Shown here: positions 1-64,000 of the stretch, one piece after another
Numbering within the stretch: the first letter of the stretch is position 1
Layout: each line of letters begins with the position of its first letter
DNA from: Thermoflavifilum thermophilum
GTDB taxonomy: Bacteria > Bacteroidota > Bacteroidia > Chitinophagales > Chitinophagaceae
DNA: 64,000 nucleotides
Assembly (NCBI RefSeq): GCF_900116565.1
Contig: NZ_FPCJ01000001.1
Span: 1 to 64,000, forward strand
Direction of reading: 5' to 3'
The notes under the pieces: generated by a model
The model's database searches: none
What the model was told of the DNA's origin: nothing
Seen by the model: only the letters and a program-made list of their open reading frames with translations
Made by a program: the position numbers and the translations under genes

Positions 1-1866
1 AATGGTTGCTCCGCTGCCGACACGATGCAGCTGACCGTCCATCCCTTGCCCATCGTCAACCTCGGCCCCGATACCGCCATCTGCCAGGGCGAAAGCCTCA
101 TGCTGGATGCTGGTAATGCCGGCGCCAGCTATCTCTGGAACTCCGGACAAACTTCGCAATCTATTACTGTCAACACCGCCGGACAATACTGGGTAAAAGT
201 CACCAACAGCTTCGGTTGCTCCGCTGCCGACACGATGCAGCTGACCGTCCATCCCCTGCCCATCATCAACCTCGGCCCCGATACCGCCATCTGCCAGGGT
301 GAAAGCCTCACGCTGGATGCTGGCAATGCCGGGGCAAACTATCTGTGGAACACCGGACAAACTTCGCAATCTATTACTGTCAGCAATGCTGGGCAATACT
401 GGGTAAAAGTCACTAACGGCTTCGGCTGCTCCGCTGCCGATACGATGCAACTGACCATCCATCCCCTGCCAGTGATTCAGGTCTCGGGCGACACCGCCAT
501 TTGTCAGGGGTCTTGGATCACCTTATGGGCAAAGGAAAGCCCTCAGTATCAGGAAAACAACCATCAGCCATCCAGGTTCTTGTGGAGTACGGGTGTGCAG
601 AATGACAGCATCCAGGTTCAAGTCAATCAGGATCTGGCTTTTTGGATTCGCGTCACCAACGCCTGGGGATGCAGCCAATCGGATACCATTCACCTGAAAG
701 CGCTCCCCCTGCCCGACCTTCGACTGGCGCACGACACCAGCACCTGCGAGGGTCAATCCATTACCCTCGACGCCGGCAGCAATGGCATTCAATACCGATG
801 GAGTACGGGCGATACCACCCAACGCATCACCCTAAAACCTTCCGAAGCAGAGGATGACAACGTGTATCGTGTAGAGGTCATCAATGCATTCGGCTGCATC
901 GCCACAGATTCTATCCAGCTGCACGTGCACCCCCTGCCCAGGCTAAGTGTGGAAAAGCAAGTGAATATGTGCGAAGGACAACGCATCACCCTGCATGCCA
1001 ACGCTATTTCAGGCGAAAATTATTCCTATCAATGGAATGACCAGTCCCATGCCGATAGCTTGAATGTTTCCACACCAGGCAGCTATTGGGTAATTACTTC
1101 CAATGGCTTCTGTCTGCGGATTGATACCATTCAGGTGAACTTGCTGGCCAATACATTGCCAAAACTAAACCCGGAAGCCACCCTTTGCCCCGATCAACCC
1201 CTGCAGCTCGATGTATCATCTCCCGATGCCATAGCCTATATGTGGAGTACGGGTGCAACCACCCCACGCATTACGGTTGACACACCCGGCCTGTACACAG
1301 TACTGATTAACGGAGCTGTGTGCAATTATACCCGAATAGATACCGTAAAAGTTACCCGTGGATTCCTGCCGACTGTGCAAATCCTGGCCGACGATAGCCT
1401 CATTTGCAGTGGCGATCGGATATTTTTACGTGCCATAGGCGAGCATGCAGAAGGCTACCGCTGGCAAAACGGAAGCTATGGGCCCAGTTTCACCGCCACT
1501 GAACCTGGTTTGTACCGGGTACAGGCTTTCAATGTATGTGGCATTGCATCTGATTCCATTTTGCTGCAACCCGCCGCCAATTGCGTGGGTGATATCATCA
1601 TGCCCAATGCTTTTACTCCCAACAACGACGGGCACAATGATGTATTCAGGCCCAAAGTGCTGCATCAGGTATTCGACTTCGAATTGCGCATCTTCAACCG
1701 CTGGGGGCAACTCCTGTTTGTGACGCACGACTGGACACAGGGATGGGATGGTACCTTCCATGGTGCCCCCTGCGATGCTGGTGGCTATGCCTGGTGGGTG
1801 AAATACCGGGAAACACCCAACGGTCCGGTCTTGTTTAAGAAAGGCGTTCTCACTTTGCTACGATGA
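1..1866 (+). CDS. T9SS type B sorted repeat protein (gliding-motility-associated C-terminal domain), 5' truncated
   Basis: The frame is open from base 1, so this is the C-terminal part (at least 621 residues) of a larger secreted protein. Seen: seven or so Ig/PKD-like beta modules of about 70-80 residues, each with a cysteine pair and the recurring motifs DTAICQGESL, YLWNTGQTSQ and GQYWVKVTN. The last 80 residues carry IIMPNAFTPNNDGHNDVF, FELRIFNRWGQL and a final KKGVLTLLR, which is the CHU_C/gliding-motility-associated domain. In Bacteroidota that domain is the type B signal for export and cell-surface attachment by the type IX secretion system. The role is probably adhesin or surface scaffold, which is inference. 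No catalytic domain is visible in the part present. The next gene begins 186 bp downstream. Confidence 0.9.
   Translation, partial: NGCSAADTMQLTVHPLPIVNLGPDTAICQGESLMLDAGNAGASYLWNSGQTSQSITVNTAGQYWVKVTNSFGCSAADTMQLTVHPLPIINLGPDTAICQGESLTLDAGNAGANYLWNTGQTSQSITVSNAGQYWVKVTNGFGCSAADTMQLTIHPLPVIQVSGDTAICQGSWITLWAKESPQYQENNHQPSRFLWSTGVQNDSIQVQVNQDLAFWIRVTNAWGCSQSDTIHLKALPLPDLRLAHDTSTCEGQSITLDAGSNGIQYRWSTGDTTQRITLKPSEAEDDNVYRVEVINAFGCIATDSIQLHVHPLPRLSVEKQVNMCEGQRITLHANAISGENYSYQWNDQSHADSLNVSTPGSYWVITSNGFCLRIDTIQVNLLANTLPKLNPEATLCPDQPLQLDVSSPDAIAYMWSTGATTPRITVDTPGLYTVLINGAVCNYTRIDTVKVTRGFLPTVQILADDSLICSGDRIFLRAIGEHAEGYRWQNGSYGPSFTATEPGLYRVQAFNVCGIASDSILLQPAANCVGDIIMPNAFTPNNDGHNDVFRPKVLHQVFDFELRIFNRWGQLLFVTHDWTQGWDGTFHGAPCDAGGYAWWVKYRETPNGPVLFKKGVLTLLR
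25..444 (+). repeat. 210-bp in-frame tandem repeats in the adhesin gene
   Basis: Two complete 210-bp (70-codon) units, starting at 25 and 235, are nearly identical at base level. The unit starting at 445 begins the same way, then diverges after about 25 codons. The bases before 25 match the end of the unit, so the array continues upstream of the window. Each unit encodes one Ig-like module. Confidence 0.85.
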
Positions 1867-1965
1867 TCTGGATAGTCCAGCTCCTATTCCTTCCCAATAG
1901 TTTGCCTTTCCCGAACCGGCATCGCTCGTTTACCAATTTGCCTCATTTCACGATTTGCCATCCCG

Positions 1966-1973
1966 TAAATTTG
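1966..1973 (+). promoter_or_regulatory. Candidate -7 box upstream of the 2053 lipoprotein gene
   Basis: TAAATTTG matches the Bacteroidota -7 consensus TAnnTTTG. No TTTG lies at the usual 19-21 bp further upstream. The implied leader would be about 75 nt. Only the -7 half is supported. Confidence 0.35.
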
Positions 1974-2052
1974 CCTATATCAAAACCAACACATCCTGTG
2001 AAAAACCACCGCACATGCAAAAGCGGATTTGTTTCATCACAAAGGATGTGTT

Positions 2053-2457
2053 ATGCAAAAAATAATTACCCTTTTGTTTTTGCTGATTGCCCTGCAGGCT
2101 TGTTCAAAAATAGATGATCATTTTGCTGTACCGCAACAGCCAACCGTACAAACAGAAACCACACCCATCGGTCAGTTTACGGGATATGCACAGGGAAATA
2201 CTGTGCATCTCACGTTTACCTATACCGGCGATTTGTCGCAGGTAGCAGCTTTTCGTATTTATTCAGGGACAGATAGCCATCAGCTGTGCGCCATCGGTGA
2301 ATTGCAGATAACAACCCATAACACGCATTTCGAATTTGTAGATAACAACCCCAAAGGCGATCCAACCTATTATCTGATCGGGATTCTTGGCCAGGATGGA
2401 CAAATCACCTATGCAAATACCATTTTGCCGGTTTCCCTGCATGCTCCACATAGCTGA
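2053..2457 (+). CDS. Small predicted lipoprotein, unknown function
   Basis: Predicted 134-residue lipoprotein. The N-terminus MQKIITLLFLLIALQAC is a signal peptide with a lipobox ending at Cys17. A longer reading from a TTG at 2029 would add eight residues before the hydrophobic core and is less likely. An AAAGGA stretch lies about 7 nt before the chosen ATG. The mature part has beta-strand-like alternation (HLTFTYTGDLSQVAAFRIY, YYLIGILGQDGQ) that suggests a single fibronectin/Ig-like fold, but I do not recognise a named family. It faces a convergent gene whose stop is 2 bp away. Confidence 0.7.
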   Translation: MQKIITLLFLLIALQACSKIDDHFAVPQQPTVQTETTPIGQFTGYAQGNTVHLTFTYTGDLSQVAAFRIYSGTDSHQLCAIGELQITTHNTHFEFVDNNPKGDPTYYLIGILGQDGQITYANTILPVSLHAPHS

Positions 2458-2459
2458 AA

Positions 2460-3059
2460 TCAAGCCACCTGGGCCTGACGGGGAATGATAAAAGCAATTA
2501 CATCTTCCAGCGAAAGATTGGCCATTCCACAGGCTTCCATGATTTCTTCGCGCGATACATTGGCTGCAAATTTTTTTTCTCTGAACCTTTTCATGACTCC
2601 TTTGACTTCCATGCCGGCATATCCTTCCGGTCGCATCAGCGAATAGGCATGAATCAATCCTGAAAGCTCATCAAATACATACAGCATTTTATCCATCTGC
2701 GTAACGGGCATTACACCAAAATGGCGCGGGCCGTGAGAAGCAATGGCATGGATGATTTCCGGATCCTGATGTCGTTTTTCCAGTTCTTCTACAATACGGC
2801 CACAATGTTCATCCGGCCATTTTTCCCAGTCGGCATCGTGCAGCAACCCGGCCATATACCAGCGGTGCTGATCCTGTTCATTCAACTGCAAACGTTCAGC
2901 AGCCCAGCATTTCATCAGATGAGCCACCTGCCGCATATGCAACTGCAAACGCGGATTTTCAACCCATTGCTTCAGCAACTGCATGCCCTCTTCTAACGTC
3001 ATTACCTTTCCGGCATCTTCCGCATGTCCGAATACATTTCTTCCGAGGTTTCTTGACAT
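2460..3059 (-). CDS. HD-domain protein (putative metal-dependent phosphohydrolase)
   Basis: A 199-residue protein with an HD-superfamily core. His near residue 41 (LHMRQVAHLMKCW) is followed by the HD pair in GLLHDADWEKWPDEH, then ASHGPRH, and a late Asp in KMLYVFDELSG. These match the order of metal ligands in small bacterial HD hydrolases acting on nucleotides or phosphoesters. The substrate cannot be told from sequence. The ATG at 3059 is supported by a -7 box about 26 bp upstream. An internal Met (MTLEEGMQLL) about 20 residues in is an alternative start. Convergent with the lipoprotein gene before it. Confidence 0.75.
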   Translation of the reverse strand: MSRNLGRNVFGHAEDAGKVMTLEEGMQLLKQWVENPRLQLHMRQVAHLMKCWAAERLQLNEQDQHRWYMAGLLHDADWEKWPDEHCGRIVEELEKRHQDPEIIHAIASHGPRHFGVMPVTQMDKMLYVFDELSGLIHAYSLMRPEGYAGMEVKGVMKRFREKKFAANVSREEIMEACGMANLSLEDVIAFIIPRQAQVA

Positions 3060-3084
3060 GATACCATTTTTTTAGGATGAAAAT

Positions 3085-3092
3085 CAAAAATA
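3085..3092 (-). promoter_or_regulatory. Candidate -7 box for the HD-domain gene
   Basis: Read on the minus strand the sequence is TATTTTTG, matching TAnnTTTG. It would place transcription start near 3080 and give a leader of about 20 nt. No clear -33 box. Confidence 0.4.
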
Positions 3093-3228
3093 AAATACAA
3101 TCACCGAAAACACGAACCCTGGTTGATCCGACCTTTCAATCCGCCCATGCAGAAAAGCTCCTGTTGCTGGTATATCTTCACAACGTTGGGACAAAATAGT
3201 AAAATGAAATGCAGCCCGATTTTCTACT

Positions 3229-3236
3229 TAGATTTG
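3229..3236 (+). promoter_or_regulatory. Candidate -7 box immediately upstream of the TPR lipoprotein gene
   Basis: TAGATTTG matches TAnnTTTG and ends 5 bp before the ATG at 3242, so the transcript would be nearly leaderless. No -33 box seen. Confidence 0.4.
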
Positions 3237-3241
3237 TGGCC

Positions 3242-4288
3242 ATGATAAAACGAAAAATAAACAACTGCCTTTTTCGCATTATAGTCGTGTTCTGGCTGAT
3301 GCTGGTGGCTGGATTGGGGGAAACAGGCTGTCACCATACAGATGAAAAATATACTGCAGAGGAGCAGGCCATATTGCACCAGGGGAAAGTGGGCCAGATC
3401 ACAGATTCCATTGCTTCTTTCCCTGACAATCCCGAATTATATGCCCATCGTTCCCAGGAACTGGCCAATATCCAGCAATTCAAACTGGCCGGTATGGATA
3501 TCCGGAAGGCTTTGCAACTACGTCCTTTGGAAGCCCAATACAATTTTCAGCTGGGTGAGTTGTATTTTCAACAGGACAGCCTGCAAAAAGCTGTTACATA
3601 CCTGCGCCGCGCAGTGGAGCTCAAAAGCCAGAGCCTGGTATATCAGATGGAATATGCCAATGCGCTTTATCATGCCGGATCGTATTCCGAAGCGCTTCGG
3701 GTACTGGAACGAACAAGCAAAATGTATCCGCCGGTGGCTGAAATTTACGGCTTGCAATCGAGGGTTTATCAGGCCATGGGCGATACAGCTGCTGCTATAG
3801 CTTCGATGCGGGAGGCCATCAAACGTTCGCCCGACAACTATGAAGCCATTATGGCCATGGGTGATTTGCTGGCTGCCACAGGCAATCCGCAATGCCTGAT
3901 CTGGTACCGCCGTGCTGAAAAAATAGATACCACGGCTGCTGAACCCATTTATGCACAAGCTGCATTTTATGAAAAAATGCATCAGCCCGGGCAGGCTATT
4001 TCATTATTGAATCATTGCATCAATGTGGATGCATTTTACACGGATGCCTATTTGTTGCTTGCAAAAATTTATCTGCAGCAACACGCGTTCAATAAAGGGC
4101 TGACCATTCTGAACTTGGCCCAACGCATGGCACCTGCCAATGACCGGGTTTACTTCCTGCGCGGCAGCTGCTGGGAAAAAATGGGTGATACAGCACGTGC
4201 GATGCAGGATTATCGCCGTTCTCTGATATTCAACAAAAAAGCTGAAGATGCCCGGCAGGCTTTGCAACGATTGGGCATACAACCTTAA
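3242..4288 (+). CDS. TPR-repeat lipoprotein
   Basis: Start chosen at 3242, which gives a clean signal peptide (MIKRKINNCLFRIIVVFWLM...) with a lipobox at Cys30 (GETGC). An upstream in-frame start at 3209 would add 11 residues. The 348-residue product consists of about seven tetratricopeptide repeats. Visible units include YAHRSQELANIQQFKLAGMD, YNFQLGELYFQQDSLQKAVT and YFLRGSCWEKMGDTARAMQD, each with the small-residue/Ala pattern of helix-turn-helix TPRs. TPRs mediate protein-protein contacts. A periplasmic or outer-membrane scaffold is likely, but the partner is unknown. It ends 19 bp before rpe and may be co-transcribed with it. Confidence 0.8.
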   Translation: MIKRKINNCLFRIIVVFWLMLVAGLGETGCHHTDEKYTAEEQAILHQGKVGQITDSIASFPDNPELYAHRSQELANIQQFKLAGMDIRKALQLRPLEAQYNFQLGELYFQQDSLQKAVTYLRRAVELKSQSLVYQMEYANALYHAGSYSEALRVLERTSKMYPPVAEIYGLQSRVYQAMGDTAAAIASMREAIKRSPDNYEAIMAMGDLLAATGNPQCLIWYRRAEKIDTTAAEPIYAQAAFYEKMHQPGQAISLLNHCINVDAFYTDAYLLLAKIYLQQHAFNKGLTILNLAQRMAPANDRVYFLRGSCWEKMGDTARAMQDYRRSLIFNKKAEDARQALQRLGIQP

Positions 4289-4307
4289 ACCATTAAAACT
4301 GATTCCT

Positions 4308-4967
4308 TTGGACAGACCCGTTTTGATAGCACCCTCTTTACTCGCAGCCGATTTTCTGCATCTGGCCGAAGCCGTGGAACTGGTCAACCAAAGCGAGGCC
4401 GACTGGCTTCATCTGGATATCATGGATGGCATGTTCGTACCCAACATCAGCTTTGGTATGCCGGTGGTGGAAAGTGTGGCCAGGCTTTGCCACAAGCCTA
4501 TGGATGTACATCTCATGATTGTGCAGCCGGAGAGATATATTGACGTGTTTCACCAGTTGGGTGTGCATCACCTGATCTTGCATTATGAAGCCAGTGTACA
4601 TCTGCATCGTTATGTGGAATACATCCATCAGCTGGGTATGCAGGCCGGTGTAGCTTTAAATCCGCATACACCGGTAAATGTGCTGAAAGATATTGTGCAC
4701 CTGATAGATATTGTGCTGATTATGAGCGTAAATCCGGGATTTGGCGGACAGGCCTTTATTCCCCACAGCCTGCACAAAATCCGCGAAGCAAAGGAATTGA
4801 TTCTCAAAACCGGCTCAGCAGCTAAAATCGAAGTAGATGGAGGCGTAGACTTGCAAAATGCAGCTCAAATTATTCAAGCTGGTGCCGACGTATTGGTGGC
4901 AGGCAGCAACGTGTTTCGGGCTGCTGATCCCGCACGGGCCATTCATCTGTTGAAACATGTTTTGTAA
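4308..4967 (+). CDS. rpe: Ribulose-phosphate 3-epimerase
   Basis: Interconverts D-ribulose 5-phosphate and D-xylulose 5-phosphate in the pentose phosphate pathway; cytosolic TIM barrel. Seen: IAPSLLAADF at the start, DIMDGMFVPNISFG (metal/catalytic Asp near residue 37), MDVHLMI, MSVNPGFGGQAFI near residue 139 and KIEVDGGV for phosphate binding. The 219-residue length fits the family. The best start is TTG at 4308, which gives (M)DRPVLIAPS, 19 bp after the TPR gene stop. A longer frame back to 4248 would overlap that gene and adds non-family residues. Confidence 0.95.
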   Translation: MDRPVLIAPSLLAADFLHLAEAVELVNQSEADWLHLDIMDGMFVPNISFGMPVVESVARLCHKPMDVHLMIVQPERYIDVFHQLGVHHLILHYEASVHLHRYVEYIHQLGMQAGVALNPHTPVNVLKDIVHLIDIVLIMSVNPGFGGQAFIPHSLHKIREAKELILKTGSAAKIEVDGGVDLQNAAQIIQAGADVLVAGSNVFRAADPARAIHLLKHVL

Positions 4968-4981
4968 GTAAACAAGAACCT

Positions 4982-5392
4982 TCAGGAATGAGAAATGTCG
5001 GCAATGCGCTGAATATCTTCTCTCGATAAGGGCTTCACAAGATAACCCGTTACGCTGGGATATTGATGTGCACGCAACCTGTCATGATAATTGATGGATG
5101 ATGTATAAATGAAAATCCGTACAGAAGCAAGTAATCCATCGCGTATTTGCTCAAATGCATCGAGAAATGCCCACCCATCCATCACCGGCATGTTTAAATC
5201 CAGCAGAATTACTTCTGGCAATGCCTCAGGCTCGGTCTCATGTGCCCGGATATAGTCCAACGCTGCCTGCGCCTCATGAAAACTGATTACTTCTTTTACT
5301 ACTTCTGCTTTCTGAAGCATTAACACCGCTATCTGCTGATGAATGGGATCATCGTCAATCAAAAAAATTTTCTTTAATGGATATTGGGCCAT
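4982..5392 (-). CDS. Receiver-only response regulator (CheY-like)
   Basis: A 136-residue stand-alone receiver domain. Seen: the acidic cluster IDDDP at residues 12-16, phospho-acceptor Asp65 in VILLDLNMPVMDGW, Thr/Ser97-98 in FIYTSS, and the conserved Lys120 in YLVKPLS. There is no DNA-binding or enzymatic output domain, so signalling must be by protein contact, for example in a phosphorelay. No histidine kinase is nearby, so its partner is not known from this window. Confidence 0.88.
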   Translation of the reverse strand: MAQYPLKKIFLIDDDPIHQQIAVLMLQKAEVVKEVISFHEAQAALDYIRAHETEPEALPEVILLDLNMPVMDGWAFLDAFEQIRDGLLASVRIFIYTSSINYHDRLRAHQYPSVTGYLVKPLSREDIQRIADISHS

Positions 5393-5572
5393 GCAATTAA
5401 AATCTGATAATGCTTAATACTTTCAAAAGTCCAGCACAAGTATAGACCGAAATTTACAAAAGCTTTACACCTATTTTTTGAACTTTGCAGTAAAATTAGC
5501 GAAAGTAGTCAATTAAGCTACAAACTATCCGATATCTGGTTATATCGCTTACGTATTTTTAAAAAATCTTTT

Positions 5573-5604
5573 TAAATTTGGCTGATTTGGATGTTAAAAA
5601 AGGA
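5573..5604 (+). promoter_or_regulatory. phoH promoter -7 box and ribosome binding site
   Basis: TAAATTTG (5573-5580) matches TAnnTTTG. An AGGAG near 5600-5604 sits about 9 nt before a TTG at 5614. Together they argue that translation starts at the 5614 TTG. The in-frame TTG at 5578 lies inside the promoter box. Confidence 0.6.
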
Positions 5605-5613
5605 GATTCAACT

Positions 5614-6609
5614 TTGACAGAAACAATCATTAACCTCGAAAACATCAACCCCATTGAATTTTTTGGGGTTAACAACGGAAAATTAGATATCCTGAAAAAG
5701 CGTTTCCCTTTATTGAAAATTTTATCACGGGGAACCCAAATCAAGCTCTCAGGCTCACCGGAAGAAATTGCCTTGGCCAGGGAAAAAATCACGCAAGTGG
5801 TTAAATACCTGGAACGCAACGGTCATCTGAGCGATCATTATTTTCAGCAGTTGCTCGATGATGAAGAGGGAGTGGATATTTTCAGTGATCGCAATCCGGA
5901 AGACATTCTGGTGTTTGGTCCCAACGGCCGCATTGTCAAAGCCCGTACACCCAATCAGCGCAAACTGGTGCGCATGGCCGACGAACACGATATTGTGTTT
6001 GCCATTGGTCCGGCCGGTACGGGGAAAACCTATACAGCCGTGGCGCTGGCCGTACGTGCCCTGAAAAACAAGCTGGTCAAAAAAATCATTCTCACTCGCC
6101 CAGCCGTGGAAGCCGGCGAAAGCCTTGGATTTCTGCCAGGCGACCTGAAAGAAAAAGTAGATCCTTATCTGCGCCCACTTTACGATGCGCTGGACGACAT
6201 GATTCCTGCCGATAAGCTGAGCTATTACATGGCTAACCGCATCATTGAAATTGCGCCACTGGCCTATATGCGGGGCCGTACGCTCGACCACTCCTTCATT
6301 ATCCTGGATGAAGCCCAGAATGCTACCGATCTGCAGCTGAAAATGTTTCTCACCCGCATAGGCCCTTCGGCCAAGGCCATCATCACCGGTGATCTCACCC
6401 AGATTGATTTACCCAACAACCAGAAATCAGGCTTACAAAAGGCCATCCGTATCCTGAAACACATTGAAGGTATCGGACACCTGGAATTGAATGAAGAAGA
6501 TGTGGTGCGCCATAGGCTGGTGAAGGCTATCATCCGGGCTTATGAAAACGATCAGGCTCGGCAGGAACAACAATCATCATCCGAAAACAACCGGAAAAGC
6601 CAGTCGTAA
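5614..6609 (+). CDS. phoH: PhoH-like ATPase
   Basis: A 331-residue PhoH family P-loop ATPase, often found near RNA-processing factors such as YbeY and thought to act in RNA metabolism. Its exact role is unsettled. Seen: Walker A GPAGTGKT at about residues 132-139, Walker B FIILDEAQN near 228, and the family signatures RPAVEAGESLGFLPGDLKEK and ITGDLTQIDLP. The N-terminus NLENINPIEFFGVNNGKLD is typical of Bacteroidota PhoH. Start taken as TTG 5614 on promoter and RBS placement. The C-terminal 15 residues are Gln/Ser-rich and look like a disordered tail. Confidence 0.93.
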   Translation: MTETIINLENINPIEFFGVNNGKLDILKKRFPLLKILSRGTQIKLSGSPEEIALAREKITQVVKYLERNGHLSDHYFQQLLDDEEGVDIFSDRNPEDILVFGPNGRIVKARTPNQRKLVRMADEHDIVFAIGPAGTGKTYTAVALAVRALKNKLVKKIILTRPAVEAGESLGFLPGDLKEKVDPYLRPLYDALDDMIPADKLSYYMANRIIEIAPLAYMRGRTLDHSFIILDEAQNATDLQLKMFLTRIGPSAKAIITGDLTQIDLPNNQKSGLQKAIRILKHIEGIGHLELNEEDVVRHRLVKAIIRAYENDQARQEQQSSSENNRKSQS

Positions 6610-6644
6610 CCATGCACGGTTGAATTCCTGTTCAGCGCTTTGTT

Positions 6645-6675
6645 TTTGTGAATTAGGCCTTTCCGTGTATTTTTG
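6645..6675 (+). promoter_or_regulatory. Promoter of the 6691 lipoprotein-ppa pair
   Basis: TTTG at 6645-6648 and TATTTTTG at 6668-6675 are separated by 19 bp, fitting the Bacteroidota -33/-7 arrangement. The start of transcription would fall about 10 nt before the ATG at 6691. Confidence 0.6.
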
Positions 6676-6690
6676 CCCATCCATTTCACC

Positions 6691-7140
6691 ATGAAAGTAT
6701 CGGGTGTAGCATATGTTTATACAGGCGTGCTCTGGCTTATCAGTTTTTGTAGCTGGAGTTGTCACACTCATAAATCCATGACACCAGAAGAAGTTGCCAG
6801 CTCATTTATGTACGCCCTGCAACATGCCCATTATGATTCAGCCAAACATTATGCTACTCAGGATAGTTATGAAATGATTGACTTAGTAGCCAGCATTGCT
6901 GAAAGCACGCCACAAGGCAAAAAAAAGATTCAACAATCTGAAATCGTGGTGCAGAAAGTATTCATACAGGGCGACTCAGGTTATGTGACTTATCTGAATA
7001 ACACAGTTCATACCACAGAAACATTTCCTTTGGTGCTGGAAGCAGGTGAATGGAAAATCCGTTTTGCCCATCAGTTGCCCGTTCCCGATTCCAGCAGTGC
7101 AGAACAAATTCTTCCACCAGCCGACACTTCAAATCCGTGA
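6691..7140 (+). CDS. Predicted lipoprotein with DUF4878-like domain
   Basis: A 149-residue protein with an N-terminal hydrophobic segment and a lipobox-like Cys24 (FCSWSC). The mature part begins MTPEEVASSFMYALQHAHYDSAKHYAT, then shows VQKVFIQGDSGYVTY and a C-terminal LVLEAGEWKIRF. This is the pattern of NTF2-like DUF4878 lipoproteins of Bacteroidota, whose function is unknown. The ATG at 6691 is preferred over a TTG at 6673 that lies within the promoter box. It ends 3 bp before ppa, so the two are probably co-transcribed. Confidence 0.65.
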   Translation: MKVSGVAYVYTGVLWLISFCSWSCHTHKSMTPEEVASSFMYALQHAHYDSAKHYATQDSYEMIDLVASIAESTPQGKKKIQQSEIVVQKVFIQGDSGYVTYLNNTVHTTETFPLVLEAGEWKIRFAHQLPVPDSSSAEQILPPADTSNP

Positions 7141-7143
7141 AAC

Positions 7144-7692
7144 ATGATGGCAGCACATCCCTGGCATGATATTGCAATTGGCGATCAGGCTCCCGAAATT
7201 GTAACCAGTGTAATTGAAATACCCAAAGGTTCACGCGCAAAATATGAACTCGACAAACAAAGCGGCTTGTTGAAACTGGATCGGGTATTGTATTCCTCCG
7301 TATATTACCCGGCCAACTACGGATTCATCGCCCAATCACTTGGTGAAGATCATGATCCGCTCGACATCCTGGTGCTTTCACAAATTGATATGCAGCCATT
7401 GTGTGTGGTGCGGGCAAAAGTGATTGGCGTCATGCAAATGATTGACAATGGCGAGGCCGATGATAAAATTATAGCTGTAGCAGCTGATGATGTAAGCATC
7501 AATCACATTGACGATATCGACCAGCTGCCCGCACATTTCATCAAAGAGCTGCGTCATTTCTTCGAAGAATACAAGGCTTTGGAACATAAAACTGTTGTGG
7601 TGGAAGAATTTCAGAATAAAAATGTGGCCTTCGATGTCATTCGTAAAAGCATAATAAATTATCAGAACACATTTTCATCGTTGCATTCATAA
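7144..7692 (+). CDS. ppa: Inorganic pyrophosphatase (family I)
   Basis: Hydrolyses pyrophosphate to two phosphates, pulling biosynthetic reactions forward; soluble Mg-dependent cytosolic enzyme. Seen: [31 protein letters not shown], and the metal-binding signature [10 protein letters not shown], followed by [14 protein letters not shown]. All are diagnostic of family I, and 182 residues is the normal length. Two adjacent ATGs (7144, 7147) are possible starts. It follows the lipoprotein gene with a 3-bp gap. Confidence 0.95.
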
Positions 7693-7854
7693 TGCTACCA
7701 ATTTGCTTTAATCATTCGACATGGGCTTCGGATCCGGGTAAATTGCTTATTTTATTGAATGCTCATGTACAGGTTTCAGCAAATTATCATTGAAGACTAC
7801 AAATTCAACCTGTTTATTTTCAATTTTTGTTATCTTCCCGCATAAACGATTCTT

Positions 7855-10800
7855 ATGGCAACGTACAAACGCATCAACCTTATCACAGGCTGGATCGTAT
7901 GCATCTTTGCCTCAATTGTATATATCCTAACCCGCGAAGCCACAGGTAGTTTCTGGGATTGCGGTGAATTTATTTCCTGTGCTTACAAGCTGCAGATCCC
8001 ACATCCACCGGGTGCTCCGCTTTTCATCTTATTAGGCCGTTTATTCATTATTCTTTTCAGCGGTAGCCTCAACGCCGTGCATCCCAGCACCACAGCTGCA
8101 TTGGATGTAAACCTGCTTTCAGCCCTGGCGAGTGGTTTTACTATTTTATTTTTATTCTGGACCATCACTTATTTTGCCAAACGTCTACTGATCAATCAGC
8201 AGGAACAGCCATCAGCTGCACAAACCATTGCCATCATGGGTGCCGGTGTGGTGGGAGCTCTGGCTTATACTTTTTCGGATTCCTTCTGGTTTTCAGCTGT
8301 GGAGGGCGAAGTGTATGCCCTTTCTTCCTTATTCACCGCACTGGTATTCTGGACAATGATCAAATGGGATGAAGCTGCAGCCCGCCAGGATCCAGATGCA
8401 GACCGGTGGATTGTTTTAACCTTTTACCTGATGGGCTTGTCCATCGGTGTACATTTGCTTTGTTTGCTGGTAATTCCAGCTGTAGTCATGATATATTATT
8501 TGCAACGATATCCCATCAGCCGTCGAGGTGTTGGGTGGGCTTTTGTAATAGGTTGTTTGCTCACGGGTTTTGTGCAAACTTTTGTAATTCGCTATAGTGT
8601 CAAACTGGCTGCATTGTTCGATATCTTTTTCGTAAATAGTTTGCATTTGCCTTTCAATTCCGGTTCTTATTTCTTCATCATCTTGCTGGCTGCATGTATC
8701 GCTGCCGGTATCATCTGGACAAAAAGAAAACAAAAATATCTTTTGCACCTTGGCCTGTGGTGTTTTGCTTTCCTGATGTTTGGTTATGCTACTTATTTTA
8801 CTACCCTGATTCGTTCCAATGCCAATCCGGCTATCGACATGTATAACGTCGATAATCCCATTTCCCTGCTGGGTTACCTGGATCGTGAACAATACGGCGA
8901 CTGGCCTATTCTGTATGGTCCTTATTTTACTGCCCAACCCACCGGCATCAAAGAAACAGGCAATATTTATGAAAAAGGAAAAGATCGTTATGAAATTGTA
9001 GGCAAAAAAGTCAAATACACCTATGCCAGCTCTGATATGCATCTGTTCCCGCGGGTCTGGGATAATAACAATTCCCAACATCATGTCGATTTTTACCGCG
9101 ACTGGCTGGGACTGGCGCCCAATGAACAACCTGGTTTCATGGATAATATCAAGTGGTTTTTAGGTTATCAGATGGGATGGATGTATATGCGTTATTTCCT
9201 GTGGAATTTCAGTGGAAGGCAAAATGATATTCAAGGGCTGGGTAATCCGCGCGACGGCAACTGGATTACTGGTATATCTTTTATTGACAATTGGCGATTG
9301 GGCGATCAAAGCAAAATGCCCGATAGCTTGAAACATAATCAGGCACATAATCGCCTGTTTGCATTGCCATTGATATTGGGTTTAATAGGATTGTTTTTTC
9401 AACTCAACCGCAGGTTAACTGATTTCATGGTAGTGCTGCTATTGTTTTTCTTCACCGGGCTGGCTATTGTAATCTATCTCAACCAGGCTGGACCACAGCC
9501 ACGTGAACGTGATTATGCATACGTGGGTTCTTTTTATGCTTTTGCCATTTGGATTGGATTGGGTGTGTTGTGGGTATATGAAAAACTACTTGCTGTTTGG
9601 AAACAAAAAGCTCATTTATCAGCTGTTACCGCATCGGTGATTTGTTTGCTGGCCGTGCCCGTGCTGATGGGATTTCAGGAATGGGACGATCATGATCGCT
9701 CACAAAAAACCCTGCCGCGCGATGTAGCAAAAGATTATCTGGAATCCTGCGCACCTCATGCTATTCTGTTTACTTCGGGCGATAACGACACCTATCCGCT
9801 CTGGTATGCACAGGAAGTGGAAGGGATTCGCACCGATGTGCGTGTGGTGAATTTAAGTTTATTGGGCGTTGATTGGTATATCAATGAATTGCGTTACAAG
9901 GTGAATGATGCCGAGGCTGTGCCTATGATCTGGCAGCCTGAGCAATATTTTGGTGATCGCAGAAATTACATCCGTTACTTTGAATTGACTCAAATGCCCA
10001 AAAATCAATATTTCAATCTGGAAGAAGTATTGCATTTTATGGGCAGTGATGATCCCAAGGATCAGTTGCAGGATCAATATACAGGTGAACGCATCAATTT
10101 CCTGCCCACGAAAAATTTGTATGTACCAGTTGACAAAGCAACCGTGCTGAGAAATGGTACCGTGCCATTCAGCGATAGTGCCAGGATAGTTTCAGCTTTG
10201 CAGTTTACCCTGCAAACCAATATCCTGTTCAAGAATGATCTGATGGTGCTCAATATCATAGCAGCCAATCACTGGAACAGACCTATTTATTTTACCAGTC
10301 CATTACCCGGTAATCAACTGGGATTAAATCAATATTTGCACAACGAAGGCATGGTCTATCGGCTGGTGCCTGTAGAAAAGCCAGCAGCTGCCGCCATGAG
10401 TGAAACCGATACCCTATACGCATCCTCCATGTATGCTACCATGTTGCATCGGTTTGGCTTTGGTGGAGCTGATCGGCCCGGTACTTATTTCGATGAAACC
10501 AACCGGGGCATGTTGCTCAATATTCGCAATGCCTTTGCCAAAGAAGTGCAGGCATTGGCTATCGAAGGCAAGAAAGACAGCGCCTTGCAGCTATTGCATT
10601 ATCTCAATAAACACATGTTGCCGCAAGACGTACCTTACGGCTATACTTCATCCGGTAATCTGCACAACATATCATCTCTGCAACTTACCTATGCGAGCTA
10701 TCTGGCAGGTGATAGCCTGTTAGCACATACTATTAGCAAGGATGTGATACACGATTGCCAGCAACAAATACAATACTATCAGGCACTCGGCTCTCTTCTT

Positions 10801-10923
10801 ACCAACGATCTGGCCGACGATAAACAACGTGCGGACATGATTATTCAGCAATTGCAGCTTTGGGAGAAATCTTTCCGAAGCGATAGCCTGGAACACCCGC
10901 TGATGGAAGAGGATGAAGAATAA
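7855..10923 (+). CDS. DUF2723 integral membrane protein (TMEM260-like, putative GT-C O-mannosyltransferase)
   Basis: A 1022-residue protein whose N-terminal half is strongly hydrophobic with about a dozen membrane segments. The family signatures are ITGWIVCIFASIVYILTREA, SFWDCGEFI and HPPGAPLFILLGR. The Asp in the first external loop is positioned like the catalytic Asp of GT-C glycosyltransferases. A second hallmark block, QPRERDYAYVGSFYAFAIW, sits midway. The soluble C-terminal half contains FTSGDNDTYPLWYAQEVE and NHWNRPIYFTSP. The human relative TMEM260 is a protein O-mannosyltransferase; the bacterial role in protein or envelope glycosylation is inference. A close paralogue lies at 39956-43000 in opposite orientation. 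Confidence 0.85.
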   Translation: MATYKRINLITGWIVCIFASIVYILTREATGSFWDCGEFISCAYKLQIPHPPGAPLFILLGRLFIILFSGSLNAVHPSTTAALDVNLLSALASGFTILFLFWTITYFAKRLLINQQEQPSAAQTIAIMGAGVVGALAYTFSDSFWFSAVEGEVYALSSLFTALVFWTMIKWDEAAARQDPDADRWIVLTFYLMGLSIGVHLLCLLVIPAVVMIYYLQRYPISRRGVGWAFVIGCLLTGFVQTFVIRYSVKLAALFDIFFVNSLHLPFNSGSYFFIILLAACIAAGIIWTKRKQKYLLHLGLWCFAFLMFGYATYFTTLIRSNANPAIDMYNVDNPISLLGYLDREQYGDWPILYGPYFTAQPTGIKETGNIYEKGKDRYEIVGKKVKYTYASSDMHLFPRVWDNNNSQHHVDFYRDWLGLAPNEQPGFMDNIKWFLGYQMGWMYMRYFLWNFSGRQNDIQGLGNPRDGNWITGISFIDNWRLGDQSKMPDSLKHNQAHNRLFALPLILGLIGLFFQLNRRLTDFMVVLLLFFFTGLAIVIYLNQAGPQPRERDYAYVGSFYAFAIWIGLGVLWVYEKLLAVWKQKAHLSAVTASVICLLAVPVLMGFQEWDDHDRSQKTLPRDVAKDYLESCAPHAILFTSGDNDTYPLWYAQEVEGIRTDVRVVNLSLLGVDWYINELRYKVNDAEAVPMIWQPEQYFGDRRNYIRYFELTQMPKNQYFNLEEVLHFMGSDDPKDQLQDQYTGERINFLPTKNLYVPVDKATVLRNGTVPFSDSARIVSALQFTLQTNILFKNDLMVLNIIAANHWNRPIYFTSPLPGNQLGLNQYLHNEGMVYRLVPVEKPAAAAMSETDTLYASSMYATMLHRFGFGGADRPGTYFDETNRGMLLNIRNAFAKEVQALAIEGKKDSALQLLHYLNKHMLPQDVPYGYTSSGNLHNISSLQLTYASYLAGDSLLAHTISKDVIHDCQQQIQYYQALGSLLTNDLADDKQRADMIIQQLQLWEKSFRSDSLEHPLMEEDEE

Positions 10924-10959
10924 AGACCCAACTTAAATATGCTTTTCAATAAAAATATT

Positions 10960-10987
10960 GGAAGTAAAAAAGCTTCCGATGTTTTTT
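10960..10987 (+). terminator. Weak candidate terminator after the first DUF2723 gene
   Basis: GGAAG (10960-10964) pairs with CTTCC (10973-10977), followed after four bases by a six-T run. A 5-bp stem is short, so support is weak. It lies in the 213-bp gap between convergent genes, which holds no other feature I can see. Confidence 0.3.
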
Positions 10988-11136
10988 CAATACAACTACA
11001 AATTGATTTTACATGCGTTTATATGCATATCGAAAGCCAACCCAAAGCATAACGTTTAATCGTTCATTCGACAAGCCCATTAAAATATTGGAAAGCTGAA
11101 GAAAAAATTAAATAAATCCAATTTAACAAGCCACAC

Positions 11137-11916
11137 TCAATGGTTGGATTGCTTGACAGCCAAGGATTCTACTATTCGAATAAATTCTTCAGCCTTCAGC
11201 GAAGCCCCACCTACCAATCCACCATCCACATCAGGACAGGCAAAGAGTTCCGCTGCATTGGAAGCTTTTACACTTCCGCCATAAAGAATTGTGATGTCGT
11301 CGGCAATGCCTGCATGATAACGGTTGGCTATCAAATTACGGATAAATGCATGCATATCCTGCGCCTGTTGTGCCGTAGCATTTACCCCAGTACCAATAGC
11401 CCATACCGGTTCATAGGCAATCACTATCTGCCGCAATTGTTCTTCTGATAAATGAAACAAACTTTCCTGCAATTGTTTTTCTACATAGGCATTTTGCGCC
11501 TGTTGCCGCCTGATATCAAGCGGTTCACCGCAACAGAAGATGGGCTTTAATCCTGATTGCAGAGCTATATTTATTTTTTTAGCCAGCATATCGTGTGTTT
11601 CATGAAAATACTGGCGTCGTTCGGAATGGCCGATGATCACATATTCCACGCCTATAGACGACAACATGGGTGCAGCAATTTCACCCGTGAAAGCACCGGA
11701 TGGTTCAGTATAACAATTTTGGGCACCGATATGAAATTCCTTGCGATCAAGAAAACGTTCGCGTAACAACATCAAATAAACGAAAGGCGGACAAATAACT
11801 ATTTCCTGATGATGCTGCAAATGAAATGCTGCAGCGTGCAGCTGATCAGCAAGCAACCTAACCTCATCAAGAGTTCCGTGCATTTTCCAGTTTCCAGCAA
11901 CAATTTGTTTTCTCAT
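11137..11916 (-). CDS. tpiA: Triosephosphate isomerase
   Basis: Interconverts glyceraldehyde 3-phosphate and dihydroxyacetone phosphate in glycolysis; cytosolic TIM barrel. Seen: AGNWKMHG with the catalytic Lys near residue 11, IIGHSERRQYF with the catalytic His near 96, and AYEPVWAIGTG with the catalytic Glu near 168-169. The phosphate-binding motifs ILYGGSVKASN and DGGLVGGASLKAEEF are also present. The 259-residue length is normal. Its ATG overlaps the stop of the GlmU-like gene (ATGA at 11913-11916), so translational coupling is likely. Confidence 0.96.
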   Translation of the reverse strand: MRKQIVAGNWKMHGTLDEVRLLADQLHAAAFHLQHHQEIVICPPFVYLMLLRERFLDRKEFHIGAQNCYTEPSGAFTGEIAAPMLSSIGVEYVIIGHSERRQYFHETHDMLAKKINIALQSGLKPIFCCGEPLDIRRQQAQNAYVEKQLQESLFHLSEEQLRQIVIAYEPVWAIGTGVNATAQQAQDMHAFIRNLIANRYHAGIADDITILYGGSVKASNAAELFACPDVDGGLVGGASLKAEEFIRIVESLAVKQSNH

Positions 11917-13148
11917 GATACTTTTGACTGTACGGGTAATTCAGATAAATGATGATGATACAAATGAGAGAATATCTGACGTTGAACTTCTGATAGCGAT
12001 TGTTGTTTGAGCTGCATCCAGGCATCGGCATCCTGCAGGGCTTTTTGCAAATCATACCGCATCCAGCGATCTGCCCCACCCCAGCTGAATGAAGGAATAT
12101 GCTTGGGAGGAAAATCACCCCCAAAGATATTGCAGGAAACACCAATCACAGTGCCCGTATTCAGCATAGTCCCAATGCCACAACGGGAAAAATCGCCCAT
12201 CAACACGCCGCATTTTTTACCTGCCGGCACATAAGCCTGCACGGCCTGGTTCCAAATGCGTACTGTGCCAGCGTTGTTCTTGATATTCGAACTGTTGGTA
12301 TTGGCACCCAGGTTGCACCATTCGCCCACCACACTATCGCCCAGATAACCTTCATGAGCTTTGTTGGAATAGCCTAATATGACGGCGTTCTTCACTTCTC
12401 CGCCAATTGTACACCATGGACCAATGGTTGTGGCTCCGTATATGCGTGTACCCATCTTGATGACGGCGTTCCGGCAAATGGCTACCGGACCGCGAATGGT
12501 GGTGCCTTCCATGATTTCGACGCCTTCATCAATAAACACGGGTCCAGCTTCTGTATTGATGATACTGGCCAGAACCCGTGCATGCGGTCCCGTGTACACC
12601 GGATGTTTGCCAATGACGGTGGATTGAATCCACTCGCCCTGTTGCAGATCCGTATTTGCCGATCCAAATAACAATTCCCAATCGCGTTGTATCTCTCTTC
12701 CATTGTATGTAAACACATCTGTCAGTGAATGAAGTATATGCAAGCGTTGGTTGTAGGCAATATGTTTCAGCGTATCAGCATATGCAGCTGCTTGAAGCCT
12801 GGAATAGATATCTGCCGGTGTAATGTCTTTTTCGTGAAAAGCAATCAGCTCTCCTTTGGGGGTGAACAATCCCTCACCTGGAGCCAATTGTTTCACAACA
12901 TGCCAGAAATCTTCATCAGGCAATAGATGCGAAGCAATGCCCACCACATGATCGGGTTTTTCGGGAAGAGGATACAAAGCCTGGAGATAGGGTTCGGTGC
13001 AGATATGAACAGGCAGACCAGGTAAAAGATAAGACCATTTTTCCCGCAGGGTGAGAATGCCCACGCGAAAATCGGCTATGCTTCGCGTCAGCGAAAGAGG
13101 ATATAGATGCTGGCGAACAGATGGATCATCAAATAAAAGAATAATCAT
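11913..13148 (-). CDS. GlmU-like sugar nucleotidyltransferase with left-handed beta-helix domain
   Basis: 411 residues from the ATG at 13148, which starts MIILLFDDPSVRQHLYPLSLTRS. An upstream in-frame start at 13181 falls inside the rpmE2 terminator and is rejected. The N-terminal half resembles the alternative GlmU-type nucleotidyltransferase family of Bacteroidota (TIGR03991 type); the canonical LAAGxGTRM pyrophosphorylase loop is not seen. From about residue 170 there are hexapeptide repeats (VFIDEGVEIMEGTTIRGPV, KMGTRIYGATTIG, NAVILGYSNKAHEGYLG) forming a left-handed beta-helix acyltransferase-type domain. It likely makes an activated amino sugar for the envelope. Coupled to tpiA by a 4-bp overlap. 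Confidence 0.8.
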   Translation of the reverse strand: MIILLFDDPSVRQHLYPLSLTRSIADFRVGILTLREKWSYLLPGLPVHICTEPYLQALYPLPEKPDHVVGIASHLLPDEDFWHVVKQLAPGEGLFTPKGELIAFHEKDITPADIYSRLQAAAYADTLKHIAYNQRLHILHSLTDVFTYNGREIQRDWELLFGSANTDLQQGEWIQSTVIGKHPVYTGPHARVLASIINTEAGPVFIDEGVEIMEGTTIRGPVAICRNAVIKMGTRIYGATTIGPWCTIGGEVKNAVILGYSNKAHEGYLGDSVVGEWCNLGANTNSSNIKNNAGTVRIWNQAVQAYVPAGKKCGVLMGDFSRCGIGTMLNTGTVIGVSCNIFGGDFPPKHIPSFSWGGADRWMRYDLQKALQDADAWMQLKQQSLSEVQRQIFSHLYHHHLSELPVQSKVS

Positions 13149-13153
13149 CGGCG

Positions 13154-13189
13154 CAAAAATACAAAAGCCTGTGATGCACACAGGCTTTT
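13154..13189 (-). terminator. Intrinsic terminator of rpmE2
   Basis: A perfect 11-bp stem (13163-13173 with 13179-13189, AAAAGCCTGTG and complement) with a 5-nt loop is followed on the minus strand by a short U-rich stretch. It sits between the rpmE2 stop (13197) and the start of the GlmU-like gene (13148), separating the two transcription units. Confidence 0.8.
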
Positions 13190-13196
13190 GCAGGTT

Positions 13197-13499
13197 TTAT
13201 TTTTTACGTGCAGCTTTGGGCTTTTCAGCTTCTTCAGGAGCCGCTGCCTGATCGGCTTTTTGATAACGTTTGCGGAATTTTTCAATGCGCCCTGTAGTAT
13301 CCACCAGCACTTTCTTACCGGTGAAAAAGGGATGCGAGGTATTGGAAATCTCCACCTTTACCAGCGGGTACTCCTTCCCATCTTCCCACACGATGGTCTC
13401 TTTCGACTGTGCGGTGGAACGGCTCAAAAAGCTATACCCATTTGACATATCCTTGAACACCACAAACCGATAATCCTGAGGATGAATGCCTTCTTTCAT
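13197..13499 (-). CDS. rpmE2: 50S ribosomal protein L31 type B
   Basis: A 100-residue bL31 of the type B class. Seen: [20 protein letters not shown] at the start, [32 protein letters not shown] and RIEKFRKRY. It lacks the four-cysteine zinc motif of type A L31 (CxxC near the start is absent), as expected for zinc-independent paralogues. A lysine/alanine/proline-rich tail of about 20 residues follows the conserved core. It has its own promoter and terminator, so it is monocistronic. Confidence 0.95.
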
Positions 13500-13518
13500 G
13501 ATTGTTTGTTTTGGACAG

Positions 13519-13549
13519 CAAAGGTAAAGAGAATATCCGAAACTGCAAT
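13519..13549 (-). promoter_or_regulatory. rpmE2 promoter
   Basis: On the minus strand TACCTTTG (13519-13526) matches TAnnTTTG, with ATTG (13546-13549) 19 bp upstream as a near -33 box. The predicted leader is about 15 nt. Confidence 0.55.
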
Positions 13550-13562
13550 TTTTGTGTGTCCT

Positions 13563-15221
13563 TTACCATTTCACCTGCAGGTATGCATCTCCGGGGCTGG
13601 TAAACTCCAGATAAGGGCTTTGGCGCACCCACCGGAGTTGAGCAGGCACTTGTCGCTCATTTACAAACGCTTTGGCACGGCCCACCGCTTCATGGGGCAA
13701 CCAGATCCTTGCTTTTACCCGCCTGGCATCTCCGCTCAGGTGAATTTCAATTGAATGGCGTTTGGCATCATATAGCCAATCATAATCAAAAGTTTTACCT
13801 GAAGCAGGGTAAGCCACCCGCACAGTTGCCTGCTTTAAACCTGTGGCCATCCATCGGGGCGAAAGCTCAACTTGCTGAAACAAGCATGAATCATCTACCA
13901 CGCCAGCCAACCCTTCAATCAATGCGCTCACCACTGCCCCTTGTGCCCATGCATCGGGCATACCCCCATCGGGCGTGCCATCAGGCTTATAAATGGCATA
14001 CAAATAATTGTTGTGCCTGGCACTCAGTGCGATTAACCGATTCAGAATATCAACCCCATAATTTTCATACCCATGCTGAAAAGCAGCTCTGGCAAGTTCG
14101 CCTCCTACAACCGTAAGTATACCACCATTTACGTATGTGCCAGGCTTAACCCCTGCATATTCCGGTGCATAAGCTGGGTATATGCCAAACCATTCGGCAA
14201 TGCAAGAATCTTTTATACGTTGATACAAATTTTGATAAGTTTGGATAATACTCTCAGCCATTGCTTCTGTAGGCAACCCTCTGTTGATATCATAGGCATT
14301 GGAAAGGCTCAGGGTATGTGATTCATCCATGTGCAAATAAGCGGGCACAGGATCATCGGGTACAAAATGCTTGTAATATTGGCCATTCCAGCAATAAGTA
14401 TTAGCTCTTGCTTGAAGCAATTCGGCCTGCAATTGCCAGATGCGTGCCTCGGCACTATTTCCAATTACTGCATACAGTGCCGATAGTTTTCGAAAAGCAT
14501 CGAAATATCCGCTGTTGTCTCCATGCATAATGCCCATAGGTGTGGTATCACACACATTCATGATCCCCTGCGAAGGATCTCCGAATCGCCGATGAAATTC
14601 GTCGATAGGCATGGGCAAGGCCTGAAAATCCCAGGTGTCAATGGTATATCCTCGCTTTACCAACTGATATTTTTTTGACCAGCGTATGGGATCAGTTAAG
14701 ATTTCTTCCATGGCTTTGCGCAAAACAGGTAAGTATTGTTTTACAAATGAAGTATCACCGGTGGCCTGCCAGATGTGATACACTCCTTGTACGGCAAGAT
14801 ATTCTACATCTGCTTCTACAGGTAACCTGTGCATTTGCAGCTTTTCTCTGGGAAATACTTTCGTGTATTTGCGATCAAAGAAATTTAAGCGGTTGTTTAC
14901 AGCATCGTCGATGGGGTAAACGTAGTCATAGAAAAAACCCTGCGGTGTTTGCTGATCCAAAAACAACTGCACACCCGATCGTACCCCGGGTGCAAAGTAT
15001 TTCATTGCCTGTAACACATAGACATGATCGCGAAGCCATGAAACAAATAGCTGATAGTTTTTCCCATCAATGGTATAGGTTTCAGGAGGCGAATCCTTTC
15101 CCATCATCCCTACAAGCTGTTGAAGGAATTCACCGTATTTTCCTGTATTTGAACCAAACTGGGTTTGACCTATACCCATAAGAGGGATGATCAACATAAT
15201 CCCTATTAGATACCGATACAT
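13563..15221 (-). CDS. (alpha/alpha)6-barrel glycoside hydrolase-like protein, secreted
   Basis: 552 residues from ATG 15221, which gives a signal peptide (MYRYLIGIMLIIPLMGIGQ). The frame extends to a TTG at 15242 but that start is less likely. The body has helical repeats typical of six-hairpin glycosidases: SWLRDHVYVLQAMKYF, VEADVEYLAVQGVYHIW, IDTWDFQALPMP, FRKLSALYAVIGNSAEARIW and PDAWAQGAVVSALIEGLAGV. It ends with a small beta-domain. Acidic residues in SWLRDH and DAWAQG blocks are candidate active-site positions. The GH family cannot be fixed (GH63/GH116/rhamnosidase-like are possible). Last gene of the PUL, 44 bp after the apiosidase-like gene. Confidence 0.65.
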   Translation of the reverse strand: MYRYLIGIMLIIPLMGIGQTQFGSNTGKYGEFLQQLVGMMGKDSPPETYTIDGKNYQLFVSWLRDHVYVLQAMKYFAPGVRSGVQLFLDQQTPQGFFYDYVYPIDDAVNNRLNFFDRKYTKVFPREKLQMHRLPVEADVEYLAVQGVYHIWQATGDTSFVKQYLPVLRKAMEEILTDPIRWSKKYQLVKRGYTIDTWDFQALPMPIDEFHRRFGDPSQGIMNVCDTTPMGIMHGDNSGYFDAFRKLSALYAVIGNSAEARIWQLQAELLQARANTYCWNGQYYKHFVPDDPVPAYLHMDESHTLSLSNAYDINRGLPTEAMAESIIQTYQNLYQRIKDSCIAEWFGIYPAYAPEYAGVKPGTYVNGGILTVVGGELARAAFQHGYENYGVDILNRLIALSARHNNYLYAIYKPDGTPDGGMPDAWAQGAVVSALIEGLAGVVDDSCLFQQVELSPRWMATGLKQATVRVAYPASGKTFDYDWLYDAKRHSIEIHLSGDARRVKARIWLPHEAVGRAKAFVNERQVPAQLRWVRQSPYLEFTSPGDAYLQVKW

Positions 15222-15265
15222 AATTGTTTTTTTTGAAGTCAATAAACTTAAATTGTTTGAAAAAG

Positions 15266-16723
15266 TTATTGATACCTAGTTCCCTCACCTGGTTTTGGAA
15301 AATGAGCCTTTGCATCGTCCACCACCAATATCCAATCCTGACCGTAACCACTCGTAGGTGGTGTGAAAACCATCTGTTCCTTTTTGCGGATATGGCTAAT
15401 TTCATTTGCTTCACCGTTACGCGGATTATACCACCAGCACCTGATATGTTTCCCTTTGATTGCAGATAATTTTATGGTAAATCCTCTTCCTGTGGGGCTA
15501 TACACCATCAAATAACTGCCATTCGTATCTCTTGTAGCAACAATATGATCGGCACCGCTGTAGCTATCGCTTACCAGCACATCCTGTGCGGGAATACGAG
15601 TCAGAAAAGGCCTGGATAACATTAACTTCTTTACTAATGCCGCCTGAAATGAACCCGGCAAGTCGAGTGCCTCATACCAATATCTTTGCGGGTGATTGAT
15701 GCCTTCATGAGCGGGCGAATAAAATTGCCAGATATCATGACATCCGTATGTAATCCCAAATGAACCAGAAAACAAATCCCAATAAAACTTCTTCCTTACA
15801 TCAACGGCTGTGGAAAAACCATATTTATCCGGTTGAAAACAAATGGGATGATCTTCATATAAGGACTCTCCGTCTAACACCGGTTTAACAGGTGTAAGTT
15901 GATAATCATACATCACCTGTTGATACACAGGGTCATCTTTGCAATGGCCTGTCTGAAGCATGTTAAAATCAAGCCATGCATCTTTATGAAACCATGCAGC
16001 AGATCCTCCCGCATCATTGGGTTGTGGATGATAACTCATCAAACAACTGTCTGCATTGCCTACCCCATCTTCAATACCTCGTGCCATTGCACGCCAGATT
16101 GACATCTCCCGCTCATTGCGTGGATTTCTGTCTCCTCCAAGTATCCAGATGATATTCCATTGATTACGATATCGTTTACCCAAAAAATATCCATATGCAT
16201 AAGCATTTTGTGGATTAAAGATCTCCGGACCAATGCCCCATTGATCTTTATAAATTTTATCACCCCATGTGGGTAATATAGCCATGTATAAACCTCTTTT
16301 AGCTGCTTGCTGAATCACCCAATCCACATCCTGAAAATAAGCTTCATTGGGTTGAGTAGGATCATCATGCAAAAACGGTACATGTCCTTCTGCATTGGGC
16401 ATGTGCAAACCATCCAGCTCTGCTAATATCACAGCCTGAATAACGGTAAAACCTTTTTGGGCCCGATTATCCAAATACAACAAACATGAATCACGATTCA
16501 ATCGATGAAACAATTCCCATGCTGTATCGCCTAACCAGAAAAAAGGTGTCCCATCTGCATAAACCAAATAGCGATGATTGTCTGATACATGCAACCGCTG
16601 AGCTTTCACAATAGATTGAGAATAAGTGACTGAATCAACTAAAATGCAATGAAAAAAAACAAAGAATAACAAAATACCTGCTTTAATGTTAATCATAGTT
16701 TGGAGATTTTTTAGGTTATTCAT
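15266..16723 (-). CDS. GH140-like apiosidase (DUF4038), secreted
   Basis: 485 residues. The signature regions are YADGTPFFWLGDTAWELFHRL, YLDNRAQKGFTVIQAVILAE, NIIWILGGDRNP, KPVLDGESLYED and WQFYSPAHEGINHP. They match the DUF4038 catalytic domain that includes GH140 enzymes cleaving apiose from rhamnogalacturonan II. The Asp of ILGGDRNP and Glu of LDGESLYED are the expected catalytic pair. The last 90 residues (SDSYSGADHIVATRD... GRGFTIKLSAI... WWYNPRNGE) fit the beta-domain seen at the end of these proteins. The ATG at 16723 overlaps the GH5 stop (TGATG); Met 10 is an alternative start directly before the signal peptide. Substrate assignment is family-level only. Confidence 0.8.
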   Translation of the reverse strand: MNNLKNLQTMINIKAGILLFFVFFHCILVDSVTYSQSIVKAQRLHVSDNHRYLVYADGTPFFWLGDTAWELFHRLNRDSCLLYLDNRAQKGFTVIQAVILAELDGLHMPNAEGHVPFLHDDPTQPNEAYFQDVDWVIQQAAKRGLYMAILPTWGDKIYKDQWGIGPEIFNPQNAYAYGYFLGKRYRNQWNIIWILGGDRNPRNEREMSIWRAMARGIEDGVGNADSCLMSYHPQPNDAGGSAAWFHKDAWLDFNMLQTGHCKDDPVYQQVMYDYQLTPVKPVLDGESLYEDHPICFQPDKYGFSTAVDVRKKFYWDLFSGSFGITYGCHDIWQFYSPAHEGINHPQRYWYEALDLPGSFQAALVKKLMLSRPFLTRIPAQDVLVSDSYSGADHIVATRDTNGSYLMVYSPTGRGFTIKLSAIKGKHIRCWWYNPRNGEANEISHIRKKEQMVFTPPTSGYGQDWILVVDDAKAHFPKPGEGTRYQ

Positions 16724-17859
16724 CAAAATTTCATTAATAAGTTTAATAATTTACGATCGAGCTGGTATCCATACCAGTTTTCATACACTACATCAGTACG
16801 TCCTGAATTAAGCACGCCAAAATCACCTATGAAATTCCACAATGCGTACCCAATTCCTGCCGCAGTGAGAATATCCAGTACATCATGAAACCATCGTAAA
16901 AAAACATCGTGTGGTGTTTTATGCCAGCAGCCGCATTCACCGCAGTGTACACCAATGCCTTTTTGTGCAAGTTGAATCCAGGGCTGATAATATTTTTCCA
17001 GTGAATGCCGATCGAAATATTGATTTCCTATTTGTCCGGGCCATACAGGTACAGGCATGTGTTCCGGATCTTTATTGGCCCAGGGTGCTTTGTAATGCGA
17101 TATGGCGTGCGGATAATATCCCCTGCAACTTTGTGCCACATGCAAATCTTCAAGTTCGGGAATCACATCGTTGCCCACGTTATTCCCATCTGCTATAATG
17201 ATACGCTTTGGATTTTCTTTCCAAATAACCTCAGCAGCCCCTTTCAAAATTTTTCGATACAGTACTCCAGAAACAGCTGTGGCTGGTGAATGTTGATCGT
17301 TCATGTTTTCACGCATCGCGGGTTCATTGATTAAATCAAAACTTACCTGCTGGGCCGACTTATCCCTGAATTGCCGGGCCCACATTTGCCAATGAAAATA
17401 GAATGCCTCTTGTGCTGCTTTATCTTTCCAAAGATTAAAAGGTTCATGAAAACCCGCATTGATGCAATATCCCGGTGCCCTATGAAGATTTATACTGACA
17501 TGCAAACCATATTGATTGGCTTTATCTACCAAGCGAACAATTTCGGCTATAGCCTGTTGATTGATGTGATATACATCTTCTGGTGTAATAGGTTTTGTGC
17601 GATCTATTTGCAAATAATAGGGATAAGCAATCGGCAGTCGTATAAAATCAAATCCCCAGTCGCGCATCCATTTCAAATGCTCATCCGTTGTGTGTTGTGC
17701 GCGATGTGAAGGATCTGGCGAAAAAAAATCAAGTAAATTAAATCCCCGCCAACGAGGTAGGGGATTCATTTTTGAAACTACATCTGAAAAATAACCTGGA
17801 ACTACCTTTGCAGCGATAATAGCCATGCTGAATTGTGCAATAAAATTTCTTCTTTTCAT
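16723..17859 (-). CDS. GH5-family glycoside hydrolase
   Basis: 378-residue clan A beta-glycosidase. The N-terminus MKRRNFIAQFSMAIIAAKVV resembles a Tat/Sec signal (only RR, no full Tat box). The barrel starts at WRGFNLLDFF. Acid/base Glu179 lies in SFDLINEP and nucleophile Glu308 in GVHCGECGC; conserved FIRLPIAYPYY and SINLHRAPGY precede them. The family hydrolyses beta-1,4- or beta-1,3/1,6-linked glucans, mannans or related glycans; the subfamily is not resolvable here. It starts 4 bp after the PQQ dehydrogenase stop and overlaps the apiosidase gene start, so it is firmly within the operon. Confidence 0.88.
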   Translation of the reverse strand: MKRRNFIAQFSMAIIAAKVVPGYFSDVVSKMNPLPRWRGFNLLDFFSPDPSHRAQHTTDEHLKWMRDWGFDFIRLPIAYPYYLQIDRTKPITPEDVYHINQQAIAEIVRLVDKANQYGLHVSINLHRAPGYCINAGFHEPFNLWKDKAAQEAFYFHWQMWARQFRDKSAQQVSFDLINEPAMRENMNDQHSPATAVSGVLYRKILKGAAEVIWKENPKRIIIADGNNVGNDVIPELEDLHVAQSCRGYYPHAISHYKAPWANKDPEHMPVPVWPGQIGNQYFDRHSLEKYYQPWIQLAQKGIGVHCGECGCWHKTPHDVFLRWFHDVLDILTAAGIGYALWNFIGDFGVLNSGRTDVVYENWYGYQLDRKLLNLLMKF

Positions 17860-17863
17860 GATA

Positions 17864-20083
17864 TCAATTTTTTAAGGGTATGGAATCGGGCAATGCAAAT
17901 GCCACATACGCATCGCCTGAAGGAGTATTTAATTTTCCTCCACCACAAGCTATTACCACATATTCTTTTCCATTACAGCTGTAGATGGCAGGCGTGGCAA
18001 AACCCGGCGCAGGCAAATTGGCCTGCCATAAAAGCTTACCCGTGCGTTTGTGAAAAGCACGAATCTTCCCGTCGGGGGTAGCTGCAATAAACAACAAACC
18101 TCCAGCAGTAACTACAGCTCCGCCATAATTTTCTGCTCCTGTTAAGGTATCCTTATCATGCATGTAGGGATAATAACCCAGCGGGATTTGCCATTTGATT
18201 TGTCCGGTTTGCAAATCATAAGCCGTGAGTTGGCCCCAGGGCGGTGGAATGGCCGGCCAGCCTTCCGGACTTAAAAATTTGGTGTAACCATTGATGGTAT
18301 ATGGCAAATTCCAATATGGATCAATTTGTGTATCAGCTGCCACATAAGGTTTAGTTTGCAATGAGGGAATGTTTAAAATAAAACTGGCAATAGCACGCTT
18401 TTGATCTGCACGGAGTCGGCTAAAAGAAGGCATCATCCTTCGGCCGCTGTTGAGTAAGGCATAAAACTGAGTGGTATCATATTTCCGGTTTACCTGCAGC
18501 AGGGAAGGATAATTTTGTCCGCCTTTTCGATCAGCTCCGTGGCAGCTCATGCAATACTGCTGATAAAGCTGTTTCCCAGCATCCAGATAGGTGCGATGGC
18601 TATACTTGGTTTGGGTTGGTTGCAATGGAATCATTTGAATGATCCATGCCATGCGATTGCTGTTCACATACAGCCAATGCGTTTCAGGATCATACGCAGC
18701 CCCGCCCCACTCTGCCCCACCATCCATGCCGCCGGGCAAGAGCACAATGCCTCGCAGCGAAGGCGGTGCAAACAGTTGAGGGGAATCCAGTTGCTTCCAT
18801 TTCTGGAGAACTGCTTCACGGGAGGCTTCCGGTAAAAATGGATTGACGGCATACCGCCGAAGTTGTTGCATTCCAAAAGGTGCAGGAGCTACAGGAACAG
18901 GCTGCGTGGGCGATAATACTTCGCCCTCCAGATCAGATTGATGGGGCACCGGTATTTCGCGGATAGGATATAAAGATTGGCCGTTCACCCGGTCAAACAA
19001 AAACAAATACCCTCTCTTCGTGGGTTGCGCAAGCGCATCTATCGTTTTTCCATTTCTTTTCACACTCACCAATGTGGGCGGAGTGGGCAAATCTCCATCC
19101 CATACATCATGATGAGTGGTTTGATAATACCACAAGAGCTTGCCGGTAGCCGCATCCAGAGCCAAGATGCAATCAGCAAACAAATTGTTTCCCAATCGCT
19201 TGCCTCCATAAAAATCAAAAGATGCTGAGCCCAGCGAAGCATATACGATGCCTCGCTTTTCATCCATGGAAAAGCCCGACCACGCGTTGGCACCTCCAAT
19301 ATGTTTCCAGGCATTCGGATCTTGCCAGCTGTCGTAGCCTACTTCACCCGGATAGGGTATGGTATGAAAAATCCATTTGATCTGGCCTGTTCGCACATCA
19401 TAAGCCCGAATATGTCCGGGAGCAGCAGCCGGACCTTCATCTACCCGACTTCCCATAATCAACAAATCACAATAAATGATGCCGGGTGAAGTGGCTGTTA
19501 CAAACAAATCCGAGACATCACGCCCCAATCCCTCGTGTAAATCCACCCGTCCATGATGACCAAAAGTTGGGATAGGCTTACCCGTTTTTGCATCCAGTGC
19601 ATATAAATAAGAACCGGCAGCAAAAAATATTCTTTCATCACCTCGATGATCGGTCCAATACGCAAGGCCTCTATTGATATTTAAAATGAAAAATGATTTT
19701 TTATCAGCAGGCAAACTATCCAATGGATTGAACATCCATTTTAGCTTCCCAGTACAAGCATCCAGGGCAAATACTTTCAATTGTGGCGATGTGCCGTAGA
19801 GTGTGCCGTTTACCACGACAGGATTACATTCTATTTGTGAATGATTGGCCGTGTCGGCGTCACCAGTATGAAAAATCCAAGCCACTCGCAATTGTTGCAC
19901 ATTTTGGGTATCAATCTGTGAGAGAGGGCTATAATGAGCATTGTCTTTACTGCCGTGATATACGGGCCAGTCCTGATTTTGCTGCTTTACACCATGACAG
20001 GCGCAAACAAAGCATATCAAAGCAACCCAACAACCCATAAAAAAATGAGGTGTATGCCGCATATACGTGTTTATCATCCTCAT
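17864..20083 (-). CDS. PQQ-dependent dehydrogenase with inserted cytochrome c domain
   Basis: About 739 residues from ATG 20083, with an N-terminal signal/lipobox-like segment (LICFVCAC). Tryptophan-docking repeats of an eight-bladed quinoprotein propeller are clear: LDACTGKLKWMF, LDAKTGKPIPTF, YDVRTGQIKWIF, LDAATGKLLWYY, YDLQTGQIKWQI and FHKRTGKLLWQA. WDGDLPTPPTLV and DRVNGQSLYPIREIPVP match the glucose/quinate dehydrogenase group. Near residue 510 comes a c-type heme motif CMSCH, with Met in RRMMPSF about 40 residues on; the last propeller blades follow it. The cytochrome is therefore inserted, not C-terminal. It likely oxidises sugars in the periplasm and passes electrons to the respiratory chain. 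Whether the cell makes PQQ is not shown here. Confidence 0.85.
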   Translation of the reverse strand: MRMINTYMRHTPHFFMGCWVALICFVCACHGVKQQNQDWPVYHGSKDNAHYSPLSQIDTQNVQQLRVAWIFHTGDADTANHSQIECNPVVVNGTLYGTSPQLKVFALDACTGKLKWMFNPLDSLPADKKSFFILNINRGLAYWTDHRGDERIFFAAGSYLYALDAKTGKPIPTFGHHGRVDLHEGLGRDVSDLFVTATSPGIIYCDLLIMGSRVDEGPAAAPGHIRAYDVRTGQIKWIFHTIPYPGEVGYDSWQDPNAWKHIGGANAWSGFSMDEKRGIVYASLGSASFDFYGGKRLGNNLFADCILALDAATGKLLWYYQTTHHDVWDGDLPTPPTLVSVKRNGKTIDALAQPTKRGYLFLFDRVNGQSLYPIREIPVPHQSDLEGEVLSPTQPVPVAPAPFGMQQLRRYAVNPFLPEASREAVLQKWKQLDSPQLFAPPSLRGIVLLPGGMDGGAEWGGAAYDPETHWLYVNSNRMAWIIQMIPLQPTQTKYSHRTYLDAGKQLYQQYCMSCHGADRKGGQNYPSLLQVNRKYDTTQFYALLNSGRRMMPSFSRLRADQKRAIASFILNIPSLQTKPYVAADTQIDPYWNLPYTINGYTKFLSPEGWPAIPPPWGQLTAYDLQTGQIKWQIPLGYYPYMHDKDTLTGAENYGGAVVTAGGLLFIAATPDGKIRAFHKRTGKLLWQANLPAPGFATPAIYSCNGKEYVVIACGGGKLNTPSGDAYVAFALPDSIPLKN

Positions 20084-20111
20084 GAAATTAATGAGCAATC
20101 AAGATAAAAAA

Positions 20112-21020
20112 CTATTCTTCTTTTTTTGATTGGCCATGGGTTTTCAACCATTTGTAATCAATCAGATGAATATTTAGCTTATCCATCGTATTTTTTACTT
20201 GCGGATTGGTAAACAGGTCAGTAACTCCCTGGCGATCTTCTGCTACATTAGCGTATCCCTTCATATAGACAGCCTGCATCTCGCCGTCGTCAAACGAAGG
20301 ATGATCAACAAACAGATAGATACCAGGCTGTAGTTGTTGAATCATCCGAATAAAGCTATGTATTTTTTCTGAAGTCGAACGATGAGGTCCTGCATAGTTC
20401 ACGGGTTGTACAGCAGACATATCCACATATAACCCATGCAAATTTGCGAGGCTATCAATAACATGTTGCACTGCAGGATTCATCTCATTACATCCCATAT
20501 GATAACTCACATGAGAAAGCTGCGGAATAGCCTGTTGGGCAACTGTAATCTGGCGATCGAGCTCACGAACTATTTCACCTATCTTCCAGGAATGTGTGAT
20601 TAACGCTCTTGAAGAATCATAATATTTGTTTGGCCAAATTACAGGGAAAAAATAGCCGGCAGAATCAGTTAAACTGGTTGCGCAGGTTAGTGGGCGCCAC
20701 TTGATATTGTCCCACTCACTTGTTAATGCCAAATGAACACCCACATCCAAATCCGGATGCATGCGCAGCATTCGTGCAGCTTCGGGGAACCAAGGAGCCG
20801 GCACGATTACTTCCACACTTTTCATCCAACCTTTTTCATACGCTTCCATGCAAGCCAAGTTGGAAGTATGGGTAATGCCCATGTCATCGCCCCTCACCAA
20901 CAAGTAAACAGATTGTTTGGTTTGTGCACTAACAAACAATTTTGTGTACATAATACAACAAATCATCATGAAAAATATCCTGCTGCAAAGTAAAAAAGAA
21001 CGATAAAAGTAAATATGCAT
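20112..21020 (-). CDS. YdjC/ChbG-family carbohydrate deacetylase, secreted
   Basis: 302 residues with a hydrophobic signal segment (about 1-32). The catalytic start YLLVRGDDMGITHTSN carries the Asp pair of the family; DVGVHLALTSEWDNIKW provides the metal-ligand His; SHVSYHMGCNEMNP provides further ligands, and LFVDHPSFDD a late His. YdjC/ChbG enzymes deacetylate chito- and related oligosaccharides on a metal-assisted beta/alpha barrel. Being secreted within a PUL, it may remove acetyl groups from the target glycan (inference). It starts 3 bp after the frameshifted GH stop. The lysine-rich C-terminus (GQSKKEE) is unremarkable. Confidence 0.8.
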   Translation of the reverse strand: MHIYFYRSFLLCSRIFFMMICCIMYTKLFVSAQTKQSVYLLVRGDDMGITHTSNLACMEAYEKGWMKSVEVIVPAPWFPEAARMLRMHPDLDVGVHLALTSEWDNIKWRPLTCATSLTDSAGYFFPVIWPNKYYDSSRALITHSWKIGEIVRELDRQITVAQQAIPQLSHVSYHMGCNEMNPAVQHVIDSLANLHGLYVDMSAVQPVNYAGPHRSTSEKIHSFIRMIQQLQPGIYLFVDHPSFDDGEMQAVYMKGYANVAEDRQGVTDLFTNPQVKNTMDKLNIHLIDYKWLKTHGQSKKEE

Positions 21021-21023
21021 GGC

Positions 21024-23323
21024 TTAAAAATTTGAAAATAATATTTTACCTGTTTCTGAGTCCAGAATAGTTGTAGATAGAGGTGAAAGATTGATATTTA
21101 CCATTCTGCCATTTTTAAGAAAAATAGTTTGCTGACCTCCAATTTTCGTGTGTATGACCAGTAAACCATTACCTGCGTAAAAGATATCGTTACCAGATTT
21201 GTTGTAGAAATGCACACCTGCTTTTTGAAAAATATATTGCATCAGCCTGACATCATCAAACGGCATAGCAATGTACCAGGAAGTAAAGTCATTAAAATGC
21301 TTTACAGCAAATGCAGTCCGGTCTGTATGCACATAACAACCTAATGATTCAGCTCCATGATCATCTACATAAAAAGCAGGATCAAGAGGTGTTTCCCATA
21401 CTGAAAGTTGGAGGTCTGGAATAATCGAAGAATCAATCTGAATCATTACTGGCCTATCATTTTTTATTTCTTCAACATGCATGCGTACTACATCTGAGAT
21501 CAGGCTGTCAGAAAGATGTGCACCATTGCAATATCCCGGTGCATAAACCCATAGCACATGTCGATGGTTTTTTCTACATAGTCACGAATAAATTGTTTTT
21601 GTTTATCGTTAAGTACAAAAGTATTCACGAATATAACCACCTTGTATGGAGTAAGATCAAGAAGAGGTAAATCGTCAATGTGTATTGCATCGTGAACTGC
21701 ACCGCTTCTGAAAACGGCCAGGGGTAACCAATTATCCGCAAAATGGGTTAAAAAAGTCTGCTTTTTGTCACTTCCGATGTAATAAAAAGTGCGCGTGTCA
21801 AAAACCAGCAATACATCTGCATCGCTGTGATAGGATTTTTGATATTGCTGGTCTGCAAATTTTTTGAAATTCCCAATCAGCTTCATCAGGTAAGGATCGT
21901 CCCACCATCCGGTCACTCCATGGTTTATCAATCTGGGCCCACCATTAAACCCCGATGGTCCGAAATCATAAAACCAGAAGCCCATGCCTTTTGTCAAAGT
22001 AAATGATATGTTGCGAAGTGTAGTGGCCGTAGCTTCTCTGACACTTTGCATATAGACAGAGTCTTTCCAGCTAAGCAGATGAGGTTGATCATCCATTTCA
22101 TCGAGCCACAGTTTATGGTGTAAAAGGCAGGACAAAATCAGGCTCCTCGATCGATACGGATCACCTGCTGCTTCAGCATTTGGATAATAGGTTCTTGGCC
22201 CGGCAAGAAAATCAATGTAAGGTGAACTTAAAACCCGTTCAACAGCAAGATGTCCACCTGCCGCTTCCCTTCCAAATACAGCAAAAAAGTATCCATAAAA
22301 CGCGCCGGTAATAATAGGACGTGGCCAGTTTTCTTTTACAATTTTACAGAAATACAAAATATCATCTGCAACAACATCGTGTTGTGCCTCATAATAGTCA
22401 ATTACTTTTCGCTCCAGTTGAGGATTACGGAAAATACCTGCTGTCGTATGTTTGCGTTCATATAAGCCAGGAACCGTAGCCAGATCAAAATCAATATTGG
22501 GATCATGCCATGCAGATCTTAAATTTTCCACATCATGGTACTTATTCCTAAGCCAGTTCTGAAAATATCTTTTCATTGACATGCTGGTATCAGGTTCATG
22601 ATTAATGAACCCCCAGTAATGCCATTCTCCATATATGCCACATGCTATCTGAATCCCAATCAATGCATTACCTTCGGGCGTGTTGGCGAGTAAATGCAAC
22701 ATTTGTTTTAATTTATTTCCTGCCTCCTTTTTCCATGTTTCTGATGCGAGGCTAAATCGGGTGGGTGCTTCCACATCATCTTCAATAATACGTTGCATGC
22801 CCCAATTATAATCAGGCTGAGGTTTAATATCTGCATACAGTGTATTTTCAAGAGGATGTTCGGCAATCCACCATTTGGGCGCATTTACATGAAAACGAAG
22901 CATTATGGCAGCCCTAGGACAAACAGACAAGACTCCTCTGATTTGCCTTTTCAAAGTATCTATGGAAAATGTGCCATCCTTTTTCCACAAGTGATCAAAA
23001 AAAACATCAACCTGAAATATCCGGACGCCTTGTTCACAAAATGACTGAATAGTATGCCTGGGGATCTCGTACCATGTCCACCGTCCACCCGGTACATCAG
23101 GAAGTGCATAAATCATCGGATAAACAGGATGACCATTTATCCAGATAGCGGGTTTACCCTGAAACATGCTTACTTTGGCACTGAGTGGCTGGGCACAAGT
23201 GAGTCTTGAATAACCAAGCAAACAAAGTACAAATATCCAGGGTTTGGTCAGCAAAATAATTTTCCAACAGCTATTAAACATCATAATCTTTCTGGTAACA
23301 TCTTTGATAATTTGTTTGTGCAT
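21024..23323 (-). pseudogene. GH-A/GH42-like beta-glycosidase gene interrupted by a frameshift
   Basis: Two overlapping frames form one protein. Frame one (21500-23323) gives a signal peptide and a barrel: KPAIWINGHPVYPMIYALPD, GIQIACGIYGEWHYWGF with a likely acid/base Glu, KLWLDEMDDQPHL with a likely nucleophile Glu, then VVIFVNTFVLNDKQKQF. Family logic continues in the second frame (21024-21557) as VLWVYAPGYCNGAHLS plus a beta-domain to the end. The break lies at a run of six A on the coding strand (21568-21573); one more A, or a -1 slip, restores ...EKNHRHVLWVYAPG. It could be a sequencing indel, a recent mutation or programmed slippage. Start is ATG 23323, or Met 14/15 (23284/23281). Confidence 0.75.
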
Positions 23324-23340
23324 GCCGGATATAATTCAGT

Positions 23341-24981
23341 TTAATATGTGCCATATAATGTGGTTACACTTGATGCTGGCAATAGAATTGCCTTTGATGA
23401 AGGAATCATACCAATAGAATCAAATTTTGTATTTGCATTGGTTAGGTATTGAACAAACTGCTGTGGTAATCCATTACCGCTGAGTTGCACTGCCTGATCT
23501 GCCCCATCGTTGATCAAAATCACTGTGATATGCCTACCTTGCGGATCTTTAAACACAAGAGGATAAATGTGCGTGCTGGTATCTGCTGATATACCCGCAC
23601 GTATGTATCCCGGTCTGACAAACTTGTAAAAGTTTTTAGACACAAAATACCTTAAGCTCTTATTGCCATTTACATCCATAAGGCTATATGAATCAATTTG
23701 AGAAGTACTTATTGTCCAGAATAACCAGGCAGAAATATTCCCAAATCGAAATGCTGTGTACATTGCTTTCGCCAGACTCATTGCACCGTTCCAGTCGTTT
23801 GAAAAACCAGATGTTTCTGTCATCCAAAGCGGAATACCATAGGGGGCACCCCAGCTATACATTGTTTGCCAGGTTTGTGCATCCGGAGAATTGGCGGTCA
23901 CACCGTCAAATGCGTATCCATGTACTGCAATGGCACCAACATAGGGCAGAGTAGCAGGGTCTTGCAGGGATGGCATTACCATGCCTTTGATCCCATCGAG
24001 CCAACCAATATCTTCAGGAATAAATAATTTTGTTTGATAACCCCTTTGCTGAAAAGTATCACCCACTATCTTTAATAAATTATGTAGGGCTTCTCCATCA
24101 TACACACACGACTCATACCATTCCGAGAAGCGAGGCTCGTTTTGAATACTTAATGCATATAGGTCAATGCCATGTTCCTTTAACACCTGGACATATACAG
24201 CGCACATATGTGCAAAGTCATCATACATATCCAGCCGTAATTCGTTATCATCTGGTCCCGGATTAGGATTATATTTTGGGGCGGAGGCCTGATTCCCGGT
24301 GCCATTGTCAATACGACCATTTGACTTCATCCATGCCGGCGGGCTCCACACCGATGCGATAATCTTCACGCCAGCCTGCTGCATAGCCTGCAGAAAAGGA
24401 AAATATGTTTTCAGTGGCTGGCGCCCTGCAGCCTGTGTGTCAATATTGAAATAACCAGGATGAAGCTCAAAATTATAGGGCAGATCCACCCGAATCATAG
24501 ATAAGCCCAAGTCATTCAACAAATCATTTATATATCGTTGATCAGCAAATGGACCATCAGTCCAAGTTTGATTTTGCATGCCAAAGCCTCCGAGACCCTC
24601 AATTGTCTGAAAATGCTGACTCAAATCAATGTTTATCTGTGAGACTTGCGTGCTAATCTGTACCGCATAGACTGATGAAGTAGCCTGTCCATCAGATACT
24701 TTAACCTGAACAGTATAATTTTTCCCTGCTTCAAAATGATGTGTAACTACAGGTCCATCATGTGTCGAGCCCCCATCTCCAAAGTCCCACAAATAAGTTA
24801 ATGACTGCAAGTCTGGATCAGTAGCCGTAGCGGTGAATTGAAAAGTAAAAGCCGGACTGTCGAGAAGCAATGTGGTTTTTACCTCTTGTACAGTAGGTGG
24901 ACGATTGGGTGATGAAGAATTTTTCTTGCAACCTGCACAACAAAACGGAATCAGAAAAGTTAGAATTAAAATGTTTTTCAT
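23341..24981 (-). CDS. GH30-family glycoside hydrolase lipoprotein with N-terminal PKD domain
   Basis: 546 residues. Lipobox Cys18 (FCCAGC) follows a signal peptide. A PKD domain at about 28-110 carries YLWDFGDGGSTHDGPVV. The catalytic domain begins FQTIEGLGGFGMQNQTW. Acid/base Glu282 lies in ALSIQNEPRFSEW and nucleophile Glu389 in LWMTETSGF; the IIASVWSPPAWMKSNG block is typical of GH30. The C-terminal beta-domain (about 460-546) completes the family architecture. GH30 members act on beta-1,6-glucan, glucosylceramide, xylan or related links; the subfamily is not resolved. As a lipoprotein it is likely at the outer membrane. It lies 17 bp upstream of the frameshifted GH gene. Confidence 0.88.
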   Translation of the reverse strand: MKNILILTFLIPFCCAGCKKNSSSPNRPPTVQEVKTTLLLDSPAFTFQFTATATDPDLQSLTYLWDFGDGGSTHDGPVVTHHFEAGKNYTVQVKVSDGQATSSVYAVQISTQVSQINIDLSQHFQTIEGLGGFGMQNQTWTDGPFADQRYINDLLNDLGLSMIRVDLPYNFELHPGYFNIDTQAAGRQPLKTYFPFLQAMQQAGVKIIASVWSPPAWMKSNGRIDNGTGNQASAPKYNPNPGPDDNELRLDMYDDFAHMCAVYVQVLKEHGIDLYALSIQNEPRFSEWYESCVYDGEALHNLLKIVGDTFQQRGYQTKLFIPEDIGWLDGIKGMVMPSLQDPATLPYVGAIAVHGYAFDGVTANSPDAQTWQTMYSWGAPYGIPLWMTETSGFSNDWNGAMSLAKAMYTAFRFGNISAWLFWTISTSQIDSYSLMDVNGNKSLRYFVSKNFYKFVRPGYIRAGISADTSTHIYPLVFKDPQGRHITVILINDGADQAVQLSGNGLPQQFVQYLTNANTKFDSIGMIPSSKAILLPASSVTTLYGTY

Positions 24982-25011
24982 GGTTTTGAGATTAAAATAT
25001 TGGACGGTTTT

Positions 25012-25043
25012 AAAATGAAAAGGGCTTCCTAGACAGGACGCCC
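25012..25043 (-). terminator. GUCU-loop hairpin before the GH30 gene
   Basis: Minus-strand bases 25043-25022 fold into a 9-position stem (GGGC, one mismatch, UCCU) closed by a GUCU tetraloop, followed by UUUU. It lies between the 904-residue gene and the GH30 gene within the PUL. It may terminate part of the transcripts or protect a processed 3' end. The same loop occurs in the hairpin after susD. Confidence 0.55.
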
Positions 25044-25178
25044 GTTCTTGCTTAACTCCTTACGATTATGTAAAACATTAATACCCACTGGCATACTTGA
25101 TGAGTATGTTTTGATATGAAGATCATATTATCTTTCATGCTTATCTTATGAATCTTCATTTTAATTTCAATGATTGCA

Positions 25179-27893
25179 TCACCATTGTGATCTTCCCCAG
25201 AAATCAATCCACCCTCTCCATTTCGAAGCCAAAGAAACACCTTCACCAGGATGATTTTTCAAACCCCATGGCCCACCATAAAAACAATATTGCATAACAG
25301 GTCCCTCAACATAACGATTCAGCATGGTGAGGTACTGTACATACAATTGCTCTTGTTGAGGATCGCGAGTTAAGGTTAAATTATTATCGGGGTAATTATC
25401 GGCCCCGGCTTCATAGCATATTAACCGGATATTTGTATTATCAAGACTATTTTTAGCCCATATCATCATCTGTTCATCCTGAGAAATTGCATTTTGTTCT
25501 TCAGTCATAGACTGACCTCCCATGTAGGGCGCCATAGCATAGGCATCTATGGTTATGCCATAGGGATTAATTTTTACATTTCGTAATGCAGCTAAATCTC
25601 CCACAACCATGTGGTTGTAATCATATCCATCCCAGTGATAAGCTACCTGACCCGAAATGACTTTTACCAGCCTGTTGCTATCGACTCCAAATACATCTTT
25701 GAATATTTTAAACACTCGTGAGGATGCATATACGTCATACTTCCTCCACGGATCACAATATGCTCCCACATCTACAGTATCCAGGCCAAGAGCTTTTGCT
25801 TGCTGATTTGCATAAACCGTTGTTGCAAATCCCCAATTCCAAACTTCATTACCCCACTCTACATAAACTTTTAAATTTGAATTTAACTGATTCTTAATCA
25901 AAGTGGCTAATTGTCTAACATAATCATCACTTGCAGCTACCGGAATATTAATCCAATAATCTGCCCCTATGCGATTGCATAAATCAATCTGCCATTCATA
26001 GGCAACCCCGTAACTGGTCGTCCCATTCCACTCAAGATTATGCGTATTGGTCGATGGATCATAATGATCCACAAAACACGGAATCAGATTGTCTTGATTG
26101 TAATGATTGGCGGTTTTCGGAATCCTCTGACTCCAATTTACCACACACGACGTATTGGTGGCATTCCAGTCCATAAAACGCAGGCATTTTATTTTCGCCT
26201 GTTGTAGCTCACTAATTAATGTCGGATTCCATGGATTGGTCGTTGTAGCCCAATCCACACCCGATTGAAAGAAATCCTGCCATCCTTCCCACCCTATGTT
26301 CCAAAAGTTTGCACCCGGTGTCATAACTGCTGTTGAAGGTGGCTGGCTTCCACTATTTGAGAACAATTGTGATTGGGGAATGATTTGTGTGCTTTGTCCG
26401 GGGTAGCTCCATTGTAATTTTACAACAGCACCGCCCTGATTTTCATAGTATTCCAGTACTATATCATATTTCTGGCCAGCAGTAAGACTTATTGGATTCG
26501 AAGTATTTGTGGTAGGTGGATGATCTGTCCAATTATCAATAAGTAAGGAACTGTTTACCCATAAGCGAACACCATCATCAGACACTGTACTGAAGGTATA
26601 GCTACCCGTTACTGGAGCCAAGACTTGTCCCGTCCATCGAACAGAAAACAAATCCGTATTCTGACCTTGAGCATATGAACCATTTCCCCAGTTAAAATTA
26701 ATCGTTGAATCCACTCTTGTTATAGCAGGCGATCCAGAAAGTGTTTTGTTATTGAAATAGCTACCTTTTAGCCCATCTCCAGAATTGGAACCAATGGTTT
26801 GTGATGAAAGAGTAAGGGTACCAAATCCTTGCGGATATCTCCAGTTATCACCATTTCCGGCCCACATAAGCTGGCTATCTCTGCTCCCTCCATTGTCGTC
26901 ATCATCGTTGCCCACATCAAATCCAATTTGCAGCCCGGCTGAAGGTGTAATACCCAGATTACTCCAGGGGATCGCCAACTCTACCGCATATCCACCATTG
27001 ATAGCGGACCAAGCATGTTGCACACCATTCGTATTATTATGTTGTTCCCAAAGTGTAGAGGATTGATAGGCCTGTATAAACTGTCGGTCATAACTATCAT
27101 AGCTCATCCCTCCATTGTGATTTCCGTCAATATAAATTTCTACAGCATCATCATCCCACGGATTTGGAGAATCATGATACAGACTTCCATCAAGTACTTT
27201 TGCTGCAACATACAGGTAATTGTTATCCCAGCATACTGCATAAGAAACCGTATTGTTGGAGCCACCTATGATGGATTTATTTACAGCATAATTAAACTGC
27301 CATACGGATTCATTCGGGTTGCCATCGATTACAATCGTTGATAAAGTTTTATTCGCACTTGCCGAATTATTGGTAACCGTCAAAACCAGCTCAGGTTTAT
27401 TTGTGTTATTTTGCCGAGAGTAAAAACTTGTCCATGTATCTAAATTTGTTGTAATACCAAAAGAAACAATCTTATTGCCCGACATTTTTGATTGTACGTA
27501 TGAGGTAACATCAATCTCAATATATCCTTGACTGCCCGAAACCGATTTTGAAGTAATCAATGTACCGATGTCGGGTAAAGTAGTCCCTTCACTCCAGTTA
27601 TCTGTAGTTGTGGTGTTGACATTCAAAGTATATGGATTACCCCCATACACCTGATAAATCCGTAACTTTGCCTGTACAACATTTGCTGAAATATTGCTTA
27701 TATCAAACTTCAAAAACATGTGACACCACTTGCTGGCATTCAATGTACTATTTGTTCCACTGCTGTTATCACTTTGGCTATCAGTATCAGCAGTAGGATT
27801 TAAAGTTTGGCCATGTGCATAAAACGAGCCTATAATCATATACAGGACTAACATGTACAAGACATAAAGGCGATGGTGAACATACCGTTTCAT
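25179..27893 (-). CDS. Multidomain secreted carbohydrate-active protein (DNRLRE/CBM96-, CBM9- and PA14-like modules plus C-terminal clan-A-like domain)
   Basis: 904 residues with a signal peptide ending near residue 29 (AHGQ). Module 1 (about 30-175) has KFDISNISANVVQAKLRIYQ and WSEGTTLP, the DNRLRE/CBM96-type fold. Module 2 (about 185-375) has YAVCWDNNYLYVAAKVLDG, PWDDDAVEIYIDG and GGYAVELAIPW, like CBM9. Module 3 (about 383-520) has GLKGSYFNNKTLSG, VRWTGQVLAPVTGSYTF and YDIVLEYYENQGGAVVKLQW, a PA14 domain. The rest (about 530-904) looks like a clan-A barrel with VYVEWGNEVWNWG as candidate acid/base and LICYEAGADN as candidate nucleophile, but I cannot assign a GH family. First gene after susD, and probably the glycan-anchoring enzyme. 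Confidence 0.75.
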   Translation of the reverse strand: MKRYVHHRLYVLYMLVLYMIIGSFYAHGQTLNPTADTDSQSDNSSGTNSTLNASKWCHMFLKFDISNISANVVQAKLRIYQVYGGNPYTLNVNTTTTDNWSEGTTLPDIGTLITSKSVSGSQGYIEIDVTSYVQSKMSGNKIVSFGITTNLDTWTSFYSRQNNTNKPELVLTVTNNSASANKTLSTIVIDGNPNESVWQFNYAVNKSIIGGSNNTVSYAVCWDNNYLYVAAKVLDGSLYHDSPNPWDDDAVEIYIDGNHNGGMSYDSYDRQFIQAYQSSTLWEQHNNTNGVQHAWSAINGGYAVELAIPWSNLGITPSAGLQIGFDVGNDDDDNGGSRDSQLMWAGNGDNWRYPQGFGTLTLSSQTIGSNSGDGLKGSYFNNKTLSGSPAITRVDSTINFNWGNGSYAQGQNTDLFSVRWTGQVLAPVTGSYTFSTVSDDGVRLWVNSSLLIDNWTDHPPTTNTSNPISLTAGQKYDIVLEYYENQGGAVVKLQWSYPGQSTQIIPQSQLFSNSGSQPPSTAVMTPGANFWNIGWEGWQDFFQSGVDWATTTNPWNPTLISELQQAKIKCLRFMDWNATNTSCVVNWSQRIPKTANHYNQDNLIPCFVDHYDPSTNTHNLEWNGTTSYGVAYEWQIDLCNRIGADYWINIPVAASDDYVRQLATLIKNQLNSNLKVYVEWGNEVWNWGFATTVYANQQAKALGLDTVDVGAYCDPWRKYDVYASSRVFKIFKDVFGVDSNRLVKVISGQVAYHWDGYDYNHMVVGDLAALRNVKINPYGITIDAYAMAPYMGGQSMTEEQNAISQDEQMMIWAKNSLDNTNIRLICYEAGADNYPDNNLTLTRDPQQEQLYVQYLTMLNRYVEGPVMQYCFYGGPWGLKNHPGEGVSLASKWRGWIDFWGRSQW

Positions 27894-27949
27894 TGGTAAA
27901 AAATTTTTAGTTATATGCTAAAATTTTTCAGTACTTTTAATATGGCTTT

Positions 27950-27982
27950 GAAAGAGAGGAAGCCTCTTAGACAAGAAGCTTC
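27950..27982 (-). terminator. GUCU-loop hairpin downstream of susD
   Basis: Minus-strand bases 27982-27959 form a 10-bp stem (including one U-G pair) closed by a GUCU loop, followed by a pyrimidine-rich CUCUCUUUC stretch. It sits in the 122-bp gap between susD and the next gene. A partial terminator or 3'-end stabiliser would explain higher SusCD than enzyme levels (inference). Confidence 0.55.
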
Positions 27983-28015
27983 GGAGTTGTTCACTACTTA
28001 CACAGATGTACACTT

Positions 28016-29539
28016 TTAATAACCTGGATTTTGCACAATATTGGGATTCACATCCACTTCACTGGAGGGAATGGGGAAATTTAAATGTTTAGGTGACTGA
28101 AACGACATTGCATCGGGTATAGCTGAACTGAAATAAGCATTGTTTAAAGTAATTATCCCTCCGAGAGCCCATCTCCGCAGGTCCCACCAGCGTTGCCCTT
28201 CACCAGCTAACTCTATTAATCTCTCGTTCATGATCCATTGCATGATCTGATTTTTGTCGGTTATCAAATCATTATAATTCGCTGGCTGCCCGGTATTGCT
28301 CATGTTTCGTGCACGGGTGCGCACTTCATTAATCAAGTCAATTGCATCTTTTGTGGAACCACCCGATTGCAAGATGGCTTCTGCCTTAAGCAAAAGCACA
28401 TCAGCATAGCGTAAAATACGCGGATTATTAGCAGATCCCACTCCACTCTGGGTTAACTTATCCGGATTGACATACTTCAGGATAGCCCGATGATTGAATA
28501 CATCTCCTTTTGTGGTGTCAATGGTTAGGGGCAAGCGAGGATCTCCCGGATCAAAAGCATATAAAAGCTTGTTCGTAGCAATCCACGGCGCATTTCCAAA
28601 TTGTGCAAAACTATTGCTATAAAAACCCCAGTATGCTGACATAGAGCCAACGGGATTATCAAAGTCATTGGGTAACCATACATTATCAAATCCATAGGGC
28701 TGACTGGCCTGAAACTCAAACAATGATTCGGCATTATTTTCTGCATTGGGTGAGAAATTATCTGCGAAATTGGGAACCAAATGGGTGACAGATTCATCAA
28801 TTTTATCAAATGCCTGAATAGCCGCTTGAAAATCTGCTGTGCTTTTATTCACCGTTGCCCGAAATACCAAACACTTACCCAACAACCCGTATGCCGCATT
28901 GGCAGTAGCCCTCCCACGATTTGCTGCATCCCATTGCTTGGGAAGTAAAGCTGCTGCTTCTCCAAGATCTTGAATTGCCTGATCTAATAATTCTGTTCCT
29001 TTGGAACTGGGTGGATAAATCTGATCAGTAGTGGTTACCCGCACTGTATCGAGTGGCGCTGTGCCAAATACATTCCAGAGATAATAATACATCAATGCAC
29101 GCAGAAAGAGTGCTTCTCCATAATTGTATTTTTTCAGATTCTCGTCTTGATAAATGCCGGGTTTTACTTCACGAATTTTTTCCAGCACCACATTAGCCCG
29201 TGCAATGAGCTGATAGCAAGCGGTATAAAAATAATTCAAAGTACCATCACTGGGCTGAATGCTACCAAAAATTTCATAAGCATTGCTTTGTGATGTGGTG
29301 ATATCATCTCCCGGAAGATACCAGACTGGCGTGGCAAAATTCAAGGCATTGTAATTATACAAATCACTCAGCTTAGCATACACACCATAAACTGCTTTCT
29401 GAAACTCATCCTGAGTAGAAAAATAATCCTGTTCCGTTGCCCCAAAAGGTTCTACGTTTAGCTTACTTTCATTGCAACTCCATGATGTGGCCACCACCAA
29501 TAGCGAAGTTGTTATGATAATCCATTGCTTTGATTTCAT
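28016..29539 (-). CDS. susD: SusD/RagB-family glycan-binding lipoprotein
   Basis: 507 residues; lipobox Cys22 (TSWSC). SusD hallmarks: DYFSTQDEFQKAVYGVYAKL near the start, an N-terminal TPR-like region (ARANVVLEKI, YGEALFLRALMYYYLWNVFG), LKAEAILQSGG, AIDLINEVRTRA and the C-terminal WIMNERLIELAGEGQRWWDLRRW. SusD proteins form the lid of the SusC channel and capture oligosaccharides at the cell surface. It follows SusC by 30 bp as in all SusCD pairs. The ligand is not predictable from sequence. Confidence 0.95.
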   Translation of the reverse strand: MKSKQWIIITTSLLVVATSWSCNESKLNVEPFGATEQDYFSTQDEFQKAVYGVYAKLSDLYNYNALNFATPVWYLPGDDITTSQSNAYEIFGSIQPSDGTLNYFYTACYQLIARANVVLEKIREVKPGIYQDENLKKYNYGEALFLRALMYYYLWNVFGTAPLDTVRVTTTDQIYPPSSKGTELLDQAIQDLGEAAALLPKQWDAANRGRATANAAYGLLGKCLVFRATVNKSTADFQAAIQAFDKIDESVTHLVPNFADNFSPNAENNAESLFEFQASQPYGFDNVWLPNDFDNPVGSMSAYWGFYSNSFAQFGNAPWIATNKLLYAFDPGDPRLPLTIDTTKGDVFNHRAILKYVNPDKLTQSGVGSANNPRILRYADVLLLKAEAILQSGGSTKDAIDLINEVRTRARNMSNTGQPANYNDLITDKNQIMQWIMNERLIELAGEGQRWWDLRRWALGGIITLNNAYFSSAIPDAMSFQSPKHLNFPIPSSEVDVNPNIVQNPGY

Positions 29540-29569
29540 GACAGGAAAATTAAAAGGTGAATAAAAATT

Positions 29570-32500
29570 TTAGAATCGGGCATTTACCCCAATCAAAAAC
29601 TGTCTTGCCGGCGGATTCCGATCATTTTCAGGATCATAGCCCGTCCATTTCGTAAACGTATATAGGTTTACAGTGCTCAAATAGATCCGCAGGCTTTCGA
29701 TGAATCCTAGTTTTTGCAACAGATGACGATTGAACGTATAACCAAGTTGTATGTTTTTCACACGCATGAAGCTTGCATTTTCAATCCATCTGTCAGAAAA
29801 TCTTCCCGATCCTGCAGGGTCATTGATGACTGCACGAGGCATGGTCGTAGATGGGTGATCTGGAGTCCATCTGTTCATCACGGTTGCCCATTGATTCGCT
29901 CCTTTGCTATCAGACATGGCTTCTCCGGCAGCACGCACTTCGTTATATTTCTTTACGCCCCCTACTCCCTGGAAAAAGGCACTGAAATCAAATCCTTTAA
30001 AAGCCATACCAATATTAAATCCGTAGTAAAAGCTGGGAATAGTGGAACCCAAATATGTCCGATCATTATCGTTAATCAAGCTATCCGGACCAGGCTTCTC
30101 AAACTTACCAGGTGGAGGATTGCTGTTAATATCCTGAAAATACATATCGCCGGGCTGATAATGATATCCTGCACTTGTATCGGTAAGGCTTTGCCCAATG
30201 GTGAGATCGGCATGCGATGCCCGCCATTGCTGAATTTGCTGATAATTCTGGAAAATTCCTGCTACCTTGTATCCATAGATGTATCCAATGGGATAGCCTT
30301 CTTGTACTCGCCCACCAGCCGCAAAAATGGGTTCATGATTATACAGAGAAACAACTCTGTTTTTATTTGTGGTGAGATTACCACCTGCATTGAAGGTTAC
30401 ATTCCCAACCTGTTGCTGATAATTGATTGTGAGCTCAATACCTTTGTTACTCACTTTTGCAATATTCAAATCAGTGGGTGCCTGTATGCCTGTGTTGGGT
30501 GGGAGGGATACACTTTGGATAATTCCTTTTGTAAGACGATCATAATAGTCGAAGGTGACATTGAACATGCCCTTGAATAATACAGCATCCAATCCAATAT
30601 TAGTAGTTTGTACTCTTTCCCAGCTCAAGCTGAAGTTGGGAAAATTGGGCAATGCTGCCCCCTGTACCTGCTGGCCAATAGCATCCCCATTTCCGGAACC
30701 CAAAGCATAATCAGGCGTCGTGCTGACTTGCGAAAGATAGGCAAAACCCTGAGTGGTTTCCTTATTTCCCAACTGTCCCCATCCACCTCTTAACTTAAGA
30801 TCATTTAACCAGTCAGGCACTTTCCAGAAATGCTCTTGTGTAACACGCCAGGCCAATGCAAAGGAGGGGAACCAACCCCAGCGATGACCAGGTGCAAATA
30901 CTGAAGAACCATCGCGTCGCAAAGTAGCATCTACATAATATTTCTCTGCAAACTTATAACTGATTCTGCCCATATAGCCCAGGAGCTGTTGTTGCTGGAG
31001 TGGACCTGCCGATCCTGATACCCAGGGGAAGATATTGGCCACAGATCTTTTGTTGGGATCAGAGAACTGAACCTGACCAGTGCTGTTATCTGTCCAGCTC
31101 CATTTTTGCCATTGATTCATCCCGTCAAACAACACGTCAAAATAATGCTGGCCTATTTGCTTTGTATATTCAGCCGTAAATTCCTGGATGAGATTAATAT
31201 TTCTGTTTTGGCGCTGCCCATAACTCCCTTTTGATGTTCCATCATTATTTGAATAAGGATTCCCAGGAGTTTGTGAGAAAATGTAACTGTCGAATGCATT
31301 CCACCTTGCCACCAAATTAAAATAATAGTCTACACTGACAGTACCTTTGAATTTCAATCCTTCGATGGGTTGAACCTGGAAATAAGCACTTCCAATTTGC
31401 CGGAACAAAGTGTAATCAGCGGAATTAGTAGCTTCTAAACCCAGTGGATTGGAACGGGTAGCCGGTCCCCACAGCAATTTCACCCCTCCATTGTATCCCA
31501 GAGAATCAAAGCCATCATCAATAACATACAGCGGAACCGGAGCCAGGTACACCGGCCTGTTACCTGAGATGGGACTTTGTAAATCAGGATTAGGCTTAAA
31601 TTTCACATCCGCAACGGGTGCATACCCATATCGGTTGCTGGGATCATACAAAGGTTGCCATGGGGGAGCTGTAGATTCGTTCCATAAATCACCATTGGTA
31701 TTGTTTAAGGCACGCTCAAAACCAATTCGATCTGTAATACCCGCTTCGAATATCTTTGAAATCTTGCTGTTTACTGTCGTGGAAAAAGTATAGCGTTCAA
31801 GGTTGGCAGCTTTCAATGTTCCTTCCGTTCGGCTGTAGCCGGCCGAAAAAAAGTAGGTTGTTGAAGAATTGCCTCCCGAAATACTAAGGTTATAATTCTG
31901 CAAATCTGCATGATGGTTAAGAATTGCATCTTGCCAATCGTATGTACCATTGTTTCCCAGGTAATCAGGACTATTGGGATCAAAAACACTGGGCAGAGGA
32001 GGTGCAAATGGGTTGTTTTTATACGCTTCCGTATATAGATTTACATACTGCTGTGTATTAAGTAGTTTGAGGGTTTTGGCTGCATCCTGAAAACCCTTGT
32101 AAGCATTAAAGCTCACTCTGGGTGCACCAGATTCTCCATGTTTAGTGGTAATGAGAATAACTCCATTAGAAGCCCTCACGCCGTATATGGCTGCAGCCGA
32201 TGCATCTTTCAACACGGAAATAGAAGCAATATCATCCGGATCGATAAGGGTCATGATATCTATAGGACTCCTGATATCTTGAAAGCCTGCGTAGGTACTG
32301 CTGGCACCTCCCTCGATCACAGGAATACCGTCAATCACAATGAGCGGATCAGCATACCCAAAAGTGGAAACACCGCGTATGCGAATCGTAGGCCTGTCAA
32401 ATGGATTTCCGCTTGGCGTTGAAACATACACACCTGCCATTCTTCCCTGCATAGCCAATTCAGGGTTCATGGCTGTGCTTTTCTGTATATCCTTGGAATC

Positions 32501-33190
32501 AATACTTGAAATTGCACCGGTTAGGTCTTTTTTCTGACGTGAACCGTATCCAATTACAACTACCTCATTTAAATTCTGATTAGTGGGCTCTAAAGAAATA
32601 TTAATTTCAGAACGCCCATCTACCGGCACCTCCTGCGTTTGATAGCCCACAAAAGATATAACCAGGGTAGCGTTATCTGGTACTACAATTTCATAAATGC
32701 CGTTGATATCAGAAATCACACCCTGATTTCCATTTTTCACCTTAATGGTAACGCCAACCAGGGGTTGACCCGTAGCACGATCCGTAATTTTACCCTTCAC
32801 GTGGATATCTTGGAAAACAGTGTTTATGTCACCAATTACAATCAAATGATCGGGAAGCTCCTTGTAGGACAAATGATAAGGAGACAGCATTTGCCTCAAT
32901 AATTCAGTAACAGGCAAGTCATTTGCTTGCAGATTTACCTGTGCATCCTCAGGAACTTTCCTGTCGCTATACAGAAAACGATAGCTGCTATTTTTCTCAA
33001 TAATCGAGAGCGCTTTTTTTAACTTAATATTGTGCAGATCAAGCGTAATCCTTTCCTGAGAATACACGTGATGAGCATTCACCTGCAGACATGCCAGCAA
33101 CAGGAAAGTACATGTCAGTTTCATGATCAACAGTAAATTAACATCTGGAAAGCATGATGGAATTTTTTTTAGCAAAAAAATTTTTTTCAT
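29570..33190 (-). CDS. susC: SusC/RagA-family TonB-dependent transporter with STN domain
   Basis: 1206 residues, an outer-membrane beta-barrel importing oligosaccharides with SusD. Order: signal peptide ending about residue 45, STN secretin/TonB short domain (about 50-105, LDLHNIKLKKALSIIEKNSS), carboxypeptidase-like beta-sandwich (GKITDRATGQPLVGVTIKVK), then the plug with NEVVVIGYGSRQKKDLTGAI and SVLKDASAAAIYGVRASNGV. The 22-strand barrel follows, ending in LIGVNARF with a C-terminal Phe. The STN domain signals to the neighbouring FecR anti-sigma factor. ATG 33190 is kept as start; Met 23 is an alternative that would give a shorter signal peptide. Confidence 0.95.
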   Translation of the reverse strand: MKKIFLLKKIPSCFPDVNLLLIMKLTCTFLLLACLQVNAHHVYSQERITLDLHNIKLKKALSIIEKNSSYRFLYSDRKVPEDAQVNLQANDLPVTELLRQMLSPYHLSYKELPDHLIVIGDINTVFQDIHVKGKITDRATGQPLVGVTIKVKNGNQGVISDINGIYEIVVPDNATLVISFVGYQTQEVPVDGRSEINISLEPTNQNLNEVVVIGYGSRQKKDLTGAISSIDSKDIQKSTAMNPELAMQGRMAGVYVSTPSGNPFDRPTIRIRGVSTFGYADPLIVIDGIPVIEGGASSTYAGFQDIRSPIDIMTLIDPDDIASISVLKDASAAAIYGVRASNGVILITTKHGESGAPRVSFNAYKGFQDAAKTLKLLNTQQYVNLYTEAYKNNPFAPPLPSVFDPNSPDYLGNNGTYDWQDAILNHHADLQNYNLSISGGNSSTTYFFSAGYSRTEGTLKAANLERYTFSTTVNSKISKIFEAGITDRIGFERALNNTNGDLWNESTAPPWQPLYDPSNRYGYAPVADVKFKPNPDLQSPISGNRPVYLAPVPLYVIDDGFDSLGYNGGVKLLWGPATRSNPLGLEATNSADYTLFRQIGSAYFQVQPIEGLKFKGTVSVDYYFNLVARWNAFDSYIFSQTPGNPYSNNDGTSKGSYGQRQNRNINLIQEFTAEYTKQIGQHYFDVLFDGMNQWQKWSWTDNSTGQVQFSDPNKRSVANIFPWVSGSAGPLQQQQLLGYMGRISYKFAEKYYVDATLRRDGSSVFAPGHRWGWFPSFALAWRVTQEHFWKVPDWLNDLKLRGGWGQLGNKETTQGFAYLSQVSTTPDYALGSGNGDAIGQQVQGAALPNFPNFSLSWERVQTTNIGLDAVLFKGMFNVTFDYYDRLTKGIIQSVSLPPNTGIQAPTDLNIAKVSNKGIELTINYQQQVGNVTFNAGGNLTTNKNRVVSLYNHEPIFAAGGRVQEGYPIGYIYGYKVAGIFQNYQQIQQWRASHADLTIGQSLTDTSAGYHYQPGDMYFQDINSNPPPGKFEKPGPDSLINDNDRTYLGSTIPSFYYGFNIGMAFKGFDFSAFFQGVGGVKKYNEVRAAGEAMSDSKGANQWATVMNRWTPDHPSTTMPRAVINDPAGSGRFSDRWIENASFMRVKNIQLGYTFNRHLLQKLGFIESLRIYLSTVNLYTFTKWTGYDPENDRNPPARQFLIGVNARF

Positions 33191-33197
33191 AACTTTG
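33167..33197 (+). promoter_or_regulatory. Antisense promoter overlapping the susC start codon
   Basis: On the plus strand TAACTTTG (33190-33197) is a full TAnnTTTG match, with TTTT at 33167-33170 exactly 19 bp upstream in place of TTTG. It points away from susC, into the susC leader region. The first base of the box coincides with the complement of the susC ATG. Confidence 0.5.
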
Positions 33198-33202
33198 GTT
33201 TG

Positions 33203-33290
33203 AATGGTGAAATAATGCTTTTCCTCTTCATGAGGTTAGGCGTTATGAAAATTCACATGTGAGGGAGTGTGCTCGCACTCCCTTTTTTCT
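33203..33290 (+). ncRNA. Predicted antisense small RNA over the susC leader
   Basis: Between a plus-strand -7 box (33190-33197) and a plus-strand intrinsic terminator (33262-33288) lies an 85-90 nt interval with no reading frame. It contains a CCTC/GAGG mini-hairpin and a TCACATGTGA palindrome. It would be fully complementary to the 5' untranslated region of the susC mRNA. Established parallel: cis-encoded antisense RNAs such as DonS repress PULs in Bacteroides fragilis, in sigma/anti-sigma-controlled loci. Here the RNA is predicted, not observed. Confidence 0.5.
33262..33288 (+). terminator. Plus-strand intrinsic terminator in the susC-fecR gap
   Basis: AGGGAGTG pairs with CACTCCCT around a 6-nt loop (33262-33283), followed by a six-T run on the plus strand (33283-33288). 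Both flanking protein genes are on the minus strand, so no annotated gene uses it. That is the main argument for the antisense RNA. Confidence 0.7.
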
Positions 33291-33347
33291 TTCTATGTAC
33301 ATCTGTTCATGGCTATAACTTTTTATATGTGAACCAATATTTTATGC

Positions 33348-34457
33348 TTAATAAATAATCACAGAACTATCCTGATCCTGAATCTGAAATCGGAATTTTT
33401 CCGCCATTTGTAAAGCTTTCAAGGCCTGTTCCAAGGTTTCATGTTCGAAAATACCCGTGAAATGATATTGCTTAACGCTGTCATCCTTGAATTGAAAATG
33501 ATACCCATACCAGCGTTCGAATCGCCTGGCCAAATCAGTAAAATTTTCGTCTCTAAACACGAGCTTGCCGTCTATCCAGGCAGTTTCCATTAACGTGCTA
33601 TCCTGGGGTGAGAAATAATGAATTTCTGTTACCCACAGTTTACTGGAAGTCTTTTCAGCAGGCATGGGTGGCGTTGGCCCAACTGCATGTTCTTGTTTTT
33701 GTACAGTTACCCGATCGTTCATTACCACGAGTTTTTCTTTTGGCTTCAAAATAATCCGATCTTCCGGCCGATCTTTTAAAGTAACCAGAATAGCTCCGTT
33801 TATCAGTGATGTTTCGTACAAAGGATCATCCGGGTAACATTTCACATTAAACTCTGTGCCCAACACAGTGATATTCATTTTTGCAGTATGGATGATAAAA
33901 GTTCGGTCCGGATCATGTTTTACCTTAAAGTACGCCTCGCCCGACAACCATACTTCGCGCGTTTTACCAGTAAACTGCAATGGGTAATAAATTCGCGTGT
34001 TTCCATTAAGCCATACTTCAGTACTGTCTGGAAGAATAAGTTTTGATTTGATCCCGGGCTGATCATAGGTTAACTCCCAGTTTCGTGGAGGTTGATTACC
34101 TATGTGGTGATGGCTATTCCAGATTTGATATGTGCCAATGGCTAAGCTGATTATGATTAAAATAACGGCTGCCCATCTGATCCATACAATTGGAAACCGA
34201 TGAATGATTCCCCGTGTGCTGGAATGCTTGTGTAGAATTTTTTTTGTCTTATTCAGTTTTTGCTGTAAACGTGTATAAGCCTGATCTAAGTCCACATTTC
34301 TGATATTTTCTGCACGCCAGTATTTGTCCAATAACTCTATTTCATGTTGAATCAATGGATGCCTGCGAATCCAATCGTTTAACTCCTGCAATTCTTCAGG
34401 AGTTGCAGACTTAGTTAAATACCTGGATATCAATTCGTTCAACCTGGATTCATCCAC
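33348..34457 (-). CDS. FecR-family anti-sigma factor
   Basis: 369 residues. N-terminal cytoplasmic sigma-binding region (MDESRLNELISRYLTKSATPEELQELNDW), one membrane segment at about residues 85-105 (WAAVILIIISLAIGTYQIW), then the periplasmic FecR domain with SKLILPDSTEVWLNGNTRIYYP and REVWLSGEAYFKVKHDPDRTFIIHT. The C-terminal DUF4974-type region carries GKLVFRDENFTDLARRFERWYGYHF. It senses the SusC STN domain across the periplasm and releases the ECF sigma factor. It lies 98 bp downstream of that sigma gene and 157 bp upstream of susC. Confidence 0.93.
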   Translation of the reverse strand: MDESRLNELISRYLTKSATPEELQELNDWIRRHPLIQHEIELLDKYWRAENIRNVDLDQAYTRLQQKLNKTKKILHKHSSTRGIIHRFPIVWIRWAAVILIIISLAIGTYQIWNSHHHIGNQPPRNWELTYDQPGIKSKLILPDSTEVWLNGNTRIYYPLQFTGKTREVWLSGEAYFKVKHDPDRTFIIHTAKMNITVLGTEFNVKCYPDDPLYETSLINGAILVTLKDRPEDRIILKPKEKLVVMNDRVTVQKQEHAVGPTPPMPAEKTSSKLWVTEIHYFSPQDSTLMETAWIDGKLVFRDENFTDLARRFERWYGYHFQFKDDSVKQYHFTGIFEHETLEQALKALQMAEKFRFQIQDQDSSVIIY

Positions 34458-34555
34458 AGCCTTATCAATTAAATGTATGTAAATCGATATCTATCCAGCT
34501 TTCTTATAAGATAGACACAACAAAGAAAAAAATTCCGGACAGGAGGAGAAAATTT

Positions 34556-35134
34556 TTATTTCCGGATATTATATTCAGTGATCTGTTCGCGAAGGATTAC
34601 ACGCAATTTTTGAATAGCTCGCTGAAGGTGGGTTTCGACTGTACGTACAGAGATTTGCAGAATTTCTGCTACTTCCTTATATGTCATTTTTTCTTCTCTA
34701 ATGAGCTTAAATACCAACCGACTCTGTAAGGGAAGCTGATTCATTGCATTCTCTAATGTAGTGTGTAATTGCTTCAGTTCAATTTCTTTCTGTGGATCAG
34801 ACCGATCAGTTAAGTCGGCAGCTTGCCCGGAATCGTTCACAACATATGAAGATGAACGGGAAGAATGGCGGAAATAATTGAGGCATCGGTTTCTGACAGA
34901 TATAAATAAATAAGTATCAGGTGATTGTATTTTCTTCAACTTTTCCCGATGTAACCATACATTTACAAATACATCCAACACAATTTCTTCAGCTTCTTCC
35001 CGAATGGAGATGTACGAAATGGCAAATCTTAGTAGCCTATCGTAAAAATAATCAAAAATCATGCGATAGGCTTTCTCTCCTTCATCATGGCACATTCGTT
35101 GCCACAACGATAAGATATGTACCGGGCAAGCCAT
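34556..35134 (-). CDS. ECF RNA polymerase sigma factor of the PUL
   Basis: 192 residues. Region 2 is seen as FDYFYDRLLRFAISYISIREEAEEIVLDVFVNVW and SPDTYLFISVRNRCLNYFR. Region 4 is seen as LPLQSRLVFKLIREEKMTYKEVAEILQISVRTVETHLQRAIQKL. This is a Bacteroidota RpoE-type ECF sigma paired with FecR; when released it would transcribe the downstream susCD operon. First gene of the PUL; no TAnnTTTG box is evident directly upstream. Confidence 0.93.
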   Translation of the reverse strand: MACPVHILSLWQRMCHDEGEKAYRMIFDYFYDRLLRFAISYISIREEAEEIVLDVFVNVWLHREKLKKIQSPDTYLFISVRNRCLNYFRHSSRSSSYVVNDSGQAADLTDRSDPQKEIELKQLHTTLENAMNQLPLQSRLVFKLIREEKMTYKEVAEILQISVRTVETHLQRAIQKLRVILREQITEYNIRK

Positions 35135-35260
35135 GGTAGTGGGTATGGGTTATGGGTTAGGGATATATAAATAATGTAGAACCTTATCCAATCAACTCAT
35201 TAGGTTCACATTATTAAGCCTAAGTTAAAACATTTTTATAAAATGCAAATTTTATTGACT

Positions 35261-35298
35261 CAAAAACAAAAAAAGACGAACAAATAAATTTGTTCGTC
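35261..35298 (-). terminator. Intrinsic terminator of the pnt operon
   Basis: An 11-bp perfect stem GACGAACAAAT (35275-35285 with 35288-35298) with a tiny AA loop, in practice 10 bp plus tetraloop, is followed on the minus strand by TTTTTTTGTTTTTG. It lies 26 bp after the pntB stop. Confidence 0.9.
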
Positions 35299-35323
35299 AC
35301 CATGGTTTGATACTATGATAACA

Positions 35324-36757
35324 TCACAATTCCTTGATAGCCTGTATCAGCTGTTGCAAGGTTTGTTTGGCGTCACCAAACAACATAGCCGTTTTGGGAC
35401 GATAAAACAACATATTTTCAATACCCGCATAACCGGGTTTCATGCTGCGCTTGTTGACAATGATGGTGCCTGCTTTTTCCACTTCCAGCACAGGCATCCC
35501 ATAAATAGGACTTCCGGGATCTTCTTTGGAAGCGGGATTCACCACATCATTGGCGCCCAATACCAGTACGGCATCTGTGGTTTCAAATTCAGTATTGGCT
35601 TGTTCCATTTCCAACAATTTTTCGTACGGCACATCGGCTTCGGCAAGCAATACATTCATGTGCCCCGGCATGCGCCCGGCTACCGGATGAATCGCATATT
35701 TTACTTCCACGCCTCTTTCTTCCAACAGTTTTTCCAGTTCATGACAGGTGTGTTGTGCTTGTGCAACGGCCAGTCCATAACCGGGTACGATCATCACTTT
35801 CTTGGCATAGGCCAGCACAACTGCTGCATCGCTTACTGTAATTTCTTTGTATGACTGTTGTGCTTGTGCCAACTGTCCTGCTTTTGTACCACCAAACGAT
35901 CCCAGGAGTACATTTTTCAATGAACGATTCATGGCTTTGCACATCAGCACGGTGAGAATAGCACCGGCCGAACCTACCAGAATACCACCGGTGAGCATCA
36001 CCTGATTATCATATAAAAAACCACCACAAGCTGCTGCAATACCCGTACAAGAGTTCAGCACAGAAATCACCACCGGCATATCAGCCCCTCCAATGGGCAT
36101 GACAAACAAAATTCCGTACATCAGTGCCAGCAACATGATGAGCCCGAAAACCCAGCCATTGAAAAATGCTTCCTGCGTAAGTAACCCCACAGCAAGCAAC
36201 AACGTAATTACCAGCACCGAAATATTGAGCACCTGCTGACCCTGAAAACGCCATACCCCAATTTTTCCCGCCAGCTTGCCCAACGCAATCATGCTTCCAG
36301 AAAATGAAATGCTTCCAATCACAAGCCCAGCCAGGATAATGAACACGTGCAGCAACAAATTGTTCCCTGCAATCAAAACTGCAGCCACCAACAGCAAAGG
36401 ATCTGCATGGGTGAGATGTTCAAACTCATTGACCGAAATCAAAGCCGCACACAGTCCGCCCATACCGTTGAACAAACTCACCATCTCCGGCATGGCCGTC
36501 ATTTTCACTTTGCGCGCCAGTACGGTTCCAATAATACCACCTATAATCAATCCGGAAAAAATCCATCCGTAATTATGCAGACGTGTTCCATCATCGGTTT
36601 GATAAAGAAAAATAGTACCCACGATAGCAATGCCCATCCCGGCAGCCGCTACCAGATTGCCCCGGCGAGCTGTACGCGGATGAGAAAGCATTTTCAGGCC
36701 GACAATAAATGTAACGGAACCAATCAGATAACACAGGGAAAGTACAGCAAGACCCAT
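35324..36757 (-). CDS. pntB: NAD(P) transhydrogenase subunit beta
   Basis: 477 residues. The membrane half has about nine hydrophobic segments (LCYLIGSVTFIVGLKML, AALISVNEFEH, ISFSGSMIALGKLAG). The C-terminal NADP(H)-binding domain III carries VMIVPGYGLAVAQAQH, YAIHPVAGRMPGHMNVLLAEA and VLVLGANDVVNPASK. Couples proton re-entry to hydride transfer from NADH to NADP+, supplying NADPH. It ends the three-gene pnt operon (pntA1, pntA2, pntB), the split-alpha layout also known from Rhodospirillum. Confidence 0.95.
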   Translation of the reverse strand: MGLAVLSLCYLIGSVTFIVGLKMLSHPRTARRGNLVAAAGMGIAIVGTIFLYQTDDGTRLHNYGWIFSGLIIGGIIGTVLARKVKMTAMPEMVSLFNGMGGLCAALISVNEFEHLTHADPLLLVAAVLIAGNNLLLHVFIILAGLVIGSISFSGSMIALGKLAGKIGVWRFQGQQVLNISVLVITLLLAVGLLTQEAFFNGWVFGLIMLLALMYGILFVMPIGGADMPVVISVLNSCTGIAAACGGFLYDNQVMLTGGILVGSAGAILTVLMCKAMNRSLKNVLLGSFGGTKAGQLAQAQQSYKEITVSDAAVVLAYAKKVMIVPGYGLAVAQAQHTCHELEKLLEERGVEVKYAIHPVAGRMPGHMNVLLAEADVPYEKLLEMEQANTEFETTDAVLVLGANDVVNPASKEDPGSPIYGMPVLEVEKAGTIIVNKRSMKPGYAGIENMLFYRPKTAMLFGDAKQTLQQLIQAIKEL

Positions 36758-36787
36758 AACTTGTTTGGCATTTAATAAAAAAATGAT

Positions 36788-37138
36788 TTACCCATTTCGG
36801 TTTTCCTGAAGATCCGGTTTTTTCTTGCGGCTGCGGAACATATCCAGCATGCGATCCGTAACCACAAATCCACCTACCACATTCAAAGTACCCACAATCA
36901 CGGCCAGAAAACCAATGATGAGAGCAAAATAATTATCCGGACTGGCCTGGCCCATCACAATGATAGCACCAATGATAACCACCCCATGAATCGCATTGGC
37001 TCCACTCATCAGCGGAGTATGCAATACAGATGGTACGCGTGAAATGACCTCCACTCCAAGAAATATGGAGAGCACTACGATATAGGCCATTTCCAGATGA
37101 TCGTGCAAAAATTGCAAAAGACTTCCCATGATCTGCAT
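36788..37138 (-). CDS. pntA2: NAD(P) transhydrogenase subunit alpha part 2
   Basis: 116 residues, three to four membrane segments: YIVVLSIFLGVEVISRVPSVLHTPLMSGANAIHGVVIIGAIIVMG (family block) and YFALIIGFLAVIVGTLNVVGGFVVTDRML. This is the membrane part of the alpha subunit, separate from the NAD-binding part in split systems. It lies 30 bp upstream of pntB and 21 bp downstream of pntA1. The C-terminus is charged (RSRKKKPDLQENRNG). Confidence 0.93.
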   Translation of the reverse strand: MQIMGSLLQFLHDHLEMAYIVVLSIFLGVEVISRVPSVLHTPLMSGANAIHGVVIIGAIIVMGQASPDNYFALIIGFLAVIVGTLNVVGGFVVTDRMLDMFRSRKKKPDLQENRNG

Positions 37139-37159
37139 CTTTATAACTGAACTGAAAGT

Positions 37160-38293
37160 TTACGCCTGCTGTACGGTTTGCAAGATGCGTGCATCGCGGA
37201 TTTTACCTTCGTACACTACACATGCCGCCGATACAATATCATCTTCAAAATTGAATTGCAACCTTCCATCCTTGCCGATCAGCAATTGCAGAAAATGCAG
37301 CAGGTTGCGACCATACAATTTACTGGCATCAGCAGGAACGGTAGAAGGCAGGTTGGAATTGCCGATGATTGTGACTCCATGATGCACAATGGTTTCGCCG
37401 TTGCGTGTCAATTCCGTATTACCACCTGTTGAAGCTGCCAGGTCCACGATTACGGATCCCGCACGCATGCTTTCCACCATCTCACGGGTTACCAGCAAGG
37501 GAGCCCGTTTGCCCGGTATTTGAGCCGTAGTAATCACGATATCGGCTTTGGCAATGGTGGCTGCTATTTTTTCTTTCTGCCGTCGCTGGTAATCGGCTGA
37601 TTGTTCAACGGCATAACCCCCAGCAGCCGAGGGATCCGCGGCTCCTTCCACCTCAATGAATTTGGCTCCCAGGCTCATAACCTCTTCCTTTACGGCCGGG
37701 CGGGTATCAAACGCTTCTACCACAGCGCCCAGCCTGCGCGCTGTGGCAATGGCCTGCAATCCAGCCACACCGGCGCCCAACACCAGTACCTTCGCCGGCT
37801 GAATACTACCAGCTGCCGTCATCAGCATGGGAAAATAATGCGGATAATGTGCTGCGGCCAGAATGACAGCCTTGTAACCGGCTATATTGGCCTGCGAACT
37901 CAATACATCCATGCTCTGAGCCCGGGTGGTGCGTGGAATGGCATCCAGGCTGCATACTGTCATGCCTCTGCTGGCCATTTTTTGGATTTCAGCCGCATGA
38001 TACAAAGGCTGGTACATGCCAACCCAGATGGTTTTCTCCCGGGCCTGTGCAAGGAGTTCATCGCTTTCAGGGAAATGCATCCTGCATAACATATCTGCAT
38101 GCAGCCACACTTCTTTCTGATCAGCCACATGCGCCCCCACCGCCTTGTAATCGGCATCCGAAGCATAGGCTCTTTCTCCTGCACCCGATTCAATCCAGAC
38201 TTCCTGCTTCAGCTGAACTAATTGCTTAACCACATCAGGCAAACAGGATACCCGATTTTCTCCTTCCGGCTCTTTGCAAATTCCAATGACCAT
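37160..38293 (-). CDS. pntA1: NAD(P) transhydrogenase subunit alpha part 1
   Basis: 377 residues of the soluble NAD(H)-binding domain I, homologous to alanine dehydrogenase. Seen: ICKEPEGENRVSCLPDVV at the start, EVWIESGAGERAYASDADY, the dinucleotide-binding loop VLVLGAGVAGLQAIATARRLGAVV ending in an acidic FDTRPAVKEEVMSLG, and VIVDLAASTGGNTELT. It opens the pnt operon. The NAD-binding part and membrane part are separate genes, as in split transhydrogenases. Confidence 0.95.
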   Translation of the reverse strand: MVIGICKEPEGENRVSCLPDVVKQLVQLKQEVWIESGAGERAYASDADYKAVGAHVADQKEVWLHADMLCRMHFPESDELLAQAREKTIWVGMYQPLYHAAEIQKMASRGMTVCSLDAIPRTTRAQSMDVLSSQANIAGYKAVILAAAHYPHYFPMLMTAAGSIQPAKVLVLGAGVAGLQAIATARRLGAVVEAFDTRPAVKEEVMSLGAKFIEVEGAADPSAAGGYAVEQSADYQRRQKEKIAATIAKADIVITTAQIPGKRAPLLVTREMVESMRAGSVIVDLAASTGGNTELTRNGETIVHHGVTIIGNSNLPSTVPADASKLYGRNLLHFLQLLIGKDGRLQFNFEDDIVSAACVVYEGKIRDARILQTVQQA

Positions 38294-38478
38294 GATGGTA
38301 AAAAATTACGCAGCAAAATAACAATGAATTCGTCAATCTTTCAGCATGATTTTCATATTTTCTGACATTATTTTTTTCTTTCAACTGTGCGAATTCCACA
38401 GCTGAAACAGCCACCCCTCAGCAATAAACGAAAAAAGCGATACTGCGTGCATCATCAACAAACAAGTAGTTGAGAAAC

Positions 38479-38838
38479 TTAATGCCTGAGGATGGTAAAA
38501 TGCACCAGATAAAACGCGAAGAGCAAAATGGCAAGAATTACGATAATAATGAGAACCAGATAGAGTTGTGTCCGATACGATTTCAGAAAAAACCTGTGCT
38601 TTTCCCGAAGTTGTTTTTTGAAATGATGATGTACGTGTTGTAGTGCCAATGAAAACCCGTCGGGATCCTGGATATTGGCCAGTCCATCCACAGCCTCACT
38701 GCAGAATGAACAGCTGTTTAAATGCGCTTCAACCCGATATCGTTCTTCAGCAGAAAGTTTGCCACGCACATAATCTATCATTTGTGCCGGACTCAGGCAG
38801 TGCGTGGAATCGAATATATGTACAACTGTCTCACTCAT
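38479..38838 (-). CDS. Zinc-finger anti-sigma factor, membrane anchored
   Basis: 119 residues. An N-terminal zinc-binding anti-sigma domain shows His-x3-Cys-x2-Cys in RVEAHLNSCSFCSEAV near residues 37-46. A single membrane segment follows near 90-112 (LYLVLIIIVILAILLFAFYLV), leaving almost no periplasmic part. Its first codons overlap the end of the sigma gene by 8 bp, so the two are translationally coupled. It would hold that sigma factor at the membrane; the signal is unknown. Confidence 0.82.
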   Translation of the reverse strand: MSETVVHIFDSTHCLSPAQMIDYVRGKLSAEERYRVEAHLNSCSFCSEAVDGLANIQDPDGFSLALQHVHHHFKKQLREKHRFFLKSYRTQLYLVLIIIVILAILLFAFYLVHFTILRH

Positions 38839-39409
38839 TGTTCAGCTGTTTTTGCTTTTTCTCCAGCATGATGCGCAAGTTACGTTTACCATTTTGAATA
38901 TAGCTTTTAACCTGCATCAAGGTATAACCTGTTATCTCCGCAATTTCCTGATAGGAATGTTTTTCCAGATAAAACAAGCGGATACAGGTTTGCTGTGGCT
39001 CGTTCAGCTGCTGAAGGGCTTCTTCCAATTGATTCAGCTGTTCGTTTTTTAGCAGTAACTCCTCATCGTCTTCCGGAGAAACTACCCACTGCGTGTCGTT
39101 TTCATCCTGTTTCAACCAATCGGCAGATGATTTTCCACGAAGCTGCATCAAACAATAGTTTTTGGTAACCTGATATAACCATCCTTTAAAATATTGAATT
39201 TGTGTATGATCGGCTTCCTGCATCACCTTCATAAAAATCTGCTGGGCAGCGTCACGGGCATCTTCCATATTTTTTAAATATTTTATACAAACACCTAATA
39301 CCAGATGCATGTATCGTTCGAATAAAATCCCCATCCACTCCGGATTGTGATCGTTCCGATAGCGTTGCAGAATTTCTTCATCGGGAATTGTGTCAGTACG
39401 GATTGCCAT
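38831..39409 (-). CDS. ECF RNA polymerase sigma factor (second)
   Basis: 192 residues. Region 2: LFERYMHLVLGVCIKYLKNMEDARDAAQQIFMKVM and YFKGWLYQVTKNYCLMQLR. Region 4: LNEPQQTCIRLFYLEKHSYQEIAEITGYTLMQVKSYIQNGKRNL. Unlike the PUL sigma it is partnered with a small zinc-finger anti-sigma (8-bp overlap), so it belongs to a different stress- or envelope-type control circuit. Its regulon is unknown. Confidence 0.9.
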   Translation of the reverse strand: MAIRTDTIPDEEILQRYRNDHNPEWMGILFERYMHLVLGVCIKYLKNMEDARDAAQQIFMKVMQEADHTQIQYFKGWLYQVTKNYCLMQLRGKSSADWLKQDENDTQWVVSPEDDEELLLKNEQLNQLEEALQQLNEPQQTCIRLFYLEKHSYQEIAEITGYTLMQVKSYIQNGKRNLRIMLEKKQKQLNNE

Positions 39410-39737
39410 TACTGGATAAATTTACAAAATTTATATGATAAAAAATCACCTATTTAGCAAACAGGATCTTGTATGCAGGAAAAGAATAGAAGAATTCAGC
39501 AATAATTTCCCGAAAAAACATTCAGATACTTCATCAGGAAATAAATGATTTAAAAATACCCAACCGAGTATCAGGAGAATTGCATACATTCCATAAATAA
39601 GCAATCATGAATACCCGCATATGGCCGTAACATCCACTCTGCCAATCTTTATCACATGCACAGATCATTAGCAGTTCCTTCGAAAATTACTGTTGTAAAT
39701 TGCTCATCAGGAAAACTACTATTTCGCCCATGATTCT
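39410..39737 (-). other. Intergenic stretch with no intact gene
   Basis: About 330 bp between the second ECF sigma gene and the SulP remnant. Reading the minus strand directly after the remnant gives a short run resembling the next SulP segment (GEIVVFLMSN) before stops. Nothing else recognisable. Confidence 0.4.
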
Positions 39738-39881
39738 TTAAAATAATCCGGCATAGAAGGGTGCACCGGATGCCAAAGCAATACCCAGGCAAAGAGGGAG
39801 TGCCACTAAAAACACAGAAAGCCCTGCAGAAAGATCATACTTAAGCCACATGATCCGATAATACCGGATGGCTCGCTTCAT
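39738..39881 (-). pseudogene. N-terminal remnant of a SulP-family anion transporter
   Basis: A 47-codon frame reads [20 protein letters not shown] followed by [14 protein letters not shown] and a stop. This is the almost invariant first membrane segment of SulP sulphate/bicarbonate permeases, which are normally 500 residues or more. Everything beyond is missing or unreadable. Either a decayed gene whose 3' part was deleted, or less likely a retained micropeptide. No carbonic anhydrase gene, a common SulP neighbour, is present. Confidence 0.7.
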
Positions 39882-39955
39882 GATTTTTTATTTTTTTCAT
39901 CATTAAAAAATGCTCAACACGCAGCGAATAAATCGTGTAATATTTATCATGAATC

Positions 39956-42900
39956 CTATTTCCCCGCAGCACTATCCTTGACTGCAGGTTTAGATGGAGT
40001 TGCAAATTGATGTTTCATTTCCTGCAACTGCTGGATGATATAGGTGGCCGATTGTTCATCCTGTTGTAAATCACCACTAAGTTTGCTTCCGAGTGAAGCA
40101 TAGTAATTGAGTTGCTGTTCACAATCACGCATCACATCTTGTACAATCTGATTGGCACGTATGGTATCGCCAGCCAGATAATAGGCATAAGCGGTTTGTG
40201 TGCTATACAAATCATGAATGTTGCCCGGTGATGTATATCCATACGGAAAGTTTTCGGGTAGAATGTTTTTATCCATGTAATGCAATACCTGAAGGGCGCT
40301 GTCTTTTTGCTGGTGCAGGGCCAATGCAATGGCTAATTGAGTAAAGGACGAGCGAATCAATTGCAGTTCACGCCGGTTGGTTTCATCGAAATAGGTACCG
40401 GGTGTTTGGGCACCACCAAAAGCAAATTTATGCATGAGGTTATCATACATGAACGGAATATTCACATTCAGATTGCCAAACAAACCCGCGCTGTCTGATT
40501 TTTTATAAGGCACCAGTCGGTATGTCAATCCATCAATTTCCAGATAATCATTCAATCCCAAACTCAGATACGGAGAAGTGAAATAAATCGGCCGTTTCCA
40601 GTGATTGGCTGCAATGATATTGAGTTCTGCCAGGTCGTTTTTCATCAGCACATTGTTGTTGATGGTAAACTTCACCTGCGGCACAATATAGCTGCTATCT
40701 TCTGGGGGAACGGTACCGTTTTGCAACACGGTTTGTTTATCAACAGGAATGTAAAGATGTTTGGTGGGAAGATAATTAATCCATTGTCCATTGTCCATCT
40801 GTACCTGATCCTGCTGATTATCGCTTCCGATGAACTGCATGACATCTTCAATGTTGAAATATTTATCATCCGGAATATTTCCGGGGTTGAAATAATACAC
40901 ATAATCGCGTTTATCACCCTGATATTTATCGGGGCTCCAGCTGAAAGGAACCGGATCGCTTTCATTGATTTTTCTGCGCAGATCATCAATAAACCAATCA
41001 GTGCCCAGCAAAGTTGTGATGATGATGCGGATATCAGGCCGCACATTTTCTACTTCCTGCGCATACCAGAGCGGGTAGGTATCATTATCGCCACCCGTAA
41101 ACAAAATGGCATTATGCGCACAGGAGTTGAGATAGTCTTTTGCTATATCACGTGCCAGTGTTTTTTGTGAGCGGTCATGATCGTCCCACTCCTGTGAAGC
41201 CATCAGTATGGGAACTCCCAGACATGCTACAGAAAGCAAAGCTGCATATCCGGCTTTAGGTTGTGCATGCTTGCTGATTAAATCATATAAACCAATCACA
41301 CCCAGTCCAATCCAGATAGCAAATGCATAAAATGAACCCACATACGAATAATCACGTTCGCGAGGTTGAGGAAGTCCTTGATTCAGATAAATTACAATGG
41401 CAATGCCTGTAAAGAAAAACAACAGAAAAACCACATAAAATTCATGGCGACTTCTTTTGTACTGATAAATCAATCCGATGATGCCGAGCAATAAAGGCAA
41501 CATGTACAATTTATTATGCGCTTTGTTATGCTTGAGGCTGTCAGGCATTTTGCTTTGATCGCCCAGGCGCCAGTTGTCAATAAAAGATATGCCTGTAATC
41601 CAGTTACCATCGCGGGTATTATCAGGGTATATACCCTGAATATCATTCTGGCGACCCGCATAATTCCAGAGCAAATAACGGAAATACATCCACCATAACT
41701 GATCCCGAAAGAAGAAATAAACTGCATCTCCAAAAGTAGGTTTTTCACCTTTGGCCAATCCTAATTCATGCTGATAGAAAGATACATGTCCTTGCGAATT
41801 ATCATTATCCCAAACACGCGGAAACAAATGTTCATCAGCCGAATTGTAAACTGCTTTCAGCTTTTTACCAACAACTATATATCGGCCGGTAGCGGTATCT
41901 TTTTTATACACATTGCCAATGACCTGGGTGCCTATAGGTTGTGCAGTGAAATCAGGACCATAAATGATGGGCCAGGTACCATACTGGCTGCGATCGAGAT
42001 AAGATACCAGTGTAATAGGATTGGTAACATTCTGCATGTCAACGGGAGGATAGGCATTGGCACGAATCAGAATCACAAAATAGGTGCTGTAGCCAATCAG
42101 AATAAAACTCAAACTCAACAAGGCCAGATGCAGGTAATATTTTTTTCTGCGATAGGCATAAATCAAACCAGCTGTGATGCCTGCTGCTATGAGCACAATG
42201 CAGGTGATAGAACCCGAATTGAACGGCAATCCCAATCCATTGACAAACAACAAATCAAATGCACCAATCAGTTTTACAGTATCCTGAATCAGCACGATTT
42301 GCACAAAACCTGTCAATGCACAGGCAATCAGAAAAGCTACAATCGTCTTTTTGACATTGGGTTTGAACTTGCGGTAATAATAAGTCATCACGACTGCCGG
42401 AATAGACAAGATACTCAGCAGATGCACACCAATGGACAGTCCGATGATGTAGGCTATCAGAATAATCCATCGATCAGCATAAGGTTGATCGGCCACTTCT
42501 TCCCATTTCAGAATAGCCCAGAAAGCCATGGCGATGAACAGCGGAGAAACACCAAATACAATAGATTCAACAGCCGAAAACCAGAATGAATCAGAAAATG
42601 TAAAAGCCAGTGCCCCTACCACGCCTGCACCCAAAATCAATATCTTTTTGCCTTCGGTAAGTTCTTCCCCTCTTTTTTCCACCATGCGGCGGGCCAGATG
42701 GGTAATGGTCCAGAACAGAAACATGATGGTAAGTCCACTGCTAATGGAAGCCAGGGCATTCATGTGATAAGCCGCATTCTGGGGAGTACTGTGCAGCAAA
42801 ATGATGAATAACCGGCCCAGCAAAATAAACAAAGGTGCTCCGGGCGGATGGGAAATTTCCAGTTTATATGCACTGGGAACAAATTCACCGCAATCCCAGA

Positions 42901-43000
42901 AACTCACCGTGGCTTCGCGTGTCATCAGATATACGGTACAGGCAATGATACAAACGATCCAGCCGGTGATCAGATTGGCTTTTCTGAAATCAATCTTCAT
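39956..43000 (-). CDS. DUF2723 integral membrane protein, second paralogue
   Basis: 1014 residues with the same architecture as the gene at 7855: ITGWIVCIIACTVYLMTREA, SFWDCGEFV, HPPGAPLFILLGR, multiple membrane segments, QPRERDYSYVGSFYAFAIW, and a soluble C-terminal half with FTGGDNDTYPLWYAQEVE. The two copies share most residues throughout by eye. Putative GT-C glycosyltransferase as for the paralogue. It stands alone, about 550 bp from the preceding sigma gene with the SulP remnant between. Confidence 0.85.
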   Translation of the reverse strand: MKIDFRKANLITGWIVCIIACTVYLMTREATVSFWDCGEFVPSAYKLEISHPPGAPLFILLGRLFIILLHSTPQNAAYHMNALASISSGLTIMFLFWTITHLARRMVEKRGEELTEGKKILILGAGVVGALAFTFSDSFWFSAVESIVFGVSPLFIAMAFWAILKWEEVADQPYADRWIILIAYIIGLSIGVHLLSILSIPAVVMTYYYRKFKPNVKKTIVAFLIACALTGFVQIVLIQDTVKLIGAFDLLFVNGLGLPFNSGSITCIVLIAAGITAGLIYAYRRKKYYLHLALLSLSFILIGYSTYFVILIRANAYPPVDMQNVTNPITLVSYLDRSQYGTWPIIYGPDFTAQPIGTQVIGNVYKKDTATGRYIVVGKKLKAVYNSADEHLFPRVWDNDNSQGHVSFYQHELGLAKGEKPTFGDAVYFFFRDQLWWMYFRYLLWNYAGRQNDIQGIYPDNTRDGNWITGISFIDNWRLGDQSKMPDSLKHNKAHNKLYMLPLLLGIIGLIYQYKRSRHEFYVVFLLFFFTGIAIVIYLNQGLPQPRERDYSYVGSFYAFAIWIGLGVIGLYDLISKHAQPKAGYAALLSVACLGVPILMASQEWDDHDRSQKTLARDIAKDYLNSCAHNAILFTGGDNDTYPLWYAQEVENVRPDIRIIITTLLGTDWFIDDLRRKINESDPVPFSWSPDKYQGDKRDYVYYFNPGNIPDDKYFNIEDVMQFIGSDNQQDQVQMDNGQWINYLPTKHLYIPVDKQTVLQNGTVPPEDSSYIVPQVKFTINNNVLMKNDLAELNIIAANHWKRPIYFTSPYLSLGLNDYLEIDGLTYRLVPYKKSDSAGLFGNLNVNIPFMYDNLMHKFAFGGAQTPGTYFDETNRRELQLIRSSFTQLAIALALHQQKDSALQVLHYMDKNILPENFPYGYTSPGNIHDLYSTQTAYAYYLAGDTIRANQIVQDVMRDCEQQLNYYASLGSKLSGDLQQDEQSATYIIQQLQEMKHQFATPSKPAVKDSAAGK

Positions 43001-43160
43001 GTGTATGCATATTTTTATCTTTCATGGAATGATCTCTGTGTATGGATGAATCCCTGCCTGCAGGCCGGGATGATCTGGTTGTGTTTATTATTGTCCGGTA
43101 AAATTGTTTTGTTTTCTACATTCTGTTTTCATCTCTCTCATCTGTTGATTAACAAGTTTT

Positions 43161-43185
43161 TAAAATCTGGGATGCAGAATCCCAG
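43161..43185 (-). terminator. Terminator of the SAM hydrolase-like gene
   Basis: A 7-bp perfect stem CTGGGAT/ATCCCAG (43167-43173 with 43179-43185) with a 5-nt loop is followed on the minus strand by ATTTTAAAAA. It lies about 20 bp after the gene stop at 43204. The rest of the 203-bp gap up to the DUF2723 start shows nothing else certain. Confidence 0.6.
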
Positions 43186-43203
43186 CATGTTTGAAGATAA
43201 AGA

Positions 43204-44037
43204 TCAGGGTTCAAAAATAATTTTTATTGATTGATAAAATAAATTTTTTTGCATGCCACCGGGAGGGCGATGGCTATCGGGTCTGGTACGTACACTTTGC
43301 AAACCCAGTAATCCGGCTGCATTTCCTCTGTTGATAGCAATTTCCAGATAGCCTCCTGCATTGAAGAACGCCAGCTTTTCGCCTGGTCGTACATCGGCAT
43401 ATTGTTCGTGGATTTCCGTGATATATTCATCGTGCCTGAAGCAGATTTTAAATTTCCTTCCTTTCCGATGAGCCTCAAACTGTTCACGGGTGAGGTTCAC
43501 AATTACATTTTCATAATGATCAATAAAAATAATCTGGGCTTCAATCCATTCATCATGCAAACGAGGCTGATAGCTTTCCAGGACAGTTACATGAGGCAGA
43601 GGCTCACCAATTTCGTTGATTGCATGTCCATTCAGCAAATGCCGGATAGCTTTTGCGAAGAGTTGTATCACATCAAAAAGTTGCAGGCTGGGATGGTGGT
43701 GGTTTAATTCCAGGATTTGCTGCGGTTGCTGATCCAGAATCATAGGCAAAAGGCCATTGTCAGCACCACAGAAATATTGTCCTTCATGAAAAGCCATGAT
43801 GTAACGGGGATATCTTTGGTAAAAAAGATCCACCAGCAACACATGAAAAGTTTCCGGCGGAAAATGTTTCCATGCATTTTTTACCACATAGGCCGCCTGT
43901 AATAAATTCAAAGGTTCAATCTGATGGGTGATATCCACCAGCTGGCAATCCGGGAATTGCGGCAGCAGGCATCCCTTGATACCCGCCACCAGATAATCCT
44001 GCATACCCATGTCGGAAGTGAGCGTGATGATGTTCAT
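43204..44037 (-). CDS. SAM hydroxide adenosyltransferase (DUF62 / SAM-dependent halogenase-like)
   Basis: 277 residues from ATG 44037; an ATG at 44052 would add five residues. Family signatures: IITLTSDMGMQDYLVAGIKG at the start, LVDITHQIEPLNLLQAAYVV, FCGADNGLLPMIL, and FIDHYENVIVNLTREQF in the C-terminal domain. Family members hydrolyse S-adenosylmethionine to adenosine and methionine; a few are fluorinases or chlorinases. The fluorinase-specific loop is not evident, so SAM hydrolysis is the better guess. Its physiological role is unclear. Confidence 0.85.
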   Translation of the reverse strand: MNIITLTSDMGMQDYLVAGIKGCLLPQFPDCQLVDITHQIEPLNLLQAAYVVKNAWKHFPPETFHVLLVDLFYQRYPRYIMAFHEGQYFCGADNGLLPMILDQQPQQILELNHHHPSLQLFDVIQLFAKAIRHLLNGHAINEIGEPLPHVTVLESYQPRLHDEWIEAQIIFIDHYENVIVNLTREQFEAHRKGRKFKICFRHDEYITEIHEQYADVRPGEKLAFFNAGGYLEIAINRGNAAGLLGLQSVRTRPDSHRPPGGMQKNLFYQSIKIIFEP

Positions 44038-44153
44038 GGACTCGTGCACCATATTGTGTGATGCGCAAAAGTAAGCAAAGGCAACGGCTCACGGGCAGAT
44101 AAATTGCCTGAAGTTGCGATGCATATTTGCTGTGAAATCGTCCACACACATAG

Positions 44154-44972
44154 TTATTTCAATGGTGAGCCAGGCTCCTTGCGGAAATGATTGTAAACGA
44201 GCCGATCGGCAAGTGTGGGGAACAAACGATTCACCCATACGGTGAGCTTACCCTGTGTGGTAAGTACCAGCGTACGTTTGCGGCGGGCTATGGCCTGTTC
44301 GGCAAGTGTGGCCACCCGTTCGGCTGACATAAGTTTGCTTTCATCCAGCGGCGTTTCACCTTGTTGTTCACCTTTTGCATTCAAGGCAGTCTGCCGAATA
44401 TTGGATGCTGTAAACCCCGGACATATCCACATCACATGAACGCCACTATGCAATAATTCTGTACGCAAGGCTTCCAGAAATCCCTGCAAGGCAAATTTGG
44501 AAGCTGAATAGCCCGTTCGGCCCGGTAAGCCCCGGTAACCGGCTATGGACGAAATACCCGCAATCACGCCCCTGCTTTGCAAAAGATAAGGCAGGGCATA
44601 ATGAATACAATACACAGCTCCCCAAAAATTCACCTGCATGAGTTGCTGAATAGGACGCAGATTCTGCAGATCAGCAAAGAGTGCGCGCATCGACAAGCCG
44701 GCATTGCAAATGAGAATATCCAGCCGGCCATAGCGGGCAATAATCTCTTCCACAAATCTCCGGCAATCTTCCTCATGGGCCACATCGGCCCTTACGGTCA
44801 GCAACCTCGATGCATCTCCAACCACTCCCTGCAATGCCTGCAGGGACTGTGCATGGCGCCCACACACGGCCACCTTTGCACCCAATGCATGATAATGCAA
44901 GGCCAATGCCCGTCCTATGCCTGAACTGCCACCCGTAATGGCTACTACTTGCTGATTTGCTTTTGCTTTCAT
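44154..44972 (-). CDS. Short-chain dehydrogenase/reductase
   Basis: 272 residues from ATG 44972; a TTG at 44993 is an unlikely start. Classical SDR: cofactor loop VVAITGGSSGIGRALALHYH, NAG motif LDILICNAGLSMRA, catalytic Ser in IAGISSIAGYRG and the YSASK pair (GRTGYSASKFALQGFLEALR), then VMWICPGFTASNIR. The Arg after the cofactor loop (VCGRHA) suggests NADPH preference. Substrate unknown; a fatty or membrane-lipid ketone is one option by resemblance to DHRS7-like SDRs. Confidence 0.88.
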   Translation of the reverse strand: MKAKANQQVVAITGGSSGIGRALALHYHALGAKVAVCGRHAQSLQALQGVVGDASRLLTVRADVAHEEDCRRFVEEIIARYGRLDILICNAGLSMRALFADLQNLRPIQQLMQVNFWGAVYCIHYALPYLLQSRGVIAGISSIAGYRGLPGRTGYSASKFALQGFLEALRTELLHSGVHVMWICPGFTASNIRQTALNAKGEQQGETPLDESKLMSAERVATLAEQAIARRKRTLVLTTQGKLTVWVNRLFPTLADRLVYNHFRKEPGSPLK

Positions 44973-45077
44973 GATCCGATAAACTGCCAGCAAAAATAAA
45001 AACGCCTCCGCAAAGCCATCGGGAAATTTTTTATCGGAAATGCAAACATGTAATTCATGTTTTTATGGAAATATTGC

Positions 45078-45085
45078 TATTTTTG
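45078..45085 (+). promoter_or_regulatory. tRNA-Lys promoter -7 box
   Basis: TATTTTTG matches TAnnTTTG, 19 bp before the first base of the tRNA. No good -33 box. Confidence 0.5.
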
Positions 45086-45103
45086 CACCCGCTTTGTTTG
45101 GTT

Positions 45104-45176
45104 GATCTCGTAGCTCAGCTGGTAGAGCACAACACTTTTAATGTTGGGGCCCTGGGTTCGAATCCCAGCGGGATCA
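45104..45176 (+). tRNA. tRNA-Lys (TTT)
   Basis: A 73-nt cloverleaf. Acceptor GATCTCG pairs with CGGGATC, D arm GCTCAGCTGGTAGAGC, anticodon stem CAACA/TGTTG with loop CTTTTAA (anticodon TTT), and T arm with GGTTCGAATCC. CCA is not encoded. No duplicated 3' end of the tRNA was found nearby that would mark an integration site. Confidence 0.96.
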
Positions 45177-45247
45177 CTCCCTCCTCCCAATCAGCTTTCT
45201 CTTCCCGTTTCTCCTTGCCGGATTCGCTCAATGTCCAAGGGTTATTT

Positions 45248-45763
45248 TCAGGTTTCATCCATCGGGAGATCCATGCCTCTTTCGTTTTCCCAATGTGGTT
45301 GCCGATTTTTCTTCACACCCACAAATCCCACATCACCCTGCCGATATGAAATCAATTCGCTGCCAAACAAGGAACACCAGGCATAATATGCGCCATAAGT
45401 TGACTGATCAGGAGGGAATAGCCTGTACGTGCACCCGGTAGAAGGACATGTGACTTCAAGATATCGAATGCTTCCAACCGTTTTGCTTAGCATATCCGTT
45501 TCTTTCAACACGACCGGATTTTGATGACGGTCCAGAAACCGATTGATCTCCCGGGATGGCGCATAGGGCAACAAACTTTTTAAATCAAAACCTGCCTCAT
45601 CTAAAAACCACTGAAGCTCTTTTTTGCTTTTCAAATGAAATCGGAAATACCAACACAGAAATTCAGCTATTATCCCTTCTTCCATTTGAATGGAATTGTC
45701 CATTATAAAAGGGGATACGTCCATCAAATCCCCATCCCATTTTTTTCTACCTAATTTTCTCAT
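45248..45763 (-). CDS. Hypothetical protein (tRNA-Lys-adjacent block, gene 3)
   Basis: A 171-residue soluble protein with no signal peptide and no membrane segment. Visible: a helix-rich first half (IIAEFLCWYFRFHLKSKKELQWFLDE), a beta-rich second half with SIRYLEVTCPSTGCTYRLFPP and YGAYYAWCSLFGSELISYRQ, and four cysteines overall, two in CPSTGC. I do not recognise a family. It lies 33 bp after the gene at 45797 on the same strand, so they may be co-expressed. Confidence 0.6.
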   Translation of the reverse strand: MRKLGRKKWDGDLMDVSPFIMDNSIQMEEGIIAEFLCWYFRFHLKSKKELQWFLDEAGFDLKSLLPYAPSREINRFLDRHQNPVVLKETDMLSKTVGSIRYLEVTCPSTGCTYRLFPPDQSTYGAYYAWCSLFGSELISYRQGDVGFVGVKKNRQPHWENERGMDLPMDET

Positions 45764-45796
45764 TTTTTTGATTTAAAAGAAATTTTCAAAAGAATC

Positions 45797-46474
45797 CTAT
45801 TCAGCAGTGGAAGACATCAATGCTTCCCATTTGCCAACGAGATCTGATTTACCTATTTTTTTCAGGAATTCAACCATTACCTCTTTAATTGGAATCACCA
45901 CATCTTCAAATTCAAAATCATCCGGAAGATATTCTCCGAACTTGCCGTAGTGAGATTTGAGTTCTAAATTGAAATTCGGAAAGAAATCTATCATAAAGGG
46001 AAGTCTGATTTCGCTTTGAAAGTTTCTTTCTATAAATTGAGAATATTGGCTAGCCTCAGTATAAAATACCGCTTTGGCATCTTTGATACAGGAAAAATAC
46101 AGATTTCCGTTGTGGACATAAAAAAAGGGTATGTACAGATATTCATCTTTTATTGAGCAATTCCCAGGGTTATGATCAAAAATATGTTTGTTGATGTGTG
46201 CAAAAAAATCTTGCTGATAACGACGACTCGGCATGAGAGGCAAAATGCGGGAAAGCCTTTGCTTGTATTGTTCTTTCACATACCAGATCAAAAATTCCGG
46301 AAACTGACTGAAATAGGCTTTTGGGTCAACAATGTATTGTAAAACAGCAGCAATCTGAGGACCCAAGCGATCTTGATATTTGTCAATAAATTTCTTTAAA
46401 CAAGAAAGTTGAAATGAACAAGAAAAGTCAAGGAGGTCATCCATTTCAAAGGAGTCATCTAATTCAGGAAACAT
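45797..46474 (-). CDS. Hypothetical protein (tRNA-Lys-adjacent block, gene 2)
   Basis: 225 residues, soluble, with an acidic N-terminus (MFPELDDSFEMDDLLDF). Aromatic-rich middle: YFSQFPEFLIWYVKEQYKQR, YLYIPFFYVHNGNLYFSCI. The C-terminus contains FEDVVIPIKEVMVEFLKKIG. Possibly an alpha/beta fold; no motif I can name. It is AT-richer than the surrounding housekeeping genes by eye, which fits acquired DNA. Same strand as its two neighbours. Confidence 0.6.
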   Translation of the reverse strand: MFPELDDSFEMDDLLDFSCSFQLSCLKKFIDKYQDRLGPQIAAVLQYIVDPKAYFSQFPEFLIWYVKEQYKQRLSRILPLMPSRRYQQDFFAHINKHIFDHNPGNCSIKDEYLYIPFFYVHNGNLYFSCIKDAKAVFYTEASQYSQFIERNFQSEIRLPFMIDFFPNFNLELKSHYGKFGEYLPDDFEFEDVVIPIKEVMVEFLKKIGKSDLVGKWEALMSSTAE

Positions 46475-46533
46475 ATGGGTATCAGTTTAAAATGCGATTG
46501 AAATATAAGTTCTGTCAAAAAACATCTGAAAGG

Positions 46534-46857
46534 TCAATCCCATACCCATCTGTTGATGCCGGTAACCGGATCATATTCCAACTGCTGAACCACTTCATAT
46601 TTGCCGGGTAATAGGACGATATCGCCGTGTTCACCAGTAGCTATTTCCTGACCTGTCAATACATAAGCCTGCTCGTGCAAATGCCTGATTACGGCTGGTC
46701 TTCGCCGGGTGCTGCGGACATAGGATTTGCCTTTACGGCTGATGAATTTGCCCTTCACCAATACATGGGCGTGTCCCGAAACTTCGCCGCGGGCGAGGAT
46801 ACGCATTTTTCTTTTCCTGATTGCAAACGTTTTGAGGAAATTGAACAGTGAAGCCAT
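46534..46857 (-). CDS. Small basic conserved hypothetical protein (tRNA-Lys-adjacent block, gene 1)
   Basis: 107 residues from ATG 46857. The frame extends 60 codons upstream to 47037, but that part covers the terminator hairpin at 46957-46999 and is rejected. Seen: a basic start (FLKTFAIRKRKMRILARG), then a beta-rich core GHAHVLVKGKFISRKGKSYV, HLHEQAYVLTGQEIATGEHG and IVLLPGKYEVVQQLEYDPVT ending in Trp/Asp. A Gly-His, HEQ.., GKY(E/R)VVQQ.EY pattern occurs in small conserved proteins of unknown function, but I recall no named function. Confidence 0.55.
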   Translation of the reverse strand: MASLFNFLKTFAIRKRKMRILARGEVSGHAHVLVKGKFISRKGKSYVRSTRRRPAVIRHLHEQAYVLTGQEIATGEHGDIVLLPGKYEVVQQLEYDPVTGINRWVWD

Positions 46858-46956
46858 AAGAGAACGATTTATTGTTTTTGAATGATGTGTGCCCAGGCTA
46901 TTGAAAATTGGAAGACAACAAGCACAAAAAAGAGCATAAACGTGCCTGAATTCCAT

Positions 46957-46999
46957 AAAAAAATTTTCTGTACAGCCATTATGCTGCACAGAAAATTTT
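46957..46999 (-). terminator. Intrinsic terminator of the Old Yellow Enzyme gene
   Basis: A 12-bp stem AAAATTTTCTGT/ACAGAAAATTTT plus, after one mismatch, CAGC/GCTG (46960-46999) with a 6-nt loop is followed on the minus strand by a T run (complement of 46957-46963). It lies about 50 bp after the 47050 stop. Confidence 0.85.
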
Positions 47000-47049
47000 A
47001 TGGCACATGGATTGATAGCCGAGAAATCAGCCTGCAATTTTTCCCCGCC

Positions 47050-48129
47050 TTATCGGGCTACGGGTTGGGGTTTGGCGCGGAGGTATTGCACGGGCCAGGG
47101 AATATCGGCCCCCAATTCGATAGCGGCATGCAAGGCAAAGTACGGATCACGCAACATTTGACGAGCCATGATAATGAGATCGGCCTGTTGTTGTTGCAGA
47201 ATGTTTTCGGCCTGGAGGGCTTCCGTGATCAGGCCAACAGCTCCTGTGGCAATGCCGGCTTCTTTGCGGATGCGCTCCGCAAAAGGCACCTGATAGCCGG
47301 GCTCTGCGGGCACCTGCGCATAAGGCACCAATCCACCGGAAGAACAATCAATTAGGTCAACACCTCTTTTCTTCAGCTCTTTAGCCAACCACACACAATC
47401 TTCCACCTGCACACCTCCATCCACCCAATCGGTGCATGAAAGCCGCACAAACAAAGGATAGGCATCGGGCCACACCTGCCGCACGGCTTCCGTCACCTGA
47501 AGCAGCAGCCGGGCGCGATTTTCCCTTGAGCCTCCATAGGCATCGGTGCGATGATTGCTAAGCGGCGAAAAAAACTCATGCAGCAAGTAACCATGAGCAC
47601 CATGAATTTCTACAATCTGAAAGCCGGCCTCCAGTGCCCGTTTGGCAGCATCCACAAAATCGTGAATGACTTTTTCAATACCCTTTTCATCCAATGCCAG
47701 CGGTGGTCTTTCTCCTTCCCTGAATGGGATGGCACTGGGTGCTACGGTTTGCCAGCCTCCGTTTTCAGGTGCCAGCTGATGACCGCCTTCCCAGGGACGT
47801 GCCGTACTGGCTTTGCGACCGGCATGAGCGAGCTGAATGGCTGGAACGGCACCTTGTGATTTGATAAAATCGGTGATCTGCCTGAGTTTGGGGATGTGCT
47901 CATCTTTCCACAAACCCAGGTCGTGCGGTGTAATGCGGCCTTCCGGAGAAACAGCCGTTGCCTCCACACACACAATACCCGCCCCACCTACAGCGCGGCT
48001 GCCTAAATGCACCAGATGCCAGTCGGTGGCATACCCATCTTCACTGGAATACTGACACATAGGCGAAACCATGATGCGGTTGCGAATTTGTAAATTCCTG
48101 CATGAAAATGATTTAAATAACATGCTCAT
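47050..48129 (-). CDS. Old Yellow Enzyme family NADH:flavin oxidoreductase (YqjM/NamA-like)
   Basis: 359 residues. FMN-binding barrel of the thermophilic-like/YqjM class. Seen: NRIMVSPMCQYSSEDGYATDWH (Cys in the YqjM position), GGAGIVCVEATAVSPEGRIT, PAIQLAHAGRKAS, GFQIVEIHGAHGYLLHEFFSP and PLFVRLSCTDWV. The C-terminal GLI...ADLIIMARQMLRDPYFAL binds FMN phosphate. It reduces activated C=C bonds of alpha,beta-unsaturated carbonyls; natural substrate uncertain. Transcribed alone, ending at the strong hairpin at 46957. Confidence 0.92.
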   Translation of the reverse strand: MSMLFKSFSCRNLQIRNRIMVSPMCQYSSEDGYATDWHLVHLGSRAVGGAGIVCVEATAVSPEGRITPHDLGLWKDEHIPKLRQITDFIKSQGAVPAIQLAHAGRKASTARPWEGGHQLAPENGGWQTVAPSAIPFREGERPPLALDEKGIEKVIHDFVDAAKRALEAGFQIVEIHGAHGYLLHEFFSPLSNHRTDAYGGSRENRARLLLQVTEAVRQVWPDAYPLFVRLSCTDWVDGGVQVEDCVWLAKELKKRGVDLIDCSSGGLVPYAQVPAEPGYQVPFAERIRKEAGIATGAVGLITEALQAENILQQQQADLIIMARQMLRDPYFALHAAIELGADIPWPVQYLRAKPQPVAR

Positions 48130-48213
48130 TGGATATGTGTTTTAGGTTTGGCAAAATAAAACCACAGAACAGGAAATGCAGTTATGAAACTGTAAAATTT
48201 GTTATCACAAATT

Positions 48214-50421
48214 TTATTGTACGATAATCACCTCCCAATCTTCTGGCTTTTCCATGAATTGAATCCCTACCGCATCATTGGCCTGATAGCGATATACTGT
48301 GAAACTGCACACTTGTTGTTTAGTAAGAGGCAAATGCCGAATGCGTACGTTGTTTAAATATTCCGGTAAAACTGGCTTGTGAAAATACAAGCGCTTGGCG
48401 GGAGCATGAATTTCGATGTGGAGCATTGCTTGAACCAATAGAAATACGGCAGCAACCGACCAGGCCTGTGGTGAACAGGCTACGGGGTAGGCTGTGGGCC
48501 CTTCACCTTTGCGCCGCTCAAATCCGCAGAACAGTTCTGGCAGCCTTTGCAGCTCAATAAATAAAGAAGCATCAAACAATCCGGTCAACAAGGCCAGCAT
48601 CTGCTGCTGGTGGCCATAACGCGCCAGTCCTTTAGCAATAAGGGCTACATCGTGCGGCCATACCGAGCCGTTGTGATACGACATAGGATTGTAGCGGACT
48701 TCCTTGCTTGATAGGGTGCGAATGCCCCAGCCACTGAACATATCAGGCTGCAAAAGCCGCTTTGCGAGCACAGCTGCCTTTTCCGGATCAGCAATGCCTG
48801 TAAAAAGCACCTGGCCGGCATTGGAGCTCATGACCCTGCAGGGCTTCTTATCAGCATCCAACGCCAGCACATAGGCCTGCATGGCATCATCCCAGAAGCG
48901 TTCATTGAATTGTTTTTTCAGTTGCGTAGCTTTATTCTCCCAGGTCTCTGCCAGGTGCGGTTGCTGCATCAGGTGCGCCAGCCGGGCGGCCGACTGAAAA
49001 GCAGCGTATGCATAGCCCTGCACCTCACATAGCGCAATAGGTGCCTGCGCCAGTTTCCCATCGGCATGCATGATGGCATCAAATGAATCCTTCCAGCCCT
49101 GATTGGAAAGGCCATGCTGATTTTGGGAAAAATATTCCAGAAAACCATCTCCATCCCGATCCCCATATTGCACAATCCATTCCATGGCACGCTGTATATG
49201 CGGCCAGAGTTTTTGCACGGCAGCCAGATCGGCCGTACGTTCATAATAAGCTCCGGCCAGCATTACGAACAATGGCGTCGCATCAATGGTACCATAATAA
49301 TGTTGAAAAGGTACCTCATGCAAATTCACCATTTCCCCATGTCGCATCTCATGCAGAATCTTACCCGGCTCAGCTTCGGTGGCTTTATCAAAGGCATCGG
49401 CCTGATGGGCTGCCAGAAAAAACAATACATCCCTGGATAATTCCGGAAGCAGCCACAGTGTTTCATAGGCAGTAATCAATCCATCCCTCCCGAAAGCCGT
49501 ATTGTACCAGGGCACACCTGCGTATGGATATTTCCCGTGCGGAGTATTTGCCGTCAGGGAAACCAAATCTGTTTTAGAGCGATTGATCCAATTGTTAAAC
49601 TGTTCATTGGAAGTGAAAATTTCAGGAAAACTTTCGCGTACTTCCTGCAGCTGCAATTGCAGATGTTTGAGGGCTTTCCCGTGATCGGTGCCAATTCTTT
49701 GCAGGGAATCCTCGCGAAAAGAGATGTTATATTCCAGCACGTGTGGCCGGCCGGGTTGCAGGGTCAATGGAAACACTGCAGCCACGGGCTCGTGCAGCTG
49801 CAGTTGGGGCACATTTTTTTTAAAATCAATGATGGCATACCGGCGAATCTTATCCAGGCCTTCATATCCCAAAATAAGCTGATGCGGTTCCGGTGAAAAT
49901 GGCGCCAGGAGCTTACCTCTTGCCTGCCGCTTCAGGCCCCGCACTTCAAAAATATCCCTGAAATCGCCGCTAAACGAAAGAATACACACCAGGCTGCAGA
50001 CCTGATGATGATAATTCATGAACTCGAGCTTTTCATAAAAAATACCGTTCCGGATAAACTGGCTGCGACGAATGTGGATGGAACCCTTGGGGATCCGATA
50101 ACCCGCCTCGTCGTGCAGCTCCTGATTGGTGAGATCCACAGACAAACTCTCATTTTCTTCCCGCACAGTAGAGCTAAGCAACAAGGGTCGGGTATCGTTC
50201 AATTGCAACTGAAGATGATGAATGTATCGGGTATCCCGATGGTACAAACCGTGAATGCCATCGGGCAATGGCAACACATCTCCCCAACGGTCAAAAATGC
50301 CGAAAGTATCGGTGCGGTTCAATACTTTCACGCGATCGTCGGCATAGGTAGTAGCGGTCAGAATCGCGTATTTGCTTGCCGATTCCTGTTCGTTGACCAG
50401 ATTTTTTTCTGCCTGATTCAT
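48214..50421 (-). CDS. Glycogen debranching-type amylo-alpha-1,6-glucosidase
   Basis: 735 residues. N-terminal beta-sandwich of the bacterial GDE type: VKVLNRTDTFGIFDRWGDVLP, GIHGLYHRDTRYIHHLQLQL and LTNQELHDEAGYRIPKGSIH. The C-terminal (alpha/alpha)6 catalytic domain carries PYAGVPWYNTAFGRDGLITAYETLW, GDRDGDGFLEYFSQNQHGLSNQGWKDS and NPMSYHNGSVWPHDVALIAKGLARYG. Asp/Glu in GRDGL and DRDGDGFLEY are likely active-site residues. It probably acts on alpha-glucan side chains or trehalose-like compounds in the cytosol. Follows the GT4 gene by 63 bp; the pair likely works in the same glycan or compatible-solute route. Confidence 0.87.
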   Translation of the reverse strand: MNQAEKNLVNEQESASKYAILTATTYADDRVKVLNRTDTFGIFDRWGDVLPLPDGIHGLYHRDTRYIHHLQLQLNDTRPLLLSSTVREENESLSVDLTNQELHDEAGYRIPKGSIHIRRSQFIRNGIFYEKLEFMNYHHQVCSLVCILSFSGDFRDIFEVRGLKRQARGKLLAPFSPEPHQLILGYEGLDKIRRYAIIDFKKNVPQLQLHEPVAAVFPLTLQPGRPHVLEYNISFREDSLQRIGTDHGKALKHLQLQLQEVRESFPEIFTSNEQFNNWINRSKTDLVSLTANTPHGKYPYAGVPWYNTAFGRDGLITAYETLWLLPELSRDVLFFLAAHQADAFDKATEAEPGKILHEMRHGEMVNLHEVPFQHYYGTIDATPLFVMLAGAYYERTADLAAVQKLWPHIQRAMEWIVQYGDRDGDGFLEYFSQNQHGLSNQGWKDSFDAIMHADGKLAQAPIALCEVQGYAYAAFQSAARLAHLMQQPHLAETWENKATQLKKQFNERFWDDAMQAYVLALDADKKPCRVMSSNAGQVLFTGIADPEKAAVLAKRLLQPDMFSGWGIRTLSSKEVRYNPMSYHNGSVWPHDVALIAKGLARYGHQQQMLALLTGLFDASLFIELQRLPELFCGFERRKGEGPTAYPVACSPQAWSVAAVFLLVQAMLHIEIHAPAKRLYFHKPVLPEYLNNVRIRHLPLTKQQVCSFTVYRYQANDAVGIQFMEKPEDWEVIIVQ

Positions 50422-50484
50422 ACCTTCAGTTTCATGCTCTGCAATCCGTTGAAAGCTAAAGTGAATAGTGAGATGCTGTTTGCA

Positions 50485-51585
50485 TCAAGCTGATTGCAAC
50501 TGCAAATTTTTTTCCGGCTGTGCCGATGCCGGGAATATCCTGCGTTCTGCCGGTTTGTGTCCGCACAGCTGATGATAAACTTGCAGGTAATTTTCAGCCA
50601 TGATATCGGAAGTAAAGCGGGATTCAAACACCCTCCTGATTTGTGTACGATCCAGTAAATCTATATTTCGCAAAGCTTCCACGGCTTCTTCTACATGTTG
50701 TACAATAAATCCGCTTACTCCATGATCAATCACTTCTGGCACTGAACCCCGGTTAAATGCGATCACAGGTGTACCACAGGCCATCGCTTCAATCATCACC
50801 AGGCCAAATGGTTCAGGCCAATCAATGGGAAACAGCAAGGCTTTTGCTTTTCCCAAAAATTCGTTTTTATCCGCATCGCCAATTTCACCGATATAATGCA
50901 CATGCGGCAAGTCAAATAAATGCCTGATGGATTTTTCAAAATATTCTTCATCAGCCTTATCAATCTTGGCTGCAATGTAAATCGGATAGCCAGCCTGTGC
51001 TGCAATTTCAATAGCCAGATCAGCTCTTTTTTCGGGCGAAATTCTACCGATAAATGCCACATAACCTCCATCGCCTTTGCCCTGACGATACAAATCTCTT
51101 GGCAGACCATGATACACATTGCCTACCCAGCGTGCGAATGGCAATGGCTTGCGTTGAGAATAAGAAATAGAAATCACCGGCTGATGGGCAAAACGGCGAT
51201 ACACATACGGCAGATCAGGTAAATCCAATCGCCCGTGCAAGGTAGTGACATGGGGTTTGTGCAGCAGATCAGACAATGGAAAATGCAGATAATCGGTATG
51301 AAAATGAATGATATCAAACTCATGGGCACGCGCTGCCACTTCGGCCATCTGAATGATATGATGCGCCAAGGGATCTTTTACAGCAGGATTCAACCGAATA
51401 GCTTCTTCCAGATGGCTCACCAGTTCTGCCTTTGTATGAGAATCTCCGCTGGCAAACAAGGTTACCTGATGGCCTTTTGCAATCAAAGCATCTGTCAGAT
51501 AGGCCACAATGCGTTCCGTTCCGCCATACAGTTTAGGCGGCACAGATTCGTACAAAGGTGCAACCTGTGCAACGTGGAGTTTCAT
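50485..51585 (-). CDS. GT4-family glycosyltransferase
   Basis: 366 residues from ATG 51585; a TTG 24 bp upstream is unlikely. Retaining GT-B fold: N-terminal GGTERIVAYLTDALIAKGHQVTLFASGDS, middle YVAFIGRISPEKRADLAIEIA, and the GT4 nucleotide-sugar signature PEPFGLVMIEAMACGTPVIAFNRGSVPEV. No membrane segment, so it acts in the cytosol or at the inner membrane face. The acceptor is unknown. It lies between an MscS channel gene and a debranching-type hydrolase gene on the same strand. Confidence 0.9.
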   Translation of the reverse strand: MKLHVAQVAPLYESVPPKLYGGTERIVAYLTDALIAKGHQVTLFASGDSHTKAELVSHLEEAIRLNPAVKDPLAHHIIQMAEVAARAHEFDIIHFHTDYLHFPLSDLLHKPHVTTLHGRLDLPDLPYVYRRFAHQPVISISYSQRKPLPFARWVGNVYHGLPRDLYRQGKGDGGYVAFIGRISPEKRADLAIEIAAQAGYPIYIAAKIDKADEEYFEKSIRHLFDLPHVHYIGEIGDADKNEFLGKAKALLFPIDWPEPFGLVMIEAMACGTPVIAFNRGSVPEVIDHGVSGFIVQHVEEAVEALRNIDLLDRTQIRRVFESRFTSDIMAENYLQVYHQLCGHKPAERRIFPASAQPEKNLQLQSA

Positions 51586-51668
51586 AAGATCTGTTTTTAA
51601 CCCAACCAAAAGAATGATAACAAAAGAGAAGGCTGTAGAGCTTTTTTCAAATCACATGCCAGCGGTGG

Positions 51669-52784
51669 TCAGGATGTCAATTTTTCAGCCGGTTTATCGG
51701 AAGCAGGCAAGGGATAGAGTTCGGCACGAGCGCGAGGCAAGCAATGCGGATATTGTTCCTGTAAAAAACGAATGATTTTTTCCCGGATATCACAGCGTAA
51801 ATCAAAAGTTTTGCTGGAATCTGAAGCACTCACCAGAATCCGGATCTGCATGGTATGTTCCGTTGTATCGGTTACCTGAACCAACTTCACTTTCCCATCC
51901 CAGAGCGGATGATTGATTAGCAAACGATCCAGCTCACTACGGATAGCCTCTACAGGCAAAGTATAATCGGCATAAATGAATACAGTACCAATGAGATCAG
52001 TGGATGTACGCGACCAGTTTTGAAAAGGTTTTTGTGTAAAATACGTGATGGGAAGCACCAGCCTGCGCAAATCCCATATCTTTACCACCACATAGGTCAG
52101 CGTAATTTCCTCAATTCTCCCCCATTCCCCTTCCACAACCACAATATCATCTATTCGCATCGGCTGTGCGAAAGCAATTTGCAAACCAGCCAATAAATTA
52201 GACAGCATATTTTGCGCTGCAAAACCAATGATGATGCTGCTTACACCCACGCCGGCCAGCAATCCCGTACCAATGTTGCGTACGCTTTTGAAACTAAGCA
52301 ATATGGCAGCAATAGCCAGCAGAATGATAATTACACTGAATACACGATGTAGAAACTGTAACTGGGTGTGAATCTTTCTGGCTTTGAAATTATCTGCTGC
52401 ATGCACATCAAACTTGTAACCCACATAAGCCTCCACCACTCGGAACCCATTGATAATAATCCAGGCCACAACGATGATAATGCCAATCTGAAGCACTTTA
52501 CCCACCGGATACCGATAATCATGCGGCATGTATAAAAACGGGAGAGATAACCTCACCAGCAGCAAAGGCAGAAAATAGGCAAAAGGACGACCGAGATAAC
52601 GGATAGCGGTTAAATAAAATGAAAACGGGGCCTCGCGGTTGGCCGTGCGCCTGAGGATCCAGCTGATGATTATTTTCAACAAAATTCCAAGCAATACAGC
52701 AATCAGCAACACCAGCACATCCCATGCCCAGTAAGGCAAATGCAAAGCCTGGCGCAGCTGCTCAATTGCTTGATCGAACAGCAT
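51669..52784 (-). CDS. MscS-family mechanosensitive channel
   Basis: 371 residues from ATG 52784 (AGAGAAG precedes it); the frame reaches ATG 52820 and 52844. Seen: about four to five membrane segments (VLVLLIAVLLGILLKIIISWIL, FLPLLLVRLSLPFLY, VLQIGIIIVVAWIIINGFRVV, VFSVIIILLAIAAILLSF). They are followed by the pore helix GLLAGVGVSSIIIGFAAQNMLSNLLAGLQIAF, the cytoplasmic beta-domain IDDIVVVEGEWGRIEEITLTYVVVKIWDLRRLVLPITYF, and an alpha/beta vestibule. Opens under membrane tension to release solutes on osmotic downshock. Opens the small operon with GT4 and debranching genes (83-bp gap). Confidence 0.92.
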   Translation of the reverse strand: MLFDQAIEQLRQALHLPYWAWDVLVLLIAVLLGILLKIIISWILRRTANREAPFSFYLTAIRYLGRPFAYFLPLLLVRLSLPFLYMPHDYRYPVGKVLQIGIIIVVAWIIINGFRVVEAYVGYKFDVHAADNFKARKIHTQLQFLHRVFSVIIILLAIAAILLSFKSVRNIGTGLLAGVGVSSIIIGFAAQNMLSNLLAGLQIAFAQPMRIDDIVVVEGEWGRIEEITLTYVVVKIWDLRRLVLPITYFTQKPFQNWSRTSTDLIGTVFIYADYTLPVEAIRSELDRLLINHPLWDGKVKLVQVTDTTEHTMQIRILVSASDSSKTFDLRCDIREKIIRFLQEQYPHCLPRARAELYPLPASDKPAEKLTS

Positions 52785-52952
52785 ATCTACTTCTCTGTCA
52801 GCAATAATTGTCAGCGACATATACCAAATGCTTTGCACATGCAAACTACAACAAGTTTCAGAGATTTTTCATATCCATCATCAGACCTCGCAAACAAAAA
52901 GGGTTTTGTATTTTTACGCTGTTGACATGCCCCATTAAAGTATCATTGCACC

Positions 52953-53441
52953 ATGATCAAACATATGGAAACGGCAGACATAAAGTTTATGAAAGAAGCT
53001 ATTGCCTGTGCACAGGAAGGCCTGCAAAAGCGGGCTGGTGGGCCATTTGGAGCGGTGATTGTAAAAGATCAGCAAATCATCGCACGGGGATATAACCGGG
53101 TGTTGATAGATCGTGATCCAACAGCTCATGCAGAAATGGTAGCCATTCGCGAAGCCTGCAGGAAGTTGCATGATTTTCAGCTGCACGGCTGTGATTTATA
53201 TACCACCTGCGAACCCTGTCCCATGTGTCTGGGCGCCATTTACTGGGCGCGACCCAAAAGAATTATTTTCGCCTGTACCCGTGAAGACGCAGCACGCATT
53301 CAATTTGATGATGCATTTATTTATGAAGAAATTCAAAAGCCTATAGATAAGCGGACTATCCCCATGATCAGCCTGGGGCGGGATGAAGCAATAACGCTTT
53401 TTCATCAATGGGAACAAATGGAAGATAAAATCAGATATTGA
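52953..53441 (+). CDS. Nucleoside deaminase (guanine deaminase-like)
   Basis: 162 residues, cytidine-deaminase fold. Seen: FMKEAIACAQEGLQKRAGGPFGAVIVKDQ, the zinc/catalytic motif TAHAEMVAIREAC, and TTCEPCPMCLGAIYWA with the two zinc cysteines. The C-terminal region (IQFDDAFIYEEIQKPIDKRTIP...FHQWEQM) is the swapped tail typical of GuaD guanine deaminases rather than of TadA. It likely converts guanine to xanthine in purine salvage. ATG 52953 or Met 5 may start. Convergent with hemH, 45 bp apart. Confidence 0.85.
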   Translation: MIKHMETADIKFMKEAIACAQEGLQKRAGGPFGAVIVKDQQIIARGYNRVLIDRDPTAHAEMVAIREACRKLHDFQLHGCDLYTTCEPCPMCLGAIYWARPKRIIFACTREDAARIQFDDAFIYEEIQKPIDKRTIPMISLGRDEAITLFHQWEQMEDKIRY

Positions 53442-53486
53442 TCATCCTCTTAGGCATGCATATCCTATAACTATCTGTGATCAGCT

Positions 53487-54566
53487 TTATACCGCTTGTT
53501 TAATTGGCTGCGCATTCCATAACATCGTCTGATCACCTGATACAAACTGATCAATCCATTTCTGCAGCAAAGCTATCCACGAAGGAATGGTATTCAGACA
53601 GGGAATCATTTCAAATGATTCACCGCCACTTTCCAAAAACGTTTTTCTTCCTTCCTGATCAATTTCTTCTAAAGTTTCCAGGCAGTCTGAAACGAATGCT
53701 GGACAAACCACCAGCAGCCGCTTTTTCCCTTCAGCCGGCAATTGCTGCAAACGTTGGGCGGTGTATGGCTTTAACCATGGATCCCTGCCCAATCTGGACT
53801 GAAAACTTAATTCATACTGATCAGTTCCCAATCCCAGCCGATGCGCCACCAGCCTGGTTGTAACCATTACCTGATGACGATAGCAAAAAGCATGTGCGGG
53901 AGATGGCACCTCACAACAATCTGTTCGTTGCAAACAGTGTTGCTTTGTAATATCTGATTTGCGAATATGTCGCTCGGGCACGCCATGGTAGCTGAAAAGC
54001 AAATGATAATCCGGTTTAAGAAAATTCTGGATATGTGCACTCAATACCTGAATATAATCTGCATCATCATAAAAAGGCTTCAATACAGCTAACCGAAACG
54101 GATAGCGTTTTTTGCGATGCCAGTGCTGAGCATACACCACAGCGGTTTCATAGGATGACATGGCATAATGGGGATAAAGCGGAATGAGCAAAACTTCCTG
54201 CAGATTGGGATATTGCTGTGCAAGGGTATCCATAGCCACATCGGGCCGGGGCATGCCATATCGCATGCACCATTGCACGGGCACATGCACACGGGCCGAC
54301 AATGCAGCAACCAATTGTTTGGTTATCACAATAAGCGGTGAGCCTTCTTCCCACCAGATGCGGCCGTAAGCTTCAGCCGAACGCGGCGCACGGAAAGGCA
54401 CAATGATACCATCCACTAACAGTTTTCTGAACAGATACGGATAATCTATAACCCGCTTATCCATCAGAAATTCATGCAAATAGGTTTTTACGTCCTTCAC
54501 CTGCAAAGACGATGGCGAACCTAAATTCATCAGCAATACTGCCCGTGTAACAGATGTATCGGCCAT
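53487..54566 (-). CDS. hemH: Ferrochelatase
   Basis: 359 residues. Inserts Fe2+ into protoporphyrin IX, the last step of heme b synthesis. Seen: VLLMNLGSPSSLQVKDVKTYLHEFLMD, the metal-site His194 in LLFSYHGVPERHIRKSD, YELSFQSRLGRDPWLKPYT and VVCPAFVSDCLETLEEI with the distal Glu. No iron-sulphur C-terminal cysteine cluster is evident. It is divergent from hemA, 212 bp apart, so one control region may serve both directions. Confidence 0.93.
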   Translation of the reverse strand: MADTSVTRAVLLMNLGSPSSLQVKDVKTYLHEFLMDKRVIDYPYLFRKLLVDGIIVPFRAPRSAEAYGRIWWEEGSPLIVITKQLVAALSARVHVPVQWCMRYGMPRPDVAMDTLAQQYPNLQEVLLIPLYPHYAMSSYETAVVYAQHWHRKKRYPFRLAVLKPFYDDADYIQVLSAHIQNFLKPDYHLLFSYHGVPERHIRKSDITKQHCLQRTDCCEVPSPAHAFCYRHQVMVTTRLVAHRLGLGTDQYELSFQSRLGRDPWLKPYTAQRLQQLPAEGKKRLLVVCPAFVSDCLETLEEIDQEGRKTFLESGGESFEMIPCLNTIPSWIALLQKWIDQFVSGDQTMLWNAQPIKQAV

Positions 54567-54745
54567 AACTCAGAAGTTTCAACGCACGAATTTAACATGC
54601 GATTTTGGTGATTCAATGATTTGTGAAACGAAAATCGCGGATCATTACCTGCATTTTGCTGCCCCGTGCGGTTGCGGCTGCATTTATTTTAGGAGAAATG
54701 ACAGCGTAATGACAGGTTAAACCCGATTTATCTGAAAGACGATTT

Positions 54746-54753
54746 TATTTTTG
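54746..54753 (+). promoter_or_regulatory. hemA promoter -7 box
   Basis: TATTTTTG matches TAnnTTTG, about 25 bp before the hemA ATG (54779), with an AGGAGAT between (about 54758-54764). TTTA (54727-54730) is a poor -33 candidate at 15 bp spacing. Confidence 0.5.
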
Positions 54754-54778
54754 CAACAGGAGATCAGAAGATTGTTGC

Positions 54779-56071
54779 ATGAGCCAAGAAACACAAAACG
54801 GGAAAATTCTCGAGCATTTTTTCTGTTGCGGAATCAATCACACCATCAGCGATACTTCTACCAGAAGTTTATATGCCATTCACCACGATCAGTATGAGCA
54901 ACTTCTGCATCTTGCCAGGAAAAAACATCTTTCAGAACTATTTGTGCTTTCAACCTGCAACCGTACAGAAATTTATGGCTTTGCACCTGAAGCCGCTTCC
55001 CTGATGGCATTGGTGGGAGAGGTTTCGCGTGGTGGAAAAGAATTATTTGCACAAATTGCTTACACCTACGCAGGCAAGGATGCCGTGCATCATTTGTTTC
55101 GGGTAGGAGCCGGATTGGATTCCCAGATTTTAGGCGATTACGAAATCATTGGCCAGGTAAAGGCTGCAGCTCGTTTTGCGAAGGAAAGAGGATTTCTGGG
55201 TTCTTTTACTGAACGACTGGTGAATGCCGTGATTCAGGCTTCCAAACAAATTAAAAATGAAACATCACTTAGCTCAGGTACTGTTTCGGTTTCTTTTGCC
55301 GCCGTGCAATGGTTATTGCAATCAGTCGATGATTTAACCCACAAACATATTTTGCTGGTTGGAGCTGGTAAAATAGGCCGCAGTACCTGCAAAAACGTGA
55401 TTGAATATTTGAATCCCGCACAGGTTACGCTCGTGAATCGAACCTACGACACCGCTGAAGCCTTTGCCCGCGAACATCAGATTCATTTTGCACCTTACCA
55501 TCAGCTCGCCAGTCAAATTCGGCAGGCCGATATCATTCTGGTGGCTACCAATGCTTCCTCTCCCACCTTGCTGCCCTCCCATTTTGCTGATGGGCAGCCC
55601 AAAATTGTGATTGACCTTTCTATACCCGAAAATGTCCATCCGGATGTCCGCCGCTTTGCACACGTAAAAACTGTAAATGTGGATGAGCTTTCCCGCTATA
55701 AGGATGAAACCATCCAGCGACGACAGCAGGCCGTACCGGAAGCGCTGGCCATCATCGAGAAACACCAGAATGATTTTCTGTGTTGGTATCGCATGCGCAG
55801 ATATACTGAGGTGCTCCGGGCATTGAAACACAAGCTGGAGCAAATCCACCACCAGGAAATTCAGCAGATTAAGGAAAACCTCAGCTACGATCAGCTCTCC
55901 ACCCGCATCATACAGAAAATCATTGATCAGATAGCCTGCAACCTTCGCAAGAAAAGTCCCCAGCAAGCCGAAATATATCTTCAATCACTTCAGGAATTAC
56001 TCGACCTTTCTTTTTACCCGGCCGAAAATTTTATAACCGGATTCCCGTCTTCTGCACCTGATCAGTTATGA
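54779..56071 (+). CDS. hemA: Glutamyl-tRNA reductase
   Basis: 430 residues. Reduces glutamyl-tRNA to glutamate-1-semialdehyde with NADPH, the committed step of the C5 route. Seen: GINHTISDTSTRS, catalytic Cys60 in LSTCNRTEIYGF, HHLFRVGAGLDSQILGDYEIIGQVK, cofactor loop HILLVGAGKIGRSTCKN, and the PKIVIDLSIPENV segment. A C-terminal dimerisation helix bundle follows. Opens the hem cluster; its stop overlaps the hemC start by 4 bp. Confidence 0.96.
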   Translation: MSQETQNGKILEHFFCCGINHTISDTSTRSLYAIHHDQYEQLLHLARKKHLSELFVLSTCNRTEIYGFAPEAASLMALVGEVSRGGKELFAQIAYTYAGKDAVHHLFRVGAGLDSQILGDYEIIGQVKAAARFAKERGFLGSFTERLVNAVIQASKQIKNETSLSSGTVSVSFAAVQWLLQSVDDLTHKHILLVGAGKIGRSTCKNVIEYLNPAQVTLVNRTYDTAEAFAREHQIHFAPYHQLASQIRQADIILVATNASSPTLLPSHFADGQPKIVIDLSIPENVHPDVRRFAHVKTVNVDELSRYKDETIQRRQQAVPEALAIIEKHQNDFLCWYRMRRYTEVLRALKHKLEQIHHQEIQQIKENLSYDQLSTRIIQKIIDQIACNLRKKSPQQAEIYLQSLQELLDLSFYPAENFITGFPSSAPDQL

Positions 56072-57081
56072 TGCCTGAACTTTTACGCATTGGCACCCGA
56101 AACAGTGAGCTGGCAAGGTGGCAGGCCATGCAGGTTCAGGAATTGCTTGCCCGACAGGGACTGAAAAGCGTGCTGGTGCCGGTAGAAAGCCTGGGCGACC
56201 GCGATCAGCACACCCCGCTTTATGCCATGGGTGTACAGGGCGTATTTACCCGTCACCTGGATCAGGCTTTGCTGGCACGTGATGTGGACCTGGCTGTGCA
56301 CTCGCTAAAAGACGTGCCAGTACAGCCGGCGAATGGCATCTGTCTAGCTGCCGTATTGCCTCGCGGTCCCGTAAATGATGTATTGATTTGCAGGGAAACA
56401 GCCTGGCTGGAAGATGCGCGCGCACAGGCTACCATTGCCACCGGTAGCATCCGCCGGCGAGCCGCCTGGCTGCACCGCTATCCGCATCATCGGGTGATGG
56501 ATCTTCGCGGCAATATTCCGACACGCCTCCGCAAATTCCGGGAAAGCAGCTGGCAGGGCGCTCTTTTTGCACAGGCTGCGCTGGAACGACTGGCCATTTC
56601 CCTCCAACCGGATGAAAAGATGATTTCCCTTCCCTGGATAATACCGGCTCCCGGCCAGGGCGCCATCGCAGTGGCTGTACGGGAAGAAGATGCAGAACTG
56701 CGCGAATTTTGCGCAGCCCGGCTCAATGATCCGCATACAGCTTTGTGTGTAAACATGGAGCGGGCTTTTCTGCAAGCCATGGAGGGCGGATGCTCTACTC
56801 CCATCTGCGCCTATGCCCGGATAGAGGCAGCATTGCCAGCATGGGAATCAACCGAAGAAACATTTTCTGTGATTTTCACAGCTCAGGTGCTCAGCCCGGA
56901 TGGCAGCCGGAAGCTGGATATTGAACTGAAAAAAAACCTTCAAAGCCGGGAAATTGTTTCCCGGGCCGATGGGCTAATTGAGGAAATAGCCCGGGAAGCA
57001 GCCGAAAATTTGTTGTCCAGAGGAGCAAAAAACTTGCTGCGCAGCAGCCATCATCCTTCAAACCCGAATCCAAATCTATGA
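56068..57081 (+). CDS. hemC: Hydroxymethylbilane synthase (porphobilinogen deaminase)
   Basis: 337 residues. Condenses four porphobilinogens into hydroxymethylbilane. Seen: RIGTRNSELARWQAMQVQELL, DLAVHSLKDVPVQP, ATGSIRRRAAWLHRYPHHRVMDLRGNIPTRLRK, PAPGQGAIAVAVRE, and the dipyrromethane cofactor Cys242 in EGGCSTPICAYARI. The start is ATG 56068 or 56071, overlapping the hemA stop; its own end overlaps hemD by 4 bp. Tightly coupled translation is likely. Confidence 0.96.
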   Translation: MMPELLRIGTRNSELARWQAMQVQELLARQGLKSVLVPVESLGDRDQHTPLYAMGVQGVFTRHLDQALLARDVDLAVHSLKDVPVQPANGICLAAVLPRGPVNDVLICRETAWLEDARAQATIATGSIRRRAAWLHRYPHHRVMDLRGNIPTRLRKFRESSWQGALFAQAALERLAISLQPDEKMISLPWIIPAPGQGAIAVAVREEDAELREFCAARLNDPHTALCVNMERAFLQAMEGGCSTPICAYARIEAALPAWESTEETFSVIFTAQVLSPDGSRKLDIELKKNLQSREIVSRADGLIEEIAREAAENLLSRGAKNLLRSSHHPSNPNPNL

Positions 57082-57803
57082 CAGCCCGGTTTCGTCTGCT
57101 GTTTACCCGTGAGATACATCGGGACCTGCTTGCAGAAGCCAGGCAAAAAGGCTTTGATATCTGCTGTGAATCTTTTATCGAAACCCGACCGGTGGAACCT
57201 TCTCTTATTGCCGGATATCTTCATGAAATCCTGCCGCGTCCTATCCATGCCATATTCACAAGTGCCCATGCTGTGGAAGCCGTGCTTCCTTTGGTCGGCA
57301 AGGAGAAACTAAGCTGGACAGTTTTTTCATTGGACGGAGAAACCCGGGCAGCTGTACTCCGCTACCAGCCTGAAATTCACCTCATAACAGCTCCTAATGC
57401 AGCGCTGTTGGCCGAACAAATCATTTCCCTGCCTTCGCATCGCCAGGCTGAGTGGTATTTTTTCTGCGGAAACCGCCGGCTGGATATTCTGCCACAACGG
57501 CTCAGCCAGCAAGGCATCAGCCTTCGGGAAATAGAGGTGTATGACACCCGGCTCACACCCAAACGCATCGCCACGATATACGATGGATATGCCTTTTTCA
57601 GTCCCAGCAGCGTGGAAAGCTTTTTCAGCCTAAACCGGCTCACAGAACCCAGGCCCTGTTTTGCCATCGGAGAAACCACGGCCCAGGCATTGGAGCATTA
57701 TGCATCGCAGGTAATCGTGAGCCCCAAACCGCAGACAGTTTTTTTGCTGCAAACGATATATGCTTATTTTGGCGTTGAGCCCCGGCTGCCATCTGGCAAT
57801 TAA
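57078..57803 (+). CDS. hemD: Uroporphyrinogen-III synthase
   Basis: 241 residues. Cyclises hydroxymethylbilane with inversion of ring D. The family is weakly conserved. Seen: FTSAHAVEAVLPLV, FSLDGETRAAVL, YFFCGNRRLDILPQRL, VEVYDTRLTPK-like VYDTRL, YAFFSPSSVESFFSLN and CFAIGETTAQAL. The order and spacing match HemD, and position between hemC and hemE supports it. Confidence 0.88.
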   Translation: MTARFRLLFTREIHRDLLAEARQKGFDICCESFIETRPVEPSLIAGYLHEILPRPIHAIFTSAHAVEAVLPLVGKEKLSWTVFSLDGETRAAVLRYQPEIHLITAPNAALLAEQIISLPSHRQAEWYFFCGNRRLDILPQRLSQQGISLREIEVYDTRLTPKRIATIYDGYAFFSPSSVESFFSLNRLTEPRPCFAIGETTAQALEHYASQVIVSPKPQTVFLLQTIYAYFGVEPRLPSGN

Positions 57804-57831
57804 AAAGTTAAACCCGCAATTTCGCTTGCTT

Positions 57832-58869
57832 ATGATACAAAACGATCTGCTACTGAAAAGCCTGCGCGGAGAACCAGTGAACCGTCCACCTGTTTGGATG
57901 ATGCGGCAGGCCGGACGTTTCTTGCCCTCCTATCAACACCTTCGCGAGAAATATGATTTTTTTACCCGTTGCCAGACCCCCGAATTGGTAGCTGACATCA
58001 CCTGTTTGCCAGTGGATGAACTGGGTGTGGATGCCGCCATATTGTTTTCCGATATCCTGGTAGTGCCGCAGGCCATGGGCGTACATATCGATATGCAGGA
58101 AGGACGCGGCCCAGTTATTCATCAGCCGATTGAAAAACCGGAAGACGTAAATCGTCTCGAAGAGCCCGATGTTACACATACACTCGGCTACGTATTTCAG
58201 GGCATACAGGCAACACTCGAAAAACTGAATGGCAGAGTCCCGCTGATTGGCTTTGCCGGCGCACCCTGGACGTTACTTTGTTATCTGGTGGAAGGCAAAG
58301 GATCCGCAGGATTTGAACAGGCACGGGCATTCTGTTATCGCTATCCGGATGCCGCACATGCCCTGCTGGAAAAAATCACCCGGGTAACGATAGCCTATCT
58401 GCAACACCAGGTGAAGGCAGGCGTACACTGCGTACAGGTGTTCGACTCCTGGGCCGGACTGTTGGGGCCCGAGGGTTTCCAGCAGTTTGCACTACCTTAT
58501 CTGCAACAAATCAGCCGATCTTTATCTGCCTTTTGCCCGGTGATTCTTTTCCCTAAAGGTGCGTGGTTTGGATTGGCATCGTTATGCCATTCCGGTGCGG
58601 CAGCCATCGGGATCGACTGGCAAACCGAGGCGGGCTTTGCCCGAAAGGCAACCAACCACGAGCTGACATTGCAGGGCAACCTCGATCCGACGGTTTTACT
58701 GACCGACCCGGTAACCATCCGCCGGCAAACGTTCCGAATGATTCAGGCTTTTGGCAAGGAAAAATATATTGCCAACCTCGGGCACGGCATCCTGCCGCAA
58801 ACACCGGTGGAAAATGCCCGTGCCTTTGTTCAGGCTGTCCAAAGTTTTTCCGAATCATGGATTGATTAA
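57832..58869 (+). CDS. hemE: Uroporphyrinogen decarboxylase
   Basis: 345 residues from ATG 57832; the open frame upstream to 57760 overlaps hemD and is not used. Decarboxylates the four acetate side chains to yield coproporphyrinogen III. Seen: PPVWMMRQAGRFLPSYQHLRE, DAAILFSDILVVPQAMG, GFAGAPWTLLCYLVEGKGS, VQVFDSWAGLLGPEGF and the C-terminal NLGHGILPQTPVENARAFV. Standard length for the family. Confidence 0.95.
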   Translation: MIQNDLLLKSLRGEPVNRPPVWMMRQAGRFLPSYQHLREKYDFFTRCQTPELVADITCLPVDELGVDAAILFSDILVVPQAMGVHIDMQEGRGPVIHQPIEKPEDVNRLEEPDVTHTLGYVFQGIQATLEKLNGRVPLIGFAGAPWTLLCYLVEGKGSAGFEQARAFCYRYPDAAHALLEKITRVTIAYLQHQVKAGVHCVQVFDSWAGLLGPEGFQQFALPYLQQISRSLSAFCPVILFPKGAWFGLASLCHSGAAAIGIDWQTEAGFARKATNHELTLQGNLDPTVLLTDPVTIRRQTFRMIQAFGKEKYIANLGHGILPQTPVENARAFVQAVQSFSESWID

Positions 58870-58971
58870 CCCAATAGCAATCTCGATTGTAAGCTCTATG
58901 CCTGCCGAAGACAGTTCTGACAAACACCAAACCAAAAGCCTGTGAAGTTTTTGGAAATTTGCAACGTGGAT

Positions 58972-59919
58972 ATGCTGACTGATACACCTTTATCCCTAAG
59001 CCTCGAAGCCCGGCAATGGGCATCTGATATCCGACACTGGCAAAATGAAATCTGCCAGGCTCTGGAAACTGAAGATGGACAGGCCACCTTCCGGTCTGAT
59101 ACCTGGGAAAGGCCTGCCGGCGGCGGGGGTATCACCCGCATCATTGAAAACGGCAGGGTATTCGAAAAAGGAGGCGTAAATACATCGGCCGTGTATGGCG
59201 AATTGCCCGAAAACCTGCGGCAGCTCATGCATACGCCCCATCGTTATTTTTTTGCCGCTGGCCTGTCGCTGGTCATCCATCCACTGAATCCCTATGTGCC
59301 AACCGTCCATGCCAACTGGCGCTATTTTGAATTGTATGATACTGATGGAAATGTAGCCGATCGCTGGATTGGCGGAGGCTCTGATCTTACGCCTTACTAC
59401 CTGTTTGAAGAAGATGCCCGCCATTTTCATCTGACCTTGAAACATGCCATGGACCCCTTCGGGAAGAATTTATACCCGATGTTCAAACAGGAATGCGATA
59501 ACTATTTCCGCAATGCCCATCGGGATGGAGAAGCCCGCGGCATTGGCGGTGTGTTTTACGATTATATCCGGCCGGCAGACACGCGGGCTAACCTGAGCCT
59601 GGAACAGCTGTTTGCCTTTCAGCGGGCTGGAAAGGAGGCATTCTTAGCGGCTTATCTGCCTATCGTTCGGCGCAGGAAAAACATGCCCTATGGCGAAAAA
59701 GAACAATACTGGCAAGAAATCCGCCGCGGACGCTATGTGGAATTTAACCTGATTCACGATCGGGGAACCTTGTTCGGCCTGAAAACCGGCGGCCGCACCG
59801 AAAGCATCCTGATGAGCCTGCCGCCCCGTGCCCGATGGGTATATCAGTATCAGCCCGAACCGGGTAGTCCGGAAGCGGCTCTGCTGGAGGTTTGCCAGCA
59901 TCCCAGACAATGGGTATAA
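58972..59919 (+). CDS. hemF: Coproporphyrinogen III oxidase, oxygen-dependent
   Basis: 315 residues from ATG 58972; a GTG at 58942 would add 10 residues. The aerobic, cofactor-free enzyme converting coproporphyrinogen III to protoporphyrinogen IX with O2. Seen: FRSDTWERPAGGGGITRIIENGRVFEK, FAAGLSLVIHPLNPYVPTVHANWRYFE, WIGGGSDLTPYYLFEEDARHFH and EFNLIHDRGTLFGLKTGGRTESILMSLPP. The oxygen-independent HemN alternative is not in this cluster, suggesting an aerobic lifestyle. Confidence 0.95.
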   Translation: MLTDTPLSLSLEARQWASDIRHWQNEICQALETEDGQATFRSDTWERPAGGGGITRIIENGRVFEKGGVNTSAVYGELPENLRQLMHTPHRYFFAAGLSLVIHPLNPYVPTVHANWRYFELYDTDGNVADRWIGGGSDLTPYYLFEEDARHFHLTLKHAMDPFGKNLYPMFKQECDNYFRNAHRDGEARGIGGVFYDYIRPADTRANLSLEQLFAFQRAGKEAFLAAYLPIVRRRKNMPYGEKEQYWQEIRRGRYVEFNLIHDRGTLFGLKTGGRTESILMSLPPRARWVYQYQPEPGSPEAALLEVCQHPRQWV

Positions 59920-59953
59920 AAATGCGATTCACAGATTGCTAAAAAACGAGCTT

Positions 59954-60940
59954 ATGATTTTATCCAAACGTTACCGTATTCTCAGACAGTCTGCTGCCAT
60001 CCGCAGCATGGTGCGGGAAACAAGGCTGCATCCTACACAGCTGATTGCCCCGTTATTTGTAATCGAAGGCAAGGATGTGAGAGAACCCATCCCTTCCATG
60101 CCCGGTTATTTCCGGCTCAGCCTGGATGAATTGATGAAAGAAGTAAAAGAACTCTGGAGTGAAGGGGTAAAATGCGTATTGCTTTTTGCAAAAGTCCCCG
60201 ATGAGCTGAAAGACAATACAGGCAAGGAAGCGTTGAATCCGGATGGCCTGATGCAACGAGCGATTCGCAGCATCAAACACAACCTGCCTGAAATCTGCGT
60301 GATGACCGATGTAGCGCTGGATCCCTACTCCTCCTATGGCCACGACGGCATCGTGGAAAACGGAGAAATCGTAAACGATCGCACCGTGGAGGTGTTGGCG
60401 GAGATGAGCGTGAGCCACGCCGAAGCAGGGGCCGATTTTGTAGCCCCCAGCGATATGATGGATGGCCGGATTGGAGCCATACGCCAGGCACTTGAAGCAC
60501 ATGGTTTTCACAAAACCGGCATCATGGCCTATAGCGCCAAATATGCATCCTGCCTGTACGGGCCTTTCCGCGATGCGCTTGACTCGGCCCCAGGTTTTGG
60601 CGATAAAAAAACCTATCAGATGGATTATGCCAACAGCCGCGAAGCCATCAAGGAAGTGCTGCAGGATGTGGAAGAAGGTGCAGATATCGTGATGGTAAAG
60701 CCGGCCGTCGCTTACCTGGATATTATTCATGCTGTGAAACAACAAGTTCAGGTGCCCGTAAGCGCCTATCATGTATCCGGTGAATATGCCATGATCAAGG
60801 CCGCTGCACAGATGGGCTGGCTCGATGAAGATAAAGCCATTCTCGAAATCCTCACCGGCATCCGGCGTGCCGGGGCCGACCTCATTGCCACCTATTTTGC
60901 CAAACAGGCTGCCCGGCTGTTACAGGAGGTAGCTGAATAA
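59954..60940 (+). CDS. hemB: Delta-aminolevulinic acid dehydratase (porphobilinogen synthase)
   Basis: 328 residues from ATG 59954; the frame back to 59828 overlaps hemF. Condenses two 5-aminolevulinates to porphobilinogen. Schiff-base lysines: Lys196 in YSAKYASCLYGPFRDA and Lys249 in IVMVKPAVAYLD. The metal loop reads TDVALDPYSSYGHDG, Asp-rich, rather than the cysteine-rich DVCLC..GHCG of zinc enzymes, so this is the Mg-type enzyme lacking the catalytic zinc site. Confidence 0.96.
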   Translation: MILSKRYRILRQSAAIRSMVRETRLHPTQLIAPLFVIEGKDVREPIPSMPGYFRLSLDELMKEVKELWSEGVKCVLLFAKVPDELKDNTGKEALNPDGLMQRAIRSIKHNLPEICVMTDVALDPYSSYGHDGIVENGEIVNDRTVEVLAEMSVSHAEAGADFVAPSDMMDGRIGAIRQALEAHGFHKTGIMAYSAKYASCLYGPFRDALDSAPGFGDKKTYQMDYANSREAIKEVLQDVEEGADIVMVKPAVAYLDIIHAVKQQVQVPVSAYHVSGEYAMIKAAAQMGWLDEDKAILEILTGIRRAGADLIATYFAKQAARLLQEVAE

Positions 60941-60980
60941 GCCTTTGCGGAATTGATTTTTTGTAAACCATATTTGTGAC

Positions 60981-62285
60981 ATGAATCTGACCAGAAGCCA
61001 ACAACTCATCGAGCGAGCACAGCAAGTCATCCCTGGTGGAGTCAACTCGCCTGTACGGGCTTTTAAGCATGTGGGGGGTATTCCTCCTTTCCTGGCTTCA
61101 GCGAAAGGTGCCTATCTGTATGATGTAGATGGCAACCGGTATATCGATTATGTCAATTCCTGGGGACCCATGATTTTAGGGCATGCCTATGAACCCGTGG
61201 TACAGGCTCTTCAGGAGCAGGTGCAGCATGCAACTTCTTTCGGGGCACCTACTGAGCTGGAAGTGCTGATGGCCGAACAAATCATCCGCATGGTGCCACG
61301 CATAGATCAGGTGCGGATGGTAAACTCCGGCACAGAAGCCTGCATGACGGCCATCCGGCTGGCAAGGGGCTATACCGGGAAAAACAAAATCATCAAGTTT
61401 GAAGGATGCTATCACGGACATGCCGATAGCTTTCTGGTGAGTGCCGGCAGTGGTGTGGCGACGCTGGATATTCAGCAGGTGCCCGGTGTGCCGGTCGCCG
61501 TCGCCCAGGATACACTGGTAGCTCCGTACAACAACTTGCAGGCCGTGGATGCTCTTTTAGAAGCCTATCCGGGCCAGATTGCCGCTATCATCGTGGAACC
61601 GGTAGCCGGCAATATGGGCTGTGTGCCCCCATTGCCCGGCTTTCTGGAGGGCTTGCAGCAACGCTGTAAAGAGCAAAGGATCCTTTTTATACTGGATGAA
61701 GTGATGACCGGCTTCCGCATTGCTCCGGGCGGAGCCCAGGAAAAATTCAAGCTGGATGCGGATCTGATTACGTTCGGTAAAATCATCGGAGGCGGACTGC
61801 CCGTAGGAGCTGTGGGCGGAAAAAAGGAAATCATGTCGCACCTGGCACCGGCAGGAGAAGTGTATCAGGCTGGTACCCTCAGCGGCAATCCACTGGCTAT
61901 GATTGCCGGCTATACCCTGTTGCGTGAGCTCGACCTGAACCGACACATCTATGAAAGCCTGGAGCAGAAAACCCAAAAGCTGGCTGAAGGTCTGAACACC
62001 GTCTTTGGTAAAGCGGGTGTGGTGCACCAGGTTCCACATGTGGGTTCCATGCTCAGCGTGTTTTTCACGGAATATCCGGTACATGATTTTGCTGCAGCCA
62101 AAGCAGCAAGCAATGAGCTGTTCCGGCAGTTTTTCCATGCCATGTTAAACAGGGGCATTTACTTACCACCATCGCCATTTGAAAGCTGGTTTGTGTGTCA
62201 TGCCCTCAGTGAAGACGATATTGCAGCTACGCTACAAGCAGCCGAAGATAGCATCCGGGAGATTGTACCTACCATTAAACTTTAG
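60981..62285 (+). CDS. hemL: Glutamate-1-semialdehyde 2,1-aminomutase
   Basis: 434 residues, PLP-dependent class III aminotransferase fold, forming 5-aminolevulinate from glutamate-1-semialdehyde. Seen: QVIPGGVNSPVRAFKHVGG, RMVNSGTEACMTAIRLARGYTGK, FEGCYHGHADSFLVSAGSG, LDEVMTGFRIAPGG and PLP-lysine Lys267 in FGKIIGGGLPVGAVGG. Together with hemA it gives a complete C5 route to 5-aminolevulinate. Last gene of the hem cluster, 40 bp after hemB. Confidence 0.96.
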   Translation: MNLTRSQQLIERAQQVIPGGVNSPVRAFKHVGGIPPFLASAKGAYLYDVDGNRYIDYVNSWGPMILGHAYEPVVQALQEQVQHATSFGAPTELEVLMAEQIIRMVPRIDQVRMVNSGTEACMTAIRLARGYTGKNKIIKFEGCYHGHADSFLVSAGSGVATLDIQQVPGVPVAVAQDTLVAPYNNLQAVDALLEAYPGQIAAIIVEPVAGNMGCVPPLPGFLEGLQQRCKEQRILFILDEVMTGFRIAPGGAQEKFKLDADLITFGKIIGGGLPVGAVGGKKEIMSHLAPAGEVYQAGTLSGNPLAMIAGYTLLRELDLNRHIYESLEQKTQKLAEGLNTVFGKAGVVHQVPHVGSMLSVFFTEYPVHDFAAAKAASNELFRQFFHAMLNRGIYLPPSPFESWFVCHALSEDDIAATLQAAEDSIREIVPTIKL

Positions 62286-62323
62286 TACAACAGCGATGAA
62301 AAATACTATTTGATGCGAAACCT

Positions 62324-62331
62324 TATCTTTG
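62324..62331 (+). promoter_or_regulatory. Candidate tRNA-Pro promoter -7 box
   Basis: TATCTTTG matches TAnnTTTG. TTTG at 62309-62312 is too close (11 bp) for a standard -33. The transcript would begin at about 62338, just before the 20-bp palindrome. Confidence 0.4.
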
Positions 62332-62341
62332 CCTGTTGTTT

Positions 62342-62361
62342 CCTGCCTGCCGGCAGGCAGG
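62342..62361. repeat. Perfect 20-bp palindrome in the tRNA-Pro leader
   Basis: CCTGCCTGCCGGCAGGCAGG reads the same on both strands. Palindromes of this type recur in some Bacteroidota genomes and yield spurious peptides containing LPAGR. Here it lies between the putative tRNA-Pro promoter and the tRNA, 7 bp before the first tRNA base. Confidence 0.85.
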
Positions 62362-62368
62362 TTTGCAT

Positions 62369-62447
62369 CGGGGTGTAGCGTAGTCCGGTCCATCGCGCCA
62401 GGTTTGGGACCTGGAGGTCGCAGGTTCGAATCCTGCCGCCCCGACCA
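62369..62447 (+). tRNA. tRNA-Pro (TGG)
   Basis: Acceptor CGGGGTG pairs with CGCCCCG; anticodon stem CCAGG/CCTGG encloses TTTGGGA (anticodon TGG); T arm contains GGTTCGAATCC. A CCA end is encoded (62445-62447), unlike the tRNA-Lys. The tRNA marks the junction between the hem housekeeping cluster and AT-rich accessory DNA. Confidence 0.95.
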
Positions 62448-62515
62448 AAAGCGACTTTCGTCAGCGAGGCTAAGCGAGCAAACAACCCTTCCTCAAACTG
62501 ACGAAAGTCGCTTTT
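62447..62515 (+). terminator. 18-bp inverted repeat immediately after tRNA-Pro
   Basis: Perfect 18-bp arms (62447-62464 and 62498-62515) flank a 33-nt loop. The left arm starts at the last base of the encoded CCA, and the right arm ends in TTTT. It may act as terminator for the tRNA transcript; the unusually long arms also fit the end of a mobile element. Confidence 0.6.
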
Positions 62516-63011
62516 AGTCGCAATTACTGAACAATGCTCGAACTTATTTTGAGCGACAATCTGCGCCCTGATGGGCGCAGAACCCGCCCAGCAGCGGCGC
62601 CCGTCTTGCGGCGAGCAAAACAGAAAATTTTTCCTTTCATTTTTTGGCGTGCTCTTTCCTTTTTTAATTTTTCCTTTAAGGTAGAAAAATTTTCTGCTTA
62701 GCCCTTCTACTAACGCAGAATGCGCCGCCGCTTCCCACCCTGACCGATCTTCGGCGTGGTATTGGCGAGTGAGCAAAAATTCATTCCCCCAAGACCCCCC
62801 ATTTCTTTTTGCCTGCTCGCTTTCGGGCTTTGCCTGATTTTTTCGGCGGGATTTCATTATCTTAGTAGTCATCCTTGCCCCACCCGCCCATACGCGGGCT
62901 ACGATAAAAAACTCCCAAATTTTAATTAACCTTTGATCAAAAATTTCATATACTTAATAATAGCAAGTGAGAATAGTATCTGTAAAGTTATCACACTAAA
63001 ACTATATTACA
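62516..63011. repeat. Non-coding inverted-repeat-rich stretch after tRNA-Pro
   Basis: About 500 bp without a credible gene. Seen: a perfect 8-bp GC-rich hairpin with TGAT loop (62561-62580), an imperfect inverted repeat of about 17 bp (62621-62637 with 62678-62696, two extra bases in the right arm), and further GC-rich stems around 62820-62900. The last 100 bp before 63012 are AT-rich and hold the XRE gene leader. A 188-codon minus-strand frame crosses the tRNA and is judged spurious. Confidence 0.5.
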
Positions 63012-63225
63012 ATGTCAAAAGAAGTTTCAACCATAGCAAAGAATATAAAGAAATACCGAGAAAAAAGAGGTATATCACAAGATAAGCTGTCAAAACTTGC
63101 TAATATTACTTTACATACAATCACCAAGATTGAATCGGGGGTTACGCTCGACCCAAGAATTGGAACCGTTAAAAAAAATTGCCGACGCTCAGGGTGTCGG
63201 AATTGATGATTTATTTAAGTTATGA
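63012..63225 (+). pseudogene. XRE-family transcriptional regulator with a frameshift
   Basis: An HTH_3 protein: IAKNIKKYREKRGISQDKLS, LANITLHTITKIESG. After residue 54 the frame as sequenced leaves the family consensus and stops at 63206. Removing one A from an eight-A run at 63171-63178 restores VKKIADAQGVGIDDLFKL and a stop at 63225, the expected end of such 70-residue regulators. It could be a homopolymer error or a real lesion. Corrected, it ends 3 bp before the next ATG, so it likely controls that operon by autoregulation. Confidence 0.75.
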
Positions 63226-63228
63226 GAT

Positions 63229-64000
63229 ATGAATTTGCTACAGATACTTTGTTCATATTGGTATGAATGTATAAAAAAAGAAGATGTCCTAGAAAAAGAT
63301 ATTTCTATTAACGTACGCTCAAAAGCGATTTTGTATCCTTTTGACGACGACCCCTTTATATTCAGAAAGAAGGATGCTCCGGTTAAGATTGAAAACGAAA
63401 AATTAAATACCTATGCAACAACTAAAGCAGAAGGGTTAGAGTTTTTTTATGGGTATCCGCTTCTTTATTATCGTGACGATAAAACTGATAAACAATTAGT
63501 CGCGCCTTTGTTTATTATCAAAGTTAAATTCAATCGTGACGGTAGCGATTTGTTTTTATCTAAAGATGAACAATATCCAGTTTGCGGAATTCAGGCACTA
63601 ACAAAATTAGGATTAAGGACAGAAGAAATCGCTAATATAAATCAATTCATAGAAAAATTATTTATTGGTAATCCTAAAGTGGATGAACAGCAACTTTGCA
63701 GTGAAGCACTCAAAATTATTGAGAAGGAGGCTGAGATTTCAATTATTGAGGAAATAAACCCTCTACGGTTATCAAACTCAAAAAAACTTACGAAAGAAAT
63801 GCCGGCTGGCTTATATAATAAAAGTCTTGTTTTTGCGAGAGAGACAACTGTTTTTAATATTCACTTAATAAAAGACCTGCTTGACCTTAAAGGCAAAAAT
63901 GATTTAGAGGATACTTCTCTTTCTTTCTTTGTTGGTTCTCGCACTGCTGATAAGGAGGAAGAAATAACACCAGTTCTTCCATTTCCCTCAAACGAATATC
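63229..64000 (+). CDS. Start of a large protein, resembling the N-terminal region of SF1 (DNA2/NAM7-type) helicases; truncated by window end
   Basis: The frame from ATG 63229 stays open for 257 codons to the window edge. No signal or membrane segment. Seen: EGLEFFYGYPLLYYRDDK, LVAPLFIIKVKFNRDGSDLF, a helical linker, EMPAGLYNKSLVFARETTVF, LSFFVGSRTADKEEE and finally VLPFPSNEY, the kind of Q-motif lead-in (PF..NEYQ) that precedes Walker A in SF1 helicases. The ATPase core would lie beyond 64000, so this is an inference. AT-rich compared with the hem genes. With the XRE gene upstream it looks like an accessory or defence-type operon. Confidence 0.55.
   Translation, partial: MNLLQILCSYWYECIKKEDVLEKDISINVRSKAILYPFDDDPFIFRKKDAPVKIENEKLNTYATTKAEGLEFFYGYPLLYYRDDKTDKQLVAPLFIIKVKFNRDGSDLFLSKDEQYPVCGIQALTKLGLRTEEIANINQFIEKLFIGNPKVDEQQLCSEALKIIEKEAEISIIEEINPLRLSNSKKLTKEMPAGLYNKSLVFARETTVFNIHLIKDLLDLKGKNDLEDTSLSFFVGSRTADKEEEITPVLPFPSNEY

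Follow-up and report, generated by a model that had tools for sequence, protein, structure and literature searches.

The gap between the fecR and susC genes of a Thermoflavifilum thermophilum PUL encodes, with a probability that we put at about 80%, a DonS-type cis-antisense RNA. This RNA would base-pair with the susC leader and in this way, perhaps with promoter interference in addition, repress its ECF sigma/FecR-controlled PUL. The sequence elements, where they stand, how often they recur, their conservation and their association with FecR are observed; we infer the transcription of the RNA, the pairing, the repression and the mutual exclusion of sense and antisense transcription. The locus lies in a window of 64,000 nucleotides, which is the whole stretch of DNA that was analyzed.

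Results

The minus strand carries, in order, the ECF sigma factor, FecR, the gap, SusC, SusD and a CBM/PA14 protein (Table 1), and the locus is a PUL of the trans-envelope signaling type. Both neighbors of the gap are thus on the minus strand, as an earlier note on this DNA had stated. The STN domain of the window SusC scored 26.5 bits in a profile search, slightly below the cut-off of 28.4. The susC start could alternatively lie at an in-frame ATG at 33124, but 33190 is favored because the position of the promoter box across many loci (below) supports it. Elsewhere in the window, a second ECF sigma factor and a short anti-sigma-like protein are encoded at 38479-39409, adjoined by genes resembling NAD(P) transhydrogenase subunits (35324-38293).

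Table 1. Features of the susC locus and of the predicted antisense unit
Feature	Position	Strand	Details
ECF sigma factor, Bacteroidetes family	34556-35134	minus	TIGR02985, 157.7 bits, above cut-off
fecR-type anti-sigma factor	33348-34457	minus	PF04773, PF16344
Predicted cis-antisense RNA, ~88 nt, ends inferred	33203-33290	plus	complementary to susC 5' leader
Intrinsic terminator	stem 33261-33284, then T tract to 33290	plus	GAGGGAGTGTGCTCGCACTCCCTT then TTTTCTTTCT
5' stem-loop of antisense RNA	33207-33256	plus	z -5.7 for this part alone
-7 box of predicted antisense promoter	33190-33197	plus	TAACTTTG, match to TAnnTTTG
Weak -33 element	33167-33170	plus	TTTT (end of T run), 3/4 matches to TTTG; 19 nt before -7 box
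Target susC, SusC/RagA TonB-dependent transporter with N-terminal STN	29570-33190	minus	TIGR04056, 869 bits
susD, in susC operon	28016-29539	minus	PF07980, PF14322
Putative glycan-binding/processing protein	25179-27893	minus	CBM96, CBM9 and PA14 domains

The promoter consensus used was that of the Bacteroidetes, TAnnTTTG at -7 and TTTG at -33. The plus-strand -7 box that the earlier note had placed over the susC start codon is there, the first T of TAACTTTG being the T of the start codon (CAT, 33188-33190). Among 50 loci, TTTG is mildly enriched at about the same spacing from the box as the weak -33 element of the window. A generic sigma-70 promoter scan gave nothing useful in the susC leader region, as expected for promoters of this phylum.

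The strong plus-strand terminator claimed beyond the box was also found, and it tops the terminator-like sites of the 10 kb that were scanned. Its stem has 10 pairs, 5 of them G-C, and it is one-sided, with a T tract on the plus strand and none on the minus strand at 33261-33284. The generic scan alone returned 9 terminators with 8.9 expected, a chance level at which the region is not unusual; the significance lies in combination, position and recurrence.

The unit of roughly 88 nt proposed earlier, for which the predicted ends give 86-88 nt, is predicted to fold into two hairpins. A 93-nt unit has a folding energy of -36.1 kcal/mol versus -18.1 kcal/mol for shuffled sequences (z -6.26), and none of 200 shuffles equaled it. 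The part 5' of the terminator is independently structured, with a mean z of -2.8 over 74 loci. The predicted RNA lengths at 84 loci, with ends that are likewise predictions, have a median of 90 nt and a 5-95% range of 69-115 nt. An Rfam search of the element gave no family above threshold, the best matches (E 0.1-1) being at chance level.

An orthologous susC is present in two of four same-genus genomes, with a SusC identity of 84%; the other two are without an orthologue of the window susC. Conservation at orthologous susC genes, which the earlier note had singled out as a check, was observed at both: the full -7 box (TAACTTTG/TAATTTTG), the 5' stem and the terminator are all kept. The same layout, with a different stem sequence, is found in another genus of the family at L034, a susC that follows a FecR-like gene position. 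DNA similarity of the whole region is confined to the genus, and the weaker matches beyond it are short and lie at unrelated genes, L034 excepted. Directly past the terminator, the stretch 33294-33316, around ATGTACATCTGTTCATGGCT, is largely kept in both orthologues and could belong to the sigma-dependent promoter of susC.

Within the T. thermophilum genome, 24 genes score above the TIGR04056 cut-off. Six of these susC genes, namely L001, L002, L004, L006 (the window gene), L012 and L021, have an antisense terminator, which precedes the likely start by ~58-100 nt; the start of L004 was set at a later in-frame methionine, picked from the N-terminal sequence. FecR genes number exactly six in the genome, every one of them immediately preceding a susC (L001, L002, L003, L004, L006 and L021), and five of the six susC genes linked in this way carry the antisense terminator. 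The remaining one, L003 (G000:C2:175773-181823), combines a near-complete -7 box with a strong hairpin that is not followed by a T tract. L012 (G000:C2:144019-150018; L313:1516-7028), which lies behind a GH3-like gene, is the sole element-bearing susC of the 24 without STN or FecR. A search of the other susC genes of the genome, the second check suggested by the earlier note, therefore yields box, terminator or both, whole or partial, upstream of six of them. The terminator is present at six of the seven genes that are FecR-linked or L012 and at none of the other 17 (Fisher 5e-5). TAnnTTT covers the start codon in five of the seven, with the final G in L002 and L006; the boxes of L001 (TATTTTG) and L021 (TACCTTAG) are degenerate.

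The background of the genome was taken from ~864 kb with 676 mechanically called genes, of which 165 have a leader that separates them from a same-strand neighbor by 80 nt or more. An antisense terminator is present in only six of the 165 leaders: susC genes of this class account for five, and the remaining gene has a sense terminator too. TAnnTTT falls on the first ATG of 14 of the 676 genes.

The survey was extended over the phylum with STN-type SusC N-termini as query, which gave 80 loci from many orders. One fixed terminator rule was used throughout, and 250 nt upstream of susC were scanned in this STN survey. An antisense terminator was found at 33 of 55 STN-type susC genes, where dinucleotide shuffles gave an expectation of 0.6 and the sense strand had 2. 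Among non-STN susC genes the count was 1 of 24 (0.1 expected), and that one was bidirectional. Two samples were then defined by FecR, both restricted to FecR-to-next-gene gaps of at least 80 nt. The first, 60 genomes drawn over the phylum, had an antisense terminator in 12 of 33 gaps (sense 2, expected 0.0), and many of its FecR genes precede gene kinds other than susC. The second comprised eight genomes reached via named loci (Bacteroides, two Parabacteroides, Prevotella, Proteiniphilum, Chitinophaga, Dyadobacter and Polaribacter) and had 50 of 79 (sense 2, expected 1.4), ~40% of its gaps failing the strict terminator rule; the counts of these surveys are not independent events because a few loci are shared with the STN survey and all are related by descent. 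The earlier note had foreseen an extension of the DonS layout to a Chitinophagaceae-like genome. The layout is present there, but its breadth was underestimated, since it is phylum-wide and not confined to one more family.

The promoter box recurs with the terminator in a fixed geometry. At 50 loci chosen by the terminator alone, TAnnTTTG is positioned precisely at the start codon, its first T within the CAT, in 24 and TAnnTTT in 37. The corresponding figures are 41 and 47 of the 79 gaps in the second FecR sample and 0 and 3 of the 24 non-STN susC genes; all such counts are lowered where the start, taken mechanically as the first in-frame ATG, is wrong. The start-codon pattern agrees with the -7 consensus column by column, and the final G is present in 60%.

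A loop motif, TGTT..CA or its complement, was noticed at the window terminator (33261-33284) and in a first set of terminator hairpins, where it occurs in 21 of 54. In further, held-out hairpins it was found in 15 of 47, versus 5 of 112 other terminators (Fisher 9e-6). The motif occurs in either orientation and would be accessible in the antisense RNA as well as in the mRNA, making it a possible contact point between the two. A reading of the loops as YUNR U-turns was dropped because about half of them do not fit.

Discussion

The features described above suggest the following mode of action. The ~88-nt RNA would be made on the plus strand from a general Bacteroidetes-type promoter whose -7 box sits on the susC start codon. 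Its synthesis would stop at a terminator of its own, close to where the susC mRNA presumably begins. Complementarity to the susC leader would extend to within ~12 nt of the start codon, on which the promoter itself sits. In the absence of the glycan, the RNA may pair with leaky susC mRNA, and translation would be blocked or the duplex opened to RNase. Release of the ECF sigma factor would then send strong sense transcription across the antisense promoter and switch antisense synthesis off. Interference between the two transcriptions is expected because the sense transcript must cross that promoter. Since SusC also senses, activating FecR and the sigma factor, it is part of a positive feedback loop, to which the antisense/sense pair would add a threshold. 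The association with FecR would be understandable if the role of the RNA is to damp leaky synthesis of a transporter that senses its own activation.

Bacteroidota make little use of Shine-Dalgarno pairing. Pairing of the RNA with the leader would hinder initiation, as described for FopS acting in trans in B. thetaiotaomicron (PMC11697453). Not every PUL antisense RNA of B. thetaiotaomicron is anti-correlated with susC (PMC10994844), so that repression may not be the rule.

The hairpin might instead be a sense element of the susC mRNA leader, such as an attenuator, a stabilizer or a protein-binding site, with the plus-strand promoter and terminator incidental. The mRNA also forms hairpins (z -2.8), and the terminator-loop motif in either orientation would suit such a role. 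We nevertheless regard a sense element as unlikely: of 79 gaps, 50 have a T tract behind the hairpin on the antisense strand and 2 on the sense strand, an antisense -7 box stands at these very loci, and the plus-strand fold is the more exceptional (z -6.3 versus -2.8, over different lengths). Somewhat less probable still is that CATAnnTTT reflects translation initiation, reading AAAnnTATG on the mRNA, so that it is no promoter and the terminator merely stops stray antisense transcription from entering the fecR and sigma genes. Translation in Bacteroidetes depends on A-rich leaders, and the leaders here are A-rich and G-poor. An initiation context would not account for a pattern found at the first ATG of just 14 of 676 genes and at 3 of 24 non-STN susC genes, nor for the per-column match to the -7 consensus, final G (60%) included; and a bare transcription stop has no need of a structured 5' part.

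Equally, the RNA could be real and act mainly in trans on other susC mRNAs, as FopS does in B. thetaiotaomicron. Paralogues within this genome have a short T/A-rich stretch in common at their predicted 5' ends, and FopS sRNAs bind near susC start codons (PMC11697453). However, the stems differ among paralogues of one genome while complementarity in cis is perfect, and we consider a mainly trans-acting RNA improbable, to much the same degree as a sense element. The DonS-type cis-antisense RNA remains the preferred reading.

A wider proposal, which we make tentatively and at just short of even odds, is that ECF sigma/FecR-controlled PULs across Bacteroidota share a built-in switch. An antisense promoter box fused to the susC start codon would make sense and antisense transcription mutually exclusive and set a threshold on the SusC-FecR-sigma loop, other PUL types being mostly without it, and the terminator-loop motif (TTNNCG or complement) may start the pairing of the two RNAs. 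PUL antisense RNAs have so far been described mainly in gut Bacteroides and now appear as a module in lineages phylum-wide. The breadth, the tie to one type of PUL control and the fixed geometry suggest an ancient and general part of the envelope-sensor control of glycan uptake. They also provide a simple sequence rule with which to find many such RNAs and to test their action in easily grown species.

Comparison with Known Systems

The closest likeness is to the DonS family of Bacteroides fragilis (Cao et al. 2016, via later papers), whose members, like the predicted window RNA, are cis-antisense to a susC 5' region, oppositely oriented and in a PUL context. The window element has its own predicted promoter and terminator opposite the susC 5' region, as in the DonS type, and the DonS-like layout recognized in the earlier note holds in place, orientation and length, DonS RNAs being 78-128 nt (PMC7366714) and the RNA predicted here ~88 nt. 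DonS lowers its PUL in B. fragilis by a mechanism that is unexplained (PMC11697453). Its host belongs to a different class of the phylum, and the window RNA is a prediction from sequence.

B. thetaiotaomicron has 32 PUL-associated antisense RNAs, both correlated and anti-correlated with susC (PMC10994844). These (Ryan 2020, 2024) are alike in layout, and some are anti-correlated with susC; they came from RNA-seq, whereas the window RNA is predicted from DNA sequence. In the accessible text of that antisense literature, neither a fixed promoter-on-start-codon geometry nor a link to FecR across the phylum is described. A flavobacterial transcriptome study includes a list of antisense RNAs and goes no further than to suggest pursuing the Bacteroides example (PMC9723704).

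FopS sRNAs act in trans in B. thetaiotaomicron and pair near susC start codons (PMC11697453). They resemble the proposed window RNA in repressing susC translation by such pairing but differ in acting on several mRNAs and in being antagonized by RbpB. In a comparison with FopS/GibS-type 5' seeds, the paralogue 5' ends share a short stretch, and perfect complementarity is found in cis. The literature after the founding 2016 DonS paper, in the sections available, mentions neither a phylum-wide class nor the box-on-start-codon geometry. The window locus would join the known DonS-type antisense RNAs, and what goes beyond the literature covered, as far as those sections extend, is the phylum-wide breadth and the fixed position of the box on the start codon.
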